64,000 bases of DNA from Pseudonocardia sp. HH130630-07. GTDB taxonomy: Bacteria; Actinomycetota; Actinomycetes; Mycobacteriales; Pseudonocardiaceae. The DNA lies in assembly GCF_001698125.1 (NCBI RefSeq), contig NZ_CP013854.1, positions 744,001-808,000 of the forward strand, given 5' to 3'. A program made the translations under genes and the position numbers. The notes under the pieces are model-generated. The model was not told where the DNA came from, ran no database searches, and saw only the letters and a list, made by a program, of their open reading frames with translations. Positions 1-64,000 of this stretch are shown here, one piece after another (the stretch's first letter is position 1; each line of letters opens with the position of its first letter).

Positions 1-539
1 AGCACCGCGACCGCGTCGTCGCCGGCCCGGGCGACGGCCCAGTCCAGTGCCCCGGCGACGACCGGGTCGGGCTCGGACAGCGTGGCCTCGGCGAGCAACT
101 CGGCGTCCCGCGTCGCCCCGCCGGTGAGCGACAGGGCGAGCCGCTGCCGGGCCGAGGGGTCCGCCGCCTCCAGTCCGCGCAGGAGCCCGGTCGTCCGGAG
201 CACGTCCGTCCAGTCGGCCGGGTCGCTCCCCCGGACCCGTCCGAGCCTGCGCAGCAGCTCCTCGTCCCGGGCGATCCGGTCCCGGGTACGGGCGACGAGC
301 CGCTCGACCAGCGCGGTCGGGTCGAACGAGAGATCGCCCAGGGCCTCCGCGACGTCGGGCAGGCCCATGCCCAGCGCGCGCAGGCCCTCCACGTGGAACA
401 ACCGGCGGACGTCGGCCTCGGAGTACTCCCGGTAGCCGCCGAGGGTGCGCCCGGACGGGCGCACCAGCCCGATCGCGTCGTAGTGACGCAGCATGCGGGC
501 GCTGATCCCGGACCGCCGGGACACCTCGCCGATCAGCAC
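1..539 (-). CDS. MerR-family transcriptional regulator (3' end outside window)
   Basis: The N-terminus shows a winged helix-turn-helix of the MerR type (LIGEVSRRSGISARMLRHYD, then GLVRPSGRTLGGYREY) followed by a long helical C-terminus that runs off the left edge, so about 179 residues are visible. The GTG start lies inside the last codons of the upstream HEAT-repeat gene (7-nt overlap), so the two are translationally coupled. An upstream promoter with a 19-bp spacer is the kind MerR proteins untwist, which suggests autoregulation. The effector is not readable from sequence; there is no obvious cysteine metal site in the visible part. Confidence 0.85.
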   Translation of the reverse strand, partial: MLIGEVSRRSGISARMLRHYDAIGLVRPSGRTLGGYREYSEADVRRLFHVEGLRALGMGLPDVAEALGDLSFDPTALVERLVARTRDRIARDEELLRRLGRVRGSDPADWTDVLRTTGLLRGLEAADPSARQRLALSLTGGATRDAELLAEATLSEPDPVVAGALDWAVARAGDDAVAV

Positions 540-1207
540 ATCGTCGCTCCCTCGCCGAGCGGCGCCCCGCGGAGCGCGACGATCCGGCGGGCCTCGTCCA
601 TCGCGCCGTCGAACGCCTCGTCGGGATCGGCCATGACCCGCTCGGTGGCGACCGCGTGCGCCCGAACGTCGGGATCGGACGCGGTCGCGGCCCGGGCGAC
701 GGCGGGCTCGGCCGCTTCTCCCAGCACCGCGAAGGCGCGGCTCAGGCTCCTCTGCAGCTCCCGGCCACCCCGGCCGAACTGCGTCGCCAGGGTCGCCGCC
801 AGCCCGCTCTCGGCTCCCTCCGGGACCAGACCGGCCGCCGTACGCCACGCGGTGCGGGCCACCTCGTCGTCCGCGTCCTGCAGCAGCGCGGTGCTGATCG
901 CGGGCCACGCCCGGGGGTCGCCGATCTTCGACAGCGTGTGCAGCGCCTGGCTCCGGCCCTGCGCGACCTCGGAGCCGAGCTCGGCCAGCAGGAGGTCCAC
1001 CGTCACCGCGGCATCATGCCGGGTCAGCGCCCAGGTCAGCATGTCGCGGACGTAGAAGTCGGGTTCGACGGCGCACCGCCGGACCAGCATCTCGACGTTC
1101 GCCGGGTCGGGGCGCGTCCCCGCGGCGAGCGCCGCGTTCAGGCGCACCGACACCGCCGGGTCCGCCAGTGCCGGTCCCGGGTGTGGGCCATCGTGCACGT
1201 CGGTCAT
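533..1207 (-). CDS. HEAT-repeat domain protein
   Basis: A 224-residue all-helical protein with repeated units such as VDLLLAELGSEVAQGRSQAL and GDPRAWPAISTALLQDADDE, typical of HEAT/armadillo repeats that bind protein partners. I chose the ATG with a GGAGG eight bases upstream rather than the GTG three codons earlier. It is first in an operon with a MerR regulator, and its stop overlaps the regulator start. A scaffold or co-regulator role for the MerR protein is inference. No catalytic motif is visible. Confidence 0.75.
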   Translation of the reverse strand: MTDVHDGPHPGPALADPAVSVRLNAALAAGTRPDPANVEMLVRRCAVEPDFYVRDMLTWALTRHDAAVTVDLLLAELGSEVAQGRSQALHTLSKIGDPRAWPAISTALLQDADDEVARTAWRTAAGLVPEGAESGLAATLATQFGRGGRELQRSLSRAFAVLGEAAEPAVARAATASDPDVRAHAVATERVMADPDEAFDGAMDEARRIVALRGAPLGEGATMC

Positions 1208-1227
1208 CTCGACCACCTCCGCCCGTG

Positions 1228-1258
1228 ATCCAAGGCCTTGTCACGGTGTCAGGGTCAA
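1228..1258 (-). promoter_or_regulatory. MerR-type promoter of the HEAT/merR operon
   Basis: Reading leftward, a TTGACC -35 hexamer and a TTGGAT -10 hexamer are separated by exactly 19 bp. The spacer holds the partly palindromic CTGACACCGTGACAAGG. Over-long spacers with a central dyad are the hallmark of MerR-activated promoters. The predicted start of transcription is about 14 nt before the ATG. Confidence 0.6.
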
Positions 1259-1405
1259 GCAGGAACGCGCTGCTCCGTCCAGCACGGCGCCCGGGGGATC
1301 CGCTCCGCCCGGACTCCGCACTCCGGTACGAAGCCCGGATGGGCCCCTGACCGCGGACCGCCTGCGCGAGGCCGTCGATCTCCTTGCCCGGCCGAGGCCG
1401 CCCGC

Positions 1406-1585
1406 ATGTACCGGCACCCGAACCTGCACGCCTGGCGGGTGATGCCGGACCGGATCGCGGCCGGGGAGCGGGGCCGCATCGTCGTCGTCTTCGTCGACGC
1501 GCTCGACGAAGACCCGAGCAGCCCTTACGACGCGGTGTTCCGTACCCAGGTCGCCCGCGGCGAGCGCTCGGAACTGCACGTGTGA
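1406..1585 (+). CDS. Small hypothetical protein
   Basis: An open frame of 59 codons from ATG with GC-rich third positions and an ordinary composition (starts MYRHPNLHAWRVM, ends ARGERSELHV). I do not recognise a family. The frame stays open upstream of the ATG, so this could be the remnant of a longer gene. No clear ribosome-binding site is seen. It lies between the HEAT/merR operon and a VOC protein. Confidence 0.35.
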   Translation: MYRHPNLHAWRVMPDRIAAGERGRIVVVFVDALDEDPSSPYDAVFRTQVARGERSELHV

Positions 1586-1628
1586 CGACGGCCCGGGCGG
1601 ACCGGCCGCCACACGCTACGGTCCGCCG

Positions 1629-2018
1629 GTGCTCGTCGTCGGCTCGATCGTCATCCGTGTGACCGATCTGGAACGGCAGGTCCGCTTCTGGACGGCCGCC
1701 CTGCACTACGAGGTGCGCCCGCCCGCGGGCGCCGACTTCGTCCTCCTCCGGCCGGTGGCGGGCCGCACCGGCCCGAACGTGTCGCTCGACGTGCAGCCGT
1801 CCGAACGGGTCCTCCCGCCGCGGATCCATCTCGATCTCTACGCCGAGGACCAGCAGGCGGAGGTGCGCCGGCTGACCGGGCTCGGCGCCCGGCACGTCCC
1901 CTGGCGGAACCGGCCGGACGACGCGGACTACGTGATCATGGAGGACCCCGAGGGGAACCGGTTCTGCGTCATCGACGCGGTGGGCCGGCCGGGCTGGAGC
2001 ACCGTCGACCGGTCGTGA
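1629..2018 (+). CDS. VOC (glyoxalase/bleomycin-resistance) superfamily protein
   Basis: A 129-residue single-module vicinal-oxygen-chelate protein. The beta-alpha-beta-beta-beta pattern is visible: VGSIVIRVTDLERQVRFW at the N-terminus, PRIHLDLYAEDQQAEVRRL in the middle, and the family C-terminus EDPEGNRFCVI. Members bind metals or hydrophobic ligands and act as lyases, dioxygenases or drug-binding proteins; the substrate here cannot be assigned. It starts with GTG. It is probably transcribed separately from the alkylation-repair operon 100 bp downstream. Confidence 0.85.
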   Translation: MLVVGSIVIRVTDLERQVRFWTAALHYEVRPPAGADFVLLRPVAGRTGPNVSLDVQPSERVLPPRIHLDLYAEDQQAEVRRLTGLGARHVPWRNRPDDADYVIMEDPEGNRFCVIDAVGRPGWSTVDRS

Positions 2019-2119
2019 GGGACCGTGGCGGCCGGTCGGTGCAACCCGCGGCGCCCCGGCGGGGTTCGGACGGCTGAACGGCCCGTCCCAGGGCCTCGAC
2101 CGTCCGGAGGCAGCGCTCC

Positions 2120-2851
2120 ATGACCATCACCGGCCCGGCACCGGCCGACGTCCCCGGCGTCGATCTCGGGGCACTCGACTGGCCCGCGCTCACCCGCAGG
2201 CTCGACGAGGACGGCGTCGCCGTGACTCCCCCGATCCTCGACCCGCAGCGGTGCACCGCGATCGCGGGCATGTTCGACGAGCACGAGAGGTTCCGCTCGA
2301 CCGTCCGGATGGCCCGGCACGCGTTCGGCGAGGGCAGCTACCGCTACTTCGCCGATCCGCTGCCACCGCTGGTGCAGGCGTTGCGCACCACCCTGTACCC
2401 GCCGCTGGCCCGGATCGCGAACGCCTGGGCCGAGCGGCTCGGGGAACCCGGGTACCCGGACACCCTCGACGAGCTGCTCGACCGGTGCGCCGAGCTCGGC
2501 CAGACCCGGCCGACACCGCTGGTGCTGCGCTACGGCGAGTCCGGCTACAACTGCCTGCACCAGGACGTCTACGGCGACCTGGTCTTCCCGCTGCAGTTCC
2601 TGGTGATGCTGTCCCGGCCGGACGTCGACTTCACCGGCGGGGAGAGCGTGTTCGTCGAGCAGCGGCCGCGCCAGCAGTCCCGCCCGATCGTGCTGCGCCC
2701 GGAGCAGGGGCAGGCCGTCGTCTTCCCGGTCCGCACCCGGCCGCGCCGGGGAACCCGCGGTGACCACCGGGTGCAGCTGCGGCACGGGGTCTCGATGGTG
2801 CACAGCGGGAACCGGCACGTGCTGGGCATCATCTTCCACAACGCCCGCTGA
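2120..2851 (+). CDS. 2OG-Fe(II) oxygenase (alkylation-damage operon)
   Basis: A 243-residue protein with the non-haem iron dioxygenase facial triad: HQDVYG supplies the first His and Asp, and RHGVSMVHSGNRH near the C-terminus supplies the distal His, preceding a plausible 2-oxoglutarate-binding Arg. It resembles the COG3826-type oxygenases often encoded next to ada/alkB genes. It is first in a tight operon: 10 bp to a sigma factor, then an Ada-type methyltransferase and AlkB. A role in oxidative demethylation of nucleic acid or another alkylated target is inferred from these neighbours. Confidence 0.85.
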   Translation: MTITGPAPADVPGVDLGALDWPALTRRLDEDGVAVTPPILDPQRCTAIAGMFDEHERFRSTVRMARHAFGEGSYRYFADPLPPLVQALRTTLYPPLARIANAWAERLGEPGYPDTLDELLDRCAELGQTRPTPLVLRYGESGYNCLHQDVYGDLVFPLQFLVMLSRPDVDFTGGESVFVEQRPRQQSRPIVLRPEQGQAVVFPVRTRPRRGTRGDHRVQLRHGVSMVHSGNRHVLGIIFHNAR

Positions 2852-2861
2852 GGAGAACCGG

Positions 2862-3461
2862 ATGACGAGCGTCGCCGAGCCGGACCCGCTGGCACTGGCG
2901 CTCGCCCGGGATCTCGACGCCGGCTTCGCCGAGCTCGTCGCCCGGCACCGGGACCTGATGTTCTCGGTCGCCCGCACCTTCGCCCGGGACCCGGCCGACG
3001 CCGAGGACCTGGCCGCCGACGCGCTGCTGCGGGCCTACCGTGCACTCGCCGGCTGGCCGGCCGCACGGACCGAGACGCTCGCCGTCCGGCCGTGGCTGCT
3101 CACCGTCCTGCGCAACACCGCGCGCAACCGGGCCCGTGACGCCGCCCGGCGGCCGGCGCCGCCGCCGGCGGTCGTCCCGGTCGCCGATCGGGCGGCGACG
3201 GCTCCGGGCCCGGCCGAGCAGACCGAGCGGGACGAGCTGCAACGACGGCTCGGCGCCGCACTCGCCGAGCTGTCGGAGGTGCAGCGGACCGCCGTCGTGC
3301 TCCGGCACGTGCAGGGTCTGCCGACCGCCGAGGTCGCGCAGGTGCTCGGCTGCCGGGAGGGCACCGCGAAGTCGCACGTGTCGCGTGGGCTCGCCCGGCT
3401 CCGCCGGGTGCTCGACACGGCACCGTCCAGCACCCGTCCCCTCGCCGGGAGGATCCGATGA
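2862..3461 (+). CDS. ECF-like sigma-70 factor in alkylation-repair operon
   Basis: A 199-residue sigma factor with only regions 2 and 4. Region 2 reads HRDLMFSVARTFARDPADAE with the -10-binding RPWLLTVLRNTARNRARD. Region 4 reads LSEVQRTAVVLRHVQGLPTAEV with a helix-turn-helix REGTAKSHVSRGLARLRR. A GGAG lies upstream of the ATG. The stop overlaps the next start by 4 nt (ATGA), the position usually taken by an anti-sigma gene, but here the next gene is an Ada-type methyltransferase. A dedicated sigma factor for alkylation damage is inferred. Confidence 0.9.
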   Translation: MTSVAEPDPLALALARDLDAGFAELVARHRDLMFSVARTFARDPADAEDLAADALLRAYRALAGWPAARTETLAVRPWLLTVLRNTARNRARDAARRPAPPPAVVPVADRAATAPGPAEQTERDELQRRLGAALAELSEVQRTAVVLRHVQGLPTAEVAQVLGCREGTAKSHVSRGLARLRRVLDTAPSSTRPLAGRIR

Positions 3462-4213
3462 CCAGCACCGACCCCCTGACCACCGCCCTCGCCGCGCTCG
3501 CCGTCCCGGCCCCGCCCGGGCTCGACGACCGGGTGTTCGCCCGCTGGGCCGTCGCGCCCAGCCGGCTGGGCGACGTCCGGGTCGCGTTCACCGCGGACGG
3601 GCCGCAGTTCGTGCGTCCCGCCGACGGCACCGACGAACGCGTCTTCGCGGCCGCGCACCGGGCGCGGTTCGCCCGGCCGCTGCGCCCCGCGGCCCGGGTC
3701 CCGGCCGGGGTCGGGCCCGTGCTGCGCGGCCGTCCCGGTGCCCGGCCCGCCCTGGACCTGACGTCCGGGTCGGCGTTCGAGCGCGCGGTGCTGACGGCGA
3801 CCCGCCGCATCCCGGACGGCCAGGTCCGGCCGTACGCCTGGGTGGCGCGGGAGGCCGGGTACCCGGCGGCGGTCCGGGCCGTCGGGACGGTCCTGGCGCG
3901 CAACCCGCTGCCGCTGCTCGTGCCCTGCCACCGGGTGGTGCGCACCGACGGCGCACTCGGCGGGTACATGTTCGGCCCGCAGCGCAAGATCGAGATGCTG
4001 CGCGCCGAGGGTGCCGACGTCGACGGGCTCGGCACGCTGGCCCGGGCCGGCGTGCGGTACCTGGCCAGCGACACGACCGGGATCGTGTGCTTCCCGAGCT
4101 GCCGCGACGCCCGCCGCATCACCCCGGCGCACCGGCACGGCTTCGGTAGCCTCGACGACGCCCGCCGGGCCGGCTACCGGCCCTGCCTGACCTGCCGCCC
4201 CGCGGCGGCCTGA
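3458..4213 (+). CDS. Methylated-DNA-protein-cysteine methyltransferase with C-terminal Ada zinc domain
   Basis: A 251-residue fusion. The middle holds an O6-alkylguanine transferase domain (about residues 103-192) with the suicide cysteine C157 in VPCHRVV. Residues about 200-250 form an Ada methylphosphotriester domain, with zinc cysteines C211, C215, C243 and C246 in the spacing of Escherichia coli Ada (C-x3-C, C-x2-C) and the TTGIVCFPSC and YRPCLTC signatures. Domain order is reversed relative to E. coli Ada and there is no AraC helix-turn-helix. The N-terminal 30 residues (PLTTALAALAVPAPPGLDDR) look like the start of many anti-sigma factors. It overlaps the sigma gene by 4 nt. Confidence 0.85.
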   Translation: MTSTDPLTTALAALAVPAPPGLDDRVFARWAVAPSRLGDVRVAFTADGPQFVRPADGTDERVFAAAHRARFARPLRPAARVPAGVGPVLRGRPGARPALDLTSGSAFERAVLTATRRIPDGQVRPYAWVAREAGYPAAVRAVGTVLARNPLPLLVPCHRVVRTDGALGGYMFGPQRKIEMLRAEGADVDGLGTLARAGVRYLASDTTGIVCFPSCRDARRITPAHRHGFGSLDDARRAGYRPCLTCRPAAA

Positions 4214-4237
4214 CCCCCACGGCGGCCCGGACCTGCG

Positions 4238-4903
4238 ATGACCCTCGAACTGATCCCCCGCGAGCGGCGCCCGCTCGGCCCCGGCGCCGTGCACGTACCG
4301 GGCTGGCTGCCGCTCGACCGGCAGCGCACGCTGGTGGAGCAGTGCCGGCGCTGGGCGAGCGAGGGACCGGGGATCCGCGCCGCCGTCCTGCCGAACGGCG
4401 GCCGGATGAGCGTGCGCACGGTCTGCCTGGGCTGGCACTGGACCCCGTACCGCTACTCCCGTACCCGCGACGACCAGGACGGCTCGCCGGTCGCCGCGTT
4501 CCCGGACTGGCTGGCCGGGCTGGGCCGCGCCGCGGTCGCCGACGCCTACGACGATCCCGCCCGCGGACGGGCCTACGCCCCGGACATCGCGCTGATCAAC
4601 CACTACGGCCCGGACGCCGGGATGGGGATGCACCGCGACGCCGACGAGCGGTCACCGGACCCGGTGGTGTCGCTCTCGCTGGGTGCGCCGTGCCTGTTCC
4701 GGCTCGGCAACCCGCACACCAGGGGCCGCCCCTGGACCGACGTCGAGCTGCGCTCCGGTGACCTGGTCGTCTTCGGCGACGAGAGCAGGCTCGCCTACCA
4801 CGGGGTCCCGCGACTGCTGGAGCACACGGCGGCCGACGTGCCGGAGACCGGTCTGGACGCCGGGCGGCTGAACATCACGATGCGGGTGTCCGGGTTCGGC
4901 TGA
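4238..4903 (+). CDS. alkB: Alpha-ketoglutarate-dependent dioxygenase AlkB
   Basis: A 221-residue AlkB. The iron ligands are in MGMHRDADE (His, Asp) and LAYHGVPR (His), the 2-oxoglutarate arginines are in GRLNITMRVSGFG at the C-terminus, and the nucleotide-recognition strand reads INHYGPDAGMGM. AlkB oxidatively removes methyl groups from 1-methyladenine and 3-methylcytosine. It lies 24 bp behind the Ada-type gene, closing an operon that combines direct methyl transfer with oxidative demethylation. Confidence 0.95.
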   Translation: MTLELIPRERRPLGPGAVHVPGWLPLDRQRTLVEQCRRWASEGPGIRAAVLPNGGRMSVRTVCLGWHWTPYRYSRTRDDQDGSPVAAFPDWLAGLGRAAVADAYDDPARGRAYAPDIALINHYGPDAGMGMHRDADERSPDPVVSLSLGAPCLFRLGNPHTRGRPWTDVELRSGDLVVFGDESRLAYHGVPRLLEHTAADVPETGLDAGRLNITMRVSGFG

Positions 4904-4964
4904 CCGGCGCGGCCCCGCACCGCGTCATCGCGGCGGGGCCAGCCCATCGCGGGAGGAGGACCAC

Positions 4965-5525
4965 GTGCCGGACGACCCCGGGATCACGACGGCGGAGCTA
5001 CGCCTGGTCACCCGGTTCACGCTCGGGTGCGCCGATCCACTGCTCGCCGTGTTCGAGACCGGGCACCCGGACGACGGGCGTCCCCGGGCCGCCCTGGACG
5101 CGGCGCGGCTGTTCGCCGACGGCGCGCCCCGGTCCCGGCTGCAGCGCGTCACCTCGCTGGACGCGCACCGGGCCGCGACGGCCGCGGCGGGCGAACCGGC
5201 GCGGTGCGCGGCCCGGGCCGCCGGTGACGCGGCGTCGTCGGCGTACCTGCACCCGCCGGCACAGGTCGCGGGCTGGACGTCACGGACCGCCCGGGAGACC
5301 CAGGTCGCGCACGTCCTGCGTCCGGCCGCCCTGGCCGCCCGGATCGCCGAGCTGGCGTCCGGTGACGACCGGGCCGTCGGTGACGCCCTCGTCGACGCGA
5401 CGGCCCGGAGCGTCGCACCCGCACTGGCCCGCATCGTCGGGAGATATCCGCCGGTGCGGGCCGGCCGGGACCGGGTCGCGCAGCTGACGGCCGCACTGGA
5501 CGCCCGGTTCCGGGCCCTCCCCTAG
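4965..5525 (+). CDS. Imm5-like putative immunity protein
   Basis: A 186-residue helical, Ala/Arg-rich protein. It matches the actinobacterial Imm5-like pattern: an N-terminal ELRLVTRFTLGCADPLLAVF, then PRAALDAARLFADG, and a central run of HRAATAA and ARAAGDAASSAYLHP. The family is linked to toxin-immunity loci, but no toxin gene lies beside this one, so it is an orphan. A GGAGGA precedes the GTG start by 4-5 bases. Its stop codon TAG is the insertion point of the adjacent IS: the T and A come from the target and the G from the IS. Confidence 0.65.
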   Translation: MPDDPGITTAELRLVTRFTLGCADPLLAVFETGHPDDGRPRAALDAARLFADGAPRSRLQRVTSLDAHRAATAAAGEPARCAARAAGDAASSAYLHPPAQVAGWTSRTARETQVAHVLRPAALAARIAELASGDDRAVGDALVDATARSVAPALARIVGRYPPVRAGRDRVAQLTAALDARFRALP

Positions 5526-6419
5526 GGTGTGTCTCCCAATGCGCGGAGCCAGGTGACGATCGCCTTCAGGACGGCGCCGCCGCGGAAGGTCAGGGCGAGC
5601 TTGTCGTAACGGGTGGCCAGCCCGCGCCACTGCTTGACGTGGCAGAACCCGCACTCGACGACGTTGCGGTTTCGGTAGTCGACCGGATCGAATGCGGGCG
5701 GTCGGCCACCGCGTGAGCCCCGTCGTTTGCGGTGTCCCTGCTGGTCAGAGGGCTCCGGAATGACAGCGATGATCCGGCGCTCGCGCAGGTGCCGGCGGAT
5801 CGCGCGTGAGGAGTAGGCCTTGTCCGCGCGCACGCGTTCAGGCCGGGTCCGGGGTCGTCCCGGGCCCGGTCGGGCGATGCTCAGGCGCGCCATCAGGTGC
5901 GGAAACATTGGCGAGTCGCCGCCCTGGCCGGGGCCGAGGAGGACCACCAGCGGGCGGCCGTGCCCGTCAACGAGCTGGTGGATCTTCGTCGACAGCCCTC
6001 CGCGGGACCGTCCCAGCGCGTGATCTGCTGGTTCGGCGAGCAGATTCGTGTAGTTCGATCCGGCCCCCTATGTCGCGCTTGAGGGTCGCGGCGTGCTGGT
6101 GGGCACGGATGATCGTGGAGTCCACGCTGACCGCCCACCCGAGCACCTCGGCGGCGTCGGCCTCGACCAGAAGAGCAGCCAGGATGTGGTCCCAGGTGCC
6201 GTCGCCGCTGTAGCGGCGGTGCCGCTTCCACAACGTCTGCCACGGCCCGAACTCGGCTGGGACGTCGCGCCAGGGAAGCCCGCACCGATACCGGTAGATG
6301 ATCCCCTCGATCACCCGGCGGTCATCGCGGAACGGGCACCCGCGACGACCCTCGGAAGAGGGCAACAGCGGCGCCAGACGGGCCCACTGGACATCAGTCA
6401 GGACAGCGGTACGCGGCAC
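5522..6419 (-). CDS. IS5-family transposase, two overlapping frames (copy 1)
   Basis: The N-terminal frame (to about 5967) reads PRTAVLTDVQWARLAPLLP and carries the first catalytic Asp in VSVDSTIIRAHQHA. The C-terminal frame holds DHALGRSRGGLSTKIH, the second Asp in VRADKAYSSRAIR and the Glu in ECGFCHVKQWRGLATR, giving the DDE triad. The frames must be joined by a shift near the G5 run at 6064-6068, as in IS427-type elements. In this copy a TAG sits just before the run in the second frame, so a shift before it would abort translation and a shift after it would not. The stop codon lies in host DNA supplied by the CTAG target. Confidence 0.85.
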
Positions 6420-6466
6420 CGATCAAGCATCGCGCACCCCGCTCCGCCTATCTGGGAGACACGCCC
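5525..6466 (-). mobile_element. IS5-family (IS427-group-like) insertion sequence, copy 1
   Basis: A 942-bp element bounded by inverted repeats GGGTGTGTCTCCCA / TGGGAGACACGCCC and flanked by a TA duplication within CTAG. It differs from the second copy (18753-19694) at about four positions, so transposition was recent. One difference turns a CAG in the downstream transposase frame to TAG, close to the inferred frameshift site. It inserted at the stop codon of the Imm5-like gene without disrupting it. Confidence 0.95.
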
Positions 6467-6627
6467 TAGGCCCCGAGACTGACTCGCCGGGCTACCTGCT
6501 CAAGGAAACGATGAACGGCAGGGGGACGTTCCGCGCTCAGGCCAACGAGTGCGAACTGTCCGACCATCGTCTATCAGACGCCTTCGTGCCTGGGTGCGCC
6601 GTGTGAACCAGGTGTCGATATCTCGGT

Positions 6628-6700
6628 CGGGGTGGCGGGATTTGAACCCACGGCCCCTCGCTCCCAAAGCGAGTGCGCTACCAAGCTGCGCCACACCCCG
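6628..6700 (-). tRNA. tRNA-Pro (anticodon UGG)
   Basis: A 73-nt cloverleaf starting CGGGGTGTGGCGCAGCTTGG, with an acceptor stem CGGGGTG pairing CACCCCG. The anticodon arm is CTCGC-TTTGGGA-GCGAG, which places UGG in the loop, and the T arm reads GGGTTCAAATCCC. The 3' CCA is not encoded. It lies between the IS and the iron-regulated HemS-like gene. Confidence 0.97.
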
Positions 6701-6820
6701 TCGTCGGCAGTCTAGCCCCGCCCCACCGTTGCGCCGCGACGACACCGGACCTCGCCGGGCGGCCCGCTCCTGTGTCCCGCGCGACAGCCCCGGGCCGTTG
6801 ATCGCCCCCGCCCGGCTCCA

Positions 6821-6839
6821 TAAGGTCAGGCTTGCCTAA
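6821..6839 (+). promoter_or_regulatory. DtxR/IdeR iron box
   Basis: TAAGGTCAGGCTTGCCTAA matches the 19-bp DtxR/IdeR consensus TWAGGTWAGSCTWACCTWA at 17 of 19 positions and is partly palindromic. It lies 30 bp upstream of the GTG of a HemS-like gene, so repression by iron-loaded DtxR is expected. Confidence 0.8.
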
Positions 6840-6869
6840 CCTAGTGCTCGCCGATCCATCGGAGCGCCC

Positions 6870-7742
6870 GTGACCCTGCCCCGCACCGAGCTCGAGACGT
6901 TGCTCGCCCACCGCGTCGGGTCCCGGCTCGACCTGGACGCCGGCTCCCTCGCCCGGCACCTCCCGCTGCTCGACGAGGTCATCGCGACCACCGCCAACGG
7001 CAGCGCCCTGATCAGCGACAACGCCCCGTACGCCGAGCCGAGTTTCGCCGGCGAGGCGTTCGCCGTCCGGCCGGACCGGGTCACCGTGCGGCTGTCCCGG
7101 TCGGCCGTCGCCGCCGTCGTACGCACCGATCCCGACGACGAGGCCCGCGAACCCGCCGGCCTCTGGCTGTTCGACGCCGACGGCGCGGCCGTGCACCGCG
7201 CGCACCTGGTGTCGGAGACGGCGCCGATGGTGCTCGACGTGATGGCGCTCGCCCCGCGTGCCGACCGTCCGATCCGTCCCAGGGCCGCCCTGCCGGAACC
7301 CGGCGACCTCGACCAGCTCGGCCTGCTCGACGCGATCCTCGCCGACGACGGTGCCCTGCTCGACCGGATCGCCCGGCCGTCGTCCGGGGTCACCGGGTTC
7401 CTGCCGGTCGTCGAGCTGCTGTGCCTGCTCTGCGAGCACGGCGTCCCGGTCACGACGGTCGTACCCAACCGGGGCTGCCTGCAGGCGTCGGTGGGGCAGG
7501 TGGACCACGTCGAGACCGGCGACGTCGTCGGCGTGCTGTCCGGTTCCACCCGCTACGCGTTCGGCCCGGGCGACGTCGACGCGGCCCGGGTCGTCCGTGT
7601 GCACGGTCCGCACGGCCCGGCGCCGACCGTGCTGCTGACCGGCGACGACGGTCGCTGCCTGCTCCTTCTCGGCCAGCTCGGGCTGCCCGCGCCCGGTGAC
7701 GTGGAGTCATGGGAGCGGATGGTCGGCGACGTGTTCGGGTGA
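6870..7742 (+). CDS. HemS/ChuX-like haem-utilisation protein
   Basis: A 290-residue soluble protein that I assign weakly to the HemS/ChuX family. A strand such as AGLWLFDADGAAVHRAHL resembles the family signature FFDxxGxAVHKVYL, and two similar halves are suggested, although 290 residues is shorter than the usual 340 or so of two-domain HemS. The family binds or degrades haem in the cytoplasm. The iron box just upstream supports iron-controlled expression. A GGAG precedes the GTG. No transporter genes adjoin it, so a different iron-related role is possible. Confidence 0.5.
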   Translation: MTLPRTELETLLAHRVGSRLDLDAGSLARHLPLLDEVIATTANGSALISDNAPYAEPSFAGEAFAVRPDRVTVRLSRSAVAAVVRTDPDDEAREPAGLWLFDADGAAVHRAHLVSETAPMVLDVMALAPRADRPIRPRAALPEPGDLDQLGLLDAILADDGALLDRIARPSSGVTGFLPVVELLCLLCEHGVPVTTVVPNRGCLQASVGQVDHVETGDVVGVLSGSTRYAFGPGDVDAARVVRVHGPHGPAPTVLLTGDDGRCLLLLGQLGLPAPGDVESWERMVGDVFG

Positions 7743-7768
7743 ATCGGCCGATCATGTCCGGCCGGCGT

Positions 7769-7796
7769 CGAACGTGATCGGGACGACGTGCGTAGA
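7769..7796 (+). promoter_or_regulatory. Predicted ECF-sigma promoter for the CHRD/sortase operon
   Basis: CGAACG and CGTAGA are separated by 16 bp. The same spacing and near-identical hexamers (TGAACC-N16-CGTACA) occur upstream of the ECF sigma gene at 10428-10455, so the neighbouring sigma factor probably drives both. The predicted leader is about 33 nt. Confidence 0.5.
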
Positions 7797-7835
7797 GACG
7801 GGCATCGAGGATGATTCGTTCGGAAAGGACGACCG

Positions 7836-8528
7836 ATGCGCCGTACCCTGCCCCGCCTGGCCGCCGTCACCGCTGCCGGTGCACTGACCTTCGTCGCCAC
7901 CGCCGGTGTGGCCATGGCCCAGGAGACCGAGGTCCCGGAGCCGAGCAGCTTCACCAGCATGTACACCGTGTCGGCGAGCCCGGACACGATCATCAACAAC
8001 GACAACGCAGCGGTGCCCGGCCAGCCCGGCGCGAGCGGCGAGATGAACTTCCGGATCAACAGCGACGACGAGGTCGTCTGCTACGACATCACGCTGCGCG
8101 GCGTGACCGGCGAGTACGAGAGCCCGGCGAAGACCGCGACGCACATCCACGAGGCCCGCGCCGGTGCGGCGGGCCCGCCGCGCCTGGCGTTCCCGAACCC
8201 GGCCGGCGACGGTGACGTCCGGACGTCGTCGGGCTGCCTGAAGGGCCCGTTCACCACCGGCCTGGAGCGCGACGGCCAGGACACCGGCACCGGGTTCTCG
8301 CTGGCCCAGATCGAGGCCGACCCGTCGGCGTTCTTCGGTGACACCCACACCGCCGACTACGCGGCCGGCGCGGTGCGTGGCCAGCTGATGGAGGTCCCGA
8401 TGGGCGGCGTCGAGACCGGCGCCGGTGGCTCCGACGGCAACGGGGCCTACGCGCTCGGTGCCGCCGGGCTGGTCGCCGCGGCCGGTGCGGGGCTCGTCGT
8501 CGCCCGCCGGAGCCGTGCGCAGGGCTGA
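7836..8528 (+). CDS. CHRD-domain surface protein, likely sortase substrate
   Basis: A 230-residue exported protein. Residues 1-29 are a signal peptide ending AMA. A CHRD domain follows (VCYDITLRGVTG, ATHIHEARAGAAGPP, then YAAGAVRGQL). The C-terminus has GGVETGAGGSDGN, a hydrophobic span and RRSR. That tail is laid out like a cell-wall sorting signal but lacks LPxTG; the TG sits in VETGA. The class F sortase begins 7 bp downstream, so this is probably its substrate. The CHRD fold is also found in chordin; its function in bacteria is unclear. GGAAAGGA lies upstream of the ATG. Confidence 0.8.
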   Translation: MRRTLPRLAAVTAAGALTFVATAGVAMAQETEVPEPSSFTSMYTVSASPDTIINNDNAAVPGQPGASGEMNFRINSDDEVVCYDITLRGVTGEYESPAKTATHIHEARAGAAGPPRLAFPNPAGDGDVRTSSGCLKGPFTTGLERDGQDTGTGFSLAQIEADPSAFFGDTHTADYAAGAVRGQLMEVPMGGVETGAGGSDGNGAYALGAAGLVAAAGAGLVVARRSRAQG

Positions 8529-8535
8529 GCCGCCG

Positions 8536-9156
8536 GTGTCCGGACGGACGCACCTCCGACGCCCGGGAGCCCTGCTGCTCCCGGGCGTCGTCGTGCTGGT
8601 TCTGGTGCTCGTCGGCTGCGCCGGCGGTCCCGGGACGGCGCCGGTGCCGGCCGCTCCCACACCGTCGGCCCCCGCCCCGTCGATCCCCCCTCCGTCGGCC
8701 GGAGAACCGGTGGAGCCCGGGACCGTCGTCCCGACCTCGGTCAGCATCCCGGGGATCGGCGTCGAGGAGACCGCGATGGTCCGGCTCGGTGTCGCCGCGG
8801 ACGGCTCGGCCGAGGTGCCGCAGGACTACGGCCAGGTCGGCTGGTTCGACCGCCGCGGCAACCCGGGGCCGACCGTCCTGATGGGACATGTCGACTCGCG
8901 CAGCGGTCCCGCGGTGTTCTTCGACCTGCGAGATCTACGTCCGGGTGACGAGATCGAGGTCGGTTACGACGACGGCCGCAGCGTCCGGTACGCGGTCGAG
9001 CGCACCCAGCAGGTCCCGAAGGACGCGTTCCCGACCTTCGAGGTGTTCGGCGGTGGGGGCACCGAGGCGCTGCGGCTGGTCACCTGCGCCGGCGAGTTCG
9101 ACCGGGGCGAGCGCAGCTACACCGACAACCTGGTGATCCACGCCCGTCCCGGCTGA
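8536..9156 (+). CDS. Class F sortase
   Basis: A 206-residue membrane-anchored transpeptidase: an N-terminal hydrophobic segment, possibly lipidated at VLVGCAGG, a Pro-rich linker, then the sortase barrel. The catalytic His is in LMGHVDSRSGPAVF and the Cys in LRLVTCAGEFD, with an Arg (DRGERSYTDN) after it. GHVDS and the short domain are typical of class F. It would attach proteins with a C-terminal sorting tail to the cell wall, most simply the CHRD protein encoded 7 bp upstream. The GTG start was chosen because it follows the previous stop directly. Confidence 0.9.
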   Translation: MSGRTHLRRPGALLLPGVVVLVLVLVGCAGGPGTAPVPAAPTPSAPAPSIPPPSAGEPVEPGTVVPTSVSIPGIGVEETAMVRLGVAADGSAEVPQDYGQVGWFDRRGNPGPTVLMGHVDSRSGPAVFFDLRDLRPGDEIEVGYDDGRSVRYAVERTQQVPKDAFPTFEVFGGGGTEALRLVTCAGEFDRGERSYTDNLVIHARPG

Positions 9157-9163
9157 GCCGGCG

Positions 9164-9814
9164 TCAGAGCTCGCCGCGCAGCACCGTCGTCCCGCCGGCG
9201 TCGAGCACCCGGAAGCCGGACGCCTCCGCCCGCAGGACCGAGGAGTTGAGGTTGCACGTCATCGGGTCGGCGCCGGTCCCGACGAACTCGCCGGCGCCGA
9301 CCTCCCGCCCGTCGTCCGCCTCGACGACGACGCGGTAGGTCGAACCGGACCGGAAGCCGTCCGCGTCGAGCACGATCTCGACGCCCCAGGTGTGCGGGAT
9401 CGCGACCGCGCTCGCCGTGATCTCCGGTGCCATCGCCCGGACCGCGACCGGTTCCCGCGGGATGCCGTCGTGGTCCCCGATCGCGTATCCCGTCACCCCG
9501 CCCACGACGACCGCGACCGCGGCCGCCGCCGCGACCGGGAGCCACCGGGGCGCCGGGCGCCGCCGGGGTTCGGCACGGGCCGCCGCGAGGATTCGTTCGC
9601 CCAGGTCGGACGGGGGTACCGGCATGCTGTCCAGGTGCGCGGGATCCACTCCGCGCAGCGCCGGCAGCACCGAGGTGATTTCGGCCAGCTCGGTCCGGCA
9701 GTCCGCGCAGCCGTCGAGATGGGCCTGCACGGTGGCGGCCTCGTCCCGGGGTAGGCGCCCGATCGCATGGTCCCCGAGCGACTCGCGCAGGACCCGGTGT
9801 TCCTCCGGATTCAC
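9164..9814 (-). CDS. Zinc-finger anti-sigma factor (RskA-like C-terminus)
   Basis: A 216-residue regulator. The N-terminal zinc anti-sigma motif has His and Cys ligands in VQAHLDGCADCRTELAE. One transmembrane segment (WLPVAAAAAVAVVVGGVTG) is followed by an extracytoplasmic beta-rich domain (HTWGVEIVLDADGF, TYRVVVEADDG) like RskA. It binds the sigma factor encoded just upstream and would release it on an envelope signal. The GTG overlaps the sigma stop by 4 nt, so synthesis is coupled. Confidence 0.9.
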   Translation of the reverse strand: MNPEEHRVLRESLGDHAIGRLPRDEAATVQAHLDGCADCRTELAEITSVLPALRGVDPAHLDSMPVPPSDLGERILAAARAEPRRRPAPRWLPVAAAAAVAVVVGGVTGYAIGDHDGIPREPVAVRAMAPEITASAVAIPHTWGVEIVLDADGFRSGSTYRVVVEADDGREVGAGEFVGTGADPMTCNLNSSVLRAEASGFRVLDAGGTTVLRGEL

Positions 9815-10389
9815 GGTTCCACCCCCATCTCGTCCATCGCCAGTCGCAGTGCCTTCAGCCCGTAGAACACCCGGCTGCGGATCGTGCCGATCGGGACCCC
9901 GGCCTCGGCCGCGATCTCCGCGTGCGGACGCCCGCGCAGGTACGCCTGGACGATCGCCTGCCGGTGCTCCGGCCGCAGGCGGCGCAACGCCTCCTCGACC
10001 AGCCAGGTGTCGACGAGCGTGTCGTCGGCGGGACCGACCGTGTCCGTGCCGGACTCCGGCGCGTCGGTGAGCTGGCGCCGCCAGGGTCGCACGGTCAGCC
10101 TGCGCAGCTCGTCGACGACGACGTTGCGCGCGATCGCGAACAGCCAGACCCGCAGGCTCGCGACCGACGGGTCGTAGGCGTCGGCCCGTCGCCAGGCCCG
10201 CAGGAAGACCTCCTGGACGACCTCCTGCGCACCGCCCTCGTCGCCGAGCTGACGCAGGGCGAAACGGTAGAGCTCGCCGCCGTGGGCGCCGTACGCGGCC
10301 CGCAGGCCGGTCTCGGTGTCGAGCGCCGGCTCCGCAGGGGGCGGGCCCTCGCGTCCGGCGGCCCGCAAGCCACGTCTGCGCGCCATCAT
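9811..10389 (-). CDS. ECF RNA polymerase sigma factor (SigL/SigK-like)
   Basis: A two-domain ECF sigma of 192 residues: region 2 with YRFALRQLGDEGGAQEVVQE and LRVWLFAIARNVVVDELRR, and region 4 with LRPEHRQAIVQAYLRGRPHA and PIGTIRSRVFYGLKALR. It pairs with a membrane anti-sigma factor. I chose the ATG 12 nt after GGGGGAGG over a TTG that abuts that sequence. A matching promoter upstream and another upstream of the CHRD/sortase genes suggest autoregulation and a cell-surface regulon. Confidence 0.9.
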   Translation of the reverse strand: MMARRRGLRAAGREGPPPAEPALDTETGLRAAYGAHGGELYRFALRQLGDEGGAQEVVQEVFLRAWRRADAYDPSVASLRVWLFAIARNVVVDELRRLTVRPWRRQLTDAPESGTDTVGPADDTLVDTWLVEEALRRLRPEHRQAIVQAYLRGRPHAEIAAEAGVPIGTIRSRVFYGLKALRLAMDEMGVEP

Positions 10390-10427
10390 CGGTGTCCGCA
10401 ACCTCCCCCGCGTCCGGTACGACGATG

Positions 10428-10455
10428 TGTACGTAGCCGGGGGCGGAGAGGTTCA
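10428..10455 (-). promoter_or_regulatory. Predicted autoregulated ECF promoter
   Basis: TGAACC and CGTACA are separated by 16 bp on the minus strand, 39 bp before the sigma ATG. The motif matches known SigL-type promoters and the sequence upstream of the CHRD gene. Confidence 0.6.
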
Positions 10456-10508
10456 TCGTGGCGTTGTGGGCTAGGGTGGACAGCGTTCGGTCGGTGACGG
10501 CCGGGCAC

Positions 10509-10579
10509 GCGGGCGTAGCTCAATGGTAGAGCCCCAGTCTTCCAAACTGGCTACGCGGGTTCGATTCCCGTCGCCCGCT
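10509..10579 (+). tRNA. tRNA-Gly (anticodon UCC), integration site
   Basis: A 71-nt cloverleaf: acceptor GCGGGCG pairing CGCCCGC, anticodon arm CCAGT-CTTCCAA-ACTGG giving UCC, and T arm CGGGTTCGATTCCCG. An integrase gene points toward its 3' end 83 bp downstream, the usual layout of an actinobacterial element integrated in a tRNA gene; the 3' half therefore probably contains attL. Confidence 0.97.
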
Positions 10580-10601
10580 CAAGTGGTTCTACCAGCGGAA
10601 A

Positions 10602-10634
10602 CGGCGCCCACTCCCGATCTTGGGAGGGGCGCCG
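10602..10634. terminator. Strong hairpin between tRNA-Gly and integrase gene
   Basis: CGGCGCCC-A-CTCCC, a GATCTT loop and GGGAG-GGGCGCCG form a 13-bp stem with a single bulged A. No long T tract follows, as is common in actinobacteria. It could end transcription of the tRNA and of the leftward element operon. Confidence 0.7.
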
Positions 10635-10640
10635 TCGTCG

Positions 10641-10667
10641 TTAGCGTGCAATTAGCGTGCAATTAGC
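10641..10667. repeat. Tandem 11-bp repeat at integrase 3' end
   Basis: TTAGCGTGCAA occurs twice in direct succession followed by TTAGC. The repeat overlaps the integrase stop codon and lies about 60 bp from the tRNA end, where arm-type integrase or Xis sites are expected. The binding role is inferred. Confidence 0.6.
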
Positions 10668-11796
10668 TGTCGCCATGCTCGTCGTGCTGGACCAGGTCGT
10701 TGAGGCGGCGCGCGATGGCGCGGTCCCGTTCGCTGGTGGCGTGCTGGTAGATCAAGGCGGCTCTCATCGAGCCGTGGCCCATGCGGTGCATCAGCTCCCG
10801 GGTGCTCGCCCCGGCCGTGGCCGCGAGGTGGTTGCCGGTGTGGCGCAGGTCGTGGAAGTGGAAGCCGCTCGGAAGGCCGGCCGCGACGACCGTGCGGGTC
10901 CAAGCGGTCGCGCGGTGAAAGTTGCCTCGGCGTAGCGGGCCGTCGCGGTCGCCGGTGAACACCAGGCCCTCCGTGCCTTCGTCGGCGTACTCGGCGATGT
11001 GCTCGCGCAGCTCGGTCACCAGCACGTCGGGCAGGGCGACGGTGCGGGCCCCGGCCACGGACTTGGTGGGCCCTGCTTCGATCTCTCCGTTCTTGTGCTC
11101 GGCCAGGCGCCGGTAGACGTGGATCGCTGCGCCGTCGAGATCGATGTCGCAGCGCCGCAGAGCCACCAGCTCGCCCCAGCGCAGTCCGGTGAACGCGGCC
11201 GCGAGAACGAGGACCCGGAAGCGCGGAGGCACCAGCCCAGCGAGCCGGTTGACCTGTGTGACCGTCGCCGTCGGTCGCTCCGGTGTCCGGTGCTGGCCCG
11301 CGCCCTTGATCCGGCACGGGTTGCGCTTGATCAGTCCGTCGTCGACGGCGGTGTTGAGGATGGCGCGCAGGAGCCGGTAGGCCTTGGCGGTCCGGTCCTC
11401 CGAACGTCCGTCGTTCAGGAGCGCGGACCGCCAGGACCGGACGCGGTCGGTGCTGATCTGGCCGAGTGGGTAGTCGCCGAGGTAGGTGGCCAGGTGCAGG
11501 GCCCAGAGGCTGGCGTACTCCTCGCGGGTCCTACGGCTGATCTTGTGCTCGGTGATCCACTGCTCGGCGAACTCGCGCAGTGGGATCTTGCCCAGAGCGG
11601 GGTCGGTCCAGTCGTCACGCAGCAGCTCGGCCTCGACCGTCGAGAGCCACTGCTCGGCCTCGCGCTTGCGGGCGAATGTGTCGGGTGCGGTTCGTCGTCG
11701 ACCATCGGGGCCGAGGTAGGAGGCCTGGTAGCGCCCGGACGGAAGCTTCCTGATCAGGCCGAAGCGGCGGTGCCCGGGGCGGTTGCCGCGTGCCAT
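10663..11796 (-). CDS. int: Tyrosine-recombinase integrase of the AICE
   Basis: A 377-residue phage-type integrase. The N-terminal arm-binding region has SGRYQASYLGPDGRRR, followed by a SAM-like core-binding domain (REFAEQWITEHKISRRTREE). The catalytic domain contains Arg in FTGLRWGELVAL, His-x-x-Arg in FHDLRHTGNH, a His in HRMGHGSM and Tyr in ALIYQHATS. It would catalyse site-specific recombination at tRNA-Gly. The ATG overlaps the xis stop by 1 nt. A clean, apparently active gene. Confidence 0.95.
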   Translation of the reverse strand: MARGNRPGHRRFGLIRKLPSGRYQASYLGPDGRRRTAPDTFARKREAEQWLSTVEAELLRDDWTDPALGKIPLREFAEQWITEHKISRRTREEYASLWALHLATYLGDYPLGQISTDRVRSWRSALLNDGRSEDRTAKAYRLLRAILNTAVDDGLIKRNPCRIKGAGQHRTPERPTATVTQVNRLAGLVPPRFRVLVLAAAFTGLRWGELVALRRCDIDLDGAAIHVYRRLAEHKNGEIEAGPTKSVAGARTVALPDVLVTELREHIAEYADEGTEGLVFTGDRDGPLRRGNFHRATAWTRTVVAAGLPSGFHFHDLRHTGNHLAATAGASTRELMHRMGHGSMRAALIYQHATSERDRAIARRLNDLVQHDEHGDS

Positions 11797-12014
11797 CAGC
11801 TCACCTTCCGAAGCTGTCGACGCACGGCGGAGACGTCCACCGGCTCGATCCGTCCGGCCTGGACGAAGGCCTCCAGGTCGGTCACGCGGAGCCGGACGTG
11901 CCTGCCCATGTGGTGGAAGGCGATCCGACGCTCGGCGATCAGCCGCCGGACGAAGCGCACCGACGTGTTCAGGTAGGCCGCCGCCTCGGTGACGGTCAGG
12001 TAGTTCCCGGTCAT
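11796..12014 (-). CDS. xis: Excisionase-like helix-turn-helix protein (Xis)
   Basis: A 72-residue protein with an excisionase/MerR-type winged helix: YLTVTEAAAYLNTSVRFVRR, then a wing MGRHVRLRVTDLEAFVQAG. It sits between repSA and int with an ATGA overlap upstream and a 1-nt overlap downstream, the standard AICE arrangement. It would bend attachment-site DNA to favour excision. Confidence 0.9.
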   Translation of the reverse strand: MTGNYLTVTEAAAYLNTSVRFVRRLIAERRIAFHHMGRHVRLRVTDLEAFVQAGRIEPVDVSAVRRQLRKVS

Positions 12015-13366
12015 GACGTCTCCTTCCGCTCTCGCGTAGTGCGCTGTTCGCGTCGTCGTTCGGCAATGCCGAGTGCGATCTCTCGTTCCGCGTCGTTGCG
12101 GTGCCCGATGTGGACGACGGCCCAGTCGTTGACCACCAGGACCTCGCCGGGCTCGGCCGGGGTGTCGAGGGCTGCGAGGGTCTCCCCGAGTCGGTAGGTG
12201 CGCCGGTCGCCGCGGATCGCCCCGAAGGTCGTGGAGTACGCGCGGGATTTGGTGAGGAAGTGGCCGCGGAACCCGAGCATGTGCGCCCACCTGCGCAGGT
12301 TCAGCCCGTCGTATTCCTCGCGCCCGCCGAGCTCCCACGCGGTCTCGATGAGCCGCCGGTGGTGCGGGGTGACGTCGAGGTGGTCGAGGTGGGCGATGTC
12401 GCGGATCGGGCGGTCGGTCGCCTCGCTCTTGCCGGTGCCCTTGGTGGCGTACTTGGCGACGTAGGCGGCGAGCGCGGCGTCAGTGATCTCCCCGTCGGCG
12501 TTCTCCAGAGCGACCGTGGTCGTGCTGGTGATGGGGCGGATGTCGACCTGGGTGCCCCACGCGATCGTCTGCGGGGTGCCATCGGGCCGGTCAACGGTCA
12601 GCGACACGTCGTGGGCGGCGTCCCGGATCGCAGCGTTCAGAGCGTCGGTGGTGATCCCGGCCGGTGGCGCGGTCCACGGGCCGTCGGGCCCGTCGAGGCG
12701 CACGACGGCGTGGAAGTGGACGAGCCCGCGGCGCTGATACTCCGCGACCTTGGCATAGGACAGCCGCGCGTGGTCACGGAAGTCGCGGACCCGGACGCCG
12801 AGTGCCTGGGCGAGCAGTCGGCGGAGGCGGATGGCGAAGCGGTTCCAGAGGACCCCGGAGTGGGCCTGCCAGAGCACCGCACCGACGTAGTCGTGCGACT
12901 CAGGGTCGAGGGCGCAGCCGATGCGGGGGTCGTCGCGGTGGTGCTTGTCGCCGCAGCGGCAAGGAACGACGAGCCCGCGGGTGGTGACCCGCCGGGTGTG
13001 GACCGGCCCGAAGGAGGGCGCGGTGAGGGTGACAAACGCCCGCGGGTGCCCGGCGGCGTGGTCGGGGACGCCCTTGCCGCCGGACATGCCGGAGCGGATC
13101 AGGTGGTAGGCGTCGGAGGCGTAGCGGTCCGAGCAGGCTGGGCAGACCGAGGCGCGGCGGTTGCCGCAGGGGGCGAGGATGTCGCCGCTGCGTTCGGCCA
13201 GGACCGCGCCGGTCGGGTCGTGGATGGTCGAGGTTCCGGTGAGGTGGATCGGGACGGTGCAGCCGCCGATGGCGGTGACCTTGGCGCGCCAGTCCTGGAA
13301 GTCCTCGGCGCGCAGGAGCCGGGACAGGTCCTCGTCGAGGGTGCTGGGGGCGTGGGTGAGCGTCAT
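12011..13366 (-). CDS. repSA: RepSA-type replication initiator
   Basis: A 451-residue rolling-circle-type initiator of the AICE RepSA family. A zinc-binding region (ILAPCGNRRASVCPACSDRY) is followed by RAFVTLTAPSFGPVHTRR and CRCGDKHHRDDPRIGCAL. The catalytic HUH motif is visible as RRGLVHFHAVVRLDG. The C-terminus includes AAYVAKYATKGTGKSE. It would nick the element origin so the excised circle can replicate before transfer. ATG is preceded by a gap of about 90 bp from the next gene upstream. Confidence 0.92.
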   Translation of the reverse strand: MTLTHAPSTLDEDLSRLLRAEDFQDWRAKVTAIGGCTVPIHLTGTSTIHDPTGAVLAERSGDILAPCGNRRASVCPACSDRYASDAYHLIRSGMSGGKGVPDHAAGHPRAFVTLTAPSFGPVHTRRVTTRGLVVPCRCGDKHHRDDPRIGCALDPESHDYVGAVLWQAHSGVLWNRFAIRLRRLLAQALGVRVRDFRDHARLSYAKVAEYQRRGLVHFHAVVRLDGPDGPWTAPPAGITTDALNAAIRDAAHDVSLTVDRPDGTPQTIAWGTQVDIRPITSTTTVALENADGEITDAALAAYVAKYATKGTGKSEATDRPIRDIAHLDHLDVTPHHRRLIETAWELGGREEYDGLNLRRWAHMLGFRGHFLTKSRAYSTTFGAIRGDRRTYRLGETLAALDTPAEPGEVLVVNDWAVVHIGHRNDAEREIALGIAERRREQRTTRERKETS

Positions 13367-13459
13367 GGGTGTGTCTCCGCAGGCAGGTGTGGGGGTGGCT
13401 CCGGCCCCGCCGGGAGCTGGTCTCACTCGGCGGGGCCGGGCCGTCCCCTGGGGACAGGG

Positions 13460-14143
13460 TCAGTGCTCGTCGAGCCGGTACTCGTGCTCGATCTCGATCG
13501 GGCCTGCTCGGTAGCCGTGGCGGCGGGCGAGCATCACGGCACCGGCCCGGTAGGAGCCGGCCTGTCCGACGTCGTCGCCGTACTCGGTCTCGACGGTGTA
13601 GCGGCCGTCGGCCCGGCCGCTGCCCCGGTTACGCCCGTTGCGGATGATCGTTCCGGAGAAGTCCCCGCCGGTGCCGCAGGTGACCAGGGCCTTGCCTCGC
13701 TCGACGATGTCGACGCTGATCCGGCCGCTCGTCGGTGGCTGAGATGACGTGCGCACTGGGGTCCTCCGTCGCGGGATCGGGCGCAGGTGCGACCAGCGCA
13801 GCACCATGTCCCGGGTCGCCTTCGGGATCAGCACCGAGCGGGCCGGGCCCTCGTGGCCGTCGCAGTGGATGTGGTGGTTGCCGCCGAGCTTGAGGTGCCC
13901 GGAGCCGAGGAGTTGGATCACCGTGTCCCCGTCGTGGCGGGCAGCCGCCTCGGCGCAGCCGGGCCGGGTGGGGTCGGCCTTGAGGACCCGTCCGGTCCGC
14001 TCGACGATCAGGAATCCCGGGTCCTGTGCGGCGGACACGATCCGGGCGACCTCGCTCGGGTCCTGGGTTGTGGCCGGACCGGTGGAGTCGGTGCCGACCC
14101 GCGTGGGCTCACCGAACAGCGCGTCCTGGACGAGGTCGGTCAC
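13460..14143 (-). CDS. AICE hypothetical protein
   Basis: A 227-residue protein I do not recognise. Visible parts are an N-terminal VTDLVQDALFGEPTR, a middle segment with GCAEAAARHDGDTVIQLLGS and NHHIHCDGHEGPARSVLIP, and a C-terminal basic region ending EIEHEYRLDEH. The GTG overlaps the stop of the small membrane-protein gene upstream by 4 nt, which decided the start over an earlier GTG. The His/Cys cluster could bind metal. It sits between repSA and tra, where pSAM2-like elements carry poorly conserved genes. Confidence 0.7.
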   Translation of the reverse strand: MTDLVQDALFGEPTRVGTDSTGPATTQDPSEVARIVSAAQDPGFLIVERTGRVLKADPTRPGCAEAAARHDGDTVIQLLGSGHLKLGGNHHIHCDGHEGPARSVLIPKATRDMVLRWSHLRPIPRRRTPVRTSSQPPTSGRISVDIVERGKALVTCGTGGDFSGTIIRNGRNRGSGRADGRYTVETEYGDDVGQAGSYRAGAVMLARRHGYRAGPIEIEHEYRLDEH

Positions 14144-14358
14144 GGGGACCACCACCAGGTGGCGCGGGCCTCCCAGGACCACTCACGGGCGAGCTGGCGG
14201 ATCACGTAGTACTCGGTGAGTCCGGCTCCGGCCAGCGCGATCCAGAACCATCCCGAGTCGCTTCCGAGCCACAGCCACACCCCACCGACCGCGAGTGCGA
14301 GCAGGAGCGTGATCTTCGCCCAGGTGCGCAGTGCCCATCCGGTCGTCGCGATCATCAC
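14140..14358 (-). CDS. Small two-helix membrane protein (Spd-like position)
   Basis: A 72-residue protein with two predicted transmembrane helices (ITLLLALAVGGVWLWL and GWFWIALAGAGLTEYYVI) and a Trp-rich end. It overlaps the tra stop and the next start by 4 nt each. Its size, topology and position after tra resemble the spread (Spd) proteins of conjugative Streptomyces elements, but sequence alone does not prove this. Confidence 0.65.
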   Translation of the reverse strand: MMIATTGWALRTWAKITLLLALAVGGVWLWLGSDSGWFWIALAGAGLTEYYVIRQLAREWSWEARATWWWSP

Positions 14359-15797
14359 GCGGCCCCCCGATCCGAGCCGTCCTCGTCGTCGTGCAGGTCG
14401 ATGACCGTCGCGTCCGGTGCCGGGGTGCAGCGCTGCACGAGTTCGGTGATGTCGTCGTCGGAGACGAACGCCGCCCGGAACCGCACCGGCAGCCGGGTGC
14501 TGACGTCGACGACGAACCCGATCCCGGCGTGGCGGGCGTCGGCGGGGATCTCATCCGCGCGGGCACCCCGGTCGCGGGCACCGTCTCCGAGGACCATGTC
14601 GACGTGGCTGGCGCTGGTGACGCCGAGGCAGATCCGCTGGGTGAACAGCTCCCGGATGTCGAGGACGTCCTTGGAGGGCTCCTGCAGGTAGCCGTGGACG
14701 CTGAACAGTGACGCCCGACCCTGGGTCATCACCTCGGCCAGCAGCCGCAGGGCGTCGCGGACCAGGGAGCGGTCACCGTAGGCGGTGAGCATCGCCATCT
14801 CGTCGATGATCAGCAGTTCCACCGGCGTCGCGGCGCTGGGGGTGGCGGCGCGGATGCCGTGATCGCGCATGTCGTCCTGGCGGTCGCGCATCGCGTCGCG
14901 GAACTCGGTCAGCAGCTCCAACGCTTGGGCGCCGGTGGTGGCGTAGCGGTGGAACAGTGGTGCGCCCTGCTCGGTCTCCACTCCGCCCTTGAGGTCGATC
15001 ATCCAGACCCGCACCACGCCGTCGCGCAGGCACGGGCCGACGCCGCGCAGGGTCGACCACAGCAGTGAGCCCTTGCCCGATCCGGATGCGCCGGCCACGA
15101 GCCGGTGCCCTCCGATCACCGGGGCGGTGAACGGTTCCCCGCGCTCGTTGTCCCCGATCTCGACCGCGCTCAGGTCGACGTCGCCTGTGTCGGCGGGGAT
15201 CTCGGGGGCGGGGATGGTGCGGGTGAACGGCAACTCCCACTCGATGACGATCGCCACCACGCCCGGCGAGTGACGGGTGATCGACACCCGGTGCGCGATC
15301 AGCGCTTCGTACAGCACCGGTGCGTGTTCCTGCCAGAACGTGACGTCCTGGCCGCGGACCATCCGCACGAACACCGTGTCGATCACCGGGGAGTACGAGC
15401 GCACCCGCAGGACCCGCGGGATGAGGTGCTCCCCGGTCTGGCGGTGCTCGCGGGTCAGGCCGACGTCGGTCATCAGCCGGGTCCAGCGCGCACCGCGGTA
15501 GGTCGTCCAGCGCCGCCAGGTCGCCCGCAGCCACGGAGCCGCCCACCGGTCGAAACTCGCCGGATGGGCATGCCACCACGCCGTCACACCGGCGCCGCCG
15601 ACAGCCAGGCTGACCGTCGACCAGAGTGGGCCGAGGACGAGGATCAGGCCGAGCCCGAGCAGGGCGACGGCCGGGAAGCCCGGGTGGCGGCCCAGCCACA
15701 ACACGGCGGCCAGTTCACGACCGTTGGGCCGGGTCGTTCGCGTGACGTGACGTGCCGGGCCGTTGGCCACGGTCGCGCCGTGAGTACGCTTGTTCAC
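14355..15797 (-). CDS. FtsK/SpoIIIE-type DNA translocase (TraB-like transfer protein)
   Basis: A 480-residue protein. The N-terminus has two membrane helices (AVALLGLGLILVLGPLW and SLAVGGAGVTAWW). The motor domain has a Walker A motif LVAGASGSGKGSLLW at about residue 225 and Walker B ELLIIDEMAML. It matches single-protein conjugation systems of mycelial actinobacteria, in which a hexameric TraB pumps double-stranded DNA between cells. GTG start; it follows a hairpin of about 50 bp. Confidence 0.92.
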   Translation of the reverse strand: MNKRTHGATVANGPARHVTRTTRPNGRELAAVLWLGRHPGFPAVALLGLGLILVLGPLWSTVSLAVGGAGVTAWWHAHPASFDRWAAPWLRATWRRWTTYRGARWTRLMTDVGLTREHRQTGEHLIPRVLRVRSYSPVIDTVFVRMVRGQDVTFWQEHAPVLYEALIAHRVSITRHSPGVVAIVIEWELPFTRTIPAPEIPADTGDVDLSAVEIGDNERGEPFTAPVIGGHRLVAGASGSGKGSLLWSTLRGVGPCLRDGVVRVWMIDLKGGVETEQGAPLFHRYATTGAQALELLTEFRDAMRDRQDDMRDHGIRAATPSAATPVELLIIDEMAMLTAYGDRSLVRDALRLLAEVMTQGRASLFSVHGYLQEPSKDVLDIRELFTQRICLGVTSASHVDMVLGDGARDRGARADEIPADARHAGIGFVVDVSTRLPVRFRAAFVSDDDITELVQRCTPAPDATVIDLHDDEDGSDRGAA

Positions 15798-15836
15798 TGC
15801 TACCAGTCCTTCGCCAGATGTGTCGGAATCGGTAGC

Positions 15837-15887
15837 GGGGCGCCCGTCGAATGGTTTCCGCCAAGAATCACGCTCGGCGGGCGCCCC
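15837..15887 (-). terminator. Hairpin upstream of the tra gene
   Basis: GGGGCGCCCG and CGGGCGCCCC form a perfect 10-bp stem around a 31-nt loop in the 100-bp gap between the 63-residue protein gene and tra. It may attenuate transcription between the two halves of the element operon. Confidence 0.5.
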
Positions 15888-15901
15888 ACCACCACAGGGC
15901 A

Positions 15902-16093
15902 CTACTTCTTCTGTTCGCGCAGCACGCCGCGGGAGGCGTCGAGCTGAACGGTCAGCACCGCGACATCGCGGGCCAACTGGTCGTGGGTGTTCTTGAACCC
16001 ACCCGTCCGATACGGGATACCGTTCAGGGCGCGCTTGAGGTCGCGCATCGCCATGTCGAGGTACTCCACGGTCTGATCCACTGCCTTGGACAT
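15902..16093 (-). CDS. AICE small hypothetical protein
   Basis: A 63-residue, charged and probably helical protein (starts MSKAVDQTVEYLDMAMRD, ends SRGVLREQKK). No family recognised. It abuts the next gene upstream (its ATG follows the stop directly) and reads with the AICE operon. The heptad-like spacing of Leu, Val and Met suggests a short coiled coil. Confidence 0.6.
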   Translation of the reverse strand: MSKAVDQTVEYLDMAMRDLKRALNGIPYRTGGFKNTHDQLARDVAVLTVQLDASRGVLREQKK

Positions 16094-16444
16094 CTACTTC
16101 CTCCACTCCCGTGAGATCAGCTCCGCTTCCCACTTCTTCGCCGCCGTGGTGATCACCTCAAGCGACCGGTTCGCCTTCTTCGCCGAGGACGCCATCTCCT
16201 CGCCCGACACCCGACCCATCGCCGCGGTCGCGGTGTGGCCGGCCTTCGCCGAGACGCCCTTACCGGCCTTGTTCTTCGCCTTGCCCTGCTCGTCACGGGC
16301 CTTCGCGGCGAGTTGCTGGGCGTCGTAGACGGCGTCACCCACGACCTGTAGGGCCCGCCAGAACTCGCCGTACTTGCGCAGCGCGCGCCGGTTGACCTTC
16401 GGCAACGTCGTGATCCGGTCCCGCGGACCCAGGCTCAGAGCCAC
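16094..16444 (-). CDS. AICE basic helical hypothetical protein
   Basis: A 116-residue Lys/Ala-rich protein, with ARDEQGKAKNKAGKGVSAKA in the centre and ITTAAKKWEAELISREWRK at the end. High positive charge suggests nucleic-acid or envelope contact, but no domain is recognised. The GTG start is the first in frame after the neighbouring gene stop. It is one of four small unknown genes between the SCO3933-like gene and tra. Confidence 0.55.
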   Translation of the reverse strand: MALSLGPRDRITTLPKVNRRALRKYGEFWRALQVVGDAVYDAQQLAAKARDEQGKAKNKAGKGVSAKAGHTATAAMGRVSGEEMASSAKKANRSLEVITTAAKKWEAELISREWRK

Positions 16445-16448
16445 CGGT

Positions 16449-16625
16449 TCACACCCCCTTCCGGATCGCGATCTGCGCCAGCCGCAGCCCCTCGGCGACA
16501 CCGGCGCGCCACGCCTGCTCGGTGGCGATCTCGGCGCCGACGGTGCGGATCCAGTCCTTGCGCTCCCGCTCGATCCGCCGCACCAACCGGCCCACCCCGG
16601 TGGTCGCCCTGGTCCTCGTCGTCAC
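16449..16625 (-). CDS. AICE small basic hypothetical protein
   Basis: A 58-residue protein (VTTRTRATTGVGRLVRRIER, ending RLAQIAIRKGV) rich in Arg. The GTG overlaps the upstream gene stop by 4 nt, which fixes the start; a GTG two codons earlier is possible. No family recognised. Confidence 0.55.
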   Translation of the reverse strand: MTTRTRATTGVGRLVRRIERERKDWIRTVGAEIATEQAWRAGVAEGLRLAQIAIRKGV

Positions 16626-16894
16626 ACCCACTGCTCCGTCCTCCCACTCACTGCCGCCACTGCCTGTGTCGCCGTCTCGGTCGCTGCCTGTGTCGCTGTC
16701 TCGGTGCGGGTCTCGCCCTCGCCGAAACAATTCGGGCACCGCCCGGTCGCCGAACACCTCTCGCACTCGATCCCGCCGACGGAATCGCCATAGCCGTCAC
16801 ACGCATCACACGCCCGGCTCCCGCTGCATTCACTACAGATCACCGGCATCACCACCCGATTTTGGGACACACCTGTCCTGTCTGAGTCATTCAT
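16622..16894 (-). CDS. AICE Cys-rich zinc-ribbon-like protein
   Basis: A 90-residue protein with at least four CxxC pairs (CSECSGSRACDACDG, then ECERCSATGRCPNCFGEG) arranged like the DnaJ Cys-rich domain, followed by an Ala/Thr repeat tail (ATQAATETATQAVAA). It probably binds two zinc ions. Such proteins are common but uncharacterised in AICEs. A GTGA overlap couples it to the next gene. Confidence 0.65.
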   Translation of the reverse strand: MNDSDRTGVSQNRVVMPVICSECSGSRACDACDGYGDSVGGIECERCSATGRCPNCFGEGETRTETATQAATETATQAVAAVSGRTEQWV

Positions 16895-16964
16895 CGGATT
16901 CCGGAGAATGCATGTCCGGAGCGCGAAAACGCTGCGCTATCTGATCTCGGCGCAGCGCTACGGG

Positions 16965-17357
16965 CTACTCGCCCTCGCCGTCCTTACCCCGACGGGCCGG
17001 AGCGGGGTGCATCGGGCGCAGCGCCTTCGCCTTGAACGCGACCCCCGAGATCGTCCGGCCATCCCCGGAGTCGATCGAGTACGGGTTGATCCGCGGCTCC
17101 ACCAGCGCGACCCGCGCATCCTCCGGGAACCCCTCCCCGGGATCGGTCTCCAAGGTCACCTTGATCTCCTCGCCCTTCGGCGCCCGCTGACCCGGCTGCA
17201 CCTGCAGCTTGGCGAACACCGACACCACGAACTGCATCACCCCGTCCCGATCGGTCACCGGGACCTCCGCGCCGTTCGCGTCCTGCCGAACCTTCGGCGC
17301 GGGCGGCTCCACCACCGTTATCTTGTAGCCGTCCAGCACCACCGGGATGTCACGCAT
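16965..17357 (-). CDS. SCO3933-like AICE regulatory protein
   Basis: A 130-residue soluble protein beginning MRDIPVVLDGYKITVV with a central QFVVSVFAKLQVQPGQRAP and ending in a basic/acidic tail. It resembles the SCO3933 family found first in the transfer operon of many AICEs. The precise role is not known. It is the first gene behind the operator-bearing promoter and has AAGGAGGTCA upstream of the ATG. Confidence 0.7.
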   Translation of the reverse strand: MRDIPVVLDGYKITVVEPPAPKVRQDANGAEVPVTDRDGVMQFVVSVFAKLQVQPGQRAPKGEEIKVTLETDPGEGFPEDARVALVEPRINPYSIDSGDGRTISGVAFKAKALRPMHPAPARRGKDGEGE

Positions 17358-17411
17358 GCCTGACCTCCTTATTGACTACCCCTTGACTGGACGTCTAGGG
17401 GAGTGATTACG

Positions 17412-17440
17412 ACGGTAGCGCACGTCTAGACGAGTTGCAA
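17412..17440 (-). promoter_or_regulatory. Promoter of the AICE operon with overlapping GntR operator
   Basis: Leftward, TTGCAA and TACCGT are 17 bp apart. The palindrome CGTCTAGACG and the extended CGTCTAGACGAGT lie in the spacer. A second half-site GACGTCTAG occurs at 17390-17398. A related 13-mer, TGTCTACACGAGT, lies upstream of the GntR gene, so the element repressor probably controls both. Confidence 0.6.
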
Positions 17441-17471
17441 CGACCAGTTTGTCGGACCGGATCTATGCAGC

Positions 17472-18248
17472 TCAGCGGGCCGGAATCTCGTACTCAAGGA
17501 CGTACGCGGGCGCGGCCTTGACGGTGTCGCAGACCTCGACCGGCCTGCCGGTCGTGTCGTAGGCCGTGCGCACGACGACCAGTACTGGAACCCCGTCCGG
17601 CAGTGCGAGGTGGCCCCGTTCGACGGAGGTCGGCATCCGTGCGGTCACCTCTTCCACGAAGTGGTCGAGGAGGTGACCTGCGTCCTCTAGGCGTGCGTAG
17701 ATGCCGCCTGGCCCCGTGTTCGCTTCCAGGATCGCCGTGCCCTCAGCGATCGTCAGCGGTACGAACGACGTTGCGACCTCGATGGGTCGGTCGTCAGCCA
17801 GGTACCGCCGGGAGCGGACGGCAACTCGTTCGTCTTCCGAGAGGCGCAGCCGCTCGCGTACGTCGGCCGGGGGAGCGGCTTCGGTGATCTCGATCTGGTC
17901 GACAGACGGGCGCACCCCTGCCTTGTCTGCTTCCGCGAGGAACGCAGCCTGGCCAGCGTCACGATGCTTACGTGCGAACCGGTCGGACGCGAGTCGCCGG
18001 ACAGGGGCAGGCATCCGGACGAACACACCACGACCGTGCTCCGCGACCACGCGCCCCTCGGTGCGTAGCTCCTGGATCGCTTGTCGGGCCGTCATCCGGG
18101 CAACGGAGTAGTGGCGGGTCAGCTCAGCTTCCGACGGCAGACGGTCCCCAGCGGTCAGCTCACCGCGGTCGATGGCCGCCCGCAGGTGATCTGCGATCTG
18201 GCGATACGGCGGCCGATCGTTGCTCCGGTCGATCTCTCCGAGCTGCAC
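17472..18248 (-). CDS. GntR/HutC-family repressor (KorSA-like)
   Basis: A 258-residue regulator: N-terminal GntR winged helix (RPPYRQIADHLRAAIDRGEL, GDRLPSEAELTRHYSVARMT) and a C-terminal UTRA ligand-binding domain (GIYARLEDAGHLLDHFVEEV, YDTTGRPVEVCDTV). Location next to a NUDIX gene at the end of an AICE is as for KorSA of pSAM2, which represses activation of replication and transfer. GGAGGG lies 7 nt before the GTG. Confidence 0.9.
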   Translation of the reverse strand: MQLGEIDRSNDRPPYRQIADHLRAAIDRGELTAGDRLPSEAELTRHYSVARMTARQAIQELRTEGRVVAEHGRGVFVRMPAPVRRLASDRFARKHRDAGQAAFLAEADKAGVRPSVDQIEITEAAPPADVRERLRLSEDERVAVRSRRYLADDRPIEVATSFVPLTIAEGTAILEANTGPGGIYARLEDAGHLLDHFVEEVTARMPTSVERGHLALPDGVPVLVVVRTAYDTTGRPVEVCDTVKAAPAYVLEYEIPAR

Positions 18249-18259
18249 GAAGTCCCTCC

Positions 18260-18283
18260 ACTTGTGTACTCGTGTAGACAAGT
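18260..18283. promoter_or_regulatory. Operator between GntR and NUDIX genes
   Basis: ACTTGTGTACTCGTGTAGAC is followed by AAGT, with ACTTGT and ACAAGT as inverted arms. On the other strand it contains TGTCTACACGAGT, which matches 11 of 13 bases of the operator in the AICE promoter. It lies in the 76-bp divergent gap, so it probably serves autoregulation. Confidence 0.55.
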
Positions 18284-18324
18284 CGGTAGCGTAGCGTCTG
18301 CCGTCAACCGAGGAGGTGAGCGCC

Positions 18325-18753
18325 ATGGCCGGCACGCCGCAGCACTCCGTCAGCGTCGCAGGGATCGTGGTGCGGGAGGACGGACGCGTCCTCGCCATCC
18401 AGCGGCGCGACAACGCCCACTGGGAGCCGCCGGGCGGCGTCTTGGAGTTGGCGGAGACCTTCGAGCAGGGTGTGTGCCGAGAGGTCGCCGAGGAAACCGG
18501 CATCCGAGTCGAGGCCGAGCGGCTGACGGGCGCCTACAAGAACCTTCCTCGTGGCGTCGTCGCGTTGGTGTTCCGCTGCCGAGTCCTCGGCGGCGAGCCC
18601 ACCGCGACTGACGAGTCCCTCCGAGTGGACTGGCTGACCCCCGACGAAGTTCGCGAGTACATGGACCCCGCCTACGCCGTACGCGTCCTCGATGCGCTCA
18701 CAGACACGCCCGCGTCCCGGGCTCACGACGGAGTTCAGCTCGTCGCGACCTAG
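18325..18753 (+). CDS. NUDIX hydrolase of the AICE
   Basis: A 142-residue NUDIX protein. The Nudix box GX5EX7REUXEEXGU is complete: GGVLELAETFEQGVCREVAE, then ETGI. It would hydrolyse a nucleoside diphosphate linked to another group; in pSAM2-type elements the cognate gene (pra) activates replication genes. The ATG is 8 nt after AGGAGG. The stop TAG falls at the junction with the IS, and the joined pre-insertion sequence also gives TAG, so the protein is intact. Confidence 0.92.
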   Translation: MAGTPQHSVSVAGIVVREDGRVLAIQRRDNAHWEPPGGVLELAETFEQGVCREVAEETGIRVEAERLTGAYKNLPRGVVALVFRCRVLGGEPTATDESLRVDWLTPDEVREYMDPAYAVRVLDALTDTPASRAHDGVQLVAT

Positions 18754-19647
18754 GGTGTGTCTCCCAATGCGCGGAGCCAGGTGACGATCGCCTTCAGGAC
18801 GGCGCCGCCGCGGAAGGTCAGGGCGAGCTTGTCGTAACGGGTGGCCAGCCCGCGCCACTGCTTGACGTGGCAGAACCCGCACTCGACGACGTTGCGGTTT
18901 CGGTAGTCGACCGGATCGAATGCGGGCGGTCGGCCACCGCGTGAGCCCCGTCGTTTGCGGTGTCCCTGCTGGTCAGAGGGCTCCGGAATGACAGCGATGA
19001 TCCGGCGCTCGCGCAGGTGCCGGCGGATCGCGCGTGAGGAGTAGGCCTTGTCCGCGCGCACGCGTTCAGGCCGGGTCCGGGGTCGTCCCGGGCCCGGTCG
19101 GGCGATGCTCAGGTGCGCCATCAGGTGCGGAAACATTGGCGAGTCGCCGCCCTGGCCGGGGCCGAGGAGGACCACCAGCGGGCGGCCGTGCCCGTCAACG
19201 AGCTGGTGGATCTTCGTCGACAGCCCTCCGCGGGACCGTCCCAGCGCGTGATCTGCTGGTTCGGCGAGCAGATTCGTGTAGTTCGATCCGGCCCCCTGTG
19301 TCGCGCTTGAGGGTCGCGGCGTGCTGGTGGGCACGGATGATCGTGGAGTCCACGCTGACCGCCCACCCGAGCACCTCGGCGGCGTCGGCCTCGACCAGAA
19401 GAGCAGCCAGGATGTGGTCCCAGGTGCCGTCGCCGCTGTAGCGGCGGTGCCGCTTCCACAACGTCTGCCACGGCCCGAACTCGGCTGGGACGTCGCGCCA
19501 GGGAAGCCCGCACCGATACCGGTAGATGATCCCCTCGATCACCCGGCGGTCATCGCGGAACGGGCACCCGCGACGACCCTCGGAGGAGGGCAACAGCGGC
19601 GCCAGACGGGCCCACTGGGCATCAGTCAGGACAGCGGTACGCGGCAC
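18750..19647 (-). CDS. IS5-family transposase, two overlapping frames (copy 2)
   Basis: As in copy 1, the N-terminal frame (to about 19195) and the C-terminal frame (194 codons to the stop) overlap; the G5 run at 19292-19296 is the likely shift site. DDE residues lie in VSVDSTII, VRADKAYSS and NVVECGFCHV. Compared with copy 1 there is CAG in place of the TAG, so this copy is the better candidate for an active source. The stop codon again uses the target TA. Confidence 0.85.
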
Positions 19648-19694
19648 CGATCAAGCATCGCGCACCCCGCTCCGCCTATCTGGGAGACACGCCC
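18753..19694 (-). mobile_element. IS5-family insertion sequence, copy 2
   Basis: A 942-bp element nearly identical to that at 5525-6466 and in the same orientation, with the same inverted repeats and a TA duplication within CTAG. It separates the NUDIX gene from the SUFU-type gene whose GTG is 3 bp past the right end. The second transposase frame is fully open here. Confidence 0.95.
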
Positions 19695-19697
19695 TAG

Positions 19698-20271
19698 GTG
19701 AGTAACGGCCCCAGTCCAGACAACAAGGCCATCGCACGGGCGGCCGCCGCGGCGTTCGGCGGCACCTGGTCCGTCACCGCGTACGGCGACGAAGGCCGGC
19801 GGACGACGCTCGACCTCTTGTCCGCGACGGAGACGCCGGCCGACGGGCTGACATCGTTCTGCACGATCGGACTCTCGGACCATGCGATCCCCGGCGCGGT
19901 ACGGCCACCCCTCGGTGTCGAGCTCGTCGGGACCAGCGACCGGGCCGAGTTCGGCGCCGTCCTCGCTACCTGCGGGGTTCTTCGTGATCAACGACGGGTG
20001 GGCCCCGGAGCCGGACAACGTGTTCCCCGACGTGGTGCCGGAACACTTCGAGAGCGTCACCACTCCGCACGTCCTCCTCGTTCCGCCCTACCTCTGGACC
20101 GGTCTCGACACCCTCGAGCTGTCCGGTAAGACCGCAGCTTTCGTCATGGCGGTGCCGATCACCGAGCCGGAGCGGCGGTATGTCGACGAGCACGGGGCGG
20201 ACGCCCTCGCCGATCGTCTGGAGGACGCCGACCCTGACATCGTCGATCTCTGGCGGGCATCGATCATCTAG
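19698..20271 (+). pseudogene. SUFU (suppressor-of-fused-like) immunity-type protein, frameshifted
   Basis: The first frame gives MSNGPSPDNKAIARAAAAAF through VELVGTSDRAEFGAVLATCG. The second frame gives FFVINDGWAPEPDNVFPDVV, then TPHVLLVPPYLWTGLDTLEL and DIVDLWRASII. Together they make one SUFU-domain protein of about 190 residues. The frames meet at a G4 run at 19974-19977, where one extra G explains the break. SUFU proteins are common immunity proteins of polymorphic toxin systems. No toxin gene is visible nearby. A sequencing error at the run is possible. Confidence 0.75.
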
Positions 20272-20364
20272 GCAGTGGGTCCGTACGGCAGTCCGCTCCG
20301 GCGCAGGCGCCGACTGCCTCCGCCTGTCCACGGCCGCAGGCCGGCGCATCACCCGAGGACGTCG

Positions 20365-20822
20365 ATGACATCTGGTCCGGAGCACGACAACCCCTCCGGT
20401 TGGCGGCTGCGCGTCATGGCCGCAGCGCTGACGCACGTGACCGGCGAGGTCTCGCCACTCCTTCCGGACGGCGTAACCGCCCAGGCCACCGGCGTGCGGA
20501 TCGCCGTCCGGTCCGCGCGAGGGGCGGAACCGCCACGCGTCGTCGAGATGACCGACGTCGACGTCCCGGCGACGCGGTATCCACCTCCGACGTCCCGGCC
20601 GAGGCCTCGCTCCGGGCGCTCGATGCACTACAGGAGATGGTCATCGACCACCTCCACCGGAGCTGGCCGGACCTCGCCGGGCCGGGCGGGGGCCTGCACC
20701 CGTACGCGCGCCGGGCCGGCGATCACGTGGAGATCGGCTACGTCGACGCCTCCGGAACGGGCCGGATGCTGGCGCCCTTTCCCGTGCCGCCGGAGCCGGA
20801 GCGGACCGTCGCCGCAGGGTGA
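20365..20822 (+). pseudogene. Hypothetical gene with internal frameshift
   Basis: The first frame encodes MTSGPEHDNPSGWRLRVMAA to EPPRVVEMTDVDVP. The continuation is in another frame: DAVSTSDVPAEASLRALDAL, HLHRSWPDLAGPGGGLHPYA, GDHVEIGYVDASGTGRML, ending PERTVAAG. One extra base near 20570-20575 separates them. Restored, the product would be about 152 residues. The family is not recognised. It follows the SUFU gene by 93 bp on the same strand, so the two may have formed an immunity-type operon. Confidence 0.65.
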
Positions 20823-21191
20823 GCCCCGCCGGACACCCGACTTCCGAGACCCTGTGAGCCCCGGCATCCGGCCGGGACTCGCCCGGCTCCCTGGCTAGGA
20901 CTTCATCCAGGCACACGCCCCGGAGAACCTGACGATCTCGCCGTCCTCGACCGTCACGATTCCGGGACCGTTCATGTTCTTGTTGGCGATGACCGCGTCG
21001 AGCGTGCCCGAAGCGTCCCTGGCTCGCTCGTAGTAACAATTCGGGAGAAGTGTCGACCGGTCGGGGCCATCTGTCCTGTACGTGCCCGCCTCGATGTCCA
21101 CACCGACCTCGTATATCCCGTCGGTGAGGGCGCCCTCCGGAACGGACGGCGCCGGCGCCGTCGGGGTGAGCATCCGGCTCGGGAGCACACT

Positions 21192-22174
21192 GAGGTGTTC
21201 TCAGTAGTGGTGGTCGTTCCGCTGCGACACGCCGAGGGAGTGGAGATGTCTAGGACATGGGGCAGGGCCCCGGTAGAGCAGTTGGTCGACCAAGATCAAC
21301 GAACTCTCCGAGGCCCCGCATGTCCGATCCTGTCACCTACACCGCTGTCCTCCCGATCGGGGAGCACACCGTGGCCTACCTGGCTCGGCTTCTGGCCGCT
21401 CAACGCTGTCGCCGCGGTACCCGCCCCCGGCGGCGGGCGTTGACCCCGTTCGCCCAGGCAGTGCTGGTGATCCGCTGGTTCTGCGACGCCACCCGGGTCC
21501 GGCACCTGGCCCGCGACAACGCGATCAGTACCGCGACCACCTATCGCTACCTGCACGAAGGCATCGACGTCCTCGCCAGCGCCGCACCCGGGCTGCACGG
21601 TGCCCTGCTCGCCGCCCGCCTCGCCGGACACACCCACGTTCACCTGGACGGCACCCTGATCGCCACCGACCGCTGCCGCGCGCTCGGCCCCACCGCGGGG
21701 GTCGACCTGTGGTGGTCGGGTAAACACCACCGCCACGGCGGGAACGTCCAGGTCGTGTCCGCCCCGGATGGATGGCCGCTATGGACATCCCCGGGAAGAC
21801 CCGGGCGCGAACACGACGTGACCTGTGCCCGAGCCCACCCCGGTCTGCTCGAAGACCTCGATCACTGGATCGATGATGACCACGCCGCGCTGGGCGATCT
21901 CGGCTACGAAGGTGAGGCCCACCGACTCACCGTGCCGATCAAACCCATCCCCGCCGGCGGCCGAACAGTCGATCAGCGCACCGTCAACAGCCTGCACTCA
22001 GCCACCCGAGCACTCGCCGAACGAGCAAACGCCCTGCTCAAGACCACCTTCGCAACGCTACAGCGAGTCACCCTCTGTCCCTGGCGCACCGGCGCGATCA
22101 CCGCAGCCGCGCTCGTGTTACTCCACACCGAATACGACCGCACAACATGATCACCACGCTACTGAGAACACCTC
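21192..22174 (+). mobile_element. IS5-family (ISL2-like) insertion sequence
   Basis: A 983-bp element with terminal repeats GAGGTGTTCTCAGTAG at both ends, inverted, flanked by a 3-bp ACT duplication (21189-21191, 22175-22177). It carries one transposase gene. It interrupts a DUF4190-like gene. Confidence 0.93.
21320..22150 (+). CDS. IS5-family transposase (DDE_Tnp_4 type)
   Basis: A 276-residue transposase with N-terminal helix-turn-helix (RHLARDNAISTATTYRYLHE). The DDE residues are in VHLDGTLIATDR, LGDLGYEGEAHR and ALAERANALLKT. It occupies a single open frame with no defects, so it may be active. A 75-bp leader separates it from the left inverted repeat after a long unexpressed segment. 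Confidence 0.9.
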   Translation: MSDPVTYTAVLPIGEHTVAYLARLLAAQRCRRGTRPRRRALTPFAQAVLVIRWFCDATRVRHLARDNAISTATTYRYLHEGIDVLASAAPGLHGALLAARLAGHTHVHLDGTLIATDRCRALGPTAGVDLWWSGKHHRHGGNVQVVSAPDGWPLWTSPGRPGREHDVTCARAHPGLLEDLDHWIDDDHAALGDLGYEGEAHRLTVPIKPIPAGGRTVDQRTVNSLHSATRALAERANALLKTTFATLQRVTLCPWRTGAITAAALVLLHTEYDRTT

Positions 22175-22526
22175 ACTCTGCGTCGGGGCTGGAGCAGACG
22201 CCACAGACACCGAACCGGCGCTACCGAGTGCCGCGACCCAGATCGAGCAGACCAGGAGTCCGAAACGCGGAGAGCACGGTTCCCGTGACAGCCATACCGG
22301 AGTTGGTGGCGGTGCCCCGACGCCACCGGACGATCCCGACGATCCCGAACACGAGGCCGAGGATGACCAGCGGCCACGCGATCACGCCGATCAGCGGGAC
22401 GAGGGCGAACAGCGCCCCCAGGATTCCGAGGATCAGAGCGGTCGTCCCCGGACCGTTCCTGGGCGGCGGACCGTAGGCCGGATGGAACTGTCGGTGCGAG
22501 GGGTACGTCATCTCGGTCTCCCGCCT

Positions 22527-22799
22527 TCAGGTCCTGGACAGGGCGTCGCCGGAGACGGACTCGCTGCTACGGCGCGGCCGGGGGATCAGAACCCGGTCCG
22601 GCACCTGTTCGGGGCGTTCCGCCCAGCAGTGTGGTTCTCCGGCGTAGCCGAGAAGTGCCATTCTTCCGAGCCAACCAATCGCCGCCAGAGACCCCAGCAC
22701 GACCAGAAGCATCCTCACGCCCGTCACGAACCCTTCGAATTGTCGGATGTCGTCTGGCTTGTCGACCTTTCCCGCGCCGTCATTACCGGCACTCATCAA
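22527..22799 (-). CDS. Small membrane protein, unknown
   Basis: A 90-residue protein with one predicted transmembrane helix (GVRMLLVVLGSLAAIGWLGR) between a short acidic N-terminus (KVDKPDDIRQFEGF) and a Ser/Arg-rich tail. No family recognised. It ends 15 bp before the DUF4190-like pseudogene and may have formed an operon with it. An IS lies 43 bp upstream of its start and probably replaced the native promoter region. Confidence 0.55.
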   Translation of the reverse strand: MMSAGNDGAGKVDKPDDIRQFEGFVTGVRMLLVVLGSLAAIGWLGRMALLGYAGEPHCWAERPEQVPDRVLIPRPRRSSESVSGDALSRT

Positions 22800-22842
22800 A
22801 GTTGACGAGTCGGATGCGACCGGGAGAGAGCGCGGTCACAGT

Positions 22843-23784
22843 GAGCCTTTGCCAACCTGGTGTTCGGGCTCGTCAGGGCGGCTACGGCGTGGCGTGCCCT
22901 CGGATGGGTGAAGCTCCTGGTAGACGGGCGATTGCTGAGATCGAAACCGTCCGACCAGGAGCTTCAAGGTGCTGTCCTACCCGTCCGGGATGACCGTGTC
23001 CAGCCGTGCCCTGCACGTACTCTCTGACGCGCTGCGCGCGCACCGCAACCAGCGGGCGACCCGGTGGCGGAAGCTGACGTGCGGCCGCCAGGCCCTGCTC
23101 GTGGTCGCCCACCTGCGCAAGGGCGAGACCTACACCGACCTCGCCTGCGGTTTCCGGGTCGGGACCTCGACGGTCTACCGCTACCTGCGCGAGGCGATCG
23201 AGCTGCTCGCGGCGATGGCCCCGACCCTGGAGCAGGCGATCGACGTCGCCATCGGGAAAGCGTTCGTCATCCTCGACGGCACCCTGCTGCGCATCGACCG
23301 CGTCGGGATGGCCTCGGGCTATGACCGCGGGTTCTACTCCGGCAAGCACAAGTGCCACGGACTCAACGTCCAGGTCATCGCCGACCCCGCCGGCCAGCTG
23401 GTGTGGATCTCCCCGCCGCTTCCCGGAGCCCGCCACGACATAGGCGCCGCCCGCGAGCACGGCATCATCGACGCCCTGACCGAGCACCGGATCCGGGCGG
23501 CTGCCGACACCGCATATCAGGGCGCCGGCCCGACGGTCGCGGTCCCGCACCGGCGGCGACGCAAGGACCCCGACACCGGCCGGTTCCGCCCGCTGTCGCA
23601 CAACCAGCGCGAGGTCAACGCCGCTCACTCACGCCGCCGCGGACCCGGTGAGCGGGTCAACGCCGAGCTGAAGAACTGGAAGATCCTCCGCAAGATCCGC
23701 TCCAGCCCGAACCGGGCCGGACAGCTCATCGCCGCAGTTCAGACCCTCATGATCGTCAACACCTGACCAGGTTGGCAAAGGCTC
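22843..23784 (+). mobile_element. IS5-family insertion sequence (third type)
   Basis: A 942-bp element with perfect 18-bp terminal repeats GAGCCTTTGCCAACCTGG and a 3-bp AGT duplication (22840-22842, 23785-23787). It is unrelated in sequence to the other two IS types. One transposase gene. Confidence 0.93.
22969..23766 (+). CDS. IS5-family transposase (DDE_Tnp_4 type)
   Basis: A 265-residue transposase with GTG start. A helix-turn-helix (CGFRVGTSTVYRYLREAIEL) precedes DDE residues in VILDGTLLRIDR, AAADTAYQGAGP and GERVNAELKNW. One intact frame ends 18 bp before the right repeat. Confidence 0.9.
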   Translation: MLSYPSGMTVSSRALHVLSDALRAHRNQRATRWRKLTCGRQALLVVAHLRKGETYTDLACGFRVGTSTVYRYLREAIELLAAMAPTLEQAIDVAIGKAFVILDGTLLRIDRVGMASGYDRGFYSGKHKCHGLNVQVIADPAGQLVWISPPLPGARHDIGAAREHGIIDALTEHRIRAAADTAYQGAGPTVAVPHRRRRKDPDTGRFRPLSHNQREVNAAHSRRRGPGERVNAELKNWKILRKIRSSPNRAGQLIAAVQTLMIVNT

Positions 23785-23861
23785 AGTGGCTGATCCAGAC
23801 CATCTCCGGACTGGACGACGCGCGCGACGGCCGGCCCCCGGGCGACGCCGACGGCGCCTGA
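23785..23861 (+). pseudogene. C-terminal remnant of a gene cut by the IS, possibly a helix-turn-helix regulator
   Basis: Just right of the IS an open frame reads QWLIQTISGLDDARDGRPPG, then DADGA and a stop, 26 bp before an ImmA/IrrE gene. ImmA/IrrE genes usually follow an XRE-type regulator, so this may be its tail. Joining the flanks leaves only a few more codons upstream before a stop, so most of the gene is gone. Weak assignment. Confidence 0.3.
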
Positions 23862-23887
23862 CGTCCCGGACCGGACGGGACCGATCC

Positions 23888-24400
23888 GTGCGTCTCCCTC
23901 CCCATCACCGCATCACCGCGGCCGACCGCCGGGGCGCCGCCCGCTTCGTGCGCGACATCCGGCGGACCGCCGGCGCGAGGCGGCACTACGCCTCGATCGA
24001 CGAGCTGGTCGCGTGGTGCGAGCCCCTGGTCGGGCCGGTGACGATCGTGGAACGCACGCACCGGCAGTGGATCGACGAACCCGGGACGCTGACGACCGGC
24101 GTGTCGTTCCTCCGCGGCCCGGCCAGCACCGACGTCATCGTGATCCGGGACGACCTGGACGGCCTGCACCGGGCCCACGTCATCGCCCACGAGCTGGGGC
24201 ACCTGCTCGGCCGGGACTACGTGGGGCGGTCACCGGGCGGCCCGCTGCGCGACTGCACGCACGGGCACCCCGGCGACGGGACCGTGTCGCTCGCGACCCC
24301 GGAGGAGCGGCGCGCGGAGGCCTTCGCCGCACTCGCCTGCACCCGGCTCGTCGTGCCCGTCCCGGTGATCGCCCGGCGCCGGTTCGACTGGGCCGGCTAG
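23888..24400 (+). CDS. ImmA/IrrE-family metallopeptidase
   Basis: A 170-residue protein with the zinc-peptidase motif VIAHELGHLLGRDYVG and a distal acidic stretch EERRAEAFAALACTRLV. ImmA/IrrE proteases cleave or inactivate a partner XRE repressor in response to stress. The partner gene appears lost to the IS on the left. I chose the GTG giving RLPPHHRITAADRRG. The stop overlaps the convergent methyltransferase stop by 3 bp. Confidence 0.85.
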   Translation: MRLPPHHRITAADRRGAARFVRDIRRTAGARRHYASIDELVAWCEPLVGPVTIVERTHRQWIDEPGTLTTGVSFLRGPASTDVIVIRDDLDGLHRAHVIAHELGHLLGRDYVGRSPGGPLRDCTHGHPGDGTVSLATPEERRAEAFAALACTRLVVPVPVIARRRFDWAG

Positions 24401-25188
24401 ACCCGGCGCGGACCGGCGCGGCCACGGCCGGCTCGGGCCGGGGCGCGCCCCGTGACCGTGAGGAGGATCTGCGGGACGCTCCAGGTGGCCGGGGACTCCG
24501 CGTGGGCGTGGAACGCGGCCAGATCCGCCGGCGTGACCCCGGCGAGCCGGTCCTCCACCCGCCGGACCAGTGGCGCCCAGCGATCGACGCCGGGACCGCC
24601 GCCCAGGCGCGCGGGCCGGGCCCGCAGGTCGACGTCGGTCAGGCCCGCACCCAGGAACAACCCGGGCAGGGCCGGGGCGAACGTGAACGCCAGGCCGTCC
24701 GCCTCGGCGACCGCACGGTAGGCGGCGAGCACCCGGGCCACCGGGCCACCACCGCCGAGGTCGAGATGGACCGGATCGGTGACGACCAGGTGCCCGCCCG
24801 GGACCAGCCAGTCCGCGAGCCGGGTGCAGACCGCCTCCCGGTCCGGGAGGTGGGAGAGCACGAACCGGGCGTGCACCAGCGCGAACCGCGTGGGCGGGGT
24901 CCAGTCCTGCACCCGGCTGCGGACCGGGCGGAGGTTCGCCGGGCGGCGGTCGGCGGCGGGCAGCAACGCCAGGTCCGGGTCCAGCGCCCAGACCCGGATC
25001 GCCGGCCGTCGCCGGGCCAGCTCGATCGCGACGGACCCGGTGCCGCACCCCACCTCCAGGACGTCGCACTGCCCGCCGTCCCGGGGCAGCACCTCCTCGA
25101 GGGCCGCGACCGTCCAGTCGTCGGTCGCGCGGGCGACGGCGGCCAGGCGGACCCCGTCGTCGCGGCCGCCCGAACCGATCCCGCTCAC
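24397..25188 (-). CDS. Class I SAM-dependent methyltransferase
   Basis: A 263-residue Rossmann methyltransferase. Motif I is CDVLEVGCGTGSVAIELARR, the acidic end of strand 2 is VWALDPDLALL, and motif IV appears as LVHARFVLSHLPDR followed by WLVPGGHLVVTDPV. Substrate unknown. The GTG overlaps the stop of the upstream MAB_1171c-like gene by 4 nt, so the two are co-expressed; this trio with ImmA/IrrE recurs in actinobacteria. Confidence 0.88.
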   Translation of the reverse strand: MSGIGSGGRDDGVRLAAVARATDDWTVAALEEVLPRDGGQCDVLEVGCGTGSVAIELARRRPAIRVWALDPDLALLPAADRRPANLRPVRSRVQDWTPPTRFALVHARFVLSHLPDREAVCTRLADWLVPGGHLVVTDPVHLDLGGGGPVARVLAAYRAVAEADGLAFTFAPALPGLFLGAGLTDVDLRARPARLGGGPGVDRWAPLVRRVEDRLAGVTPADLAAFHAHAESPATWSVPQILLTVTGRAPARAGRGRAGPRRV

Positions 25189-26075
25189 GCCCCGTGCCGA
25201 TCGCCGGGGGTCGCCGGGGTGCCGGACACACCGGCGGCGAGGTCGTTGTCGGAGACCCGCACCGACAGCCGGTGGACGGCCTCGTCCGGCGCCTGCCACC
25301 AGGCCCCGGCGACCGCACGCCATGCCTGCGGAGCCGTACCGGGACGCAGCCGTCGTTCCTGCTCGACGTGGCGCCGGTACAGCGCGGTGAGTGTCCGCCG
25401 GGCGGTCCGGAGGGTCAGTACCTGCGCCGTCGCGGCCGTCACCAGCGCCACGCTCGTGGCGTACACCGTGGTCGGGAACACCACCGCGGACGCGGACGCC
25501 CCGATCCCCCGGTCCCCCGTGACCTGCACCGCGCCCAGGAGGAGCCAGAAGACCGTGGAGGAGACGAACGCGGCGCCGAACACCGTCAGTCCCGCGGCGA
25601 ACAGCCGGTCGGGTGTGCCCCACGCGACGACCGCGTGCCGAGCGATCTCGGCCGCCGCCCACGCGCTCGACACGACGTGGACGACGGTCAGGATCCACCA
25701 GTAACCCGACGTCCACGTCACGTCGAGCGAGGCGATACAACCGACCGGACTCGGATTCTCGACGGCCGCGAGAACGAACAGGGCCGCGGTGCACAGGGCT
25801 GCGGCACCACCGAAGAACGCCCAGTGGATACGGTTGCGCTCGACGACACAGGCGAGGACCGCGAACGCCGAGAGCAGGCCCCACACGTTCATGAACTGGT
25901 TGCACGAATACGGCGACCGGGTCAGCTCGGCGAGTGCCCGACCGATAGCCGGGACGTAGACGGTCTGGGAGAGGACGAAACTCGTCGTGGCCCAGAAGAC
26001 CGGCCCGCGAGCGGCGCGGCCGAAACCCCACACGACCAGTCCGATCCAGCTCACGACAATGGCGATCGTCAGCAA
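25185..26075 (-). CDS. MAB_1171c-like membrane protein
   Basis: A 296-residue protein with about seven transmembrane helices (starting IAIVVSWIGLVVWGF; others include LLSAFAVLACVVE and AALCTAALFVLAAVE) and a soluble basic C-terminus (LYRRHVEQERRLRPG). It matches the MAB_1171c putative-transporter family, but is shorter than usual because the C-terminal cytosolic domain is truncated. Transport has not been shown for the family. It is the first gene of an operon with the methyltransferase. Confidence 0.6.
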   Translation of the reverse strand: MLTIAIVVSWIGLVVWGFGRAARGPVFWATTSFVLSQTVYVPAIGRALAELTRSPYSCNQFMNVWGLLSAFAVLACVVERNRIHWAFFGGAAALCTAALFVLAAVENPSPVGCIASLDVTWTSGYWWILTVVHVVSSAWAAAEIARHAVVAWGTPDRLFAAGLTVFGAAFVSSTVFWLLLGAVQVTGDRGIGASASAVVFPTTVYATSVALVTAATAQVLTLRTARRTLTALYRRHVEQERRLRPGTAPQAWRAVAGAWWQAPDEAVHRLSVRVSDNDLAAGVSGTPATPGDRHGA

Positions 26076-26171
26076 CGAGAACTCCCCGGTGATTACCCGT
26101 ACGTGCCGTTCACACGCCCCGGGGAGGATAACGCGTCGCGTCGCGCGAACACCGGTATTCGGCGAACACCC

Positions 26172-26630
26172 CTACTCGCCGCGGAGCGGTGACCCGTCGC
26201 CGGTATCTGCCGCGGGGCGCTCCATGAAGACGTCGATCTCGTCCTCGGCCGTCACCACGAAACCGTGCCGGTCGTAGAGCACGCGCGCCCGGCTGCCCTG
26301 CAGGACGTTCAGCCGGAACGGCCGGGGATCGACGTCCCGCAACACCCCGCGCAGGACCTCGCCGCCGATCCCCCGCCCCTGCAACGCCGGGGCCAGGTAG
26401 AAGTGCTCGATCCAGCGCGCGCCGGTCTCCGGCCGCACCGCGACCGAGCCGGCGTCCACGCCGTCGACCAGGACGATCCGGGTGTGCGCCGGGACGAAGC
26501 CCGACCGGAACCGCTGCCGTACCCGCACCGGGTCGAAGCGCCCGAGCCGTTCGAGGTCGGCGCGCAGGACCACCGCGCGCAGCTCGGCGAGCCAGCCGGC
26601 GTCACCGGGCTCACCCGGGCGCAGCGTCAC
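26172..26630 (-). CDS. GNAT-family N-acetyltransferase
   Basis: A 152-residue acetyltransferase with the acetyl-CoA loop QGRGIGGEVLRGVL preceded by the strand HFYLAPAL, and the C-terminal YDRHGFVVTAEDEIDVFME. Substrate unknown. The chosen GTG overlaps the TetR stop by 4 nt (a GTG three codons earlier also exists). It probably forms an operon with that regulator. Confidence 0.88.
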   Translation of the reverse strand: MTLRPGEPGDAGWLAELRAVVLRADLERLGRFDPVRVRQRFRSGFVPAHTRIVLVDGVDAGSVAVRPETGARWIEHFYLAPALQGRGIGGEVLRGVLRDVDPRPFRLNVLQGSRARVLYDRHGFVVTAEDEIDVFMERPAADTGDGSPLRGE

Positions 26631-27247
26631 CGGCGGCACGGCTGCTCCCGGGCGCCGGGCGGCGGGGCGATCCGGTCCAGGACGTGGTGCAGCGTCCGGC
26701 GCGCCCGTTCGACCGGGGCGCCGTAGAGCGCGACGTCGCCGCCCAGGCCGCGGGCCAGCGTCCACAGTGCGAACCCGTCGATCTCCGGGTCGGTGCCGGG
26801 CGCGGCCCGCCCGGACGCGACGGCCTCGGCCACGACGCGCACGGTGAGCGCGAGGATCTCCTCGTCGCCGTCGGTGAGCACGTCGGCCATCTCCTCGGTC
26901 ACCGCGCGCGCCGCGAACGCGGAGTGCACCCGGATCGCGTCCCGGGTCTGCGGGTGCTCCCCCAGCAGCTCGTCGAGGATGGCGACCAGGATCGTGCGCT
27001 CGTCACCGGCGGACCCCTCCAGGCGCTGCCCGATCCGGCGTTCCATGTACCGGTGGGAGAACCGCAGGCCGTCGAGCAGCAGATCGTCCTTCGTCGAGAA
27101 GTAGTACTGCACCCGCCCCATCGACACGCCCGCCTCGGCCGCGACCGAGCGCAGCGACACCGCTTCGACCCCGCCGTCGGAGACCAGGCGCCAGACGGCG
27201 GCCGCCAGCTGCTCGCGCCGGGCCTCGTGGTCGGTGGTCCGTGGCAC
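26627..27247 (-). CDS. TetR-family regulator
   Basis: A 206-residue regulator: N-terminal helix-turn-helix SLRSVAAEAGVSMGRVQYYF with downstream STKDDLLLDGL, then a helical ligand domain. A GTG start gives PRTTDHEARREQL. A 16-bp palindrome directly upstream is the probable operator. It is followed by a GNAT gene with 4-nt overlap, suggesting joint control. The inducer is unknown. Confidence 0.9.
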   Translation of the reverse strand: MPRTTDHEARREQLAAAVWRLVSDGGVEAVSLRSVAAEAGVSMGRVQYYFSTKDDLLLDGLRFSHRYMERRIGQRLEGSAGDERTILVAILDELLGEHPQTRDAIRVHSAFAARAVTEEMADVLTDGDEEILALTVRVVAEAVASGRAAPGTDPEIDGFALWTLARGLGGDVALYGAPVERARRTLHHVLDRIAPPPGAREQPCRR

Positions 27248-27260
27248 CCGGCGAGCGTAG

Positions 27261-27276
27261 CAATGCGTTCGCATTG
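27261..27276. promoter_or_regulatory. Palindromic operator upstream of tetR
   Basis: CAATGCGTTCGCATTG has perfect 7-bp arms around TT. It sits 13 bp before the TetR start and right after the DedA-like gene stop. Size and position fit TetR autorepression. Confidence 0.65.
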
Positions 27277-27894
27277 TCAGGAGCGGGCGGCCCGCCGCGC
27301 GCGTGCCGTACGGACGACGGTCCATCCCACCGCCACCGCCAGCGCACCGAGCAGTACCCAGGTGAGGATCTCCTGCACGGAGACCAGCCCCGCCGCGACC
27401 GCCGAGCCCGCCACCAGCAACCGGCCGAGCCCGAAGGTGGCCAGCGCCCACGCCGCCGCCACCGGGACGCTGACCAGCAGGAACCGCGGATAACGCAGGC
27501 TCGGTCCGGCCACCCGCGGCACGAGCGTCCTGGCCACCGCGAACCACTGCCCGAGTGCGAGCGCCACGACCGGGCGGGCCTCGGCGAGCCGCAGCACCCG
27601 CCGGGCCGGCGGCGGGACCCGGGCACCCCCGCGCAGCGGTCCCGCACCGGCGCTACGCGCCCGCCAGTAGCCGAGGCTGGGCCCGGCGACCGCCGCCGTC
27701 ACCGCCGCCGTCACCGCGGCGGGGCCGGGCACCGCACCCGTCCCTGCCAGCACACCGAGCCCGACGGTCACGCTGATCCCCGGCAGCACGACCCCGACGA
27801 GCAGCCCGGACTCCGCCACCAGGACCAGCGCCGCCACGACCAGCACCCCCGGGCCCAGCAGGTCCGCCGCGGCGGACAGCGCGTCGGCGATCAC
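27277..27894 (-). CDS. DedA/VTT-domain membrane protein
   Basis: A 205-residue membrane protein with about five helices. The VTT/DedA signatures are LVAESGLLVGVVLPG at the N-terminus and ALGQWFAVARTLVPRVAG in the middle. DedA proteins move lipids or maintain the proton motive force; the substrate is not readable. It ends in the operator of the tetR gene. Confidence 0.85.
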   Translation of the reverse strand: MIADALSAAADLLGPGVLVVAALVLVAESGLLVGVVLPGISVTVGLGVLAGTGAVPGPAAVTAAVTAAVAGPSLGYWRARSAGAGPLRGGARVPPPARRVLRLAEARPVVALALGQWFAVARTLVPRVAGPSLRYPRFLLVSVPVAAAWALATFGLGRLLVAGSAVAAGLVSVQEILTWVLLGALAVAVGWTVVRTARARRAARS

Positions 27895-27918
27895 CGGCGG
27901 GTCACCGCACCACGGCCG

Positions 27919-28362
27919 TCATGTCCGGGCCCCCGCCGTCCGGCGGCGCCGCACCGCCGACGTCACCAGTACCGCCACGGCCGCCAGCACCAGCGTCCCG
28001 ACCAGCGGCAGCCCGAACAGGATCGCGATCCCCCCGCCGATGTTCGCGTCCGGGGTCGCGGCGGTCACGAGCCGTCCGATCCCGCCGAGCAGGACACCGG
28101 CCGGGACGAGAAGTGCCGCGGCACCGATCCCGGTCGCGCCGGTCCGGCGGGCGGTCACCGCGGCCAGCGCCACGAGCAGACCGATCGCCAGCACCCCGCC
28201 GACGTGCTCGAGCGCGACCGGGACCTGCGGCGCCGCGACGATCGGGGTGCCGGGCCCGGGGCTGCTCAGGTCACCCACCAGGTACCAGGTGACGACGGCC
28301 GCGGCCGCGCCGGCCGCACCCACGATCGCCGCCGTCGTCCGGGTGTGCGTCTCGTGTCCCAT
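27919..28362 (-). CDS. Four-helix membrane protein, unknown
   Basis: A 147-residue protein with four predicted membrane helices (AIVGAAGAAAAVVTWYLVG, GGVLAIGLLVALAAVT, GAAALLVPAGVLLGGI, ILFGLPLVGTLVLAAVAVLV) and a basic tail RRRRTAG. No family is recognised. It is divergent from an AlkZ-like gene, with two perfect palindromes in the shared gap, and is 25 bp upstream of the DedA-like gene. Confidence 0.6.
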   Translation of the reverse strand: MGHETHTRTTAAIVGAAGAAAAVVTWYLVGDLSSPGPGTPIVAAPQVPVALEHVGGVLAIGLLVALAAVTARRTGATGIGAAALLVPAGVLLGGIGRLVTAATPDANIGGGIAILFGLPLVGTLVLAAVAVLVTSAVRRRRTAGART

Positions 28363-28376
28363 CGGGTCCTCCCGTC

Positions 28377-28436
28377 GTGGTCCACGGACCACCATGGACC
28401 GCGCATCCTTCCAGCACCTCCGTGGTTCCACGGAGG
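28377..28436. promoter_or_regulatory. Two palindromes in the divergent gap
   Basis: GTGGTCCACGGACCAC (7-bp arms, 28377-28392) and CCTCCGTGGTTCCACGGAGG (9-bp arms, 28417-28436) lie between the membrane-protein gene and the AlkZ-like gene. Two dyads in a 119-bp divergent gap suggest a shared regulator. Confidence 0.5.
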
Positions 28437-28481
28437 CCACCGGCGTTGCCGGGCACCAGCGCCGTCTGCTGTGCTCGGCGC

Positions 28482-29579
28482 ATGACGACGGTCCTCGACC
28501 GGCAGGCCCTCAACCGGGCGACCCTGGCTCGCCAGCACCTGCTCGAACGCAGGGTCGCCGGGACCACCGCCGCGGAGGTCGTCGGCCACCTGGGCGGGCT
28601 CCAGGCGCAGGAACCCCGCGAGCCCTACACCGGGCTGTGGTCCCGGATCGCCGCGTTCGACCCGGCCCCGGCCTCGGCGGCGCTGACCGACCGCACCCTG
28701 GTCCGGACGCTGCTGATGCGCCGCACCGTGCACCTGGTGACCGCCGACGACTGTCTCGCCCACCGCGCGCTGCACCAGCCGATGATCACCCAGCGGACCT
28801 GGGGCGCCCGGAAGGCGGACCTGGCCGGGGTGACGCCGGAGACGCTCGCCGAGGCCGTCGCACCGTGCTTCACCGAGACCCCGCGGACCGGGGGCGAGGT
28901 AGCCCGGCTGGTCGCCGCCCGGTTCCCGGACGCGGCGCACGCCGCGCTCGCCGACGCCGCGGTGTCGGTCGTCCCGCTCGTCCAGGTCCCGCCCCGCGGC
29001 ACCTGGGACGGCGCGGGGCAGGCCCGGTTGACGACGGTGGCCGCATGGCTGGGCCGGGACCCCGACCCGGAGCCGGCGGCCGAGGAGCTGGTGCGCCGCT
29101 ACCTGCGCGCGTTCGGTCCCGCCGCGTCCGCGGACCTGCGCGCCTGGTGCGGGCTGACCGGGCTGCCCGCGGTCCTCGCGCGGATGCGGCCCGAACTGCG
29201 GACCTTCCGTGACGAGCGGGGCCGGGAGCTGCTGGACGTCCCCGACGCGCCGCTCCCCGGCCCGGACGTCCCGGCGCCGGTGCGGTTCCTGCCCGCGTTC
29301 GACAACGTCGTGCTGGGGTTCGACGACCGGAGCCGGGTCATCGACGACGCCCACCGCGGGCTCAGCGTCGCCGGCGCCCGCTTCGTGCTGGTCGACGGCC
29401 GGGTCGCCGCGACCTGGGCCCCGTCCGGCGGGGACGGGGCCGACGGCACCGACCTCACCGTGCAGCCGCTGCGTCCGCTGTCCCCGGCCGAGACCGACGA
29501 CATCGTGGCCGAAGGGGAGCGACTGCGGGAGTTCCGCGGTGGCGGGGCACCGGGCCGGGTCCGGGTCGCCACGGTCTGA
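28482..29579 (+). CDS. AlkZ-like winged-helix DNA glycosylase family protein
   Basis: A 365-residue HTH_42 winged-helix protein. The AlkZ/AlkX catalytic Q-x-Q motif is visible as GGLQAQEPREPYTGLW near residue 45, and tandem winged helices follow (LLMRRTVHLVTADDC, RTGGEVARLVAARFP). Members unhook interstrand crosslinks or repair bulky alkyl adducts, including those of self-made antibiotics. The typical C-terminal FLPAFDNVVLGFDDR is present. It stands alone; no biosynthetic cluster of a DNA-damaging compound is in the window. Confidence 0.85.
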   Translation: MTTVLDRQALNRATLARQHLLERRVAGTTAAEVVGHLGGLQAQEPREPYTGLWSRIAAFDPAPASAALTDRTLVRTLLMRRTVHLVTADDCLAHRALHQPMITQRTWGARKADLAGVTPETLAEAVAPCFTETPRTGGEVARLVAARFPDAAHAALADAAVSVVPLVQVPPRGTWDGAGQARLTTVAAWLGRDPDPEPAAEELVRRYLRAFGPAASADLRAWCGLTGLPAVLARMRPELRTFRDERGRELLDVPDAPLPGPDVPAPVRFLPAFDNVVLGFDDRSRVIDDAHRGLSVAGARFVLVDGRVAATWAPSGGDGADGTDLTVQPLRPLSPAETDDIVAEGERLREFRGGGAPGRVRVATV

Positions 29580-29684
29580 ACCGAGCGGCACGTCCTCCCG
29601 GTGATCGGCCGGCTAGCTGGAGGCCGCACGAGAGGATCCGCTGGTCGGCGAGTCCGTCGCCGTTGTCGGGTGCGTGCCCGATGT

Positions 29685-30836
29685 TCAGCCGGGCGACGCC
29701 CAGGTGCGGACGACGGAGCTGGGCTCGTCGAGCCACATGGTCTGGGCGATCGCGCCGCTCGGGGTGGTGGTCAGGCCGAACCGGTCGAGGCCGGGCTCGC
29801 CGTGGTCGTGCCACCAGTCGTAGGCGTCTTCGGTCTCGTCCCACAGCCGCCGCGGTCCGAGTTGGTGCACGGTGAACGGGGCGGGGTCGGTGAGGTTCGC
29901 GTCGAGACGGGCCCACGACCCGGTGACCGGGTCGTCGAGTTCGAGACTGTGGTGGCGCCGACCGTGTCTGTCCCACTTCATGGCCTTGTTCACCGGGGCC
30001 AGGCGAGCACCGATGGCGAACAGGCCCTTGTCGGGGTCGAGTATCCGGTCCAGGTCGCTGCCACGGCAGGCGGTGGTCGACACGTCCGCGGCGGCGACGG
30101 CATCGGGCGAGGGCTCGAAGTAGTGCAGCGCGCGGCGCTGGTCGCGGATGCGCATGAACGCCAGGTCCCCGCTGAACCGCCCGGTGCCGACTCCGGTGTC
30201 GTCGAGGTCGACGGTGAGCATGACGCCGTTGGACCAGTCGGTACCCCACGGGGTCACCAGCCGCCCGCCCGGGCGCAGCTGGGCCGGCCATGCCGGTGGT
30301 ACGACCTCGCGGATCGCGGCGGTGGCGATCACCCGGTCGTAGGGGGCGTGGTCGGGGACGCCGGCCGTCCCGTCGCCGGTGACGACCGTCGGCGCGTACC
30401 CGGCCGCGGTCAGCGCGCGGCGGGCACCGTCGGCCAGGGCGGGATCGACCTCGATGGTGGTGACGTGCCCGCCGGGCCCGACCCGGTGGGCGAGCAGCGC
30501 GGCGTTCCAACCGGTGCCGGTGCCGATCTCCAGCACCCGGTCACCTGGTTGCGTGTCCAGGGCGAGGAGCATGTCCGCGACGATGCCGGGCCGGCTGCAC
30601 GAGCTGGACGGGAAGCTGCCCGTCGCGCCGGGTTCGACCGCACCGAGGTCGACCTGGGTGATCACCGGCGCGTCCGCGACGGCAGCTGCGTGCCAGGCGT
30701 CGGGGTCGGTGTCGCGGTGCACCGCGGTGAACGAACCGGACTCGCCCCGGATCCAGATGGTGTCCGGCAGGAACGCGGTCCGCGGAACCTGCTCGGACAG
30801 GACCTGCCACTGCGGTGTCGTGCCGGCCGCGGTCAC
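29685..30836 (-). CDS. RiPP-associated protein-L-isoaspartate O-methyltransferase homologue (imiditide-type)
   Basis: A 383-residue class I methyltransferase of the PIMT family: motif I VLEIGTGTGWNAALLA, motif II TTIEVDPALADGARRAL, and PYDRVIATAAIREVVPPAW. It is much longer than repair PIMT (about 220 residues). The C-terminal extension ends with DRFGLTTTPSGAIAQTMWLD, close to the motif that marks PIMTs of lasso, graspetide, lanthipeptide and imiditide clusters. These methylate an Asp in a precursor peptide, which then closes to aspartimide. The GTG overlaps a 38-codon peptide gene by 4 nt. Confidence 0.85.
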   Translation of the reverse strand: MTAAGTTPQWQVLSEQVPRTAFLPDTIWIRGESGSFTAVHRDTDPDAWHAAAVADAPVITQVDLGAVEPGATGSFPSSSCSRPGIVADMLLALDTQPGDRVLEIGTGTGWNAALLAHRVGPGGHVTTIEVDPALADGARRALTAAGYAPTVVTGDGTAGVPDHAPYDRVIATAAIREVVPPAWPAQLRPGGRLVTPWGTDWSNGVMLTVDLDDTGVGTGRFSGDLAFMRIRDQRRALHYFEPSPDAVAAADVSTTACRGSDLDRILDPDKGLFAIGARLAPVNKAMKWDRHGRRHHSLELDDPVTGSWARLDANLTDPAPFTVHQLGPRRLWDETEDAYDWWHDHGEPGLDRFGLTTTPSGAIAQTMWLDEPSSVVRTWASPG

Positions 30837-30949
30837 GTGTCGTCCTTGTCGTGCTTCCCGCCGCCGGCGTCGTCGACGTCCTTGGTCCGGGTGTGGTCGT
30901 AGCCGTCCTTGTGCCCGTCGCTCTCGGTGTTGTCCGCGTGCTTGCCCAC
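30833..30949 (-). CDS. Predicted imiditide-type precursor peptide
   Basis: A 38-residue peptide from GTG with GGAGG 9 nt upstream. It is extremely polar: ten Asp, five Lys, four His and one Arg, no Cys, no Leu or Ile. Two Asp-Gly pairs lie in the middle (TESDGHKDGYDH, D11-G12 and D15-G16), the chemically preferred sites for aspartimide. The rest reads TRTKDVDDAGGGKHDKDDT. The stop overlaps the methyltransferase start (GTGA). Imiditide precursors are likewise linear, highly charged and encoded beside a PIMT. There is no protease or transporter gene nearby. Confidence 0.7.
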   Translation of the reverse strand: MGKHADNTESDGHKDGYDHTRTKDVDDAGGGKHDKDDT

Positions 30950-31142
30950 GACTTCTCGCCTCCGACAGGGTTTGCGATCCCGTGTTCCTCCTGGATACCA
31001 CCTCGGTCGGACCTCGTGGCGCGATCACGGGGAGAATCCACCGGGAGGACGCGTCCGGCCGCGCGCTCCGCCGAGCCCGCCCTGGCGGGGCGAGTCGGGT
31101 GTCGAGCGCGACCTGCTCGCACCCGGCGGAGGTGCCGTGCCG

Positions 31143-32482
31143 CTAGTCGACCGGCCGCCACGGCCGCGGCGGCAGCGTCGGCACCCCGCTCGGCGAGCAC
31201 TGCCCACCACGCTCCCCCGCCAGCCGGAACACCAGCCACCCGGCGACCGCGGCGAGCACCGAGCCGGTGAGGATGCCGATCTTCGCCTCCGCGACCAGCA
31301 GCTCGTCCGACAGCGCCAGCTCGGTGACGAACAACGCCACCGTGAAGCCGATCCCGGACAGCGCCGACCCGCCGAGCAGCTGGCCCCAGCGCAGCGTGTC
31401 CGGCACCCGGCCGATCCCGGTGCGCAATGCGACCCAGGTGGCGAGCGCGACGCCGATCGGCTTGCCGACCACGAGCCCGAGCACGATCCCCCAGGTCAGC
31501 ATCGAGGTCGCGGCGGCGGACAGGGTCTGCGCGTCGAGCACCACACCGGCGTTCGCCAGCACGAACAGCGGGACGATCACGTAGCTGCTCCACGGCTGGA
31601 TGCGCAGCTGCAGCCGCTCGTTCGGCGACACCGCGCCGACGGCGACGGACCGGGCCGCCTGCGCCCGCTCCGGTGTCGGGTCGAGCAGGAGTCCTTGCCG
31701 GCCCGCATCGCGTCGGCCATCTGCTCCCGGCGCGGTGCGTAGGCGTTGACCAGCAGCCCGAGCGCGACCCCGACGACGCTCGGGTGCACCCCCGAGGCCA
31801 GCACCGCCAGCCAGCACAACACCCCGACGACGGCGTAGAACGGCGTCCGCCAGAACCGCACGTACCGCAGTCCCAGCAGGCCGGCCAGCAGCAGCACCGC
31901 CACCACCAGCGCCACCACGTCGACCTCGTCGGTGTAGAACAGCGCGATCGCCGCGACCGCGCCGATGTCGTCGACGATCGCCAGCGCCAGCAGGAACACC
32001 CGCAGCTGGTCCGGGCACCGCGGGCCGAGCAGGGCCAGCACCCCGAGCATCACCGCGGTGTCGGTGGAGATCGCGATCCCCCACGCACCGGCGGCCTCGC
32101 CGCCCGCGTTCAGCGACAGGAACAGCAGCGCCGGGACGACGAGCCCGCCGACCGCGGCGGCGGCCGGGGCGGCGAGCGCACGGGCGCCGCGCAGCTCACC
32201 GAGCGTCGTCTCGCGGGCGATCTCCAGGCCGACCGAGAGGAAGAACAGCACCATCAGGCCGTCGTTCACCCAGTGCCGCAGGTCGAGATCGAGCCCGCTG
32301 CCGCCGAGCTGGACGGCGAGCGAGGTGTGCCAGAACGACTCGTACCCGGCGCCGAGGTTGGCCCAGACGAGCGCGACGACGGCCGCGCCGACCAGCAGCA
32401 CGGCCGAGCCGGACTCGGTGCCGAGGAACCGGCGTGCGGAGTCCGAGAGATCCCCGCGCTCGACCAGCGTCGTGACCGCCAT
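31143..32482 (-). pseudogene. nhaA: Na+/H+ antiporter NhaA, frameshifted
   Basis: The N-terminal frame (from 32482) gives a typical NhaA: DGLMVLFFLSVGLEIARE, AISTDTAVMLGVLALLG with the discontinuous-helix Asp region VDDIGAVAAIALFY. Near 31690-31697 the frame breaks after RAGKD, and the next frame continues with LLLDPTPERAQ, VIVPLFVLANAGVV, GIGFTVALFV to the end. Loss of one C explains it. Restored, the protein is about 446 residues. The truncated product would lack the last third of the transmembrane helices. A sequencing error remains possible. Confidence 0.8.
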
Positions 32483-32528
32483 GCGACGATCCTGCCGTCC
32501 CGCCCGAACCGCACCGCGCGGAGGTCCC

Positions 32529-33056
32529 GTGAGCCGGCTCGACCCGCCCGTCGGCCCGTACGACCACGTCCTGGGGGCACCGGGTGCGGAGCTCACCCTC
32601 GTCGAGTACGGCGACTACGAGTGCCCGTACTGCCGCGACGCCGCCCCCGTGATCGACGAGGTCCGGGCCCGTCTGGGTGAACGGCTGCGGTTCGTCTTCC
32701 GGCACTTCCCGCTGCACGAGGTGCATCCGCACGCCATCGCGGCGGCGCTGGCCGCGGAGATGGCCGCGCGCGAGGGCCGGTTCTGGGAGATGCACGCCGC
32801 GCTGTTCGCACCGGGGCCGCCCCGGCTGGGCCAGGACGACCTGCGCGCCCACGCGCGGACCGCCGGGGCGCGGCCCGACCAGGTCATCTGGCCGGCCACC
32901 CGGGCCGTCGAGGACCGGATCGAGGCCGGGTTCAACGCCGCCGTCCGGGGCGGGGTGCGCGGCACCCCGACGCTGTACGTCAACGGCGAGCGCTACCGCG
33001 GGGAGGTCACCGTGGACGCGCTGGCCGCGGCGCTGGAGCCGGCGGACGCCCGGTAG
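32529..33056 (+). CDS. DsbA-family thioredoxin-fold protein
   Basis: A 175-residue DsbA-like protein without signal peptide. The redox site is ECPYCRDAAP near residue 33 and the cis-Pro loop is GTPTLYVNG. Related domains are often fused to the C-terminus of NhaA or encoded next to it in actinobacteria; here it is divergent from nhaA with a gap of 46 bp. Likely role is thiol-disulfide exchange or disulfide reduction in the cytoplasm. GTG start with GGAGG upstream. Confidence 0.88.
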   Translation: MSRLDPPVGPYDHVLGAPGAELTLVEYGDYECPYCRDAAPVIDEVRARLGERLRFVFRHFPLHEVHPHAIAAALAAEMAAREGRFWEMHAALFAPGPPRLGQDDLRAHARTAGARPDQVIWPATRAVEDRIEAGFNAAVRGGVRGTPTLYVNGERYRGEVTVDALAAALEPADAR

Positions 33057-33136
33057 CCGCGGCCCGCACGGGCCGCGACGGGCACCCCGGGTCCCGCCGC
33101 GGATCGCTACGGTGATCACGGCGACAGGGAGGTCCC

Positions 33137-34600
33137 ATGCACGCACCGAGCGTTGTCATCGTCGGCGCCGGCTTCGGCGGGATCGCGGCCGCGATCGAGC
33201 TGCGGGCCCACGGCATCCGGGACGTGTCGATCCTCGACGCCGCCCCGGGCCTCGGCGGCACCTGGCTGCACAACACCTATCCCGGTGCCGCGTGCGACGT
33301 GCCCAGCCACCTGTACTCGTTCTCCTTCGCCCAGCGCACCGGCTGGTCCCGGCTGTGCTCCCCGCAGCCGGAGATCCTCGCCTACCTGCAGGAGGTGGCG
33401 ACCCGGTTCGGCGTCGCGGACCTCGTCGAGACCGGGACCCGGGTCACCGCGGCGGACCGGCCGCGGGCCGACGGGCCGTGGACGCTCACCACCGAGGACG
33501 GCCGCACCCGCACCGCGGACGTCCTGATCGTGGCCACCGGGCAGCTGAACACGCCGGTCGTCCCGTCCCTGCCCGGGGTGGACTCGTTCGCCGGGCACGC
33601 GTTCCACTCGGCGCGCTGGGACCACGACCACGACCTGCGGGGCCGCCGGGTCGCCGTGATCGGGACCGGCGCGAGCGCGGTGCAGTTCGTCCCCGCGATC
33701 GCGCCGGGGACCGGGCACCTGACCGTCTTCCAGCGCTCCGGCAACTGGTTCCTGCCGCGCCGCAACCGGCGGTTCCCGGCCTGGTGGCGGGCGGCGATCC
33801 GGCGGGTCCCCGGCCTGCAGCGGCTGCGGCGCCGGTTCGTCACGGAGTACTGCGAGTCGCTGACCCTGATGATCCGCCACCCCTCGACCTGGGGCCGGAT
33901 CGGCCGGCTCTACGCCACGGTGTTCATGCGGATGCAGCTGCGCGACCCGGAGGTCCGGCGCCGGGCGTGGCCGGACTACACCTTCGGCTGCAAGCGGATC
34001 CTGTTCAGCTCGCACTGGCTGCCCGCGCTGCAGCGCCCCAACGTGTCGCTGGAGACCGAGCGGATCTCCGAGATCGTCCCGGAGGGGGTGCGCACCGCCG
34101 ACGGCCGGGTGCACGAGGCCGACACGATCATCTGGGGCACCGGCTTCGCGACCACCGACTTCATGTTCCCGATGGAGATCACCGGTCCCGGCGGGCGGTC
34201 GCTGCGCGCGGAGTGGGCCGACGGTGCGCACGCCTACCTGGGGATGACGGTGCCGGGGTTCCCGTCGCTGTTCGTCCTCTACGGACCGAACACGAACACC
34301 TCCGGCGGGTCGATCGTGCGCTACCTGGAGCACCAGGCCCGGTACGTGCGCGAGGCGCTGCAGGAGGCGGCGCGGCGCGGGTCGAGCGGGGTGGAGGTGC
34401 GGGCCGAGGTCGAGCGGTCCTACGACGAGGCGACCCAGGCCCGGTTCGCCGGGACGGCCTGGCTGCGCTGCGACTCGTGGTACCGGGACGACTCGGGCCG
34501 GATCGTGACGAACTGGCCCGGCTACATGCGCGACTACGAGGCCCGCACCGCGCGGGTGGAACCGGCCGACTACGTGTTCCACGGGTCCCCGCAGCGCTGA
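33137..34600 (+). CDS. Flavin-containing Baeyer-Villiger-type monooxygenase
   Basis: A 487-residue flavoprotein. FAD site VIVGAGFGGIAAAIELRA, the Baeyer-Villiger fingerprint FAGHAFHSARWDHD, and a second Rossmann NADPH site VAVIGTGASAVQFVP. The end has NTNTSGGSIV typical of the family. It inserts one oxygen atom into ketones or similar substrates using NADPH and O2; the substrate is unknown. The ATG follows GGGAGGT. It stands alone, ended by a hairpin. Confidence 0.92.
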   Translation: MHAPSVVIVGAGFGGIAAAIELRAHGIRDVSILDAAPGLGGTWLHNTYPGAACDVPSHLYSFSFAQRTGWSRLCSPQPEILAYLQEVATRFGVADLVETGTRVTAADRPRADGPWTLTTEDGRTRTADVLIVATGQLNTPVVPSLPGVDSFAGHAFHSARWDHDHDLRGRRVAVIGTGASAVQFVPAIAPGTGHLTVFQRSGNWFLPRRNRRFPAWWRAAIRRVPGLQRLRRRFVTEYCESLTLMIRHPSTWGRIGRLYATVFMRMQLRDPEVRRRAWPDYTFGCKRILFSSHWLPALQRPNVSLETERISEIVPEGVRTADGRVHEADTIIWGTGFATTDFMFPMEITGPGGRSLRAEWADGAHAYLGMTVPGFPSLFVLYGPNTNTSGGSIVRYLEHQARYVREALQEAARRGSSGVEVRAEVERSYDEATQARFAGTAWLRCDSWYRDDSGRIVTNWPGYMRDYEARTARVEPADYVFHGSPQR

Positions 34601-34620
34601 GCACGACCGGCGGAAACGCC

Positions 34621-34657
34621 GACGCGCCGTACCCCGGGAGCCGGGGCACGGCGCGTC
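34621..34657. terminator. Bidirectional hairpin terminator
   Basis: GACGCGCCGT-A-CCCCGG, loop GAG, CCGGGG-C-ACGGCGCGTC: a 16-bp stem with one mismatch. It lies between the convergent monooxygenase and small secreted peptide genes. Confidence 0.75.
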
Positions 34658-34669
34658 GCCGGGCCGAAC

Positions 34670-34858
34670 TCAGTCGATGATGCCGCTGAGCACGTCGAGG
34701 TCCTGCAGGTTGACCAGGCCGACCTGCGCCTGCTCGTTACCCGAGTCGTTGATGTTCACGTCGTCACGGTCGTGCGACGTCGACGCGAACGCCGGCGAGC
34801 CGAACGCCACCAGGCACGCCGCGGCACCGGCAACGACGATCGCGAGCTTCCTGCCCAT
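34670..34858 (-). CDS. Small secreted peptide, unknown
   Basis: A 62-residue protein: signal peptide of 25 residues (MGRKLAIVVAGAAACLVAF, ending PAFA) and a mature region of 37 residues that starts STSHDRDDVNINDSGNEQAQ and ends VLSGIID. GGGAG lies 6 nt before the ATG, which decides it over an ATG two codons earlier. The NLQDLDVLSG segment resembles the end of rodlins (IAVQDVNVLSS), but the similarity is short and no cysteine occurs. Probably a cell-surface or secreted peptide. Confidence 0.65.
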   Translation of the reverse strand: MGRKLAIVVAGAAACLVAFGSPAFASTSHDRDDVNINDSGNEQAQVGLVNLQDLDVLSGIID

Positions 34859-35259
34859 TGTCATCTCCCGAAATGAGTTCTGATCGAGACCTAACCGGCG
34901 TTGCGGAACGCGACCCGGCAGGAAGAACGCTAGGGACCGGGGTGCGCCGGGAGATACGGTCGCCACCCGGAAGAGTGGCGGCGGTCACCTCCCCCTCCGC
35001 CGGGTGGTTTGCGCGCCCCGCGACGGGTTCCCCCAGGACGGCCGACACGCTCGGTTCCCGTTGCGCGCCAGGCGAACACGGACAGCGATCGATCGCTCAC
35101 GCTGCTCCCGGGGGCCGCGTCACCCGGTGGACTGAGGCGCGCACGGCGTGTCGCGCTTCTTCGGCGTGTCGCGACACGGCGGGTTGATCCTCACGCGACG
35201 TGAGGCGGCACCGTCCATCATGCCGTCACGAGGTGACGGCCCGACGGGAGGGGAGACCG
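34859..35259. other. Non-coding gap with dyads upstream of the TipA-like gene
   Basis: No gene is supported in this 400-bp stretch. It holds the promoter of the small peptide and, at 35165-35178, CGTGTCGCGACACG (perfect palindrome), with another GCGTGTCGCG half at about 35146. At 35189-35205, CCTCACGCGACGTGAGG has 7-bp arms and a CGA centre. The latter two are probably operator DNA for the MerR-family gene 55 bp downstream. Confidence 0.5.
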
Positions 35260-35985
35260 GTGAAGGTCGGCGAGCTCGCGAGGGCGACCGGACTGACGGT
35301 GCGCACGCTGCACCACTGGGAGGAGCGGGGCCTGGTCGTGCCCTCGGCACGTACCCACTCGGGCCACCGCGTCTACGACGACGGCGACGTCCGCCGCGTC
35401 TACCAGGTGGTCGCCCTGCGGGAGCTCGGACTCCCGCTCGACGCGGTCGGCGAGCTGCTCGCGAGCGGCTCGTTCGCCGCCGTCCTCACCGCCCACCTGC
35501 AGCAGGTCGACGACCGGCTGGCCGCGTTGCGCTCGCTGCGCAGCACGCTGTCCGGCGTCGTCGACCGGCTCCGGGAGGCACCGGACCCGACCCCGTCGGA
35601 CGTGTTGATGATGATCGACGAGGTGAGCAGGGTGAACGACACCTTCGCGCAATACTTCACACCGGACCAGGTCGCCGCGCTGCAGGCGGCACGTGCGGAC
35701 GGCGAGACCACCGCCGCGCAGTGGCCGGACGTCATCGCCGGCATCCGGGCCGAGATGGCGGCGGGCACCGACCCAGCGGACCCGCGCGTGCAGGCGCTCG
35801 CCGCGCGCTGGGCGGAGCTGCTGGCCGGGTTCCACCGCGGCGAGCCGGAGCTGCGCGAGCAGCTGTTCCGGATGCGGGCGGAGAACGCCACCGAGGTGGT
35901 CGCGGCCGGCGGGCCCGACCAGGCGATGATCGACTACGTCGAGCGGGCCCGGGGCTCCGGCCGACCCACTCTCGACAGATCGTAG
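35260..35985 (+). CDS. TipAL-like MerR regulator
   Basis: A 241-residue MerR-family protein. N-terminal winged helix KVGELARATGLTVRTLHHWE and GHRVYDDGDVRRVYQ, a coiled dimer helix (LQQVDDRLAALRSLRS), and a TipAS-type C-terminal domain (FAQYFTPDQVAALQAARADG, AARWAELLAGFHRG). TipAS binds thiopeptide antibiotics covalently in Streptomyces; this one lacks an obvious Cys in the visible pocket, so the ligand may differ. GTG start after GGGGAG. It is 21 bp from the next gene. Confidence 0.88.
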   Translation: MKVGELARATGLTVRTLHHWEERGLVVPSARTHSGHRVYDDGDVRRVYQVVALRELGLPLDAVGELLASGSFAAVLTAHLQQVDDRLAALRSLRSTLSGVVDRLREAPDPTPSDVLMMIDEVSRVNDTFAQYFTPDQVAALQAARADGETTAAQWPDVIAGIRAEMAAGTDPADPRVQALAARWAELLAGFHRGEPELREQLFRMRAENATEVVAAGGPDQAMIDYVERARGSGRPTLDRS

Positions 35986-35998
35986 GCGATCATAGACG

Positions 35999-36014
35999 AT
36001 AGGCGTATGCCTAT
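35999..36014. promoter_or_regulatory. Palindrome over the start codon of the TIGR03086 gene
   Basis: ATAGGCGTATGCCTAT (6-bp arms) contains the ATG of the next gene. The preceding CGTAGGCGATCATAGACG shares TAGGCG. The overlap suggests either a leaderless transcript or translational masking; weak evidence. Confidence 0.4.
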
Positions 36015-36618
36015 AGTCTTCGAGCTGCACCACCGGTCGGTGGCCGCCGTCCGAGCGGTCACCGACCGGATCGTCCCGGCCGATCTCGATCGGCCCACCC
36101 CGTGCGCGGGATGGGACCTGCGGGCCCTGCTCGAACACATGACGGGCCAGGACCACGGCTTCGCGGCCGCCGTCACCGCGGCGCAGCACGGCAGCGACAC
36201 CGACGCCGCCGCGTTCGGGCCACGCCCGCTCAGCCCGTCACCGGCCGCGGACGTGGCCGGGTCGCTGGCCACGGTGACGACCACCGTCGCCGCGGCCGAG
36301 GGGCTGGACCGGCCCGTGCTGCTGCCCGAGTTCGGATCCCGGGTCCCGCTGCCGACCCTGGTGTCGATGCACCTGGTGGACACGCTGGTCCACGGCTGGG
36401 ACGTCGCGACGGCGCTCGGCGCGGCCGACGCCTACTCCGCCGGTCTCGACGACGACCTCGTCGGGCGGGCCCTCTCGATCGCCGAACAGGTTCCCACCGA
36501 GCGCGACGATCCGGGGCTCCCGTTCGGGCCGGTGCACGCCGGCGCCGGGGCCACCGGCCCGTGGTCGCGCACCCTGGCCCTGCTCGGTCGCGATCCCGGC
36601 CGGCCGGTTCCGTCCTGA
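36007..36618 (+). CDS. TIGR03086/MDMPI-type metal-binding protein
   Basis: A 203-residue DinB-like four-helix protein of the maleylpyruvate-isomerase/TIGR03086 family. Metal ligands are plausible in LLEHMTGQDHGF (two His) and VDTLVHGWDVATAL (His). The N-terminus has PCAGWDLRALLEHM. Members use mycothiol as thiol cofactor in detoxification or have unknown roles. It follows the TipA-like regulator closely and may be its target. Confidence 0.85.
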   Translation: MPIVFELHHRSVAAVRAVTDRIVPADLDRPTPCAGWDLRALLEHMTGQDHGFAAAVTAAQHGSDTDAAAFGPRPLSPSPAADVAGSLATVTTTVAAAEGLDRPVLLPEFGSRVPLPTLVSMHLVDTLVHGWDVATALGAADAYSAGLDDDLVGRALSIAEQVPTERDDPGLPFGPVHAGAGATGPWSRTLALLGRDPGRPVPS

Positions 36619-36660
36619 GGGGCACGGCCGCGCCCGGCCGACTACGGCAGGATCCGTCCC

Positions 36661-37314
36661 ATGACCGATCTCCTGGACCGGCTCCGCGCGCTGCAGGTCT
36701 CCTCGCTGTGCGACGCCGACAAGTCACTGCCGGTGGTGGACCCGGCCATCCGCGCCCTGCTGACCGACACCGCGCTGACCGGCCCGGCCGTGACCGTGAC
36801 CTGCGTCGACGACCATCTCCCGATGTTCGCCGCGCTGCGGGCCGCGGCACCCGGGTCGGTGCTCGTGGTCGCCGGGGCGGGCGGGACCCGGGCCGTGTCC
36901 GGCGAGCTGTTCGCGACCGAGGCGCACCGCAGGGGGCTGGCCGGCATCGTCGTCGACGGGCTGGTCCGCGACCTGCGGGGCCTGCGTGCGATCGGCCTGC
37001 CGGTGTTCGCCCGCGGCACCTGCCCGGCGTCGGGATCGGTCCGCGACGCCGGCACGATCGACGAACCGGTCTCGTTCGGCGGGATCGTGGTGAGCCCCGG
37101 CGACGTCGTCCGTGGCGACGACGACGGCCTGCTCATCGCACCGCCGGCCCGGTTCGCCGAGATCGTGGACACCGCGGAGGCGATCGAGGCCGCCGAGACG
37201 GCGCTGGTCGCCGCGATGCGGGACGGCGCCGATCTGCACTCGCTGACCACGGTCGACGAGCACGTCGCCGCGCTGCGCCGCGGCGAGCCGTCCGCGCTGG
37301 GCTTCCGGGTCTGA
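36661..37314 (+). CDS. RraA-family aldolase-like protein
   Basis: A 217-residue RraA/HMG-aldolase-family protein. The conserved strand ends are LVVAGAGGTRAVSGELFATE, GIVVDGLVRDLRGLRAIGLP with the catalytic-type Arg and Asp, and GDVVRGDDDGLLIAPP. Members cleave 4-hydroxy-4-methyl-2-oxoglutarate or act as oxaloacetate decarboxylases; true RNase E inhibition is limited to enterobacterial RraA. The window shows no pathway partners. Confidence 0.88.
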   Translation: MTDLLDRLRALQVSSLCDADKSLPVVDPAIRALLTDTALTGPAVTVTCVDDHLPMFAALRAAAPGSVLVVAGAGGTRAVSGELFATEAHRRGLAGIVVDGLVRDLRGLRAIGLPVFARGTCPASGSVRDAGTIDEPVSFGGIVVSPGDVVRGDDDGLLIAPPARFAEIVDTAEAIEAAETALVAAMRDGADLHSLTTVDEHVAALRRGEPSALGFRV

Positions 37315-37323
37315 GCCCGGCGC

Positions 37324-37476
37324 TCAGGCCGCCGACTCCCAGGAGAACTCGACCGCCATCGGGTCGGCGCAGTCCGGGCAGGGGACCTCGACCCCGGCGG
37401 CGTCGACCGCCGGCAGTTCCGCCTCCGCGCCGCACCCGGCGCAGCGGCACCATGACACGTCCTCGGTTGCGTACAT
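37324..37476 (-). CDS. Small zinc-ribbon protein (50 aa)
   Basis: Missed by usual length cut-offs. A 50-residue frame from ATG has four CxxC-type cysteines: VSWCRCAGCGAEAEL, then VPCPDCADP, and ends VEFSWESAA. These would hold one zinc ion. Codon use is as in neighbours. It lies convergent to the RraA gene by 9 bp. A perfect 20-bp palindrome is 13 bp upstream of its start, which supports a real, regulated gene. Function unknown. Confidence 0.65.
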   Translation of the reverse strand: MYATEDVSWCRCAGCGAEAELPAVDAAGVEVPCPDCADPMAVEFSWESAA

Positions 37477-37488
37477 GTGTTCGAGGGT

Positions 37489-37508
37489 GAATCACATCGC
37501 TGTGATTC
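37489..37508. promoter_or_regulatory. 20-bp palindrome upstream of the zinc-ribbon gene
   Basis: GAATCACATCGCTGTGATTC has perfect 8-bp arms around TCGC. It starts 13 bp before the ATG of the small zinc-ribbon protein and 12 bp after the stop of the HAD gene. It is strikingly AT-rich in this GC-rich region, as real operators are. Confidence 0.6.
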
Positions 37509-37519
37509 GCAACCCCGGC

Positions 37520-38296
37520 TCAGACGTCCTGGACGAGATCGGCGACCGAGGGCACCACCCGGGTCGGGCGGAACGGGAAGCGGTCGATCTCCGACTCCCG
37601 GGTGATCCCGGTCAGCACCAGGACGGTGCGCATCCCGGCCTCCAGCCCGGCGAGGATGTCGGTGTCCATCCGGTCCCCGATCATCACGGTGGACTCGGAG
37701 TGCGCACCCAGCCGGTTCAGCGCCGCCCGCATCATCAGCGGGTTCGGCTTGCCCACGAAGTAGGGCTCGACCCCGGTCGCCTTCGAGATCATCGCGGCCA
37801 CCGAACCGGTCGCCGGCAGGATGCCCTCCGGGGACGGGCCGGTCGCGTCCGGGTTGGTGGCGACGAACCGCGAGCCCTTCTCGACCAGCCGCATCGCGGT
37901 GGCGATCGAGGAGAACGAGTAGGTGCGGGTCTCGCCGAGCACCACGTAGTCGGGGTTGCGGTCGGTGATGACGTAGCCGACGTCGTGCAGCGCGGTGGTC
38001 AGCCCGGCCTCACCGATGACGTAGGCGCTGCCCCGCGGCCGCTGCTCGTCCAGGAACGCCGCCGTCGCCAGCGCCGAGGTCCAGATCGACTCCTCGGGCA
38101 CGTCCAGCCCGGTCGCCTGCAGCCGGTACCGCAGGTCACGCGCGGTGTGGATGCTGTTGTTGGTCAGGACCAGGAACGGAACACCCTTGTCCCGCAACCG
38201 GGACAGCAACGCGTCCGCACCGGGGACGATGCTCCCCTCGCGGACGAGGACGCCGTCCATGTCGGTCATCCAGCACTCGATCGGCTTGTGCTCCAC
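37520..38296 (-). CDS. HAD-IIA family phosphatase (NagD-like)
   Basis: A 258-residue HAD phosphatase. The nucleophile motif is CWMTDMDGVLVREG, motif II LVLTNNSIHTARDL, and motif IV VMIGDRMDTDILAG. The C2 cap makes it NagD/AraL-like; such enzymes hydrolyse nucleotide or sugar phosphates. A GTG start is chosen; a second GTG directly before it is equally possible. It reads with nei2 and rpiB upstream. Confidence 0.9.
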   Translation of the reverse strand: MEHKPIECWMTDMDGVLVREGSIVPGADALLSRLRDKGVPFLVLTNNSIHTARDLRYRLQATGLDVPEESIWTSALATAAFLDEQRPRGSAYVIGEAGLTTALHDVGYVITDRNPDYVVLGETRTYSFSSIATAMRLVEKGSRFVATNPDATGPSPEGILPATGSVAAMISKATGVEPYFVGKPNPLMMRAALNRLGAHSESTVMIGDRMDTDILAGLEAGMRTVLVLTGITRESEIDRFPFRPTRVVPSVADLVQDV

Positions 38297-38310
38297 CACG
38301 GGAGCAGACC

Positions 38311-39138
38311 CTAGCCCTCGGGACCGCCGCGGGCCGGTTGGCAGGTCGGGCACCAGAACAGGTTGCGTGCCGCGTGCGTGGCGTGCCGGACCTCCGTGCC
38401 GCACACCAGGCAGGCCATCCCGGCGCGCCGGTAGACGTAGACCTCACCGCCGTGCCGGTCGACGCGGCCGCGCTCGCCGCGGCGGCGCGGGTCGTGCTCG
38501 GGCCGCACGGTGTCGATCCGGTTGCGCCGCACGCCGTCCCGCATCAGCACGACGAGATCGGCCCACATCGCGTCCCAGGTCTCCCGGTCCAGCGCCCGGC
38601 CGGGGAGCCGGGGGTCGAGGCCGTGCCGGAACAGCAGCTCGGCCCGGTAGACGTTCCCGACGCCGGCGATGACCGCCTGGTCCATGAGCAGCGTGGCCAG
38701 CGGGCTGCGCGAGCGCGAGATGCGCTGCCACACCCGGTCGGGATCGCCGTCGCGGCGCAGCGGGTCGGGGCCGAGCCGGGCCCGGATCGCCCGTGCCTCG
38801 GCCCCGGTGAGCAGCTCGCAGGCGGTCGGGCCGCGCAGGTCGGCGAAGTGGGTCTCGCCGACCAGGCGCATCCGCAGCTGCCCGACCGGTTCCGGAGCCG
38901 GCAGCTCCCGTTCGACGAACGTGCCGTACAGCCCGAGATGGACGTGCACCACCCGGTCGGCGCCGTAGCGGTGGAACAGGTGCTTGCCGTGCGCCTCGGA
39001 CGTCGTCAGCACCTCGCCGTCGAGCAGCGCGGCCGACCCGGCGAACCGGCCCTGCGGGCTGGAGACCCGGACCGGGCGGCGCGCGAACAGCCGCCGGTGC
39101 AGGTTCGCCAGCCGGTGCAGCGTGTGCCCCTCGGGCAT
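38311..39138 (-). CDS. nei2: Endonuclease VIII (Fpg/Nei family DNA glycosylase)
   Basis: A 275-residue base-excision glycosylase/AP lyase. The catalytic N-terminus PEGHTLHRLA is exact (Pro1 and Glu2 after Met removal), the conserved Lys lies in EAHGKHLFHRYG, and the zinc finger is at the end: MACLVCGTEVRH and FWCPTCQPAR. It removes oxidised pyrimidines. Position next to rpiB matches Mycobacterium tuberculosis Rv2464c. Confidence 0.93.
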   Translation of the reverse strand: MPEGHTLHRLANLHRRLFARRPVRVSSPQGRFAGSAALLDGEVLTTSEAHGKHLFHRYGADRVVHVHLGLYGTFVERELPAPEPVGQLRMRLVGETHFADLRGPTACELLTGAEARAIRARLGPDPLRRDGDPDRVWQRISRSRSPLATLLMDQAVIAGVGNVYRAELLFRHGLDPRLPGRALDRETWDAMWADLVVLMRDGVRRNRIDTVRPEHDPRRRGERGRVDRHGGEVYVYRRAGMACLVCGTEVRHATHAARNLFWCPTCQPARGGPEG

Positions 39139-39169
39139 CAGCGCCCCCGGACCACCGGTCGGGGACCCG

Positions 39170-39637
39170 TCACGACGGCAGCTGGTACTCGCCGGTCCGC
39201 TCGTAGTCGAGCATCTGGTCGATCCGCCGCTGGTGCCGCTCGTCGCCGGAGAACGGGGTGGCGAGGAACGCGTCGACGATCGCCACCAAGTCCTCGAACG
39301 AGTGCTGGCGGGCGCCGACGCCGATGATCTGGGCGTCGTTGTGCTCGCGGGCCAGGGTCGCGGTGGCGGGGTTCCAGGCCAGCGCGGCCCGGATGCCCTG
39401 CACCTTGTTCGCGGCGATCTGCTCGCCGTTGCCGGAGCCGCCGAGCACGATGCCGAGCCCGTCGGGGTCCGCGACGACCCGGCGGGCCGTCTCGATGCAC
39501 CAGGCCGGGTAGTCGTCGAGCGCGTCGTACGTGGGGGCGCCCACGTCGACGGTCTCGATCCCCTGCCCGGTCAGGTACTCGACGAGCTTGCCCTTGACCT
39601 CGAAACCGGCGTGGTCACTGCCCAGGTAGACGCGCAC
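39170..39637 (-). CDS. rpiB: Ribose-5-phosphate isomerase B
   Basis: A 155-residue RpiB. The N-terminus RVYLGSDHAGFEVKGKLVEY is the family signature. GIVLGGSGNGEQIAANKVQG holds the phosphate-binding loop; Ser replaces Cys at the position of the base in some RpiB, as in mycobacteria. It interconverts ribose-5-phosphate and ribulose-5-phosphate. Neighbours match Rv2465c synteny. Confidence 0.95.
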   Translation of the reverse strand: MRVYLGSDHAGFEVKGKLVEYLTGQGIETVDVGAPTYDALDDYPAWCIETARRVVADPDGLGIVLGGSGNGEQIAANKVQGIRAALAWNPATATLAREHNDAQIIGVGARQHSFEDLVAIVDAFLATPFSGDERHQRRIDQMLDYERTGEYQLPS

Positions 39638-39655
39638 GGTGCAGGATCTTTCCTC

Positions 39656-40330
39656 ATGCGGATCGGTGGGGTCGACTCCGGTCCCCGGGGCTGGGTGGTG
39701 TGCCTGCTCTCCGGGACCGGCCGGGCACGGGACGTGACCTGGGCGGTGGTCCCGGACGCGCCGGGCGTCCTGGCCGCGACCGGTGGGTGCGACGCCGTCG
39801 GGGTCGACATCCCGCTGGTCCTGCCCACCGGCCCGGCGCGCCGCCCGGCCGAGACGCTCGCGTCGGCCCGGCTGGGCGGGGCGCGCTCGTCGCTGTTCCC
39901 GACCCCGCCGCCCGCCGTGCTGGACGCGGGCTCCTATCCCGACGCCTGCGCGGCCGCACAGCGGGTCACCGGCCGCAGGATCAGCGTGCAGACCTGGAAC
40001 ATCGTGCCGAAGATCCGCCAGTTCCAGCAGGTCACGCTGCCGGCCGGGGTCGTCGAGGCGCATCCCGAGCTGAGCTTCCGCACGCTCGCGCCGGCCGTGG
40101 CGTTCGCGTCGAAGAAGACCGCACGCGGCGCGGGGCAACGGATCGCGGCGCTGTCGGGGTGGGCCGATCCGGCGGCGTTGCTGGGCGACCTGCCCACCGG
40201 CACCCGGATCGACGACGCGCTGGACGCGCTCGTCTGCGCCTGGACCGCGGAGCGGGTGGCCCGCGGGACGGCGGAGTACCTGGGCCCCGGCCGCGACGAC
40301 CGCGGGCGTTCCACCGCGATCGCGGTCTGA
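39656..40330 (+). CDS. DUF429 protein (predicted RNase H-like nuclease)
   Basis: A 224-residue DUF429 protein. It starts RIGGVDSGPRGWVVCLL, the RNase H-like first Asp strand. Then come VGVDIPLVLPTG, an acidic strand, and the closing IDDALDALVCAWTAERV with two Asp. These Asp residues could chelate metal. No role has been shown. It is divergent from rpiB by 18 bp, so the promoters overlap. Confidence 0.85.
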   Translation: MRIGGVDSGPRGWVVCLLSGTGRARDVTWAVVPDAPGVLAATGGCDAVGVDIPLVLPTGPARRPAETLASARLGGARSSLFPTPPPAVLDAGSYPDACAAAQRVTGRRISVQTWNIVPKIRQFQQVTLPAGVVEAHPELSFRTLAPAVAFASKKTARGAGQRIAALSGWADPAALLGDLPTGTRIDDALDALVCAWTAERVARGTAEYLGPGRDDRGRSTAIAV

Positions 40331-40347
40331 GGAACGGTGGCGCGGCG

Positions 40348-41154
40348 GTGACGGACGGCCACTGGACCGAGGTCGGCCCCGGCGTGCTCGCCCGCCGGCA
40401 CACCGAGCTGGACCTCACCACCGGGCTGGTGCTCGGGCGGGACCGGGCCCTGGTGATCGACACCCGCGGCGACGACGCCCAGGGCGCCGAGCTGGCGGCG
40501 GCGGTGCGCGCGGTGACCGGTCTGCCGCTGCTCGTCGCGATCACCCACGCCCACTTCGACCACTGCTTCGGGACGTCGGCGTTCCCCGGCGTGCCCGTGC
40601 ACGCCCAGGCCGGGTGCGCCGCCGCGCTCACGGTCACCGCGGCGGCCCAGCGCGCGGAGTGGGTGCGCCACTACCGGAGCACCGGCGACGACCGCACCGC
40701 GGCCGCGCTCGCCGCGACCGTGCCGGTGCTCCCCGACCGTCCGGTCTGCCCGCGGCCCGGCGACGTCCACCGGCTCGACCTGGGCGGGCGCACCGTCGAG
40801 CTGGTGTACCCGGGACCGGCGCACACCGGGCACGATCTCGCCGTGCACGTGCCCGACGCGGGCGTGCTGTTCGCCGGGGACCTGCTGGAGAACGGCGCGC
40901 CACCCTCGGCCGGGCCGGACGCCCACCCGCTGCGCTGGCCGGACGCGCTCGCCCTGCTGCTCACCCGCGCCGCCCGGACCTGCGTGCCCGGCCACGGCGA
41001 CCCGATGACCCTGGGCGGGGCCGTGGCCCAGCACACCCTGCTGACCGCCCGGGCCCGGCGATACGCGGATGTCACGTGGGCGGACCGTTGCAGGAGGTAC
41101 GTTCCGGTACCGGCGACGACCGACGAGCAGGCGGCGGGAGACGGACGGGGGTAG
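40348..41154 (+). CDS. Metallo-beta-lactamase-fold hydrolase
   Basis: A 268-residue MBL-fold protein. Zinc motif ITHAHFDHCFG with later PAHTGHDLAVHV, LFAGDLLE and VPGHGDPM, the full set of two-metal ligands. It lacks the marks of glyoxalase II or lactamase, so the substrate is unknown. GTG start; 17 bp downstream of the DUF429 gene and 7 bp upstream of an S9 peptidase, so part of one operon. Confidence 0.9.
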   Translation: MTDGHWTEVGPGVLARRHTELDLTTGLVLGRDRALVIDTRGDDAQGAELAAAVRAVTGLPLLVAITHAHFDHCFGTSAFPGVPVHAQAGCAAALTVTAAAQRAEWVRHYRSTGDDRTAAALAATVPVLPDRPVCPRPGDVHRLDLGGRTVELVYPGPAHTGHDLAVHVPDAGVLFAGDLLENGAPPSAGPDAHPLRWPDALALLLTRAARTCVPGHGDPMTLGGAVAQHTLLTARARRYADVTWADRCRRYVPVPATTDEQAAGDGRG

Positions 41155-41161
41155 GTGGTCG

Positions 41162-43039
41162 ATGGAGGCCCTGCACACACCCGCACGAGCGGCCGGGACA
41201 CGTCCGGGGAGCACCCCGGGACCGGCGGCCGCGGCCGGGCACCTGCACCCGGCCGTCTCGCCGGACGGGACCCGGATCGCCTGGATCTCCGACCGGCCCG
41301 GACGGCCCCGGGTGCACGTCGCGCCGATGCCCGGTCACGGGCCGGTCGACCTCGCGACGGCCCGGGTGCTCGACGGCACCGGCACCGCGGGCGGCCCGCA
41401 CCCGGACGTCACCGCGCTCGCCTGGGCCCCGGACGGTGGCCGGATCGCCGTCCAGATCGCCCCGTCCGGCGGCGAACGCACCCGGGTGCTGCTGCTCGAT
41501 CCGGACGGCGGCACCCCGCAGGAGATCGCCCCGGCGGCCACCGCCGTGACCCTGGGCGCCTGGGCACCCGGCGGGCGCCGGCTGGGCGTCACCGTCCACA
41601 CCGCGTCCGGCGACCCGTGCTCCGACGACCACGGGGACGGCACGGCGTTCCTCGTCGACGTCCTGGACGGGACATCGGTCCTGCTCGGGACCGGGCAGTC
41701 GGCCGTGGTGCAGGCGGTCTCGGCGGACGGCCGCCGGGTCGTGCTGCGGACCGGGCGCCGCGGCGAACGCGCGCTCGACCTGGTCGACCTGTGGACCGGG
41801 GCCCGGGAGCGGCTCGTCGGCGGCTCCGGCGGCGCGCTCACCGCGGGCGCACAGTTCGGCAGCACGCCGGGCACCCTGTGGGTGCACACCGACGCCGACC
41901 GCGAGCGCACCGCGCTGCTCGCGGTGACCCTCGGCCAGACCGACGAGCAGCGGGCGTCCCCCGCCCGGCCGGTCGCCGTGCGGCCCGGTGCCGATCTCGA
42001 GGTCCTCGCCCTCGACCGGTCCGGCACCCGCGCGGCGCTGGTCTGGAACGTGGGCGGGCGCAGCGAGCTGGAGATCGCCGACCTGCGCGGCGGACGGCCG
42101 CAGCGGCTGCTCGCGCCGTGCGACGTCGTCACCGGGGTGGTGTTCGGCCGGGACGGTGCGGAGCTGCTGGTCGCCGGGCACGGTCCCGGGCTGCCCCCGC
42201 ACGTCGTGCGCCTGCCGGTCGACGGGGGCCGGCCGGTCGCGCTGCTCGGCGGGGAACCGGTCACCCCGGTGCCGCCGCGACCGGAGCAGGTGCGCTTCCC
42301 GGCCGAGGACGGCCTGCGGCTGGCCGGCTGGCTGCACCGGCCGGCGGCCCCGTGCGGGGCCGGGATGGTCTGGCTGCACGGCGGGCCGGAGTCCGAGGAG
42401 CGGCCCGGCTGGGCGCCGCTGCTGCACGAGCTGGTGGCGGCCGGGGTCACCGTCCTGACCCCGAACGTGCGCGGCTCGTCGGGCCGGGGGCGGGCGTTCG
42501 CCCGGCTGGACGACGGCGGGCTGCGCCCGGGATCGGTGACCGACGTGCGGGCCGCGACCCGGCTGCTCGCGGGGGTCCCGGACGTGGACCCGCGGCGGAT
42601 CGTGGTCGGCGGGCGCTCCTACGGCGGCTACCTCACCCTCGCCGCGCTCACCCGGTTCCCGGAGCTGTTCGCCGGCGGGGTCGACGTGTGCGGCATCTCG
42701 GACTTCCTCGCGTTCTACGCCGACACCGAGCCGTGGATCGCCGGGCCGGCGCTCACCGAGTACGGCGACCCCCGCACCGACGCCGCCTCGATGCGGGCGA
42801 TGTCCCCGCTGCACGCGGTGGACGAGATCACGGCGCCGCTGCTGCTCGTGCACGGCGAGCAGGACACCAACGTGCCGCTCGGCCAGGCGCTGGCGGTGCA
42901 CGGGGCGCTGACCCGCCGCGGCGCACCGGTGGAGTTCCTGCGGCTGGCCGACGAGGGCCACGAGGTGTTCGACCGGCACACCCGGGCGGCCGCGACCGGC
43001 CGGATCGTCCGGTGGGTCGCCGAGGTGACCGGGCGGTGA
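41162..43039 (+). CDS. S9-family peptidase (prolyl oligopeptidase type)
   Basis: A 625-residue two-domain serine peptidase. The N-terminal beta-propeller is made of WD-like repeats (AVSPDGTRIAWISDRPGRPR, WAPDGGRIAVQI). The C-terminal alpha/beta-hydrolase has the nucleophile GRSYGGYLTL, Asp in LLVHGEQDTNVP, and His in ADEGHEVFDRH. It would cleave short peptides in the cytoplasm; no signal peptide is seen. It overlaps the downstream hydrolase start by 4 nt. Confidence 0.92.
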   Translation: MEALHTPARAAGTRPGSTPGPAAAAGHLHPAVSPDGTRIAWISDRPGRPRVHVAPMPGHGPVDLATARVLDGTGTAGGPHPDVTALAWAPDGGRIAVQIAPSGGERTRVLLLDPDGGTPQEIAPAATAVTLGAWAPGGRRLGVTVHTASGDPCSDDHGDGTAFLVDVLDGTSVLLGTGQSAVVQAVSADGRRVVLRTGRRGERALDLVDLWTGARERLVGGSGGALTAGAQFGSTPGTLWVHTDADRERTALLAVTLGQTDEQRASPARPVAVRPGADLEVLALDRSGTRAALVWNVGGRSELEIADLRGGRPQRLLAPCDVVTGVVFGRDGAELLVAGHGPGLPPHVVRLPVDGGRPVALLGGEPVTPVPPRPEQVRFPAEDGLRLAGWLHRPAAPCGAGMVWLHGGPESEERPGWAPLLHELVAAGVTVLTPNVRGSSGRGRAFARLDDGGLRPGSVTDVRAATRLLAGVPDVDPRRIVVGGRSYGGYLTLAALTRFPELFAGGVDVCGISDFLAFYADTEPWIAGPALTEYGDPRTDAASMRAMSPLHAVDEITAPLLLVHGEQDTNVPLGQALAVHGALTRRGAPVEFLRLADEGHEVFDRHTRAAATGRIVRWVAEVTGR

Positions 43040-43956
43040 CCGGCCGGGAGCGGGTGCCGCGCCCCCGGTGGGCGGTGTACCTGCGCACCGCGCTCGGTGC
43101 CGTCGCGGTCGCCGTCCCGGTGTGGACGGCGGTCCGCTGGTGGGCGGTGCTCGCCGCCGGGCATCCCGCCTACCCGCTGCTGCTGCTCGCCGTCGCCGCC
43201 GTCGGTGCGGTGCTGCTCGCCCGGCGCCGGCGGCCGGTGCGGACGGGACGCGTGCGCGGGGCCGGACGGGTCACGGGGGCGCTGCTGCTGGTGGCGCTGG
43301 TCGCGGTGGCGGTGTGGCTGCGCCCGTACCCGGCCGACGCCGTCGACACCGGCCCGGTCGACGTCGTCCACCGGGCCGACGCCTGGGAGCTGCGCCCGCG
43401 CGGACCGGCCAGCGGGGTCGGCGTCGTCTTCCATCCCGGTGCGCTGGTCGATCCGCGGGCCTACCTGCCGTTGCTCGCTCCGCTGGCCGAGCAGGGTGCG
43501 GTCGTCGTCGTGCCGGCACCGCCGCTGGGGCTGGCGCTGACCGGCCCCGGAGCCACGGCCAGGGCCGTGGCCGCGCTGCCCGGGACCAGGACGTGGGTCG
43601 TCGGCGGGCACTCGATGGGCGGGGTCGCCGCGGCCCGGGCCGTCGACGTGCCCGGCGTGCGCGGGCTCCTGCTGTGGGCGTCCTACCCGGCCGGCGACCT
43701 GTCCGGCGCGCCGGTCGCCGCACTGTCGGTGTCCGGCTCGCGGGACGGGCTGGCGACGCCGGACACGATCGCCGCGTCCCGGTCACTGCTCCCGGCCCGG
43801 ACCCGGTTCGTCGAGGTCGCGGGTGGGGTGCACGCCTACTTCGGCGACTACGGCGCGCAGTCCGGGGACGGTGTGCCGGGCGTCGACCGGGCCGGGGCGC
43901 AACAGGAGATCGTCGCGGAGACGACCGCGTTCGTCCGGGCGCTCAGGCCGTACTGA
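43036..43956 (+). CDS. Membrane-anchored alpha/beta hydrolase
   Basis: A 306-residue protein with three N-terminal membrane helices (LGAVAVAVPVWTAVRWW, YPLLLLAVAAVGAVLLA, ALLLVALVAVAVWL), then an alpha/beta-hydrolase domain with nucleophile WVVGGHSMGGVAAA, and a late His in VAGGVHAYFGDYG. Carboxylesterase-like role outside or within the membrane. A GTGA overlap ties it to the S9 peptidase. Its 3' end overlaps the convergent kinase gene by 14 bp. Confidence 0.85.
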   Translation: MTGRERVPRPRWAVYLRTALGAVAVAVPVWTAVRWWAVLAAGHPAYPLLLLAVAAVGAVLLARRRRPVRTGRVRGAGRVTGALLLVALVAVAVWLRPYPADAVDTGPVDVVHRADAWELRPRGPASGVGVVFHPGALVDPRAYLPLLAPLAEQGAVVVVPAPPLGLALTGPGATARAVAALPGTRTWVVGGHSMGGVAAARAVDVPGVRGLLLWASYPAGDLSGAPVAALSVSGSRDGLATPDTIAASRSLLPARTRFVEVAGGVHAYFGDYGAQSGDGVPGVDRAGAQQEIVAETTAFVRALRPY

Positions 43957-45454
43957 ACGACTGCAGGATCTCCTGCCCGCTGGAGTCGGTCCCGACGACG
44001 AACCGGTAGTTCTCCCGGCTGGAGCTGCCGTCGGGGCGGAGGAACACCACCGTCGCGGTCACGGCGTTCGGGCCGTCGTTGCGCAGGTTCTCCGCGTAGA
44101 CGGTGCGCAGGCCGCTGTAGAAGTTCCGGTACTCCTCGATCCCCCGGGACTGGGCCTGGGCCTGGGGGCTCAGCAGCGCGAACGCCCCGTCGATGTTCTC
44201 CGGGAGCATCCGGTAGTAGTTCTGCACGAACGAGACCGGGTCCTGCACCCCGCCGGATCCCGGGGTCGGTGTGGCCGACCCGGACGTCGTCGGGGCCGGT
44301 GCGGTCGTCGGCGCGGGCGGCGGAGCCTGCTCGGAGGTCGGCGCGGCCACCGGCGACTGCTGCCCCTGGTTGGACAGGACCCCGTAGGCGACCCCGCCCC
44401 CGATGACGAGCAGCGCGGCCACCGCGGCGAGCACCGCGGGCAGCCGCCGCCGGCCGCCCCCACCGGAGCGGGCGCCGTCGCCCCCGCCCGGGATGACCTG
44501 CGGCGCCGGTACGGCCGGGGCATCGACGACGGTGCCGCCGCCGGGCCCGGCGGCCGGCTCCACGGCGTCGTGGGTGTCCATCACCGCGGTGGCGGTCGAC
44601 GGCGTGGCCAGGCCCTTCACCGACTGCCCGGCGGCGATCCGGCCGAGTGCCTCGCGGGCCTGCGCCGCGCTGGGCCGGTCGGCGGGCTCGTTGGACAGCA
44701 GGCGCATCAGCAGCGCGGTCAGCGGCCCGGCGTCCGACGGCGGGGTGATCGCCCCGGTGGCGACCTTGTGCAGCAGCGCATAGGCGTTGTCGTCGAGGCC
44801 GAACGGCGGCTCGCCCTCGACCGCGGCGTACAGCAGGGCACCGAGCGCGAAGATGTCGGACGCGGCGGTCGGCTCCTGGCCACGGGCGACCTCGGGAGCG
44901 AGGAACGCCGGGGTACCGGCGATCACCCCGGTCCGGGTGAGCTGCACGTCGTCCACCGCGCGGGAGACGCCGAAGTCGGTGATCTTGGCCCGGCCGTCCT
45001 CGGCGATCAGGACGTTGCCCGGCTTCACGTCGCGGTGCACCACGCCGGCGGTGTGCGCGGCGGCCAGACCGTCGGCGACCTGCCGGCCGATCGCGGCCGC
45101 CTCGCGCGGCGGGATCGGGCCCTTCTCCGCCAGCACCGCGGCCAGCGAGCGGGACGGCAGGTACTCCATGACCAGCCACGGACGGTCGTCGTGCACGACG
45201 ACGTCGAACATGCTGATCACGTGGGCGTGCTGCAGGCGGGCGCCGATCCGGCCCTCCCGCAGGATCCGCTGCCGCGACTCCTCGAGCTGGTCGGCCGACG
45301 GCAGGGCGGCGGCGAGCAGCTCCTTGACCGCGACCGTCCGGTTCAGCAGCTCGTCCGTGCCACGCCACACAGCACCCATCGCACCGGCACCGATCCGCTC
45401 GTCGAGCCGGTAGCGGTTCCCGATCCGGTGGGCCTCGGGGGTGGGCGAGCTCAT
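43943..45454 (-). CDS. Membrane Ser/Thr protein kinase
   Basis: A 503-residue Hanks-type kinase. Gly loop IGAGAMGAVWRG, Lys in TVAVKELLAAA, catalytic HRDVKPGNVLI, DFGVSRAVDD and APEVARGQEP. A juxtamembrane Gly-rich linker leads to one helix (LPAVLAAVAALLVIGGGVAY), a Pro/Thr-rich spacer, and an extracytoplasmic domain of about 110 residues (FVQNYYRMLPENIDGAFALL). No PASTA repeats, so the sensed signal is not cell-wall muropeptide by that route. Confidence 0.93.
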   Translation of the reverse strand: MSSPTPEAHRIGNRYRLDERIGAGAMGAVWRGTDELLNRTVAVKELLAAALPSADQLEESRQRILREGRIGARLQHAHVISMFDVVVHDDRPWLVMEYLPSRSLAAVLAEKGPIPPREAAAIGRQVADGLAAAHTAGVVHRDVKPGNVLIAEDGRAKITDFGVSRAVDDVQLTRTGVIAGTPAFLAPEVARGQEPTAASDIFALGALLYAAVEGEPPFGLDDNAYALLHKVATGAITPPSDAGPLTALLMRLLSNEPADRPSAAQAREALGRIAAGQSVKGLATPSTATAVMDTHDAVEPAAGPGGGTVVDAPAVPAPQVIPGGGDGARSGGGGRRRLPAVLAAVAALLVIGGGVAYGVLSNQGQQSPVAAPTSEQAPPPAPTTAPAPTTSGSATPTPGSGGVQDPVSFVQNYYRMLPENIDGAFALLSPQAQAQSRGIEEYRNFYSGLRTVYAENLRNDGPNAVTATVVFLRPDGSSSRENYRFVVGTDSSGQEILQSFSTA

Positions 45455-45593
45455 GGGGTCCAAGGGTAGGGAATCGGGCCGGAGCGGGTGCCACCAGGGC
45501 ACCGGGTCCGGACGTCCGGGCGGGGGACGGCCGAGACTACGCGTCGACCGTCCCGGCTTCCAGCGCCCGGACGGCGCACCGGAGGGACCACGG

Positions 45594-47063
45594 TCACCTC
45601 GGGAGACCGAGCTTTCGGGCACAGGCCGGCCACGATCCGTAACCGCCCCGGGCGTCGCGGACCTTCGTCGCGATCTCGATCTGCTGCTCCTTGGACGCAC
45701 CGGCGGCGGTCGGCGCGTACTCGGTGCCACCGAAGTCGCTCCAGGTCCCCTTGTCGAACTGGAGGCCGCCGTAGTAGCCGTTGCCGGTCGAGATGGCCCA
45801 GTCCCCGGAGGACTCGCACTCGGCCAGCTTGTCCCAGGAACCGTCGCCGCCGGCGGCGGGCTTCTCCGGCTCCGGCTTCTTCTCCGGTTCCGGCTTCGGC
45901 TCGGGCTTCTTCTCGGGCTCCGGCTCGGGCTTCTTCTCCGGCTCCGGCTTCGGCTCGGGCTTCTTCTCCGGCTCGGGGTCGTCCTTCGGCTCCGGCTCCG
46001 GCTCGTCCTCGGGCTTCGGCCCGGACCCCTCTCCCCGCTCGCCGTCCCGGTCCCCGCCGTCCGGCTGCTCACCGGAGTCCCGGTCCTGCGCGTCGTCCCC
46101 GGACGGGCCACCGGGGAAGCTGCGGTCCTCGGGCTCGGTGCCCGACGACGGGCCGTCGCCGGCCCCGTCCATCCCGTCCTGCCCGCCGTCGCTACCGCCA
46201 CCGGAGTCGCGCTGCCCGCCGGAGTCACGGTCGCCACCGGAGTCACGGTCGCCGCCGGAGCCGCCGGTGCCACCACCGTCGTCGTCGCTGTCGTCGCCGC
46301 TGCCGTCACCGCCGCTGCTGCCGTCGCGGTCGCCACCGTCGCGGTCGCCGTCCCGATCGTCACGGTCGCCGCCGTTGTCGTCCCCGCCGTCGCGCCGCAC
46401 GTCGTCCTCGCGGTCCGAGCCGCTGCCGGGCCCTCCGAGCCAGCCGGAGACGCGGTCGGCGGTCGACACCTCCTCGTCCCCGGAACCGCCGTCCCGGGCG
46501 TCCCCACCGGATCCGTCGCCGCGGGCTCCCCCGGCACCGCCGGACCCGCCGCCCTCCGCCTCGGCGCGGGCGACGGCGGACCGGACCGTCTCCCCCACCG
46601 ACTCGGCGATCGCCTCGACGTCCGGCGCGCCGTACCCGGCGGCCGCGTCGTCGAGGACCAGCACCCAGTTCTCCCCGCCCCCGGCCGGTACCGGGAACCG
46701 GGCGACGCCGGAGCTGTCGAGCTCGGCGAGCTCCACGGTCCGGCCGGTGGCGGGCTCGACCCACCACGGACGCGCGACCTCGCCGGTGAGCAGGCCCAGG
46801 TCGAGGACGACGTCGCTGCCGGCCGGGGTGTGCCCCAGCACGTAGGAGCCGTCCTCGGCACTCGCGATGTCGACCCGCGCGTCCACGGCGGCGGCCCGCA
46901 CGGTGAACGCACCGTCCCGGTACGGGCTCAGGGCGGTCCGCAGGGCCCCGTCGGGGGCCTCCAGGGCGGTGGTGACGGCGATCTGTCCCCCGGCGAGCGC
47001 ACCGGCGACGAGCAGTGCCCCGCCGAGCACCGAGGCCGGCCGACGCGAGTACCTGGTGTCCAC
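45594..47063 (-). CDS. Resuscitation-promoting-factor-like transglycosylase
   Basis: A 489-residue exported or membrane-anchored protein. The first 33 residues are hydrophobic, then a globular region of about 140 residues. A 150-residue Gly/Asp/Ser/Arg low-complexity linker and a Glu/Pro/Lys repeat segment (EPEKKPEP units) follow. The last 80 residues form an Rpf/transglycosylase domain with the catalytic Glu in KLAECESSGDWAI and GYYGGLQFDKGTW. It would cleave peptidoglycan at the wall, with the linker crossing the layer. Confidence 0.88.
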   Translation of the reverse strand: MDTRYSRRPASVLGGALLVAGALAGGQIAVTTALEAPDGALRTALSPYRDGAFTVRAAAVDARVDIASAEDGSYVLGHTPAGSDVVLDLGLLTGEVARPWWVEPATGRTVELAELDSSGVARFPVPAGGGENWVLVLDDAAAGYGAPDVEAIAESVGETVRSAVARAEAEGGGSGGAGGARGDGSGGDARDGGSGDEEVSTADRVSGWLGGPGSGSDREDDVRRDGGDDNGGDRDDRDGDRDGGDRDGSSGGDGSGDDSDDDGGGTGGSGGDRDSGGDRDSGGQRDSGGGSDGGQDGMDGAGDGPSSGTEPEDRSFPGGPSGDDAQDRDSGEQPDGGDRDGERGEGSGPKPEDEPEPEPKDDPEPEKKPEPKPEPEKKPEPEPEKKPEPKPEPEKKPEPEKPAAGGDGSWDKLAECESSGDWAISTGNGYYGGLQFDKGTWSDFGGTEYAPTAAGASKEQQIEIATKVRDARGGYGSWPACARKLGLPR

Positions 47064-47165
47064 GACGGGGCACCCTGCACGGACCCGGCGCTCACCGTGG
47101 CCGAACGGGCGTCCTCGTTCGCGATCGCGTTTCCCCGGGGCCGCCCCGCAGCGGCCGGCCGGCGG

Positions 47166-47792
47166 TCAGTAGTCGAAGGACGGGTCCTCGGTCCGGGTCC
47201 GCTTCAGCTCGAAGAAGTGCGGGTTCTCGGCCATCAGCCGGGCCCCGTCGAACAGCCGGCCGGCGTCCTCGCCCTTGGGCACCCGGGAGATCACCGGGCC
47301 GAAGAAGGCGACGCCGTCCACGTGGATGGTGGGGGTCCCGACGTCCAGCCCGACCGGGTCCATGCCCTCGTGGTGGCTGGCGCGCAGCTTCTCGTCCCAC
47401 TCGGTGGAGTGCGCGGCCCCGGCCAGCTCGGCCGGGAGACCCAGCTCGGCCAGCGCACCGGCCACGACGTCGTCGAAGTCCTTGTTCTGCTGGTTGTGGA
47501 TCCGCTCGCCGAGCGCGGTGTACAGCGGCGCGAGGATCTTCGACCCGTGCTGCTCGGCCGCGGCGATGCACACCCGCACCGGGCCCCAGGCCTTCCTCAT
47601 CAGTTCGGCGTAGTTCTCGGGCAGGTCACGGTCCTCGTTGAGGACACCGAGGCTCATCACGTGCCAGCTCACCTCGACCTCGCGCACCTTCTCGACCTCC
47701 AGCACCCAGCGGGAGGTGAGCCAGGCCCACGGGCACAGCGGGTCGAACCAGATGTCGACGCGAGCAGGTGCGGCAGGGGCAGCAGTCGTCAT
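47166..47792 (-). CDS. Mycothiol-dependent nitroreductase (Rv2466c family)
   Basis: A 208-residue DsbA-like thioredoxin-fold protein with active site [18 protein letters not shown] (single CPW Cys as in Rv2466c) and the cis-Pro [15 protein letters not shown]. The family uses mycothiol to reduce nitro-compounds and protects against oxidative stress. It is divergent from pepN as in M. tuberculosis. A FATP-like neighbour is absent. Confidence 0.88.
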
Positions 47793-47919
47793 GACCGGCG
47801 CAACGACGGCCGGCGGGCGGTCATTCCGCGGAGCCGGGCCCGGTGTTCCCTGCCCGGTCACCGGGCACGTGATTGGATGCGGACGACCCCACTCCCCGGA
47901 GAGGACCAGACCACCTCTG

Positions 47920-50526
47920 ATGACCCCGCCCAACCTGACCCGTGTCCAGGCGCAGGAGCGCGCCGCGCTGCTCGACGTCTCCACCTACGACGTGACGATC
48001 GACCTCACCGACGGCGCCGGCGCCCCGTCCGAGCGGACGTTCGCGGTCACCACGACCGTGCGTTTCACCGCGACCGAGCCCGGCCGGAGCACCTGGATCG
48101 AGTGGGTCGGCGAGGGCGTCACCTCGGCGACGCTCAACGGCACCGACCTCGACGCCACCGACTGGACCGAGGAGGACGGGCTCGAGCTGCCCGGGCTGGA
48201 GTCCGAGAACGAGCTGACGATCGTCGCGACCGGCCTCTACACCAACACCGGTGAGGGCCTGCACCGCTTCGTCGACCCGGTCGACGGCGCCGTCTACCTG
48301 TACTCGCAGTTCGAGACGGCCGACTGCAAGCGGCTGTTCCCCTGCTTCGACCAGCCCGACCTCAAGGCCCGCTACACCCTCACGGTGACCGCGCCCGGGG
48401 ACTGGAAGGTCATCTCGAACGCCCCGGCCGCCGTCGCGGACTCCCCCGCCGGCGCCGTCCACTCGTTCGAGCGGACCGAGATCCTCTCGACCTACCTGGT
48501 CGCGCTGATCGCCGGTCCGTACGCGAGCTGGCACGACACCTACCGCGACGACCACGCCGAGATCCCGCTGGGCATCTACTGCCGCGCCTCGCTGGCCCCG
48601 CACATGGACCACGAGCGGATCTTCACCGAGACCCGGCAGGGCTTCGACTTCTACCACCGCAACTTCGGGATCACCTACCCGTTCGGCAAGTACGACCAGC
48701 TGTTCGTGCCGGAGTTCAACGCGGGCGCGATGGAGAACGCCGGCGCGATCACGTTCCTGGAGGACTACGTCTTCCGGTCGCGGGTCACGCACACCCTCTA
48801 CGAGCGGCGTGCCGAGACGATCCTGCACGAGATGGCGCACATGTGGTTCGGCGATCTCGTCACCATGCGCTGGTGGGACGACCTCTGGCTGAACGAGTCG
48901 TTCGCCACCTGGGCGTCGGTGCTGTGCCAGGCCGAGGCCACCGAGTACACCGGTGCCTGGACCACGTTCGCCAACGTCGAGAAGTCCTGGGCCTACCGGC
49001 AGGACCAGCTGCCCTCGACGCACCCGATCGCCGCGGACATCCCGGACCTGCAGGCCGTCGAGGTCAACTTCGACGGCATCACCTACGCCAAGGGCGCGTC
49101 GGTGCTCAAGCAGCTGGTCGCCTACGTCGGGCTGGAGCCGTTCCTGGCCGGGCTGCGCGACTACTTCGCCGCGCACGCCTGGGGCAACGCCACCTTCGAC
49201 GACCTGCTGGGCGCGCTGGAGTCCGCCTCCGGGCGGGACCTCTCGGACTGGGGCGCGCAGTGGCTGCGCACCACCGGCCTGAACCTGCTGCGGCCGTCGT
49301 TCCGGGTGGACGAGGCCGGCCGGTTCACCGCGTTCGACGTGGTGCAGGGCGGCGCCCGCCCCGGTGCGGGCGAGCTGCGCACGCACCGGATCGCCGTCGG
49401 CGTGTACGACGACGACCCGGCGACCGGCAAGCTCGTCCGGACCCACCGGGTGGAGCTGGACGTCTCCGGCGAGCGCACCCCGGTCCCCGAGCTCGTCGGG
49501 CTGCCCCGCGGCAAGCTGGTGCTGGTCAACGACGACGACCTCACCTACTGCGCGCTGCGCCTGGACCCCGGGTCGCTGGCGACCCTGGTCGACCGGATCG
49601 GCGACATCGCCGACCCGCTCCCGCGGACGCTCTGCTGGTCCTCGGCCTGGGAGATGACCCGCGAGGCCGAGCTGAAGGCCCGCGACTTCGTCACCCTGGT
49701 CGCCGGCGGGTTCGACACCGAGACCGAGATCGGCGTCGCGTCCCGGCTGCTGCTGCAGGCACAGACGGCGACCGCCTCCTACTCGGCCCCGGAGTGGGCC
49801 ACCGAGCGGGGCTGGCCGCTGCTGACCGACGCGCTGCGGTTCCGGCTGGACACCGCCCCGGCCGGGTCGGACACCCAGCTGGCCGTGGTGAACGCGCTGG
49901 CGGCGTCGGTGCTGCCGGACGTCACGCTCGACGCGATGAAGGGCTGGCTGCTCGACGTCCGCGTCCCGGACGGGCTGACCGTCGACACCGACCTGCGCTG
50001 GCGGCTGCTGCACGCGCTGGTCGCGCACGGCCGGGCCGGCGAGACCGAGATCGCCGAGGAGGAGCAGCGCGACGCCACCTCGACCGGTGCCCGGCAGGCC
50101 GAGCGGGCCCGTGCCCTGGTGCCGACCGCCGAGGCCAAGGAGCGTGCCTGGCAGCGTGCCGTGCACAACGACTCCCTGCCGAACGCCATCAACGAGTCGG
50201 CGATCGCGGGCTTCTCGCACCCGGCCCAGCGCGGCCTGCTCGACGGGTACGTGGAGCGCTACTTCGCCGAGATCGACGACGTGTGGGCCCGGCGCACCTC
50301 GGAGCTGGCGCAGAACGTCGTGATCGGGCTGTTCCCGTCCTGGGCGGTGGAGCAGCGCACCGTCGACGCGGCCGACGCCTGGCTGGCCGACACCGCGAAG
50401 CCCGCCTCGCTGCGCCGGCTCGTCACCGAGGGCCGGGCCGGGATCGTCCGCGCGCTGGCGGCGCGGGAGTTCGACGCCGCGCCGACGCCCTCCGCGGACG
50501 AGGCGACCGCCGTCCACCAGCCCTGA
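47920..50526 (+). CDS. pepN: Aminopeptidase N
   Basis: An 868-residue M1 metallopeptidase. GAMENAG exopeptidase motif, zinc site [14 protein letters not shown] with distal Glu in LNESFATW, plus the catalytic Tyr region. The long helical C-terminus (residues about 530-868) is ERAP1-like. It trims N-terminal residues from peptides. The ATG is preceded by GGAGAGGA. Neighbour order with the Rv2466c-like gene matches mycobacteria. Confidence 0.97.
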
Positions 50527-50531
50527 CCGGA

Positions 50532-50565
50532 ACGGGGCCCGGGAGCGGATGCTCCCGGGCCCCGT
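50532..50565. terminator. Perfect 15-bp hairpin
   Basis: ACGGGGCCCGGGAGC, loop GGAT, GCTCCCGGGCCCCGT. It begins 6 bp after the pepN stop and ends before the convergent gene, so it serves both. Confidence 0.85.
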
Positions 50566-50587
50566 CGGTCCGGTGGTGCAGGACGGC

Positions 50588-50938
50588 TCAGCGGCGCAGC
50601 AGCCGCCGCAGCGGGTTGCGGCTCGGCTCCGGCTCGCCGAGTGCCCGGAACGAGTCGCAGGCGCGGGCCCCGCAGGCCCCGCAGTCGCTGCCCGGGCGGT
50701 AGTGCTCGTGCACGTCCTCCGGGTGGCCGCAGGCGCAGAGCCGGACGCCGGTCGACGCCGGGACGATCGGGTCGGCGGGCGCGCGCTGTGCCGGGACCTG
50801 TACCGGGACCCGTGGTTCTGCCGAGGGTTCGACGGCCGGCAGTCCGGTCGGCGGGGTTAGCACCGCCGCCGAGGGCTTCGACGTGGCCCGACGCCCGCTC
50901 GGGGCCGGTCGCGCTGCACCGTCGTGCGAGTCCACCAT
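50588..50938 (-). CDS. Small Cys/His-rich hypothetical protein
   Basis: A 116-residue protein. The first 65 residues are Pro/Ala-rich and probably disordered. The C-terminus has a compact zinc-like motif (CACGHPEDVHEHYRPGSDCG, followed by ACGARACDSF) and a basic end RNPLRRLLRR. AAGGAGGTCACG precedes the ATG. The family is seen in actinobacteria but its role is unknown. Confidence 0.7.
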   Translation of the reverse strand: MVDSHDGAARPAPSGRRATSKPSAAVLTPPTGLPAVEPSAEPRVPVQVPAQRAPADPIVPASTGVRLCACGHPEDVHEHYRPGSDCGACGARACDSFRALGEPEPSRNPLRRLLRR

Positions 50939-51093
50939 CGTGACCTCCTTCGTCCGGACGATCGGCCCGGCCCCGGGTACCGGGTGGCCGTGCCGTCGCG
51001 GTCCCCAGTATGGGATTACCGGGGGCTCCGGGGGAATGACTCTGCGCGATTCGGTTGCGAACGGTCGACCGATTCGCAGGTCAGAGCGTCGGG

Positions 51094-52665
51094 TCAACCC
51101 GATTGGTCGGCAACCGGAAGAGTGAGTACCGCTATACAGCCGGTAGGGTTCTGGGCTGTACGGAGCACGAGGGTACCCCCGTGGTCGTCAGCCAACCGGG
51201 CGCTGATGTGCAGCCCGAGCCCGGAGCCACCGGCCGACCGGTCGTGTGCGCCCCGGGCGATCGCCCACGTGTCCCGGCCCCCGGGCAGGCCCGGGCCGGC
51301 GTCACGCACCTCCACGGCCACGAAACCCGGGGCCCGCGCCGCGCGCCCCCGGACCGCGACCTCGGCCCCCGGAGCGTGCCGGTCGCAGTTCGCCAGCAGG
51401 GTGGTCACGACCTGGCGGGTGACCGACTCCGGGGCCGCCACCGCCGGGAGGTCGTCCGCCACGACGAGGCTGATCGGCTGTTCCGCGCGCAGGCCGACCA
51501 GCTGGCGCAGCACCGGACCGACCTCGTGGGCCGCGGGCGCGGCTCCGTTCGCGCCACCGGCCGGAGCGAAACCGGCGCCGAGGTCCAGCAGCCGCGCGTC
51601 CCGGTCGTCGATCATCGGGTCGGGTGCGCCGGTCTCCGGGATCCGGGCCGTCGCCGGATCCTCCAGCATGGTCCGCAGCCGGCCGAGCTCGGCCAGCACG
51701 GCGTCACGGAGCTGCCCGGACCGGCCGTCGCCGGTGCCGGAGTGGGCGAGCAGCGAGGCCGCACCGGCCAGGCCGGCGAGCCCGTTGCGCAGTTCGTGGT
51801 CCCGCTCCGCGGCCTGGCCCGCGGCCCGCTCCAGCAGCAGCGTCGCGTCCCCGAGGGTCTCCTGGAGCCGGTCGTACTCGTCCTGCAGCCGGCTCACCGC
51901 CTGCAGGACCAGGGCGAGCATGGCCGACAGCACGACCGTCATCCCGAGGATGCGCAGCGACGGGTACACCAGGCCGCTGGCCGGCTGCCCCGGCGCGACC
52001 GCCCGGTAGAGCTGGGACACCGCGACGACCAGCAGCCCCAGGCCGAGGCGGGTCCTGGTCCGGCTCTGGCGCCGGTAGCCGTCGAGCAGGAACAGCACCG
52101 CGACCAGCGACCAGCCGGCCTGGATCAGGATCGACGGGACCGGGCTGCGCGCGAGCGCCGTGGTGAACGCGTTCTCCTCCTGCACCGCCACGACGGCGCC
52201 GATCACCAGGGCGGCGGCGCACAGCGCCCAGCCGCCCCAGGCGCCGAGCCGGGGCGGCGGCCGCAGCGCGAGGAGGATGACGCACATCCCCACCGCGAGC
52301 ATCGCGAGCACGGCGAGCCGCGGGACCCCGGCGGTCCGGTCGCTGATCGCCAGTGCCGACAGCGGCAGCAGGACCACGCCGTAGAGCAGCAACGCCGCCC
52401 CGAACCAGGACGGCCGCGGATCACCGGACAACCGGCCCGCGACCAGCGCGACGACCGCGGCCACCGAGCCGACCGCGGCGGCGGTCAGCGTCAGGGCCGG
52501 GGTGACGGTCCCGACGTCGATCCGGCCCAGGACGACGGCCGGGCGGGTGGCCGTCGCGACGACCACGCCCAGCAGTCCCACCACCAGCAGGTCGGCGAGG
52601 TGCCCGGCCACGAACCGCGCGCGACGGTGCCGGTCCAGGATCCCGCCGAAGCTCCCGGTCGCCAC
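51094..52665 (-). CDS. Sensor histidine kinase with multi-helix membrane domain
   Basis: A 523-residue kinase. About seven or eight membrane helices span residues 25-255, followed by a coiled linker (VSRLQDEYDRLQETLG). The phospho-acceptor H290 is in ERDHELRNGLAGLAGAA, which fits an atypical H-box. The ATP-lid G box is GGSGLGLHISARLADDHGG and the N box is in the region of LLANCDRHAPG. It probably phosphorylates the response regulator encoded 83 bp downstream. The signal is unknown. Confidence 0.85.
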   Translation of the reverse strand: MATGSFGGILDRHRRARFVAGHLADLLVVGLLGVVVATATRPAVVLGRIDVGTVTPALTLTAAAVGSVAAVVALVAGRLSGDPRPSWFGAALLLYGVVLLPLSALAISDRTAGVPRLAVLAMLAVGMCVILLALRPPPRLGAWGGWALCAAALVIGAVVAVQEENAFTTALARSPVPSILIQAGWSLVAVLFLLDGYRRQSRTRTRLGLGLLVVAVSQLYRAVAPGQPASGLVYPSLRILGMTVVLSAMLALVLQAVSRLQDEYDRLQETLGDATLLLERAAGQAAERDHELRNGLAGLAGAASLLAHSGTGDGRSGQLRDAVLAELGRLRTMLEDPATARIPETGAPDPMIDDRDARLLDLGAGFAPAGGANGAAPAAHEVGPVLRQLVGLRAEQPISLVVADDLPAVAAPESVTRQVVTTLLANCDRHAPGAEVAVRGRAARAPGFVAVEVRDAGPGLPGGRDTWAIARGAHDRSAGGSGLGLHISARLADDHGGTLVLRTAQNPTGCIAVLTLPVADQSG

Positions 52666-52748
52666 GCCGCCTCCCCTGCCGGTGAAACGGCGATGATAGG
52701 GCGGGTCCCGCAGCCGGGCCGCACCGGACGTCCGCGCGGACGGGCGGT

Positions 52749-53420
52749 TCAGAGCCCGGCGGCCTTCCGGTAGAGCGCGACGGCCTCCAGCTGCGAGCCG
52801 ACGCCGAGCTTGGTCAGCACCGCGCGGATCTGCGTCCGGACCGTGGCGAGCGACACGACGAAGTGGTCCGCGACGACCTGGGCGCGCTTCCCGCCGGCCA
52901 GCAGGGCCAGCACCTCACGCTCGCGCTGGGTGAGCGTGCGCAGCTTCTCGTGCAGCTCCCGCCGCTCGCTCTCGCGGTCGCGGTGCAGGGCGATGAGCTG
53001 CTCGCGCCGCCCGGGTGGCATCACCGAGCGCCCGGCCGTGGCCTCCCGGATCGCGTTGAGCAGCGCCGGGAACGGTGCGTTCTTGGGGACGAAGACGAAC
53101 CCGCCGGCCTCCAGTGCGGCGCCGACCCGGCCGGCGTCGGAGCTCCCGGAGAGGATCACCACCCGCCACCCGAGCTCGACCATCGGCCCGACCAGGCGGA
53201 CGCCGTCGATCCGCCGCCCGTCCGGGTCCCGGCCGAGATCGAGGTCGAGGTCGAGCACGATCAGGCCCGGCGCGGTGCGCCGGACCTCGTCGAGGATCCC
53301 GGCCGCGGAGCGCACCGGCCGGAACACGGCCTCCTCGCCCTCGGCGCGCAGGTTCAGTGCGAGGGCCGATCCGACGAGCTCGTGGTCGTCGACGATGAGG
53401 ATCGAGCTCGGTGCGGTCAT
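52749..53420 (-). CDS. NarL/LuxR-type response regulator
   Basis: A 223-residue regulator. The receiver has the acidic pair ILIVDDHELVGSA and the phospho-Asp in LIVLDLDLDLGRD, with Ser in VVILSGSSD and Lys in FVPKNAPF. The C-terminal LuxR helix-turn-helix reads LTQREREVLALLAGGKRAQV and SLATVRTQIRAVLTKLGV. The kinase gene follows on the same strand, so the pair is a two-component system. Confidence 0.93.
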   Translation of the reverse strand: MTAPSSILIVDDHELVGSALALNLRAEGEEAVFRPVRSAAGILDEVRRTAPGLIVLDLDLDLGRDPDGRRIDGVRLVGPMVELGWRVVILSGSSDAGRVGAALEAGGFVFVPKNAPFPALLNAIREATAGRSVMPPGRREQLIALHRDRESERRELHEKLRTLTQREREVLALLAGGKRAQVVADHFVVSLATVRTQIRAVLTKLGVGSQLEAVALYRKAAGL

Positions 53421-53465
53421 ACCGTCGTCACTCCGGCGGAAGGCGACATGTCCGACACCCTAGGG

Positions 53466-53948
53466 TCAGGAGCGGCTGCCTGCCTGGTCGGCGAGCATCC
53501 GCAGCCCGGAGAGCAGACCACCGAACAGGTCACCCTCCTTGAACGAGGCCACCATGCTCATCAGGGCCAGCTTCGCGCCGCGGTCCGGGAGGCGGACCTT
53601 GGCCTCCACGCCGGTGACGATCTCCAGCAGCCGCTGCTCGGGGCTGACGGCGACCAGCACGGCCTCGTCGTAGCCCTCGACCCGGGAGTGCAGGTCGACC
53701 GCGGTCGCGCGGGCGTCGGCCCCCAGGTCACCCAGGTACAGGGCGAACCGCAGACCGGTCTCCCGGCTGGTGAGGGTCAGCGCGTCGTCCAGCCGGGTGA
53801 GCTGGACCGGGGTGAACGGGTGCTCGGAGAGGTCCGGCTCCCGGAAGTGCTCGGCCACCGACAGGCGGCCGGACTGGGTGACGACGGTCCCCTCGGGCAG
53901 GTCCTCCTCGTTGCCCTCGAAGACGGCGAGGCCGCTACCACTTGCCAC
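53466..53948 (-). CDS. DUF5130 protein
   Basis: A 160-residue protein of the DUF5130 (TPM-like) family: EGNEEDLPEGTVVTQSGRLS, then FALYLGDLGADARATAVD, AVLVAVSPEQRLLEIVTG and a helical end. TPM-domain folds bind phosphate-like ligands, yet no function is shown. The GTG lies within the previous gene 3' end (14-nt overlap), so it is translated with the CtaJ-like gene. Confidence 0.8.
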   Translation of the reverse strand: MASGSGLAVFEGNEEDLPEGTVVTQSGRLSVAEHFREPDLSEHPFTPVQLTRLDDALTLTSRETGLRFALYLGDLGADARATAVDLHSRVEGYDEAVLVAVSPEQRLLEIVTGVEAKVRLPDRGAKLALMSMVASFKEGDLFGGLLSGLRMLADQAGSRS

Positions 53949-54171
53949 CGGTACCTCCTCGCACGTCGCTGCCGTCGACCGGCGCGTGGGCCGCGTGGTG
54001 CGCGGCTCCGGCCGGGTTGGCGATCCAGAACAGGGGCTCGTAGGGCCACGGGTCGCCCGCGGTGTAGCGGGAGCGGCCGCTCCGGTTGCGTACCGCGATC
54101 CAGGCCCAGACCACGGCGTACAGACCCACCGGCGCGACCACGAAGACCAGCAGGGTTTCGACGACGGTCAC
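53935..54171 (-). CDS. CtaJ-like cytochrome oxidase-associated small membrane protein
   Basis: A 78-residue protein with one membrane helix (ETLLVFVVAPVGLYAVVWAW) and a soluble tail with YTAGDPWPYEPLFWIANPAG ending TGGKW. It matches the pattern of actinobacterial aa3-oxidase subunit CtaJ, a small accessory of the bc1-aa3 supercomplex. Assignment rests on size, topology and tail motif only. Confidence 0.55.
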   Translation of the reverse strand: MTVVETLLVFVVAPVGLYAVVWAWIAVRNRSGRSRYTAGDPWPYEPLFWIANPAGAAHHAAHAPVDGSDVRGGTGGKW

Positions 54172-54182
54172 GGTCGGAGAAC

Positions 54183-55613
54183 CTATCCGATCGCTCCGCC
54201 CGGCACCTGCTCAGGTGTCCGATCCGACAGCCGCCCGGTGCGGATCGCGCGCAGCAGCGCGTCGTGGTCGGCCTCGGTCTGGTCGGCGTAGCTGCGGGCG
54301 AACGCGCAGAGCGCGTCGGCCACCCGGCCGCCCCCGCCCAGGTAACCGGCGATCATGGAGGCGCCCGAGGTCCGCGCGTGCCCCTTCGCGAGCAGCTTCC
54401 CGCAGACGTCGGCGTAGTCGGCGAGCGCCGGCGCGTCGAGCGTGTCCGGCACGATCGCGCCCTTCATGTCCCGGAACTGGCGGACGTAGTACTGCCGCCC
54501 GCCCACGGTCGTCCAGCCCAGGAGCGGGTCGGAGACCGTCTGCAGGGCCTGCTGGTACTCGACGACGCGCTGCCCCTGGTGCGCGTGCCAGGCCTCGTCG
54601 CCGTGCACGAACGGCGCCACCACCGACCGGCGGGCCTGCTTGAGCTGCAGGAACACCACGTCGTCCGGGCTCGATCCCTCACACAGCACCAGGTAGGCAC
54701 GCAGCCCGACCGAGCCGACCCCGACGACCTTGTGGGCCACGTCGGTGGCGTGGTAGCCGCCGAGGATGCGGGCCCAGTGCGGGGGCAGGGTCGCCAGGTA
54801 ACCGTCCAGCGCGGCCAGGATCCGCTCGGTGTGCTCGTCGTCGGGGTGGGTGATCAGCGGTGGCTCGGTCACGATGCGGCGCTCCCCGCCGTCGTCGGTC
54901 ACGAAGCGCGGCAGCGCCCGGTCCGAGGTCCGCCTGCGGGCCCGCTCGGCGGCCTTGTCGATCGCCCGCCTGCCGGTCTTGTGGTCGGCGTCGGAGCGGA
55001 GCGCGTCGACGTCGGTCACGTCGTAGGACCGGGCCAGCAGGGGCTGGTCGGCCAGGGTCCGCAGCTGCTCGGCGTAGGAGTGCACGCAGCGGGTGACGGC
55101 CTCGGAACAACGGCGCTCCGAGGCGCCGGAGTCGCGGCCGGCGACCCAGGTCGACGCGACGAGCCGGCGCAGGTCCCACTCCCAGGCCCCGGGATGCGCC
55201 TCGTCGAAGTCGTTGAGGTCGAAGACCAGCTCGCGCTCCGGCGATGCGTAGAACCCGAAGTTGCCGAGATGGGCGTCGCCGCAGATCACCGGATGGACCC
55301 CGGTCTCGGGCAGCACCGCGAAGTCGGCCGCGTGCAGCGCCGCGGCCCCGCGCAGGAAGGCGTGCGGCGAGGCGCTCATCCGCTGGATCCGCAACGGGAC
55401 GAGCTCGTCCACCCGCCCAGCGTTCGTGCGCTCCACCACACCGACGGCGTCGACCCGGCGCAACGCCGAGGACCAGGTCGCCAGCGACGAGCGCGGCGCC
55501 TTCTTCCGCAGCCCCTTGCCGATCCGGTACCGCTCCGGGCGCGGGGTGGAGCGGCGGTGCAGCGAACCGAACGAGTCCCGGTCCGATCCGGCGAGTACGG
55601 GGTGCGACGTCAC
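54183..55613 (-). CDS. DUF2252 kinase-fold protein
   Basis: A 476-residue DUF2252 protein. The kinase-like catalytic loop is VICGDAHLGNFGFYASPE, followed by DLNDFDEAHPG in the DFD position. C-terminal residues include VFLQLKQARRSVVAPF and GWTTVGGRQYYVRQFRDMKG. Phosphotransfer is expected from the fold, but substrates are unknown. It is 11 bp upstream of the CtaJ-like gene start and in the same direction. Confidence 0.9.
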   Translation of the reverse strand: MTSHPVLAGSDRDSFGSLHRRSTPRPERYRIGKGLRKKAPRSSLATWSSALRRVDAVGVVERTNAGRVDELVPLRIQRMSASPHAFLRGAAALHAADFAVLPETGVHPVICGDAHLGNFGFYASPERELVFDLNDFDEAHPGAWEWDLRRLVASTWVAGRDSGASERRCSEAVTRCVHSYAEQLRTLADQPLLARSYDVTDVDALRSDADHKTGRRAIDKAAERARRRTSDRALPRFVTDDGGERRIVTEPPLITHPDDEHTERILAALDGYLATLPPHWARILGGYHATDVAHKVVGVGSVGLRAYLVLCEGSSPDDVVFLQLKQARRSVVAPFVHGDEAWHAHQGQRVVEYQQALQTVSDPLLGWTTVGGRQYYVRQFRDMKGAIVPDTLDAPALADYADVCGKLLAKGHARTSGASMIAGYLGGGGRVADALCAFARSYADQTEADHDALLRAIRTGRLSDRTPEQVPGGAIG

Positions 55614-55622
55614 GGCGCAGTC

Positions 55623-56192
55623 CTACCCCGCGGCGGCCGTCGGGTGCAGCCCCTGGGCCGAGAGCCGGAGCAGCCGGCGGGACGCCTCGACGTCGCCCTC
55701 GGTGACCACCGACAGCGAGGTGACCAGGTCGATCAGGTCGTCCGTGCCGGCCTCGGGGTGCAGCGTGCCGGCGGTGTGCGCCGCCTCCACCAGCGGGTCC
55801 ACCGCCGCGCGCAGGCTGCCGTGGCAGCTGTGCCCGCCGGGGTCGCGGCCGTGGGCACGCAGGGTCTCGGCGAAGCCACGGGCGGCAGCGGTGTACCCCA
55901 CGAGCTCGTCCACCCAGGTCCACAGCGCCTCGCCCGGCCCCGCGGCCACGGCCAGTGCACCGGCACGCGCGCAGAGCCGTTCCACGCCGTCGGCGAACAC
56001 CGCCTCCAGCAGCGCGAACCGGGACCCGAAGTGCCGGTGCAGGGTCGCCGAACCGACCCCGGCGCACCGGGCGATCTCCTCCATCGAGGCGTTCGCACCG
56101 TCCCGTGCCACGAGCTCCATCGCCGCCGCGACCAGGCGTTCCCGGTTACGACGACGGTCGGCCCGTTCCCGCCCGCCGTCCATGTCACCCAT
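55623..56192 (-). CDS. TetR-family regulator
   Basis: A 189-residue TetR protein: helix-turn-helix SMEEIARCAGVGSATLHRHF, then a helical ligand domain with LRAHGRDPGGHSCHGS. ATG chosen by position; an ATG three codons downstream is possible. It is divergent from an NmrA-type reductase gene. Two operator-like palindromes lie in the gap, so it probably represses both genes. Confidence 0.92.
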   Translation of the reverse strand: MGDMDGGRERADRRRNRERLVAAAMELVARDGANASMEEIARCAGVGSATLHRHFGSRFALLEAVFADGVERLCARAGALAVAAGPGEALWTWVDELVGYTAAARGFAETLRAHGRDPGGHSCHGSLRAAVDPLVEAAHTAGTLHPEAGTDDLIDLVTSLSVVTEGDVEASRRLLRLSAQGLHPTAAAG

Positions 56193-56219
56193 TCCACCAC
56201 ACCGTTCCGCTCGACAAAC

Positions 56220-56268
56220 GGGGTGACACCCCATATTCTTCGGTCGAGCCCAAACGGGGCGTCACCCC
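56220..56268. promoter_or_regulatory. Twin TetR operators
   Basis: AAACGGGGTGACACCCC (perfect 6-1-6 dyad, 56220-56232) and AAACGGGGCGTCACCCC (near-perfect, 56256-56268) are direct copies 36 bp apart in the gap between tetR and the NmrA-like gene. Confidence 0.7.
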
Positions 56269-56288
56269 ACTTTCGACGGGAGCACGTG

Positions 56289-57197
56289 ATGGACGGATTC
56301 GTACTGGTGACCGGAGCCACGGGGAAGCAGGGCGGCGCGACGGCGCGGGCACTGCACGCCGCCGGGACCCCGGTGCACGCCCTGGTCCGCGACCCGGACG
56401 CGGACCGGGCCCGCACGCTGGCGGAGCTGGGGATCACCGTCGTGCGGGGCGATCTGGACGACCCGGCGAGCGTCGTCGCCGCGGCCCGCGGGGCACGCGG
56501 GGTGTTCTCCATCCAGATGCCGGATCTGGAGGACCTGATGGGTGACCGGGAGCTGCGGCACGCCACGGCCATCGCCGGAGCCGTCCGGGAGAACGGGGTG
56601 GCGCAGGTGGTCCACACCTCGGTCAGCGGGGCCGGGACGCACGGCGAGCCCGGCGCCGTCGACGAACAGGCATGGGGCGAGTACCTGCCGCACTACTGGC
56701 GGAACAAGCTGGGGGCCGAGCGGATCCTCACCGGCGCCGGAGCGCGGTACACGACGGTGCTGCGCCCCGGCGGGTTCCTGGAGAACCTGCTGCCGCCCTC
56801 GCCCTACTTCGCCGGCGACACCCCCGGACCGCTGCAGACGGCCGCGGATCTCGACATCGCGCTGCCGTGGATCGCGGTGGCCGACATCGGCGCCGCCGCC
56901 GCGGCCGCGTTCGCCGATCCCGAGCGGTTCGGCGGGGTCACCCTGGAGCTGGCCGGTGAACGGCTGACCTTCCGGGAGCTGGCCGCGACGCTGGCCCGCG
57001 CGTGGGACGTGCCGATCGAGCCGGTCGCGGCGCCGGAGACGACCGGGTTCGCCGCGGTGCTCACCCGGTCCCAGGAGTTCACGACCGCGTTCCCCGCGCC
57101 GGCCGACCCGCGCGACGCCCGGGCCGCGGGCATCGACGTCACCGGGGTGGCCGAGTGGGCGGCGGCTCAGACGGTCCTGCGGCCCAGCGCCCGGTAG
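56289..57197 (+). CDS. NmrA/HSCARG-family NAD(P)-binding protein
   Basis: A 302-residue Rossmann protein. N-terminus FVLVTGATGKQGGATARALH is the dinucleotide motif, VRGDLDDPASVVAAARGARG follows, and HYWRNKLGAERILTGAG replaces the SDR Tyr-x3-Lys. NmrA-type members act as redox-sensing regulators or reductases. Expression is probably induced through the divergent TetR protein. Its 3' end overlaps the convergent ugd gene by 31 bp. Confidence 0.9.
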   Translation: MDGFVLVTGATGKQGGATARALHAAGTPVHALVRDPDADRARTLAELGITVVRGDLDDPASVVAAARGARGVFSIQMPDLEDLMGDRELRHATAIAGAVRENGVAQVVHTSVSGAGTHGEPGAVDEQAWGEYLPHYWRNKLGAERILTGAGARYTTVLRPGGFLENLLPPSPYFAGDTPGPLQTAADLDIALPWIAVADIGAAAAAAFADPERFGGVTLELAGERLTFRELAATLARAWDVPIEPVAAPETTGFAAVLTRSQEFTTAFPAPADPRDARAAGIDVTGVAEWAAAQTVLRPSAR

Positions 57198-58507
57198 GTC
57201 CAGCCGGCCGACTCCCAGGCCTCACGGTCGAGTGCGTTACGGCCGTCGAGCACCCGCCGGGTCCGCACGACGCGGCCGAACGTGGCCGGGTCCAGCTCCT
57301 TGTACTGCCGCCACTCGGTCAGCAGGAGCACGGCGTCGGCGTTCTCGGCCGCCTCCTCCGGGGTGTCGACGAAGTCGAGCTGCGCCCAGTGCTTGCGCAC
57401 GTTGTCCCCGGCGGCGGGGTCGGTGACCCGGACGTTCGCGCCCTGCAGCTGCAGCTGCAGGGCCACGTTCAGGGCCGGGGAGTCGCGGATGTCGTCGGAG
57501 TCCGGCTTGAACGCCGCACCCAGCACGGCGATCCGCTTGCCGAGCAGCGAGTCGTCGCACACCTGCCGGGCGAGCTCGACCATCCGGATCCGCCGCCGCA
57601 TGTTGATGTTGTCGACCTCGCGCAGGAAGGTCAGCGCCTGGTCCGCACCCAGCTCGCCGGCCCGGGCCATGAACGCCCGGATGTCCTTGGGCAGGCAGCC
57701 ACCGCCGAAGCCCAGCCCGGCGTTGAGGAACTTGCGGCCGATCCGGTCGTCGTGGCCGATCGCGTCGGCCAGCTGCTTCACGTCGGCACCGGTGGCCTCG
57801 CACAGCTCGGCCATCGCGTTGATGAAGGAGATCTTCGTGGCGAGGAAGGAGTTCGCCGCGGTCTTGACCATCTCGGCGGTCGCGTAGTCGGTGACCACCT
57901 TCGGCGTCTGCTCGGCGACGATCCGGGCGTAGACGCGGTCGAGCGTGGCCTCCGCGCGCTGACCGTCCGCACCGTCCGGGATGCCGTACACCAGCCGGTC
58001 GGGGTGCAGGGTGTCCTGCACCGCGAACCCCTCCCGCAGGAACTCCGGGTTCCACGCCAGCGCCGCCGACGGCACCCGCTCGGCGACCAGCTCGGCCAGC
58101 CGGGCCGCGGTGCCGACCGGCACCGTCGACTTGCCGACCACCAGCTCGCCCGGACCCAGGACCTCCAGCAGCGACGCGGTCGCCGCCTCCACGAACGTCA
58201 GGTCGGCGGCGTACTCACCACGGCGCTGCGGCGTGCCGACGCACACGAAGTGCACCGCCGCCCCGGTCGCTGCGGCCATGTCCGAGGAGAACGACAGCCG
58301 CCCCGACTCCAGCGAGCGGCGGAGCAGCTCCTCGAAACCGGGTTCGAAGAACGGCACCCGGCCCGCGGCCAGTGCCTCGGCCTTCTCGACGTCGACCTCC
58401 ACGCCGACGACCTCGTGACCCAGCTCGGCCATCGACGCCGCGTGCACCGCACCCAGGTACCCGCAGCCGATCACCGAGATCTTCAGGGGCTGGTCGCTCT
58501 CCGCCAT
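57167..58507 (-). CDS. ugd: UDP-glucose 6-dehydrogenase
   Basis: A 446-residue enzyme. NAD site ISVIGCGYLGAVHAASMAEL, the catalytic Cys in GFGGGCLPKDIRAFMA, and Lys/Asp residues around TAANSFLATKISFINAMAEL. It oxidises UDP-glucose to UDP-glucuronate with two NAD+ for cell-wall or exopolysaccharide. It is near the rml genes, on the same strand as rmlB and rmlC, separated by about 240 bp. Confidence 0.95.
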   Translation of the reverse strand: MAESDQPLKISVIGCGYLGAVHAASMAELGHEVVGVEVDVEKAEALAAGRVPFFEPGFEELLRRSLESGRLSFSSDMAAATGAAVHFVCVGTPQRRGEYAADLTFVEAATASLLEVLGPGELVVGKSTVPVGTAARLAELVAERVPSAALAWNPEFLREGFAVQDTLHPDRLVYGIPDGADGQRAEATLDRVYARIVAEQTPKVVTDYATAEMVKTAANSFLATKISFINAMAELCEATGADVKQLADAIGHDDRIGRKFLNAGLGFGGGCLPKDIRAFMARAGELGADQALTFLREVDNINMRRRIRMVELARQVCDDSLLGKRIAVLGAAFKPDSDDIRDSPALNVALQLQLQGANVRVTDPAAGDNVRKHWAQLDFVDTPEEAAENADAVLLLTEWRQYKELDPATFGRVVRTRRVLDGRNALDREAWESAGWTYRALGRRTV

Positions 58508-58748
58508 GGCGCGAGGCTAACCCGTGCCGTCGGGGCCGCATGCACCAGACGTCGCGGAGCACGACGAGCGTCACCCGGCGCCACCCCGCAGTCCCGCTGG
58601 TCGCCCGTGCACCGGTCCCGCACATCCCGGCCCGATCGGCCGCTCCCGCCGGCCCGGGGGCGGTCTCCCTGCGGATCCTCGCAGGTAAGCGATCTCACAG
58701 GACGGCGAGCCGGGCGCCGCTCGGGCCGAGGGTGGTGCACCGCAGTGG

Positions 58749-59345
58749 TCAGGACCGTCCGGCGTACCAGGCCCGGCAGTCGTCCCAGGAGGGGAGCGCG
58801 CCCGCCCGCAGCGCCTCGGCGAGCGTGGGGGCGTCGCGGTCCTTGTCCGAGAGCACCGGGTCCGGTCCGTCCGCCCAGGGCAGGTCGAGATCGGGATCGA
58901 GCGGGGTGATCCCGTGCTCGGCCGCCGGGGCGTACGGCGCCGAGCACAGGTACCCCACCACCGCGTCGTCGGTGAGCGCCTGGAACGCGTGGCCGAGGCC
59001 CTCGGCGAGGTAGACCGCCCGCATCGACCCGGCGTCCAGCTCGACCGTCTCGGACCGCCCGAAGGTCGGCGACCCCACCCGCAGGTCCACCACGACGTCG
59101 CGCACCGCGCCGGACGCGACGTACAGGTACTTCGCCTGGCCCGGGGGCACGTCGGCGTAGTGCACGCCCCGGATCACCCCGCGGGCCGACACCGACTGGT
59201 TGGCCTGCGCCACCGTCAGGTCGAAACCCAGCGCGGCGCGGAAGGCGGGGCCCTGGAACGGCGCCGTGAACGAACCGCGGTGGTCCGGGAACGTCGCCGG
59301 CTCGAACAGCCACGCCCCGGCGATCGACAGCTCGGTCGCCCTCAC
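58749..59345 (-). CDS. rmlC: dTDP-4-dehydrorhamnose 3,5-epimerase
   Basis: A 198-residue cupin epimerase. The catalytic His is in GVIRGVHYADVPPGQAKYLY, with VRDVVVDLRVGSPTFGR and YLAEGLGHAFQALTDDA. It makes dTDP-L-lyxo-4-hexulose. The GTG overlaps the rmlB stop by 4 nt. Confidence 0.93.
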   Translation of the reverse strand: MRATELSIAGAWLFEPATFPDHRGSFTAPFQGPAFRAALGFDLTVAQANQSVSARGVIRGVHYADVPPGQAKYLYVASGAVRDVVVDLRVGSPTFGRSETVELDAGSMRAVYLAEGLGHAFQALTDDAVVGYLCSAPYAPAAEHGITPLDPDLDLPWADGPDPVLSDKDRDAPTLAEALRAGALPSWDDCRAWYAGRS

Positions 59346-60298
59346 GCCGCCCACCAGTCCCGGTGCTCGGCGTACCAGGCGACCGTGGCGGCCAGGCCGG
59401 GGCCGAACGGCACCCGGGGCGCCCAGCCCAGCTCGTCGTGGATCTTGGACCAGTCCACCGAGTACCGGCGGTCGTGGCCCTTGCGGTCCGTCACGTGCTC
59501 GATCCGGTCCTCCCCCACGCCGACCGCGGCGAGCAGCCGGCGGGTCAGCTCGGCGTTGGTCAGCTCGGTCCCGCCGCCGATGTTGTAGACCTCACCGGCC
59601 CGGCCGCGCTCGGCCACCAGGGCGACGGCCCGGCAGTGGTCCTCGACGTGCAGCCAGTCCCGCACGTTCGCCCCGTCGCCGTAGAGCGGCACGGTGTGCC
59701 CGTCGAGCAGCCGGGTCACGAACAGCGGGACGACCTTCTCCGGGAACTGGTACGGGCCGTAGTTGTTCGAGCAGCGGGTGACGACGACGTCGAGCCCGTG
59801 GGTGCGGTGGTAGCTGCGGGCGAGCAGGTCGCTGCCCGCCTTGGCCGCCGAGTACGGCGAGTTCGGCTCCAGCGGATGGGTCTCCGGCCAGCTGCCGGAC
59901 TCGATCGAGCCGTAGACCTCGTCGGTGGACACGTGCACGAACCGGGCCACGCCCAGGTCCGTGGCGGCCTGCAGCAGCACCTGGGTGCCGACGACGTTCG
60001 TCGTCACGAAGTCGGCCGCCCCGGTGATCGAGCGGTCGACGTGGGTCTCGGCGGCGAAGTGCACCACCAGGTCGGCCCCGGCGAGCACCTCCGCGACCCG
60101 CGCCGGGTCGCGGACGTCGCCGCGCTCGACGCGCACCGCGCCGGACACCGGCGCCAGGTTCGCCTCGCGGCCCGCGTAGGTGAACGCGTCCAGCACCACG
60201 ATCTCGGCGCCCGCCAGCGCCGGGTGCTCCCCGGCGACGGCCGAGCGCACGAAACAGGACCCGATGAACCCGGCCCCGCCGGTGACCACGACCCGCAC
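59342..60298 (-). CDS. rmlB: dTDP-glucose 4,6-dehydratase
   Basis: A 318-residue extended SDR. NAD site VVVTGGAGFIGSCFVRSA, STDEVYGSIESG, catalytic Tyr/Lys in NSPYSAAKAGSDLLARSY, and VTRCSNNYGPYQFPEK. It converts dTDP-glucose to dTDP-4-keto-6-deoxyglucose. GTG start; divergent from rmlD. Confidence 0.95.
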   Translation of the reverse strand: MRVVVTGGAGFIGSCFVRSAVAGEHPALAGAEIVVLDAFTYAGREANLAPVSGAVRVERGDVRDPARVAEVLAGADLVVHFAAETHVDRSITGAADFVTTNVVGTQVLLQAATDLGVARFVHVSTDEVYGSIESGSWPETHPLEPNSPYSAAKAGSDLLARSYHRTHGLDVVVTRCSNNYGPYQFPEKVVPLFVTRLLDGHTVPLYGDGANVRDWLHVEDHCRAVALVAERGRAGEVYNIGGGTELTNAELTRRLLAAVGVGEDRIEHVTDRKGHDRRYSVDWSKIHDELGWAPRVPFGPGLAATVAWYAEHRDWWAA

Positions 60299-60372
60299 AC
60301 GCCCTCCCCCGCTCGACGTCCCGCCCGGTCAGCGTGTCAGAGTCGCCGCGTCGGACGGCGAGGAGGTGGCAC

Positions 60373-61218
60373 GTGCGCGCGTGCGTGCTGGGTGCGAACG
60401 GACAGCTCGGGCGGGCCCTGACCGCGGCACTGCCGGACGCGGTGGCCCACACCCGGGACGGGCTCGACATCGGCGACGCCGCCGCCGTCGCCGGGCACGA
60501 CTTCTCCGGCGTCGACGTGGTGTTCAACGCCGCGGCGCACACCGCGGTCGACCGGGCCGAGGCCGAGATCGCCGCGGCGTGGCGGGTGAACGCCCTCGGC
60601 CCGGCGCACCTCGCCGACGCGGCCGCCCGGCACGGGTTCGTCCTGGTGCACGTCTCCACCGAGTACGTCTTCGACGGCACCGCACCCGGCCCGGTCCCGG
60701 AGGACGCACCGCTGGCGCCGCTGGGCGTCTACGGCGCGTCCAAGGCCGCGGGTGAGCTGGCGGTCCGCAGCGCACCGCGGCACCTGGTGGTGCGCACCAG
60801 CTGGGTGGTGGGCGACGGCGGCAACTTCGTCACGACGATGGCCCGGCTGGCCCGCGAGGGTGCCCGGCCCGACGTCGTCGACGACCAGATCGGCCGGCCG
60901 ACGTTCGCCCCCGACCTCGCCGCCGCCCTGATCACCCTCGCCGGCACCGCGACCGGCACCTTCCACGTGACCGGCGACGGCGAGCCGGTCAGCCGGCACG
61001 GCCTGGCGACCGAGGTCTTCGCCCGCTGCGGGCGGGATCCGGCCGACGTCGCGCCCGTGACGACCGCCGGGTACGCGGCGCAGCGTCCCGGGGCCGCCGC
61101 GCGGCCCGCGAACTCGGTGCTCGACCTCAGCCGGGCCACCCGGGCCGGGGTGTCCATGCCGCCGTGGCGGGACTCCCTCGACCGCTACCTCGCGGCCGGC
61201 GACGGAGTGGCCCGGTGA
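60373..61218 (+). CDS. rmlD: dTDP-4-dehydrorhamnose reductase
   Basis: A 281-residue SDR: RACVLGANGQLGRALTAAL, VVFNAAAHTAVDRAEAE, and catalytic LGVYGASKAAGELAV. Reduces the 4-keto sugar to dTDP-L-rhamnose with NAD(P)H. AGGAGG lies 6 nt before the GTG. Overlaps rmlA by 4 nt. Confidence 0.93.
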   Translation: MRACVLGANGQLGRALTAALPDAVAHTRDGLDIGDAAAVAGHDFSGVDVVFNAAAHTAVDRAEAEIAAAWRVNALGPAHLADAAARHGFVLVHVSTEYVFDGTAPGPVPEDAPLAPLGVYGASKAAGELAVRSAPRHLVVRTSWVVGDGGNFVTTMARLAREGARPDVVDDQIGRPTFAPDLAAALITLAGTATGTFHVTGDGEPVSRHGLATEVFARCGRDPADVAPVTTAGYAAQRPGAAARPANSVLDLSRATRAGVSMPPWRDSLDRYLAAGDGVAR

Positions 61219-62108
61219 AGGGGATCCTGCTGGCCGGGGGCACCGGGAGCCGGTTGTTCCCGCTGACCGCGGCGGTGTCCAAACAGCTGCTCCCGGTCTA
61301 CGACAAGCCGATGATCTACCACCCGCTGACGACGCTGATGCTGGCCGGCGTCCGGGACATCCTGCTGATCTCCACCCCGCACGACCTGCCCGGCTTCCGG
61401 CGCCTGCTCGGCGACGGCGACCACCTCGGCCTGCGGATCGGCTACGCCGAGCAGCCCCGGCCCAACGGTCTGGCCGAGGCCTTCGTCATCGGGGCCGAGC
61501 ACGTCCGGGGCGGGCCGTCGGCGCTCGTCCTGGGCGACAACATCTTCCACGGCTCCTCGTTCGGCGACCTGCTGCGGCGGCGGGTCGCCGACGTCACCGA
61601 GGGACGCGCGGGCTGCGTGCTGTTCGGGTACCCGGTCGGCGATCCGCGCCGGTACGGGGTCGGCGAGGCCGACGCCGACGGGCGGCTGGTCTCGATCGAG
61701 GAGAAGCCCGAGCACCCCCGTTCGGACCGGGCGATCACCGGGCTCTACCTCTACGACGAGCAGGTCGTCGACATCGCCGCCGGCATCGGCCCGTCCGCCC
61801 GCGGCGAGCTGGAGATCACCGACGTCAACCGGGCCTACCTCGAGCAGGGCCGCGCCCACCTGCAGGATCTCGGCCGCGGGTTCGCCTGGCTCGACACCGG
61901 GACGCACGAGTCGCTCACCGAGGCGGGTCAGTACGTCCGGGTGCTGGAGAACCGGCAGGGCATCCGGATCGCCTGCATCGAGGAGGTCGCCCTGCGCATG
62001 GGCTACATCGACCCCGGCCAGGCGCAGCGGCTCGGCGAGGCGCAGCTGGGCTCCGGCTACGGCGAGTACGTCGTGCGCGTGGCCCGCCAGGCCCGCGACC
62101 GGAGCTGA
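61215..62108 (+). CDS. rmlA: Glucose-1-phosphate thymidylyltransferase
   Basis: A 297-residue nucleotidyltransferase. GILLAGGTGSRLFPLTAAVS, SKQLLPVYDKPMIYHP, ALVLGDNIFHG, and EKPEHPRSDRAITGLY are the RmlA motifs. First step of dTDP-rhamnose synthesis. With rmlB, rmlC and rmlD the set is complete, in two divergent halves. Confidence 0.95.
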   Translation: MKGILLAGGTGSRLFPLTAAVSKQLLPVYDKPMIYHPLTTLMLAGVRDILLISTPHDLPGFRRLLGDGDHLGLRIGYAEQPRPNGLAEAFVIGAEHVRGGPSALVLGDNIFHGSSFGDLLRRRVADVTEGRAGCVLFGYPVGDPRRYGVGEADADGRLVSIEEKPEHPRSDRAITGLYLYDEQVVDIAAGIGPSARGELEITDVNRAYLEQGRAHLQDLGRGFAWLDTGTHESLTEAGQYVRVLENRQGIRIACIEEVALRMGYIDPGQAQRLGEAQLGSGYGEYVVRVARQARDRS

Positions 62109-62136
62109 TCCGCCGCCGGCCTGACAGGGTGGGCGG

Positions 62137-63879
62137 GTGGGCACGACACCGGTACGACGGTTCCAGCGCATCCTGTTCCGGGCCGGGCAGTGGCTGCTCG
62201 GCCACCGCGGCGGCCCGGAGCGGGACATCGAGCCGGGCCTCGCGCTCGTCGGGAAGGACGCGGGGACGCACCGGGTCCGGTTGTGGATCGGCACCCTGGT
62301 GCACGGCTGCGACGCCGAGACGCTGACCGCGACCGTCACCGTCGGTGGCCCGGCCGGTGACGGTGACGGGGACGCGCGCACCGTCACCACGCTGCACCGC
62401 TTCGGGTTCGACGACGAGCGCCCGGTGACCGGCTGGGGCCCCGGGACCCGGTTCTTCCACGGCCACGTCGTCGTCGACGGCCTCGTCCCGGACGCCTGGG
62501 GCGAGGCCCGGGTGGAGCTGGACCCCGCGCCGGGGGTGGCGCCCGAGCACCGCACGGCCTCCTGCCGGATCCGGACGCTGCCGTCGCGGATCGAGGTCGG
62601 CGGCTCGCTCACCGCGCTCGTCGCGTCCTGCTACGACGCCGACACCGACACGACCGACGCGCTGGACGCGGCGTTCCGGCACCTGCGCGAGCACGTCGCC
62701 GCACCCGATCTCGCGCTCCTCACCGGCGACCAGGTCTACGCCGACGCGCCCGCGAAGTTCTACGCCACGATGGCCCGCAGCACGCCGCGCACCTACGGGC
62801 TGCTGGAGTACTGGACGTCCTGGGGCATGCAGACCTACGGCGACGACCGGCGCCCGCACCACGGGATGCGGGAGCTGCTGCGGCACGGACCGCACTGGTT
62901 CCTGCCCGACGACCACGAGTTCTGGAACAACTGGCCGCACGCCTCGGTGACCGCGCGGCACTCCTACGCCAACATCCGCCGGGCCGGCCGCGGCGGCCTG
63001 CGCCGGATACTCGCCGTGCGGCGCCACCGGCCGGGTGCGGAGATCCCGTACCCGGCCGATCCCGGCCCGCCGCCGTCGGACCCGCAGGTGCAGAGCTACC
63101 ACCCGGCCCACCCCGACGAGTGGGACGCCTGAGGCCGGGCCGCGTTCGACCTGTTCGGCTCGTTCCAGACGCCGAGCGTCCGCGACCGCGACACCGGCCG
63201 GATCACCCGCGGCGCGCTGGACGACGGCGACCCGCTGCGCCCGCCGCGGTCCGGCCCGCCCGGCGAGGTGCACCGCCCGCTGAACCAGGTGGTGCAGCGG
63301 ATCGACCTGGGCGAGGTGCAGATCGTCCTGCTCGACACCCGGACCCGGCGCACCCGGCGCACCGACGACCCGCGCTACTCCGGGTTCGTCGACGCCGCAC
63401 AGCTGGACCAGGTGCTCGCGATCGCCGCCGAGGCCGCGGTGCTGGTGCTGGTCACCCCGCAGCCGATGCTCGTGCCGCCGTACCGGGTCCGCCGGGCGGA
63501 GCGGCCGATCGGCGCCCGGGTCGAGCGCGCGATCGACCTCCAGGTCGCCGACTACCCGCACCAGTACGCCCGGTTCTGGGAGGGCCTCGCCGCCGCCCGG
63601 GACGGACGGCCGACGGTCACCGTCGGCGGGGACATCCACTCCAGCTACATCGGCCACGCACCGTCGCTGCCGCTGCTGGAGATCGTGTCGTCACCGATGT
63701 CGCTGGTCGCCGGGACCACGCTGTTCGAGACCGTCTTCGCCGCGCCGGCGAAACTGCTCCGGGCGCTGTCCGGCGGGTCCGCCCGGCGCGACCCGTACGC
63801 GCCGGGGGCCGTGCTGGCCCGGGTCCCCGACCTGCTCCCCGGCCGGGCCACGACGACCGGTGACGACGTCGCGGTCCTA
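62137..63879 (+). pseudogene. PhoD-like metallophosphatase, nonsense mutation and IS truncation
   Basis: One frame from GTG encodes about 580 codons. Metal motifs of the PhoD family are present: VASCYDADTDTTDALDAAF, LALLTGDQVYADAPAKFY, WFLPDDHEFWNNWPHASV, and after the lesion VTVGGDIHSSYIGHAPSLP. A TGA at 63130-63132 interrupts the frame after HPDEWDA; the frame continues GRAAFDLFGSFQTPSV and on. A Trp codon (TGG) is the likely original. At 63880 the frame runs into a third IS copy and ends within it, so the true C-terminus is lost. Active product is unlikely. Confidence 0.85.
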
Positions 63880-64000
63880 GGGCGTGTCTCCCAGATAGGC
63901 GGAGCGGGGTGCGCGATGCTTGATCGGTGCCGCGTACCGCTGTCCTGACTGATGCCCAGTGGGCCCGTCTGGCGCCGCTGTTGCCCTCCTCCGAGGGTCG
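63880..64000 (+). mobile_element. IS5-family insertion sequence, copy 3 (partial, inverted)
   Basis: The right edge holds the first 121 bp of the 942-bp IS, in orientation opposite to copies 1 and 2: GGGCGTGTCTCCCAGATAGG. A TA precedes it, again in a CTAG context. The visible bases match copy 2. Confidence 0.93.
63927..64000 (+). CDS. IS5-family transposase N-terminus (partial, copy 3)
   Basis: The first 24 codons from GTG read PRTAVLTDAQWARLAPLLPS, then SEGR, as in copy 2. The remainder is outside the window. In copy 2 the frame shifts about 115 codons later. Confidence 0.85.
   Translation, partial: MPRTAVLTDAQWARLAPLLPSSEG

Follow-up and report, generated by a model that had tools for sequence, protein, structure and literature searches.

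What is made by a gene of only 38 codons that runs directly into the gene of a PIMT-type methyltransferase, and why does a single Pseudonocardia genome carry the two together? The question is raised by a stretch of 64,000 nucleotides from Pseudonocardia sp. HH130630-07 (the window, whose positions are used below unless stated otherwise), for which an earlier note, made from the letters alone, had proposed an imiditide, a RiPP whose precursor is converted to an aspartimide. The imiditide class was reportedly founded by Cao et al. in JACS in 2023. By its sequence, the window pair is a member of this class, and the following paragraphs set out the genes, their partnership, their setting and the residue that is predicted to be modified. 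As described in PMC13001092 and PMC10787088, imiditides, or type I pamtides, consist of a precursor, in which an Asp is conserved, and a PIMT homologue as the sole modifying enzyme, and 1414 type I members have been counted there.

The precursor gene lies on the minus strand (30949-30833, that is 30833..30949), begins with GTG and translates into MGKHADNTESDGHKDGYDHTRTKDVDDAGGGKHDKDDT, 38 residues; it appears in the list of open reading frames and has similar peptides beside related enzymes as counterparts. Its ribosome-binding site, GGAGG, can be read off the sequence 9 nt before the GTG (30959..30963, minus), and its TGA stop overlaps the GTG start of the enzyme in the four nucleotides GTGA (30836-30833; 30833..30836, minus). 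Both the 38-codon gene with its ribosome-binding site and the 4-nt overlap are thus as the earlier note had them, and a residue count agrees with its very polar peptide: ten Asp, one Glu, five Lys, one Arg and four His, no Cys and no Pro, with a net charge of -5 without His. The two central Asp-Gly pairs that it had pointed to are located at D11-G12 and D15-G16.

The enzyme gene follows on the same strand (30836-29685; 29685..30836) and encodes a RiPP-type PIMT (protein L-aspartyl methyltransferase, PAMT) of 383 residues, an identification that draws on the reading frame, profiles, an alignment, a tree and a structural model. The profiles bear out a PIMT-type methyltransferase: Pfam PCMT matches residues 78-207 at 1.3e-28, and the best NCBIfam model is TIGR04188 (1.2e-85; 288 bits, below the model cut-off of 380), which carries the name of ATP-grasp systems, while TIGR04364 gives 148 bits for a cut-off of 320. 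Throughout an alignment of 31 rows, for which 30 fetched relatives were used and L041 was dropped for a stop inside its frame, the SAM-binding motif LEIGTGTGW (residues 102-110; 30507..30533, minus) is invariant. The C-terminal motif DRFGLTTTP...QTMWLD that had drawn attention to the enzyme is present as well, and it is preceded by an element absent from the earlier note, WHDHGEP (residues 342-348; 29793..29813, minus), which is a WxxxGxP motif as defined in PMC13001092. Specifically, W342 and P348 are invariant in the 31 rows, and the Gly is replaced by Asp in several of the 31 aligned enzymes.

The AlphaFold2 model of the enzyme (mean pLDDT 90.8, pTM 0.89) finds its best PDB match in 1DL5, the PIMT of T. 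maritima (364 columns, TM 0.49/0.59, rmsd 8.2). As a whole, this predicted structure is a loose match, and for its catalytic part shorter PIMTs are closer (2YXE, with a TM of 0.79 normalised to target length). 1DL5 is described as a PIMT whose C-terminal extension is of the same kind (PMC13001092, PMC10787088); with 383 residues, a PCMT match that ends at residue 207 and an alignment to 1DL5 over 364 columns, the window enzyme has a C-terminal extension of more than 100 residues. A tree of 39 rows places it in a starred clade whose three other members, L038-L040, are from Pseudonocardiales; two of these three carry the same precursor type and one, L040, carries a remnant. The L040 enzyme is 62% identical to that of the window, and its precursor remnant, upstream of position 6001 of that locus, is without the N-terminal half.

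Is the small reading frame a gene, and does it partner the enzyme? When the peptide of the window is aligned by codons with those of seven close sequences, mismatches amount to 0.254, 0.250 and 0.476 of the comparisons at codon positions 1, 2 and 3, and this excess of third-position changes is, at the level of sequence comparison, coding conservation. A scan of named genomes found at least 558 relatives of the enzyme, the best 80 of which provide the locus counts. The lack of a conserved small ORF beside homologous methyltransferases was what the earlier note had said would refute it; such an ORF is present, and one that fits a strict pattern ([DN]G and, after 8-32 residues, [GN][KR]H near the C-terminus) adjoins 40 of the best 80 of at least 558 related enzymes but occurs in 10 of 5600 control slots. 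Looser patterns, composed after the peptides had been inspected, raise the count to 68 of these 80 best loci, with matches in 146 of 4350 control slots. A single loose pattern supplies 13 of the 68 matches and 136 of the 146 control matches, and leaving it aside gives 55 of the best 80 against 10 of 4350. Judged by these counts, the association of peptide and enzyme exceeds chance. At the other 12 of the best 80 loci, no peptide fits the strict or looser patterns; these include L044, whose precursor has a stop further on, the remnant of L040, charged peptides outside all patterns at L078, L089 and L116, and L086, with its start 111 nt from the end of the locus.

It is highly probable that the two genes form an imiditide (type I pamtide) cassette, in which the overlapping enzyme methylates Asp11 of a linear precursor and the ester closes to an aspartimide. 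The assignment follows from the RiPP-type C-terminal domain with its WxxxGxP motif, the overlapping charged precursor, the conserved small ORF and the lack of any other RiPP enzyme nearby, and it upholds the class that the earlier note had named; the gene pair, its coding conservation, the enzyme family, the predicted fold and the conserved Asp are direct results of the present analysis. Specifically, a Pfam scan of the ten ORFs of 26172-35985, two of them without any Pfam match, found no ATP-grasp or other RiPP enzyme, and the same ten ORFs are without a recognisable protease or exporter, as had been claimed. Like the imiditide pairs mNmaA-NmaM of Nonomuraea maritima and SpaA-SpaM of Streptomyces sparsogenes, the window pair comprises two genes, one for a linear and charged precursor that lacks Cys, is about 40 residues long and has a conserved Asp, the other for a PIMT homologue with an extra C-terminal domain and WxxxGxP. 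It differs from them, with NmaA and SpaA compared by description, in that its precursor is rich in Asp, Lys and Gly, has no Pro and is net acidic (-5), whereas the class is described as Pro-rich and strongly positive (PMC13001092), and in that it offers Asp-Gly where Asp-His is reported for NmaA (PMC13001092). The enzyme is likewise acidic, with a net charge of -18, and the published charge attraction is therefore not simply transferable. An acidic precursor with an acidic enzyme thereby tests whether such attraction explains enzyme specificity.

The pair is set as a small insert between two ordinary genes. To its left, an AlkZ-like family gene (PF06224; 28377..29579, plus), recognised by Pfam and homologous to relatives from about position 28473, converges on the enzyme gene; to its right lies an nhaA-type Na+/H+ antiporter gene (31143..32596, minus), recognised by Pfam and relatives and spread over two frames. 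The same two genes are neighbours in two relatives, L120 and L121, where 11 and 24 nt, respectively, separate the aligned parts, and the homology of these relatives to the window ends at 29558-29575 and resumes at 31145. Because the flanks adjoin in L120 and L121, a segment of about 1.57 kb that holds just the pair (29576..31144) is specific to the window; in a third close relative, L119, the compared stretch contains only the AlkZ-like gene. A close enzyme occurs in one of 62 genomes of the genus, and although nine of the 62 match the enzyme at E 1e-40, none apart from the window copy exceeds 47% identity. Given this pattern, gain of the segment appears likelier than its loss in the relatives. 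Composition does not mark the segment, since its GC content is 0.727 and that of the window 0.736. A perfect 13-nt inverted repeat close to the ends of the segment (29591-29603 / 31039-31051) was considered as a pair of transposon ends and rejected, as it lies off the homology borders and a rough hand estimate puts the number of such repeats expected at random at about 0.3. Compared with the own genome, the two flanking stretches have, besides themselves, one short weak match each (38 and 32 nt), and a promoter and terminator scan returned none. The antiporter itself is split into ORFs 31577-32596 and 31143-32084 (minus), each with part of Na_H_antiport_1, which reflects either a frameshift or a sequence error.

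Related pairs are found on phages. A tblastn search with the enzyme as query, covering 50,697 phage records, gave nine matches, one of them partial; the other eight are records of Streptomyces phages and, three being second records, therefore represent five phages, two of one species. All five fetched Austintatiousvirus phages of Streptomyces (L162-L166, Bioscum among them) have the precursor-enzyme pair. The small gene directly before the phage methyltransferase encodes MSGKHGGGSGSGSGGSQQDDSSSGRQHGGGGSETSGGNSSDGSGP... or a close variant, a peptide of the kind that also accompanies enzymes on Streptomyces chromosomes, for instance at L095 and L112, and the 39-row tree unites the phage enzymes and those of Streptomyces in a starred set. 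The phage pair sits between the repressor and the lysis genes, and its transcription runs opposite to that of the lysis and tail genes; in three of the five stretches, a serine integrase lies on the far side of the repressor. PHROG 13505 matches the Austintatious enzyme at 1e-191 and the window enzyme at 1e-98. In the phage annotations, the pair appears as a hypothetical protein and an O-methyltransferase or methyltransferase domain protein.

Viral contigs extend this picture. In IMG/VR, 48 loci encode a relative of the enzyme, and 18 of the 48 do so with a type-I-like peptide, as judged by eye in a filtered list in which L171 and L173 may duplicate phages already named. Phage-like surroundings are evident at L178 (integrase, regulator, endolysin and tail proteins) and at L182 (regulator and integrase). 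For the viral contigs L169 and L179, a prophage character is unsupported, with seven proteins scanned and a ParA-like match in L169 as the only result. Among the matches listed in a literature search, whose scope was titles and the openings of abstracts and left preprints and most subscription journals outside, none links the class to phages. Word counts in the available text of PMC13001092 and PMC10787088 gave no word beginning with phage or plasmid, and in word searches "methyltransferase" was absent from PMC10117723 and referred only to rRNA methyltransferases in PMC9239200. What is new, as such, is the pair as a segment of about 1.57 kb, the carriage of such pairs by five phages and two prophage-like contigs and the XRE/DUF5753 regulators among the neighbours of its relatives; the window member itself is ordinary, and the phage lead is the part of interest.

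Plasmids and regulators complete the setting. Thirteen plasmid records hold relatives of the enzyme at E 1e-40, counted by the enzyme match only. The own genome contains a second imiditide-like pair (G000:C2:10925-12198; L002, L218) on contig C2 of 375,718 bp, with a precursor from C2:10925 that ends in MAKHDEKADQDSQKADEKEGTENSGGDPDGPEGRHRK and has Asp-Ser at the predicted site, and with an enzyme match at C2:11104-12198. A 6.56-kb stretch that is 99.7% identical to the Pseudonocardia plasmid pLS1-1 ends 14 nt before this second pair. XRE/DUF5753-like regulator ORFs accompany 35 of the best 80 of at least 558 loci, 28 of them within about 3 kb; they were assigned by likeness, with one checked by Pfam, in a set of neighbouring ORFs that includes shadow ORFs. 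As a background, 680 DUF5753 domains in the 150.6 Mb of 19 genomes, which had been selected for having a DUF5753-type neighbour at their locus, correspond to about 6% expected per 13 kb. DUF6879-like ORFs occur at 20 of the best 80 of at least 558 loci. A conserved transporter beside the family was considered and rejected, an ABC ATPase cluster being found at just 10 of these best 80 with varying placement. No XRE/DUF5753 regulator lies near the window pair, the nearest in the own genome being more than 400 kb away.

Because a compact segment is absent from two relatives and related pairs reside on temperate-type phages and a plasmid-like contig, the pair probably moves as a self-sufficient accessory cassette, and this mobile setting suggests an accessory role linked to phages or competition. 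A broader reading can be put forward tentatively: imiditide pairs may in general be mobile cassettes, carried as cargo in the lysogeny region of temperate actinophages and also as bare inserts of about 1.5 kb in chromosomes and plasmids, with a product that serves the mobile element or the host cell (superinfection immunity, killing of competitors or XRE signalling) and is not a classical secondary metabolite. If true, the cargo reading would be the first biological context in which an enigmatic RiPP class can be tested; Streptomyces phages that are named, in culture and equipped with such pairs constitute a tractable system for function, and the window member adds a contrast of presence and absence among related genomes within a single genus. 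A 2026 review (PMC13001092) calls the function that aspartimidylated RiPPs have in biology the bigger open challenge.

A more specific alternative keeps the proposed chemistry and takes the pair for an intracellular module of mobile elements, comparable to toxin-antitoxin or superinfection-immunity systems, whose product is not exported. The position beside a repressor in the Austintatiousvirus phages and in the prophage-like L178 and L182, the enzyme relatives on 13 plasmid records, the patchy occurrence in one of 62 genomes of the genus, the regulators near 35 of the best 80 of at least 558 loci and the ten neighbouring ORFs, among which no exporter or protease was recognised, would all be compatible with such a module. 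It is nevertheless somewhat unlikely, since the window copy lies between ordinary genes and away from any XRE/DUF5753 regulator, and an exported product would also be compatible with phage carriage.

Returning to the imiditide chemistry, which Asp is modified? The comparison uses 26 precursors that were picked by hand, with starts set by eye and with the window and the own C2 copy included; the set omits further loci of an organism already included, Streptomyces-type peptides, L040 (a remnant), L013, whose precursor is not in a single frame, L034, L056, L078, L088, L089 and others. Of the 26 hand-chosen precursors, 25 have Asp at position 11 and one has Asn; likewise, 25 have Gly at position 12, and the exception, with Ser, is the second copy of the own genome. 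The conserved Asp-Gly that the earlier note had suggested looking for is thus retained at D11-G12 and, with the 4-nt overlap, characterises the small ORF as a precursor gene. That note had placed the modification at D11 or D15: D11 stands, and D15 is ruled out, with Asp in only 8 of the 26 and Gly next to it in 3. At position 18, Asp occurs in all eight close sequences and in 9 of the 26 overall, whereas the D11 codon specifies Asp in seven of the eight and is AAC (Asn) in one, from Longimycelium. Since D11 is kept in 25 of 26 and D18 in 9 of 26, though in 8 of 8 in the close set, D11 with the following G12 (codon of D11 at 30917..30919, minus) is the predicted modification site and D18, an Asp-His (30896..30898, minus), the second candidate; both codons were singled out by conservation across precursors. 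In the Longimycelium tulufanense type (L042/L014), Asn-Gly replaces Asp-Gly at the predicted site and the enzyme frame is open. Asn-Gly could reach a succinimide via spontaneous deamidation.

That the enzyme acts on the peptide at D18 rather than D11 is quite improbable: Asp-Gly, by general chemistry, closes to an aspartimide readily, and conservation across the 26 precursors lies with position 11, whereas the unbroken conservation of D18 in the eight close sequences speaks for this second site. So does the modified Asp of NmaA, which precedes a His (PMC13001092). With D11 as the predicted site, methylation, aspartimide formation and recognition would follow the published members. Specifically, the small gene would make a linear charged precursor, and the PIMT homologue, with its C-terminal recognition domain, would use SAM to methylate the Asp11 side chain. 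Subsequently, the methyl ester would close on the backbone amide of Gly12 to give an aspartimide, with a net change of -18 Da, which in turn may open to isoaspartate. By analogy, this route from the Asp11 methyl ester via aspartimide to isoAsp is the most likely chemistry. Recognition would probably proceed via conserved N-terminal GKH and C-terminal GGGKH blocks. The latter (30851..30865, minus) is the other conserved part of the precursor, with His at position 33 in 24 of the 26 hand-chosen precursors and a C-terminal [GN][KR]H mostly retained among them, and it is a probable recognition element by comparison with published cases, in which C-terminal precursor residues are required for modification (PMC13001092, PMC10787088).

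Other systems with related enzymes fit the pair less well. The graspetide-associated PIMTs (TIGR04188; fuscimiditide, amycolimiditide) share its enzyme family and C-terminal domain, but graspetide membership is ruled out, as no ATP-grasp partner adjoins the pair and its 288 bits remain below the TIGR04188 cut-off of 380. Cysimiditides, or type II pamtides, are likewise two-gene pairs with a PIMT homologue, yet their precursors have two CxxCxGxG motifs, which the window precursor lacks because it has no Cys. Lanthipeptides with LanSA were set aside on the same absence of Cys and on that of any lanthipeptide enzyme among the ten neighbouring ORFs. E. coli Pcm (3LBF) and T. maritima PIMT (1DL5) share the catalytic domain, and 1DL5 also the C-terminal extension, but both are known as isoaspartyl repair enzymes for which, unlike the window pair, the papers describe no cognate peptide gene. 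A housekeeping or graspetide-type PIMT that does not have the small ORF as its substrate is very improbable, for although the best NCBIfam model is ATP-grasp-associated and the genome encodes such an ATP-grasp (329 bits, below the cut-off of 350) adjacent to another PIMT homologue, that ATP-grasp is about 2.9 Mb away, none is among the ten neighbouring ORFs and the small ORF accompanies the enzyme across genera. This distant graspetide-type ATP-grasp and its own PIMT homologue are located at G000:C1:3663052-3665219. Finally, the IMG/VR viral contig L210 carries a CxxCxGxG-type peptide before a PIMT homologue, an arrangement that resembles a type II pamtide.
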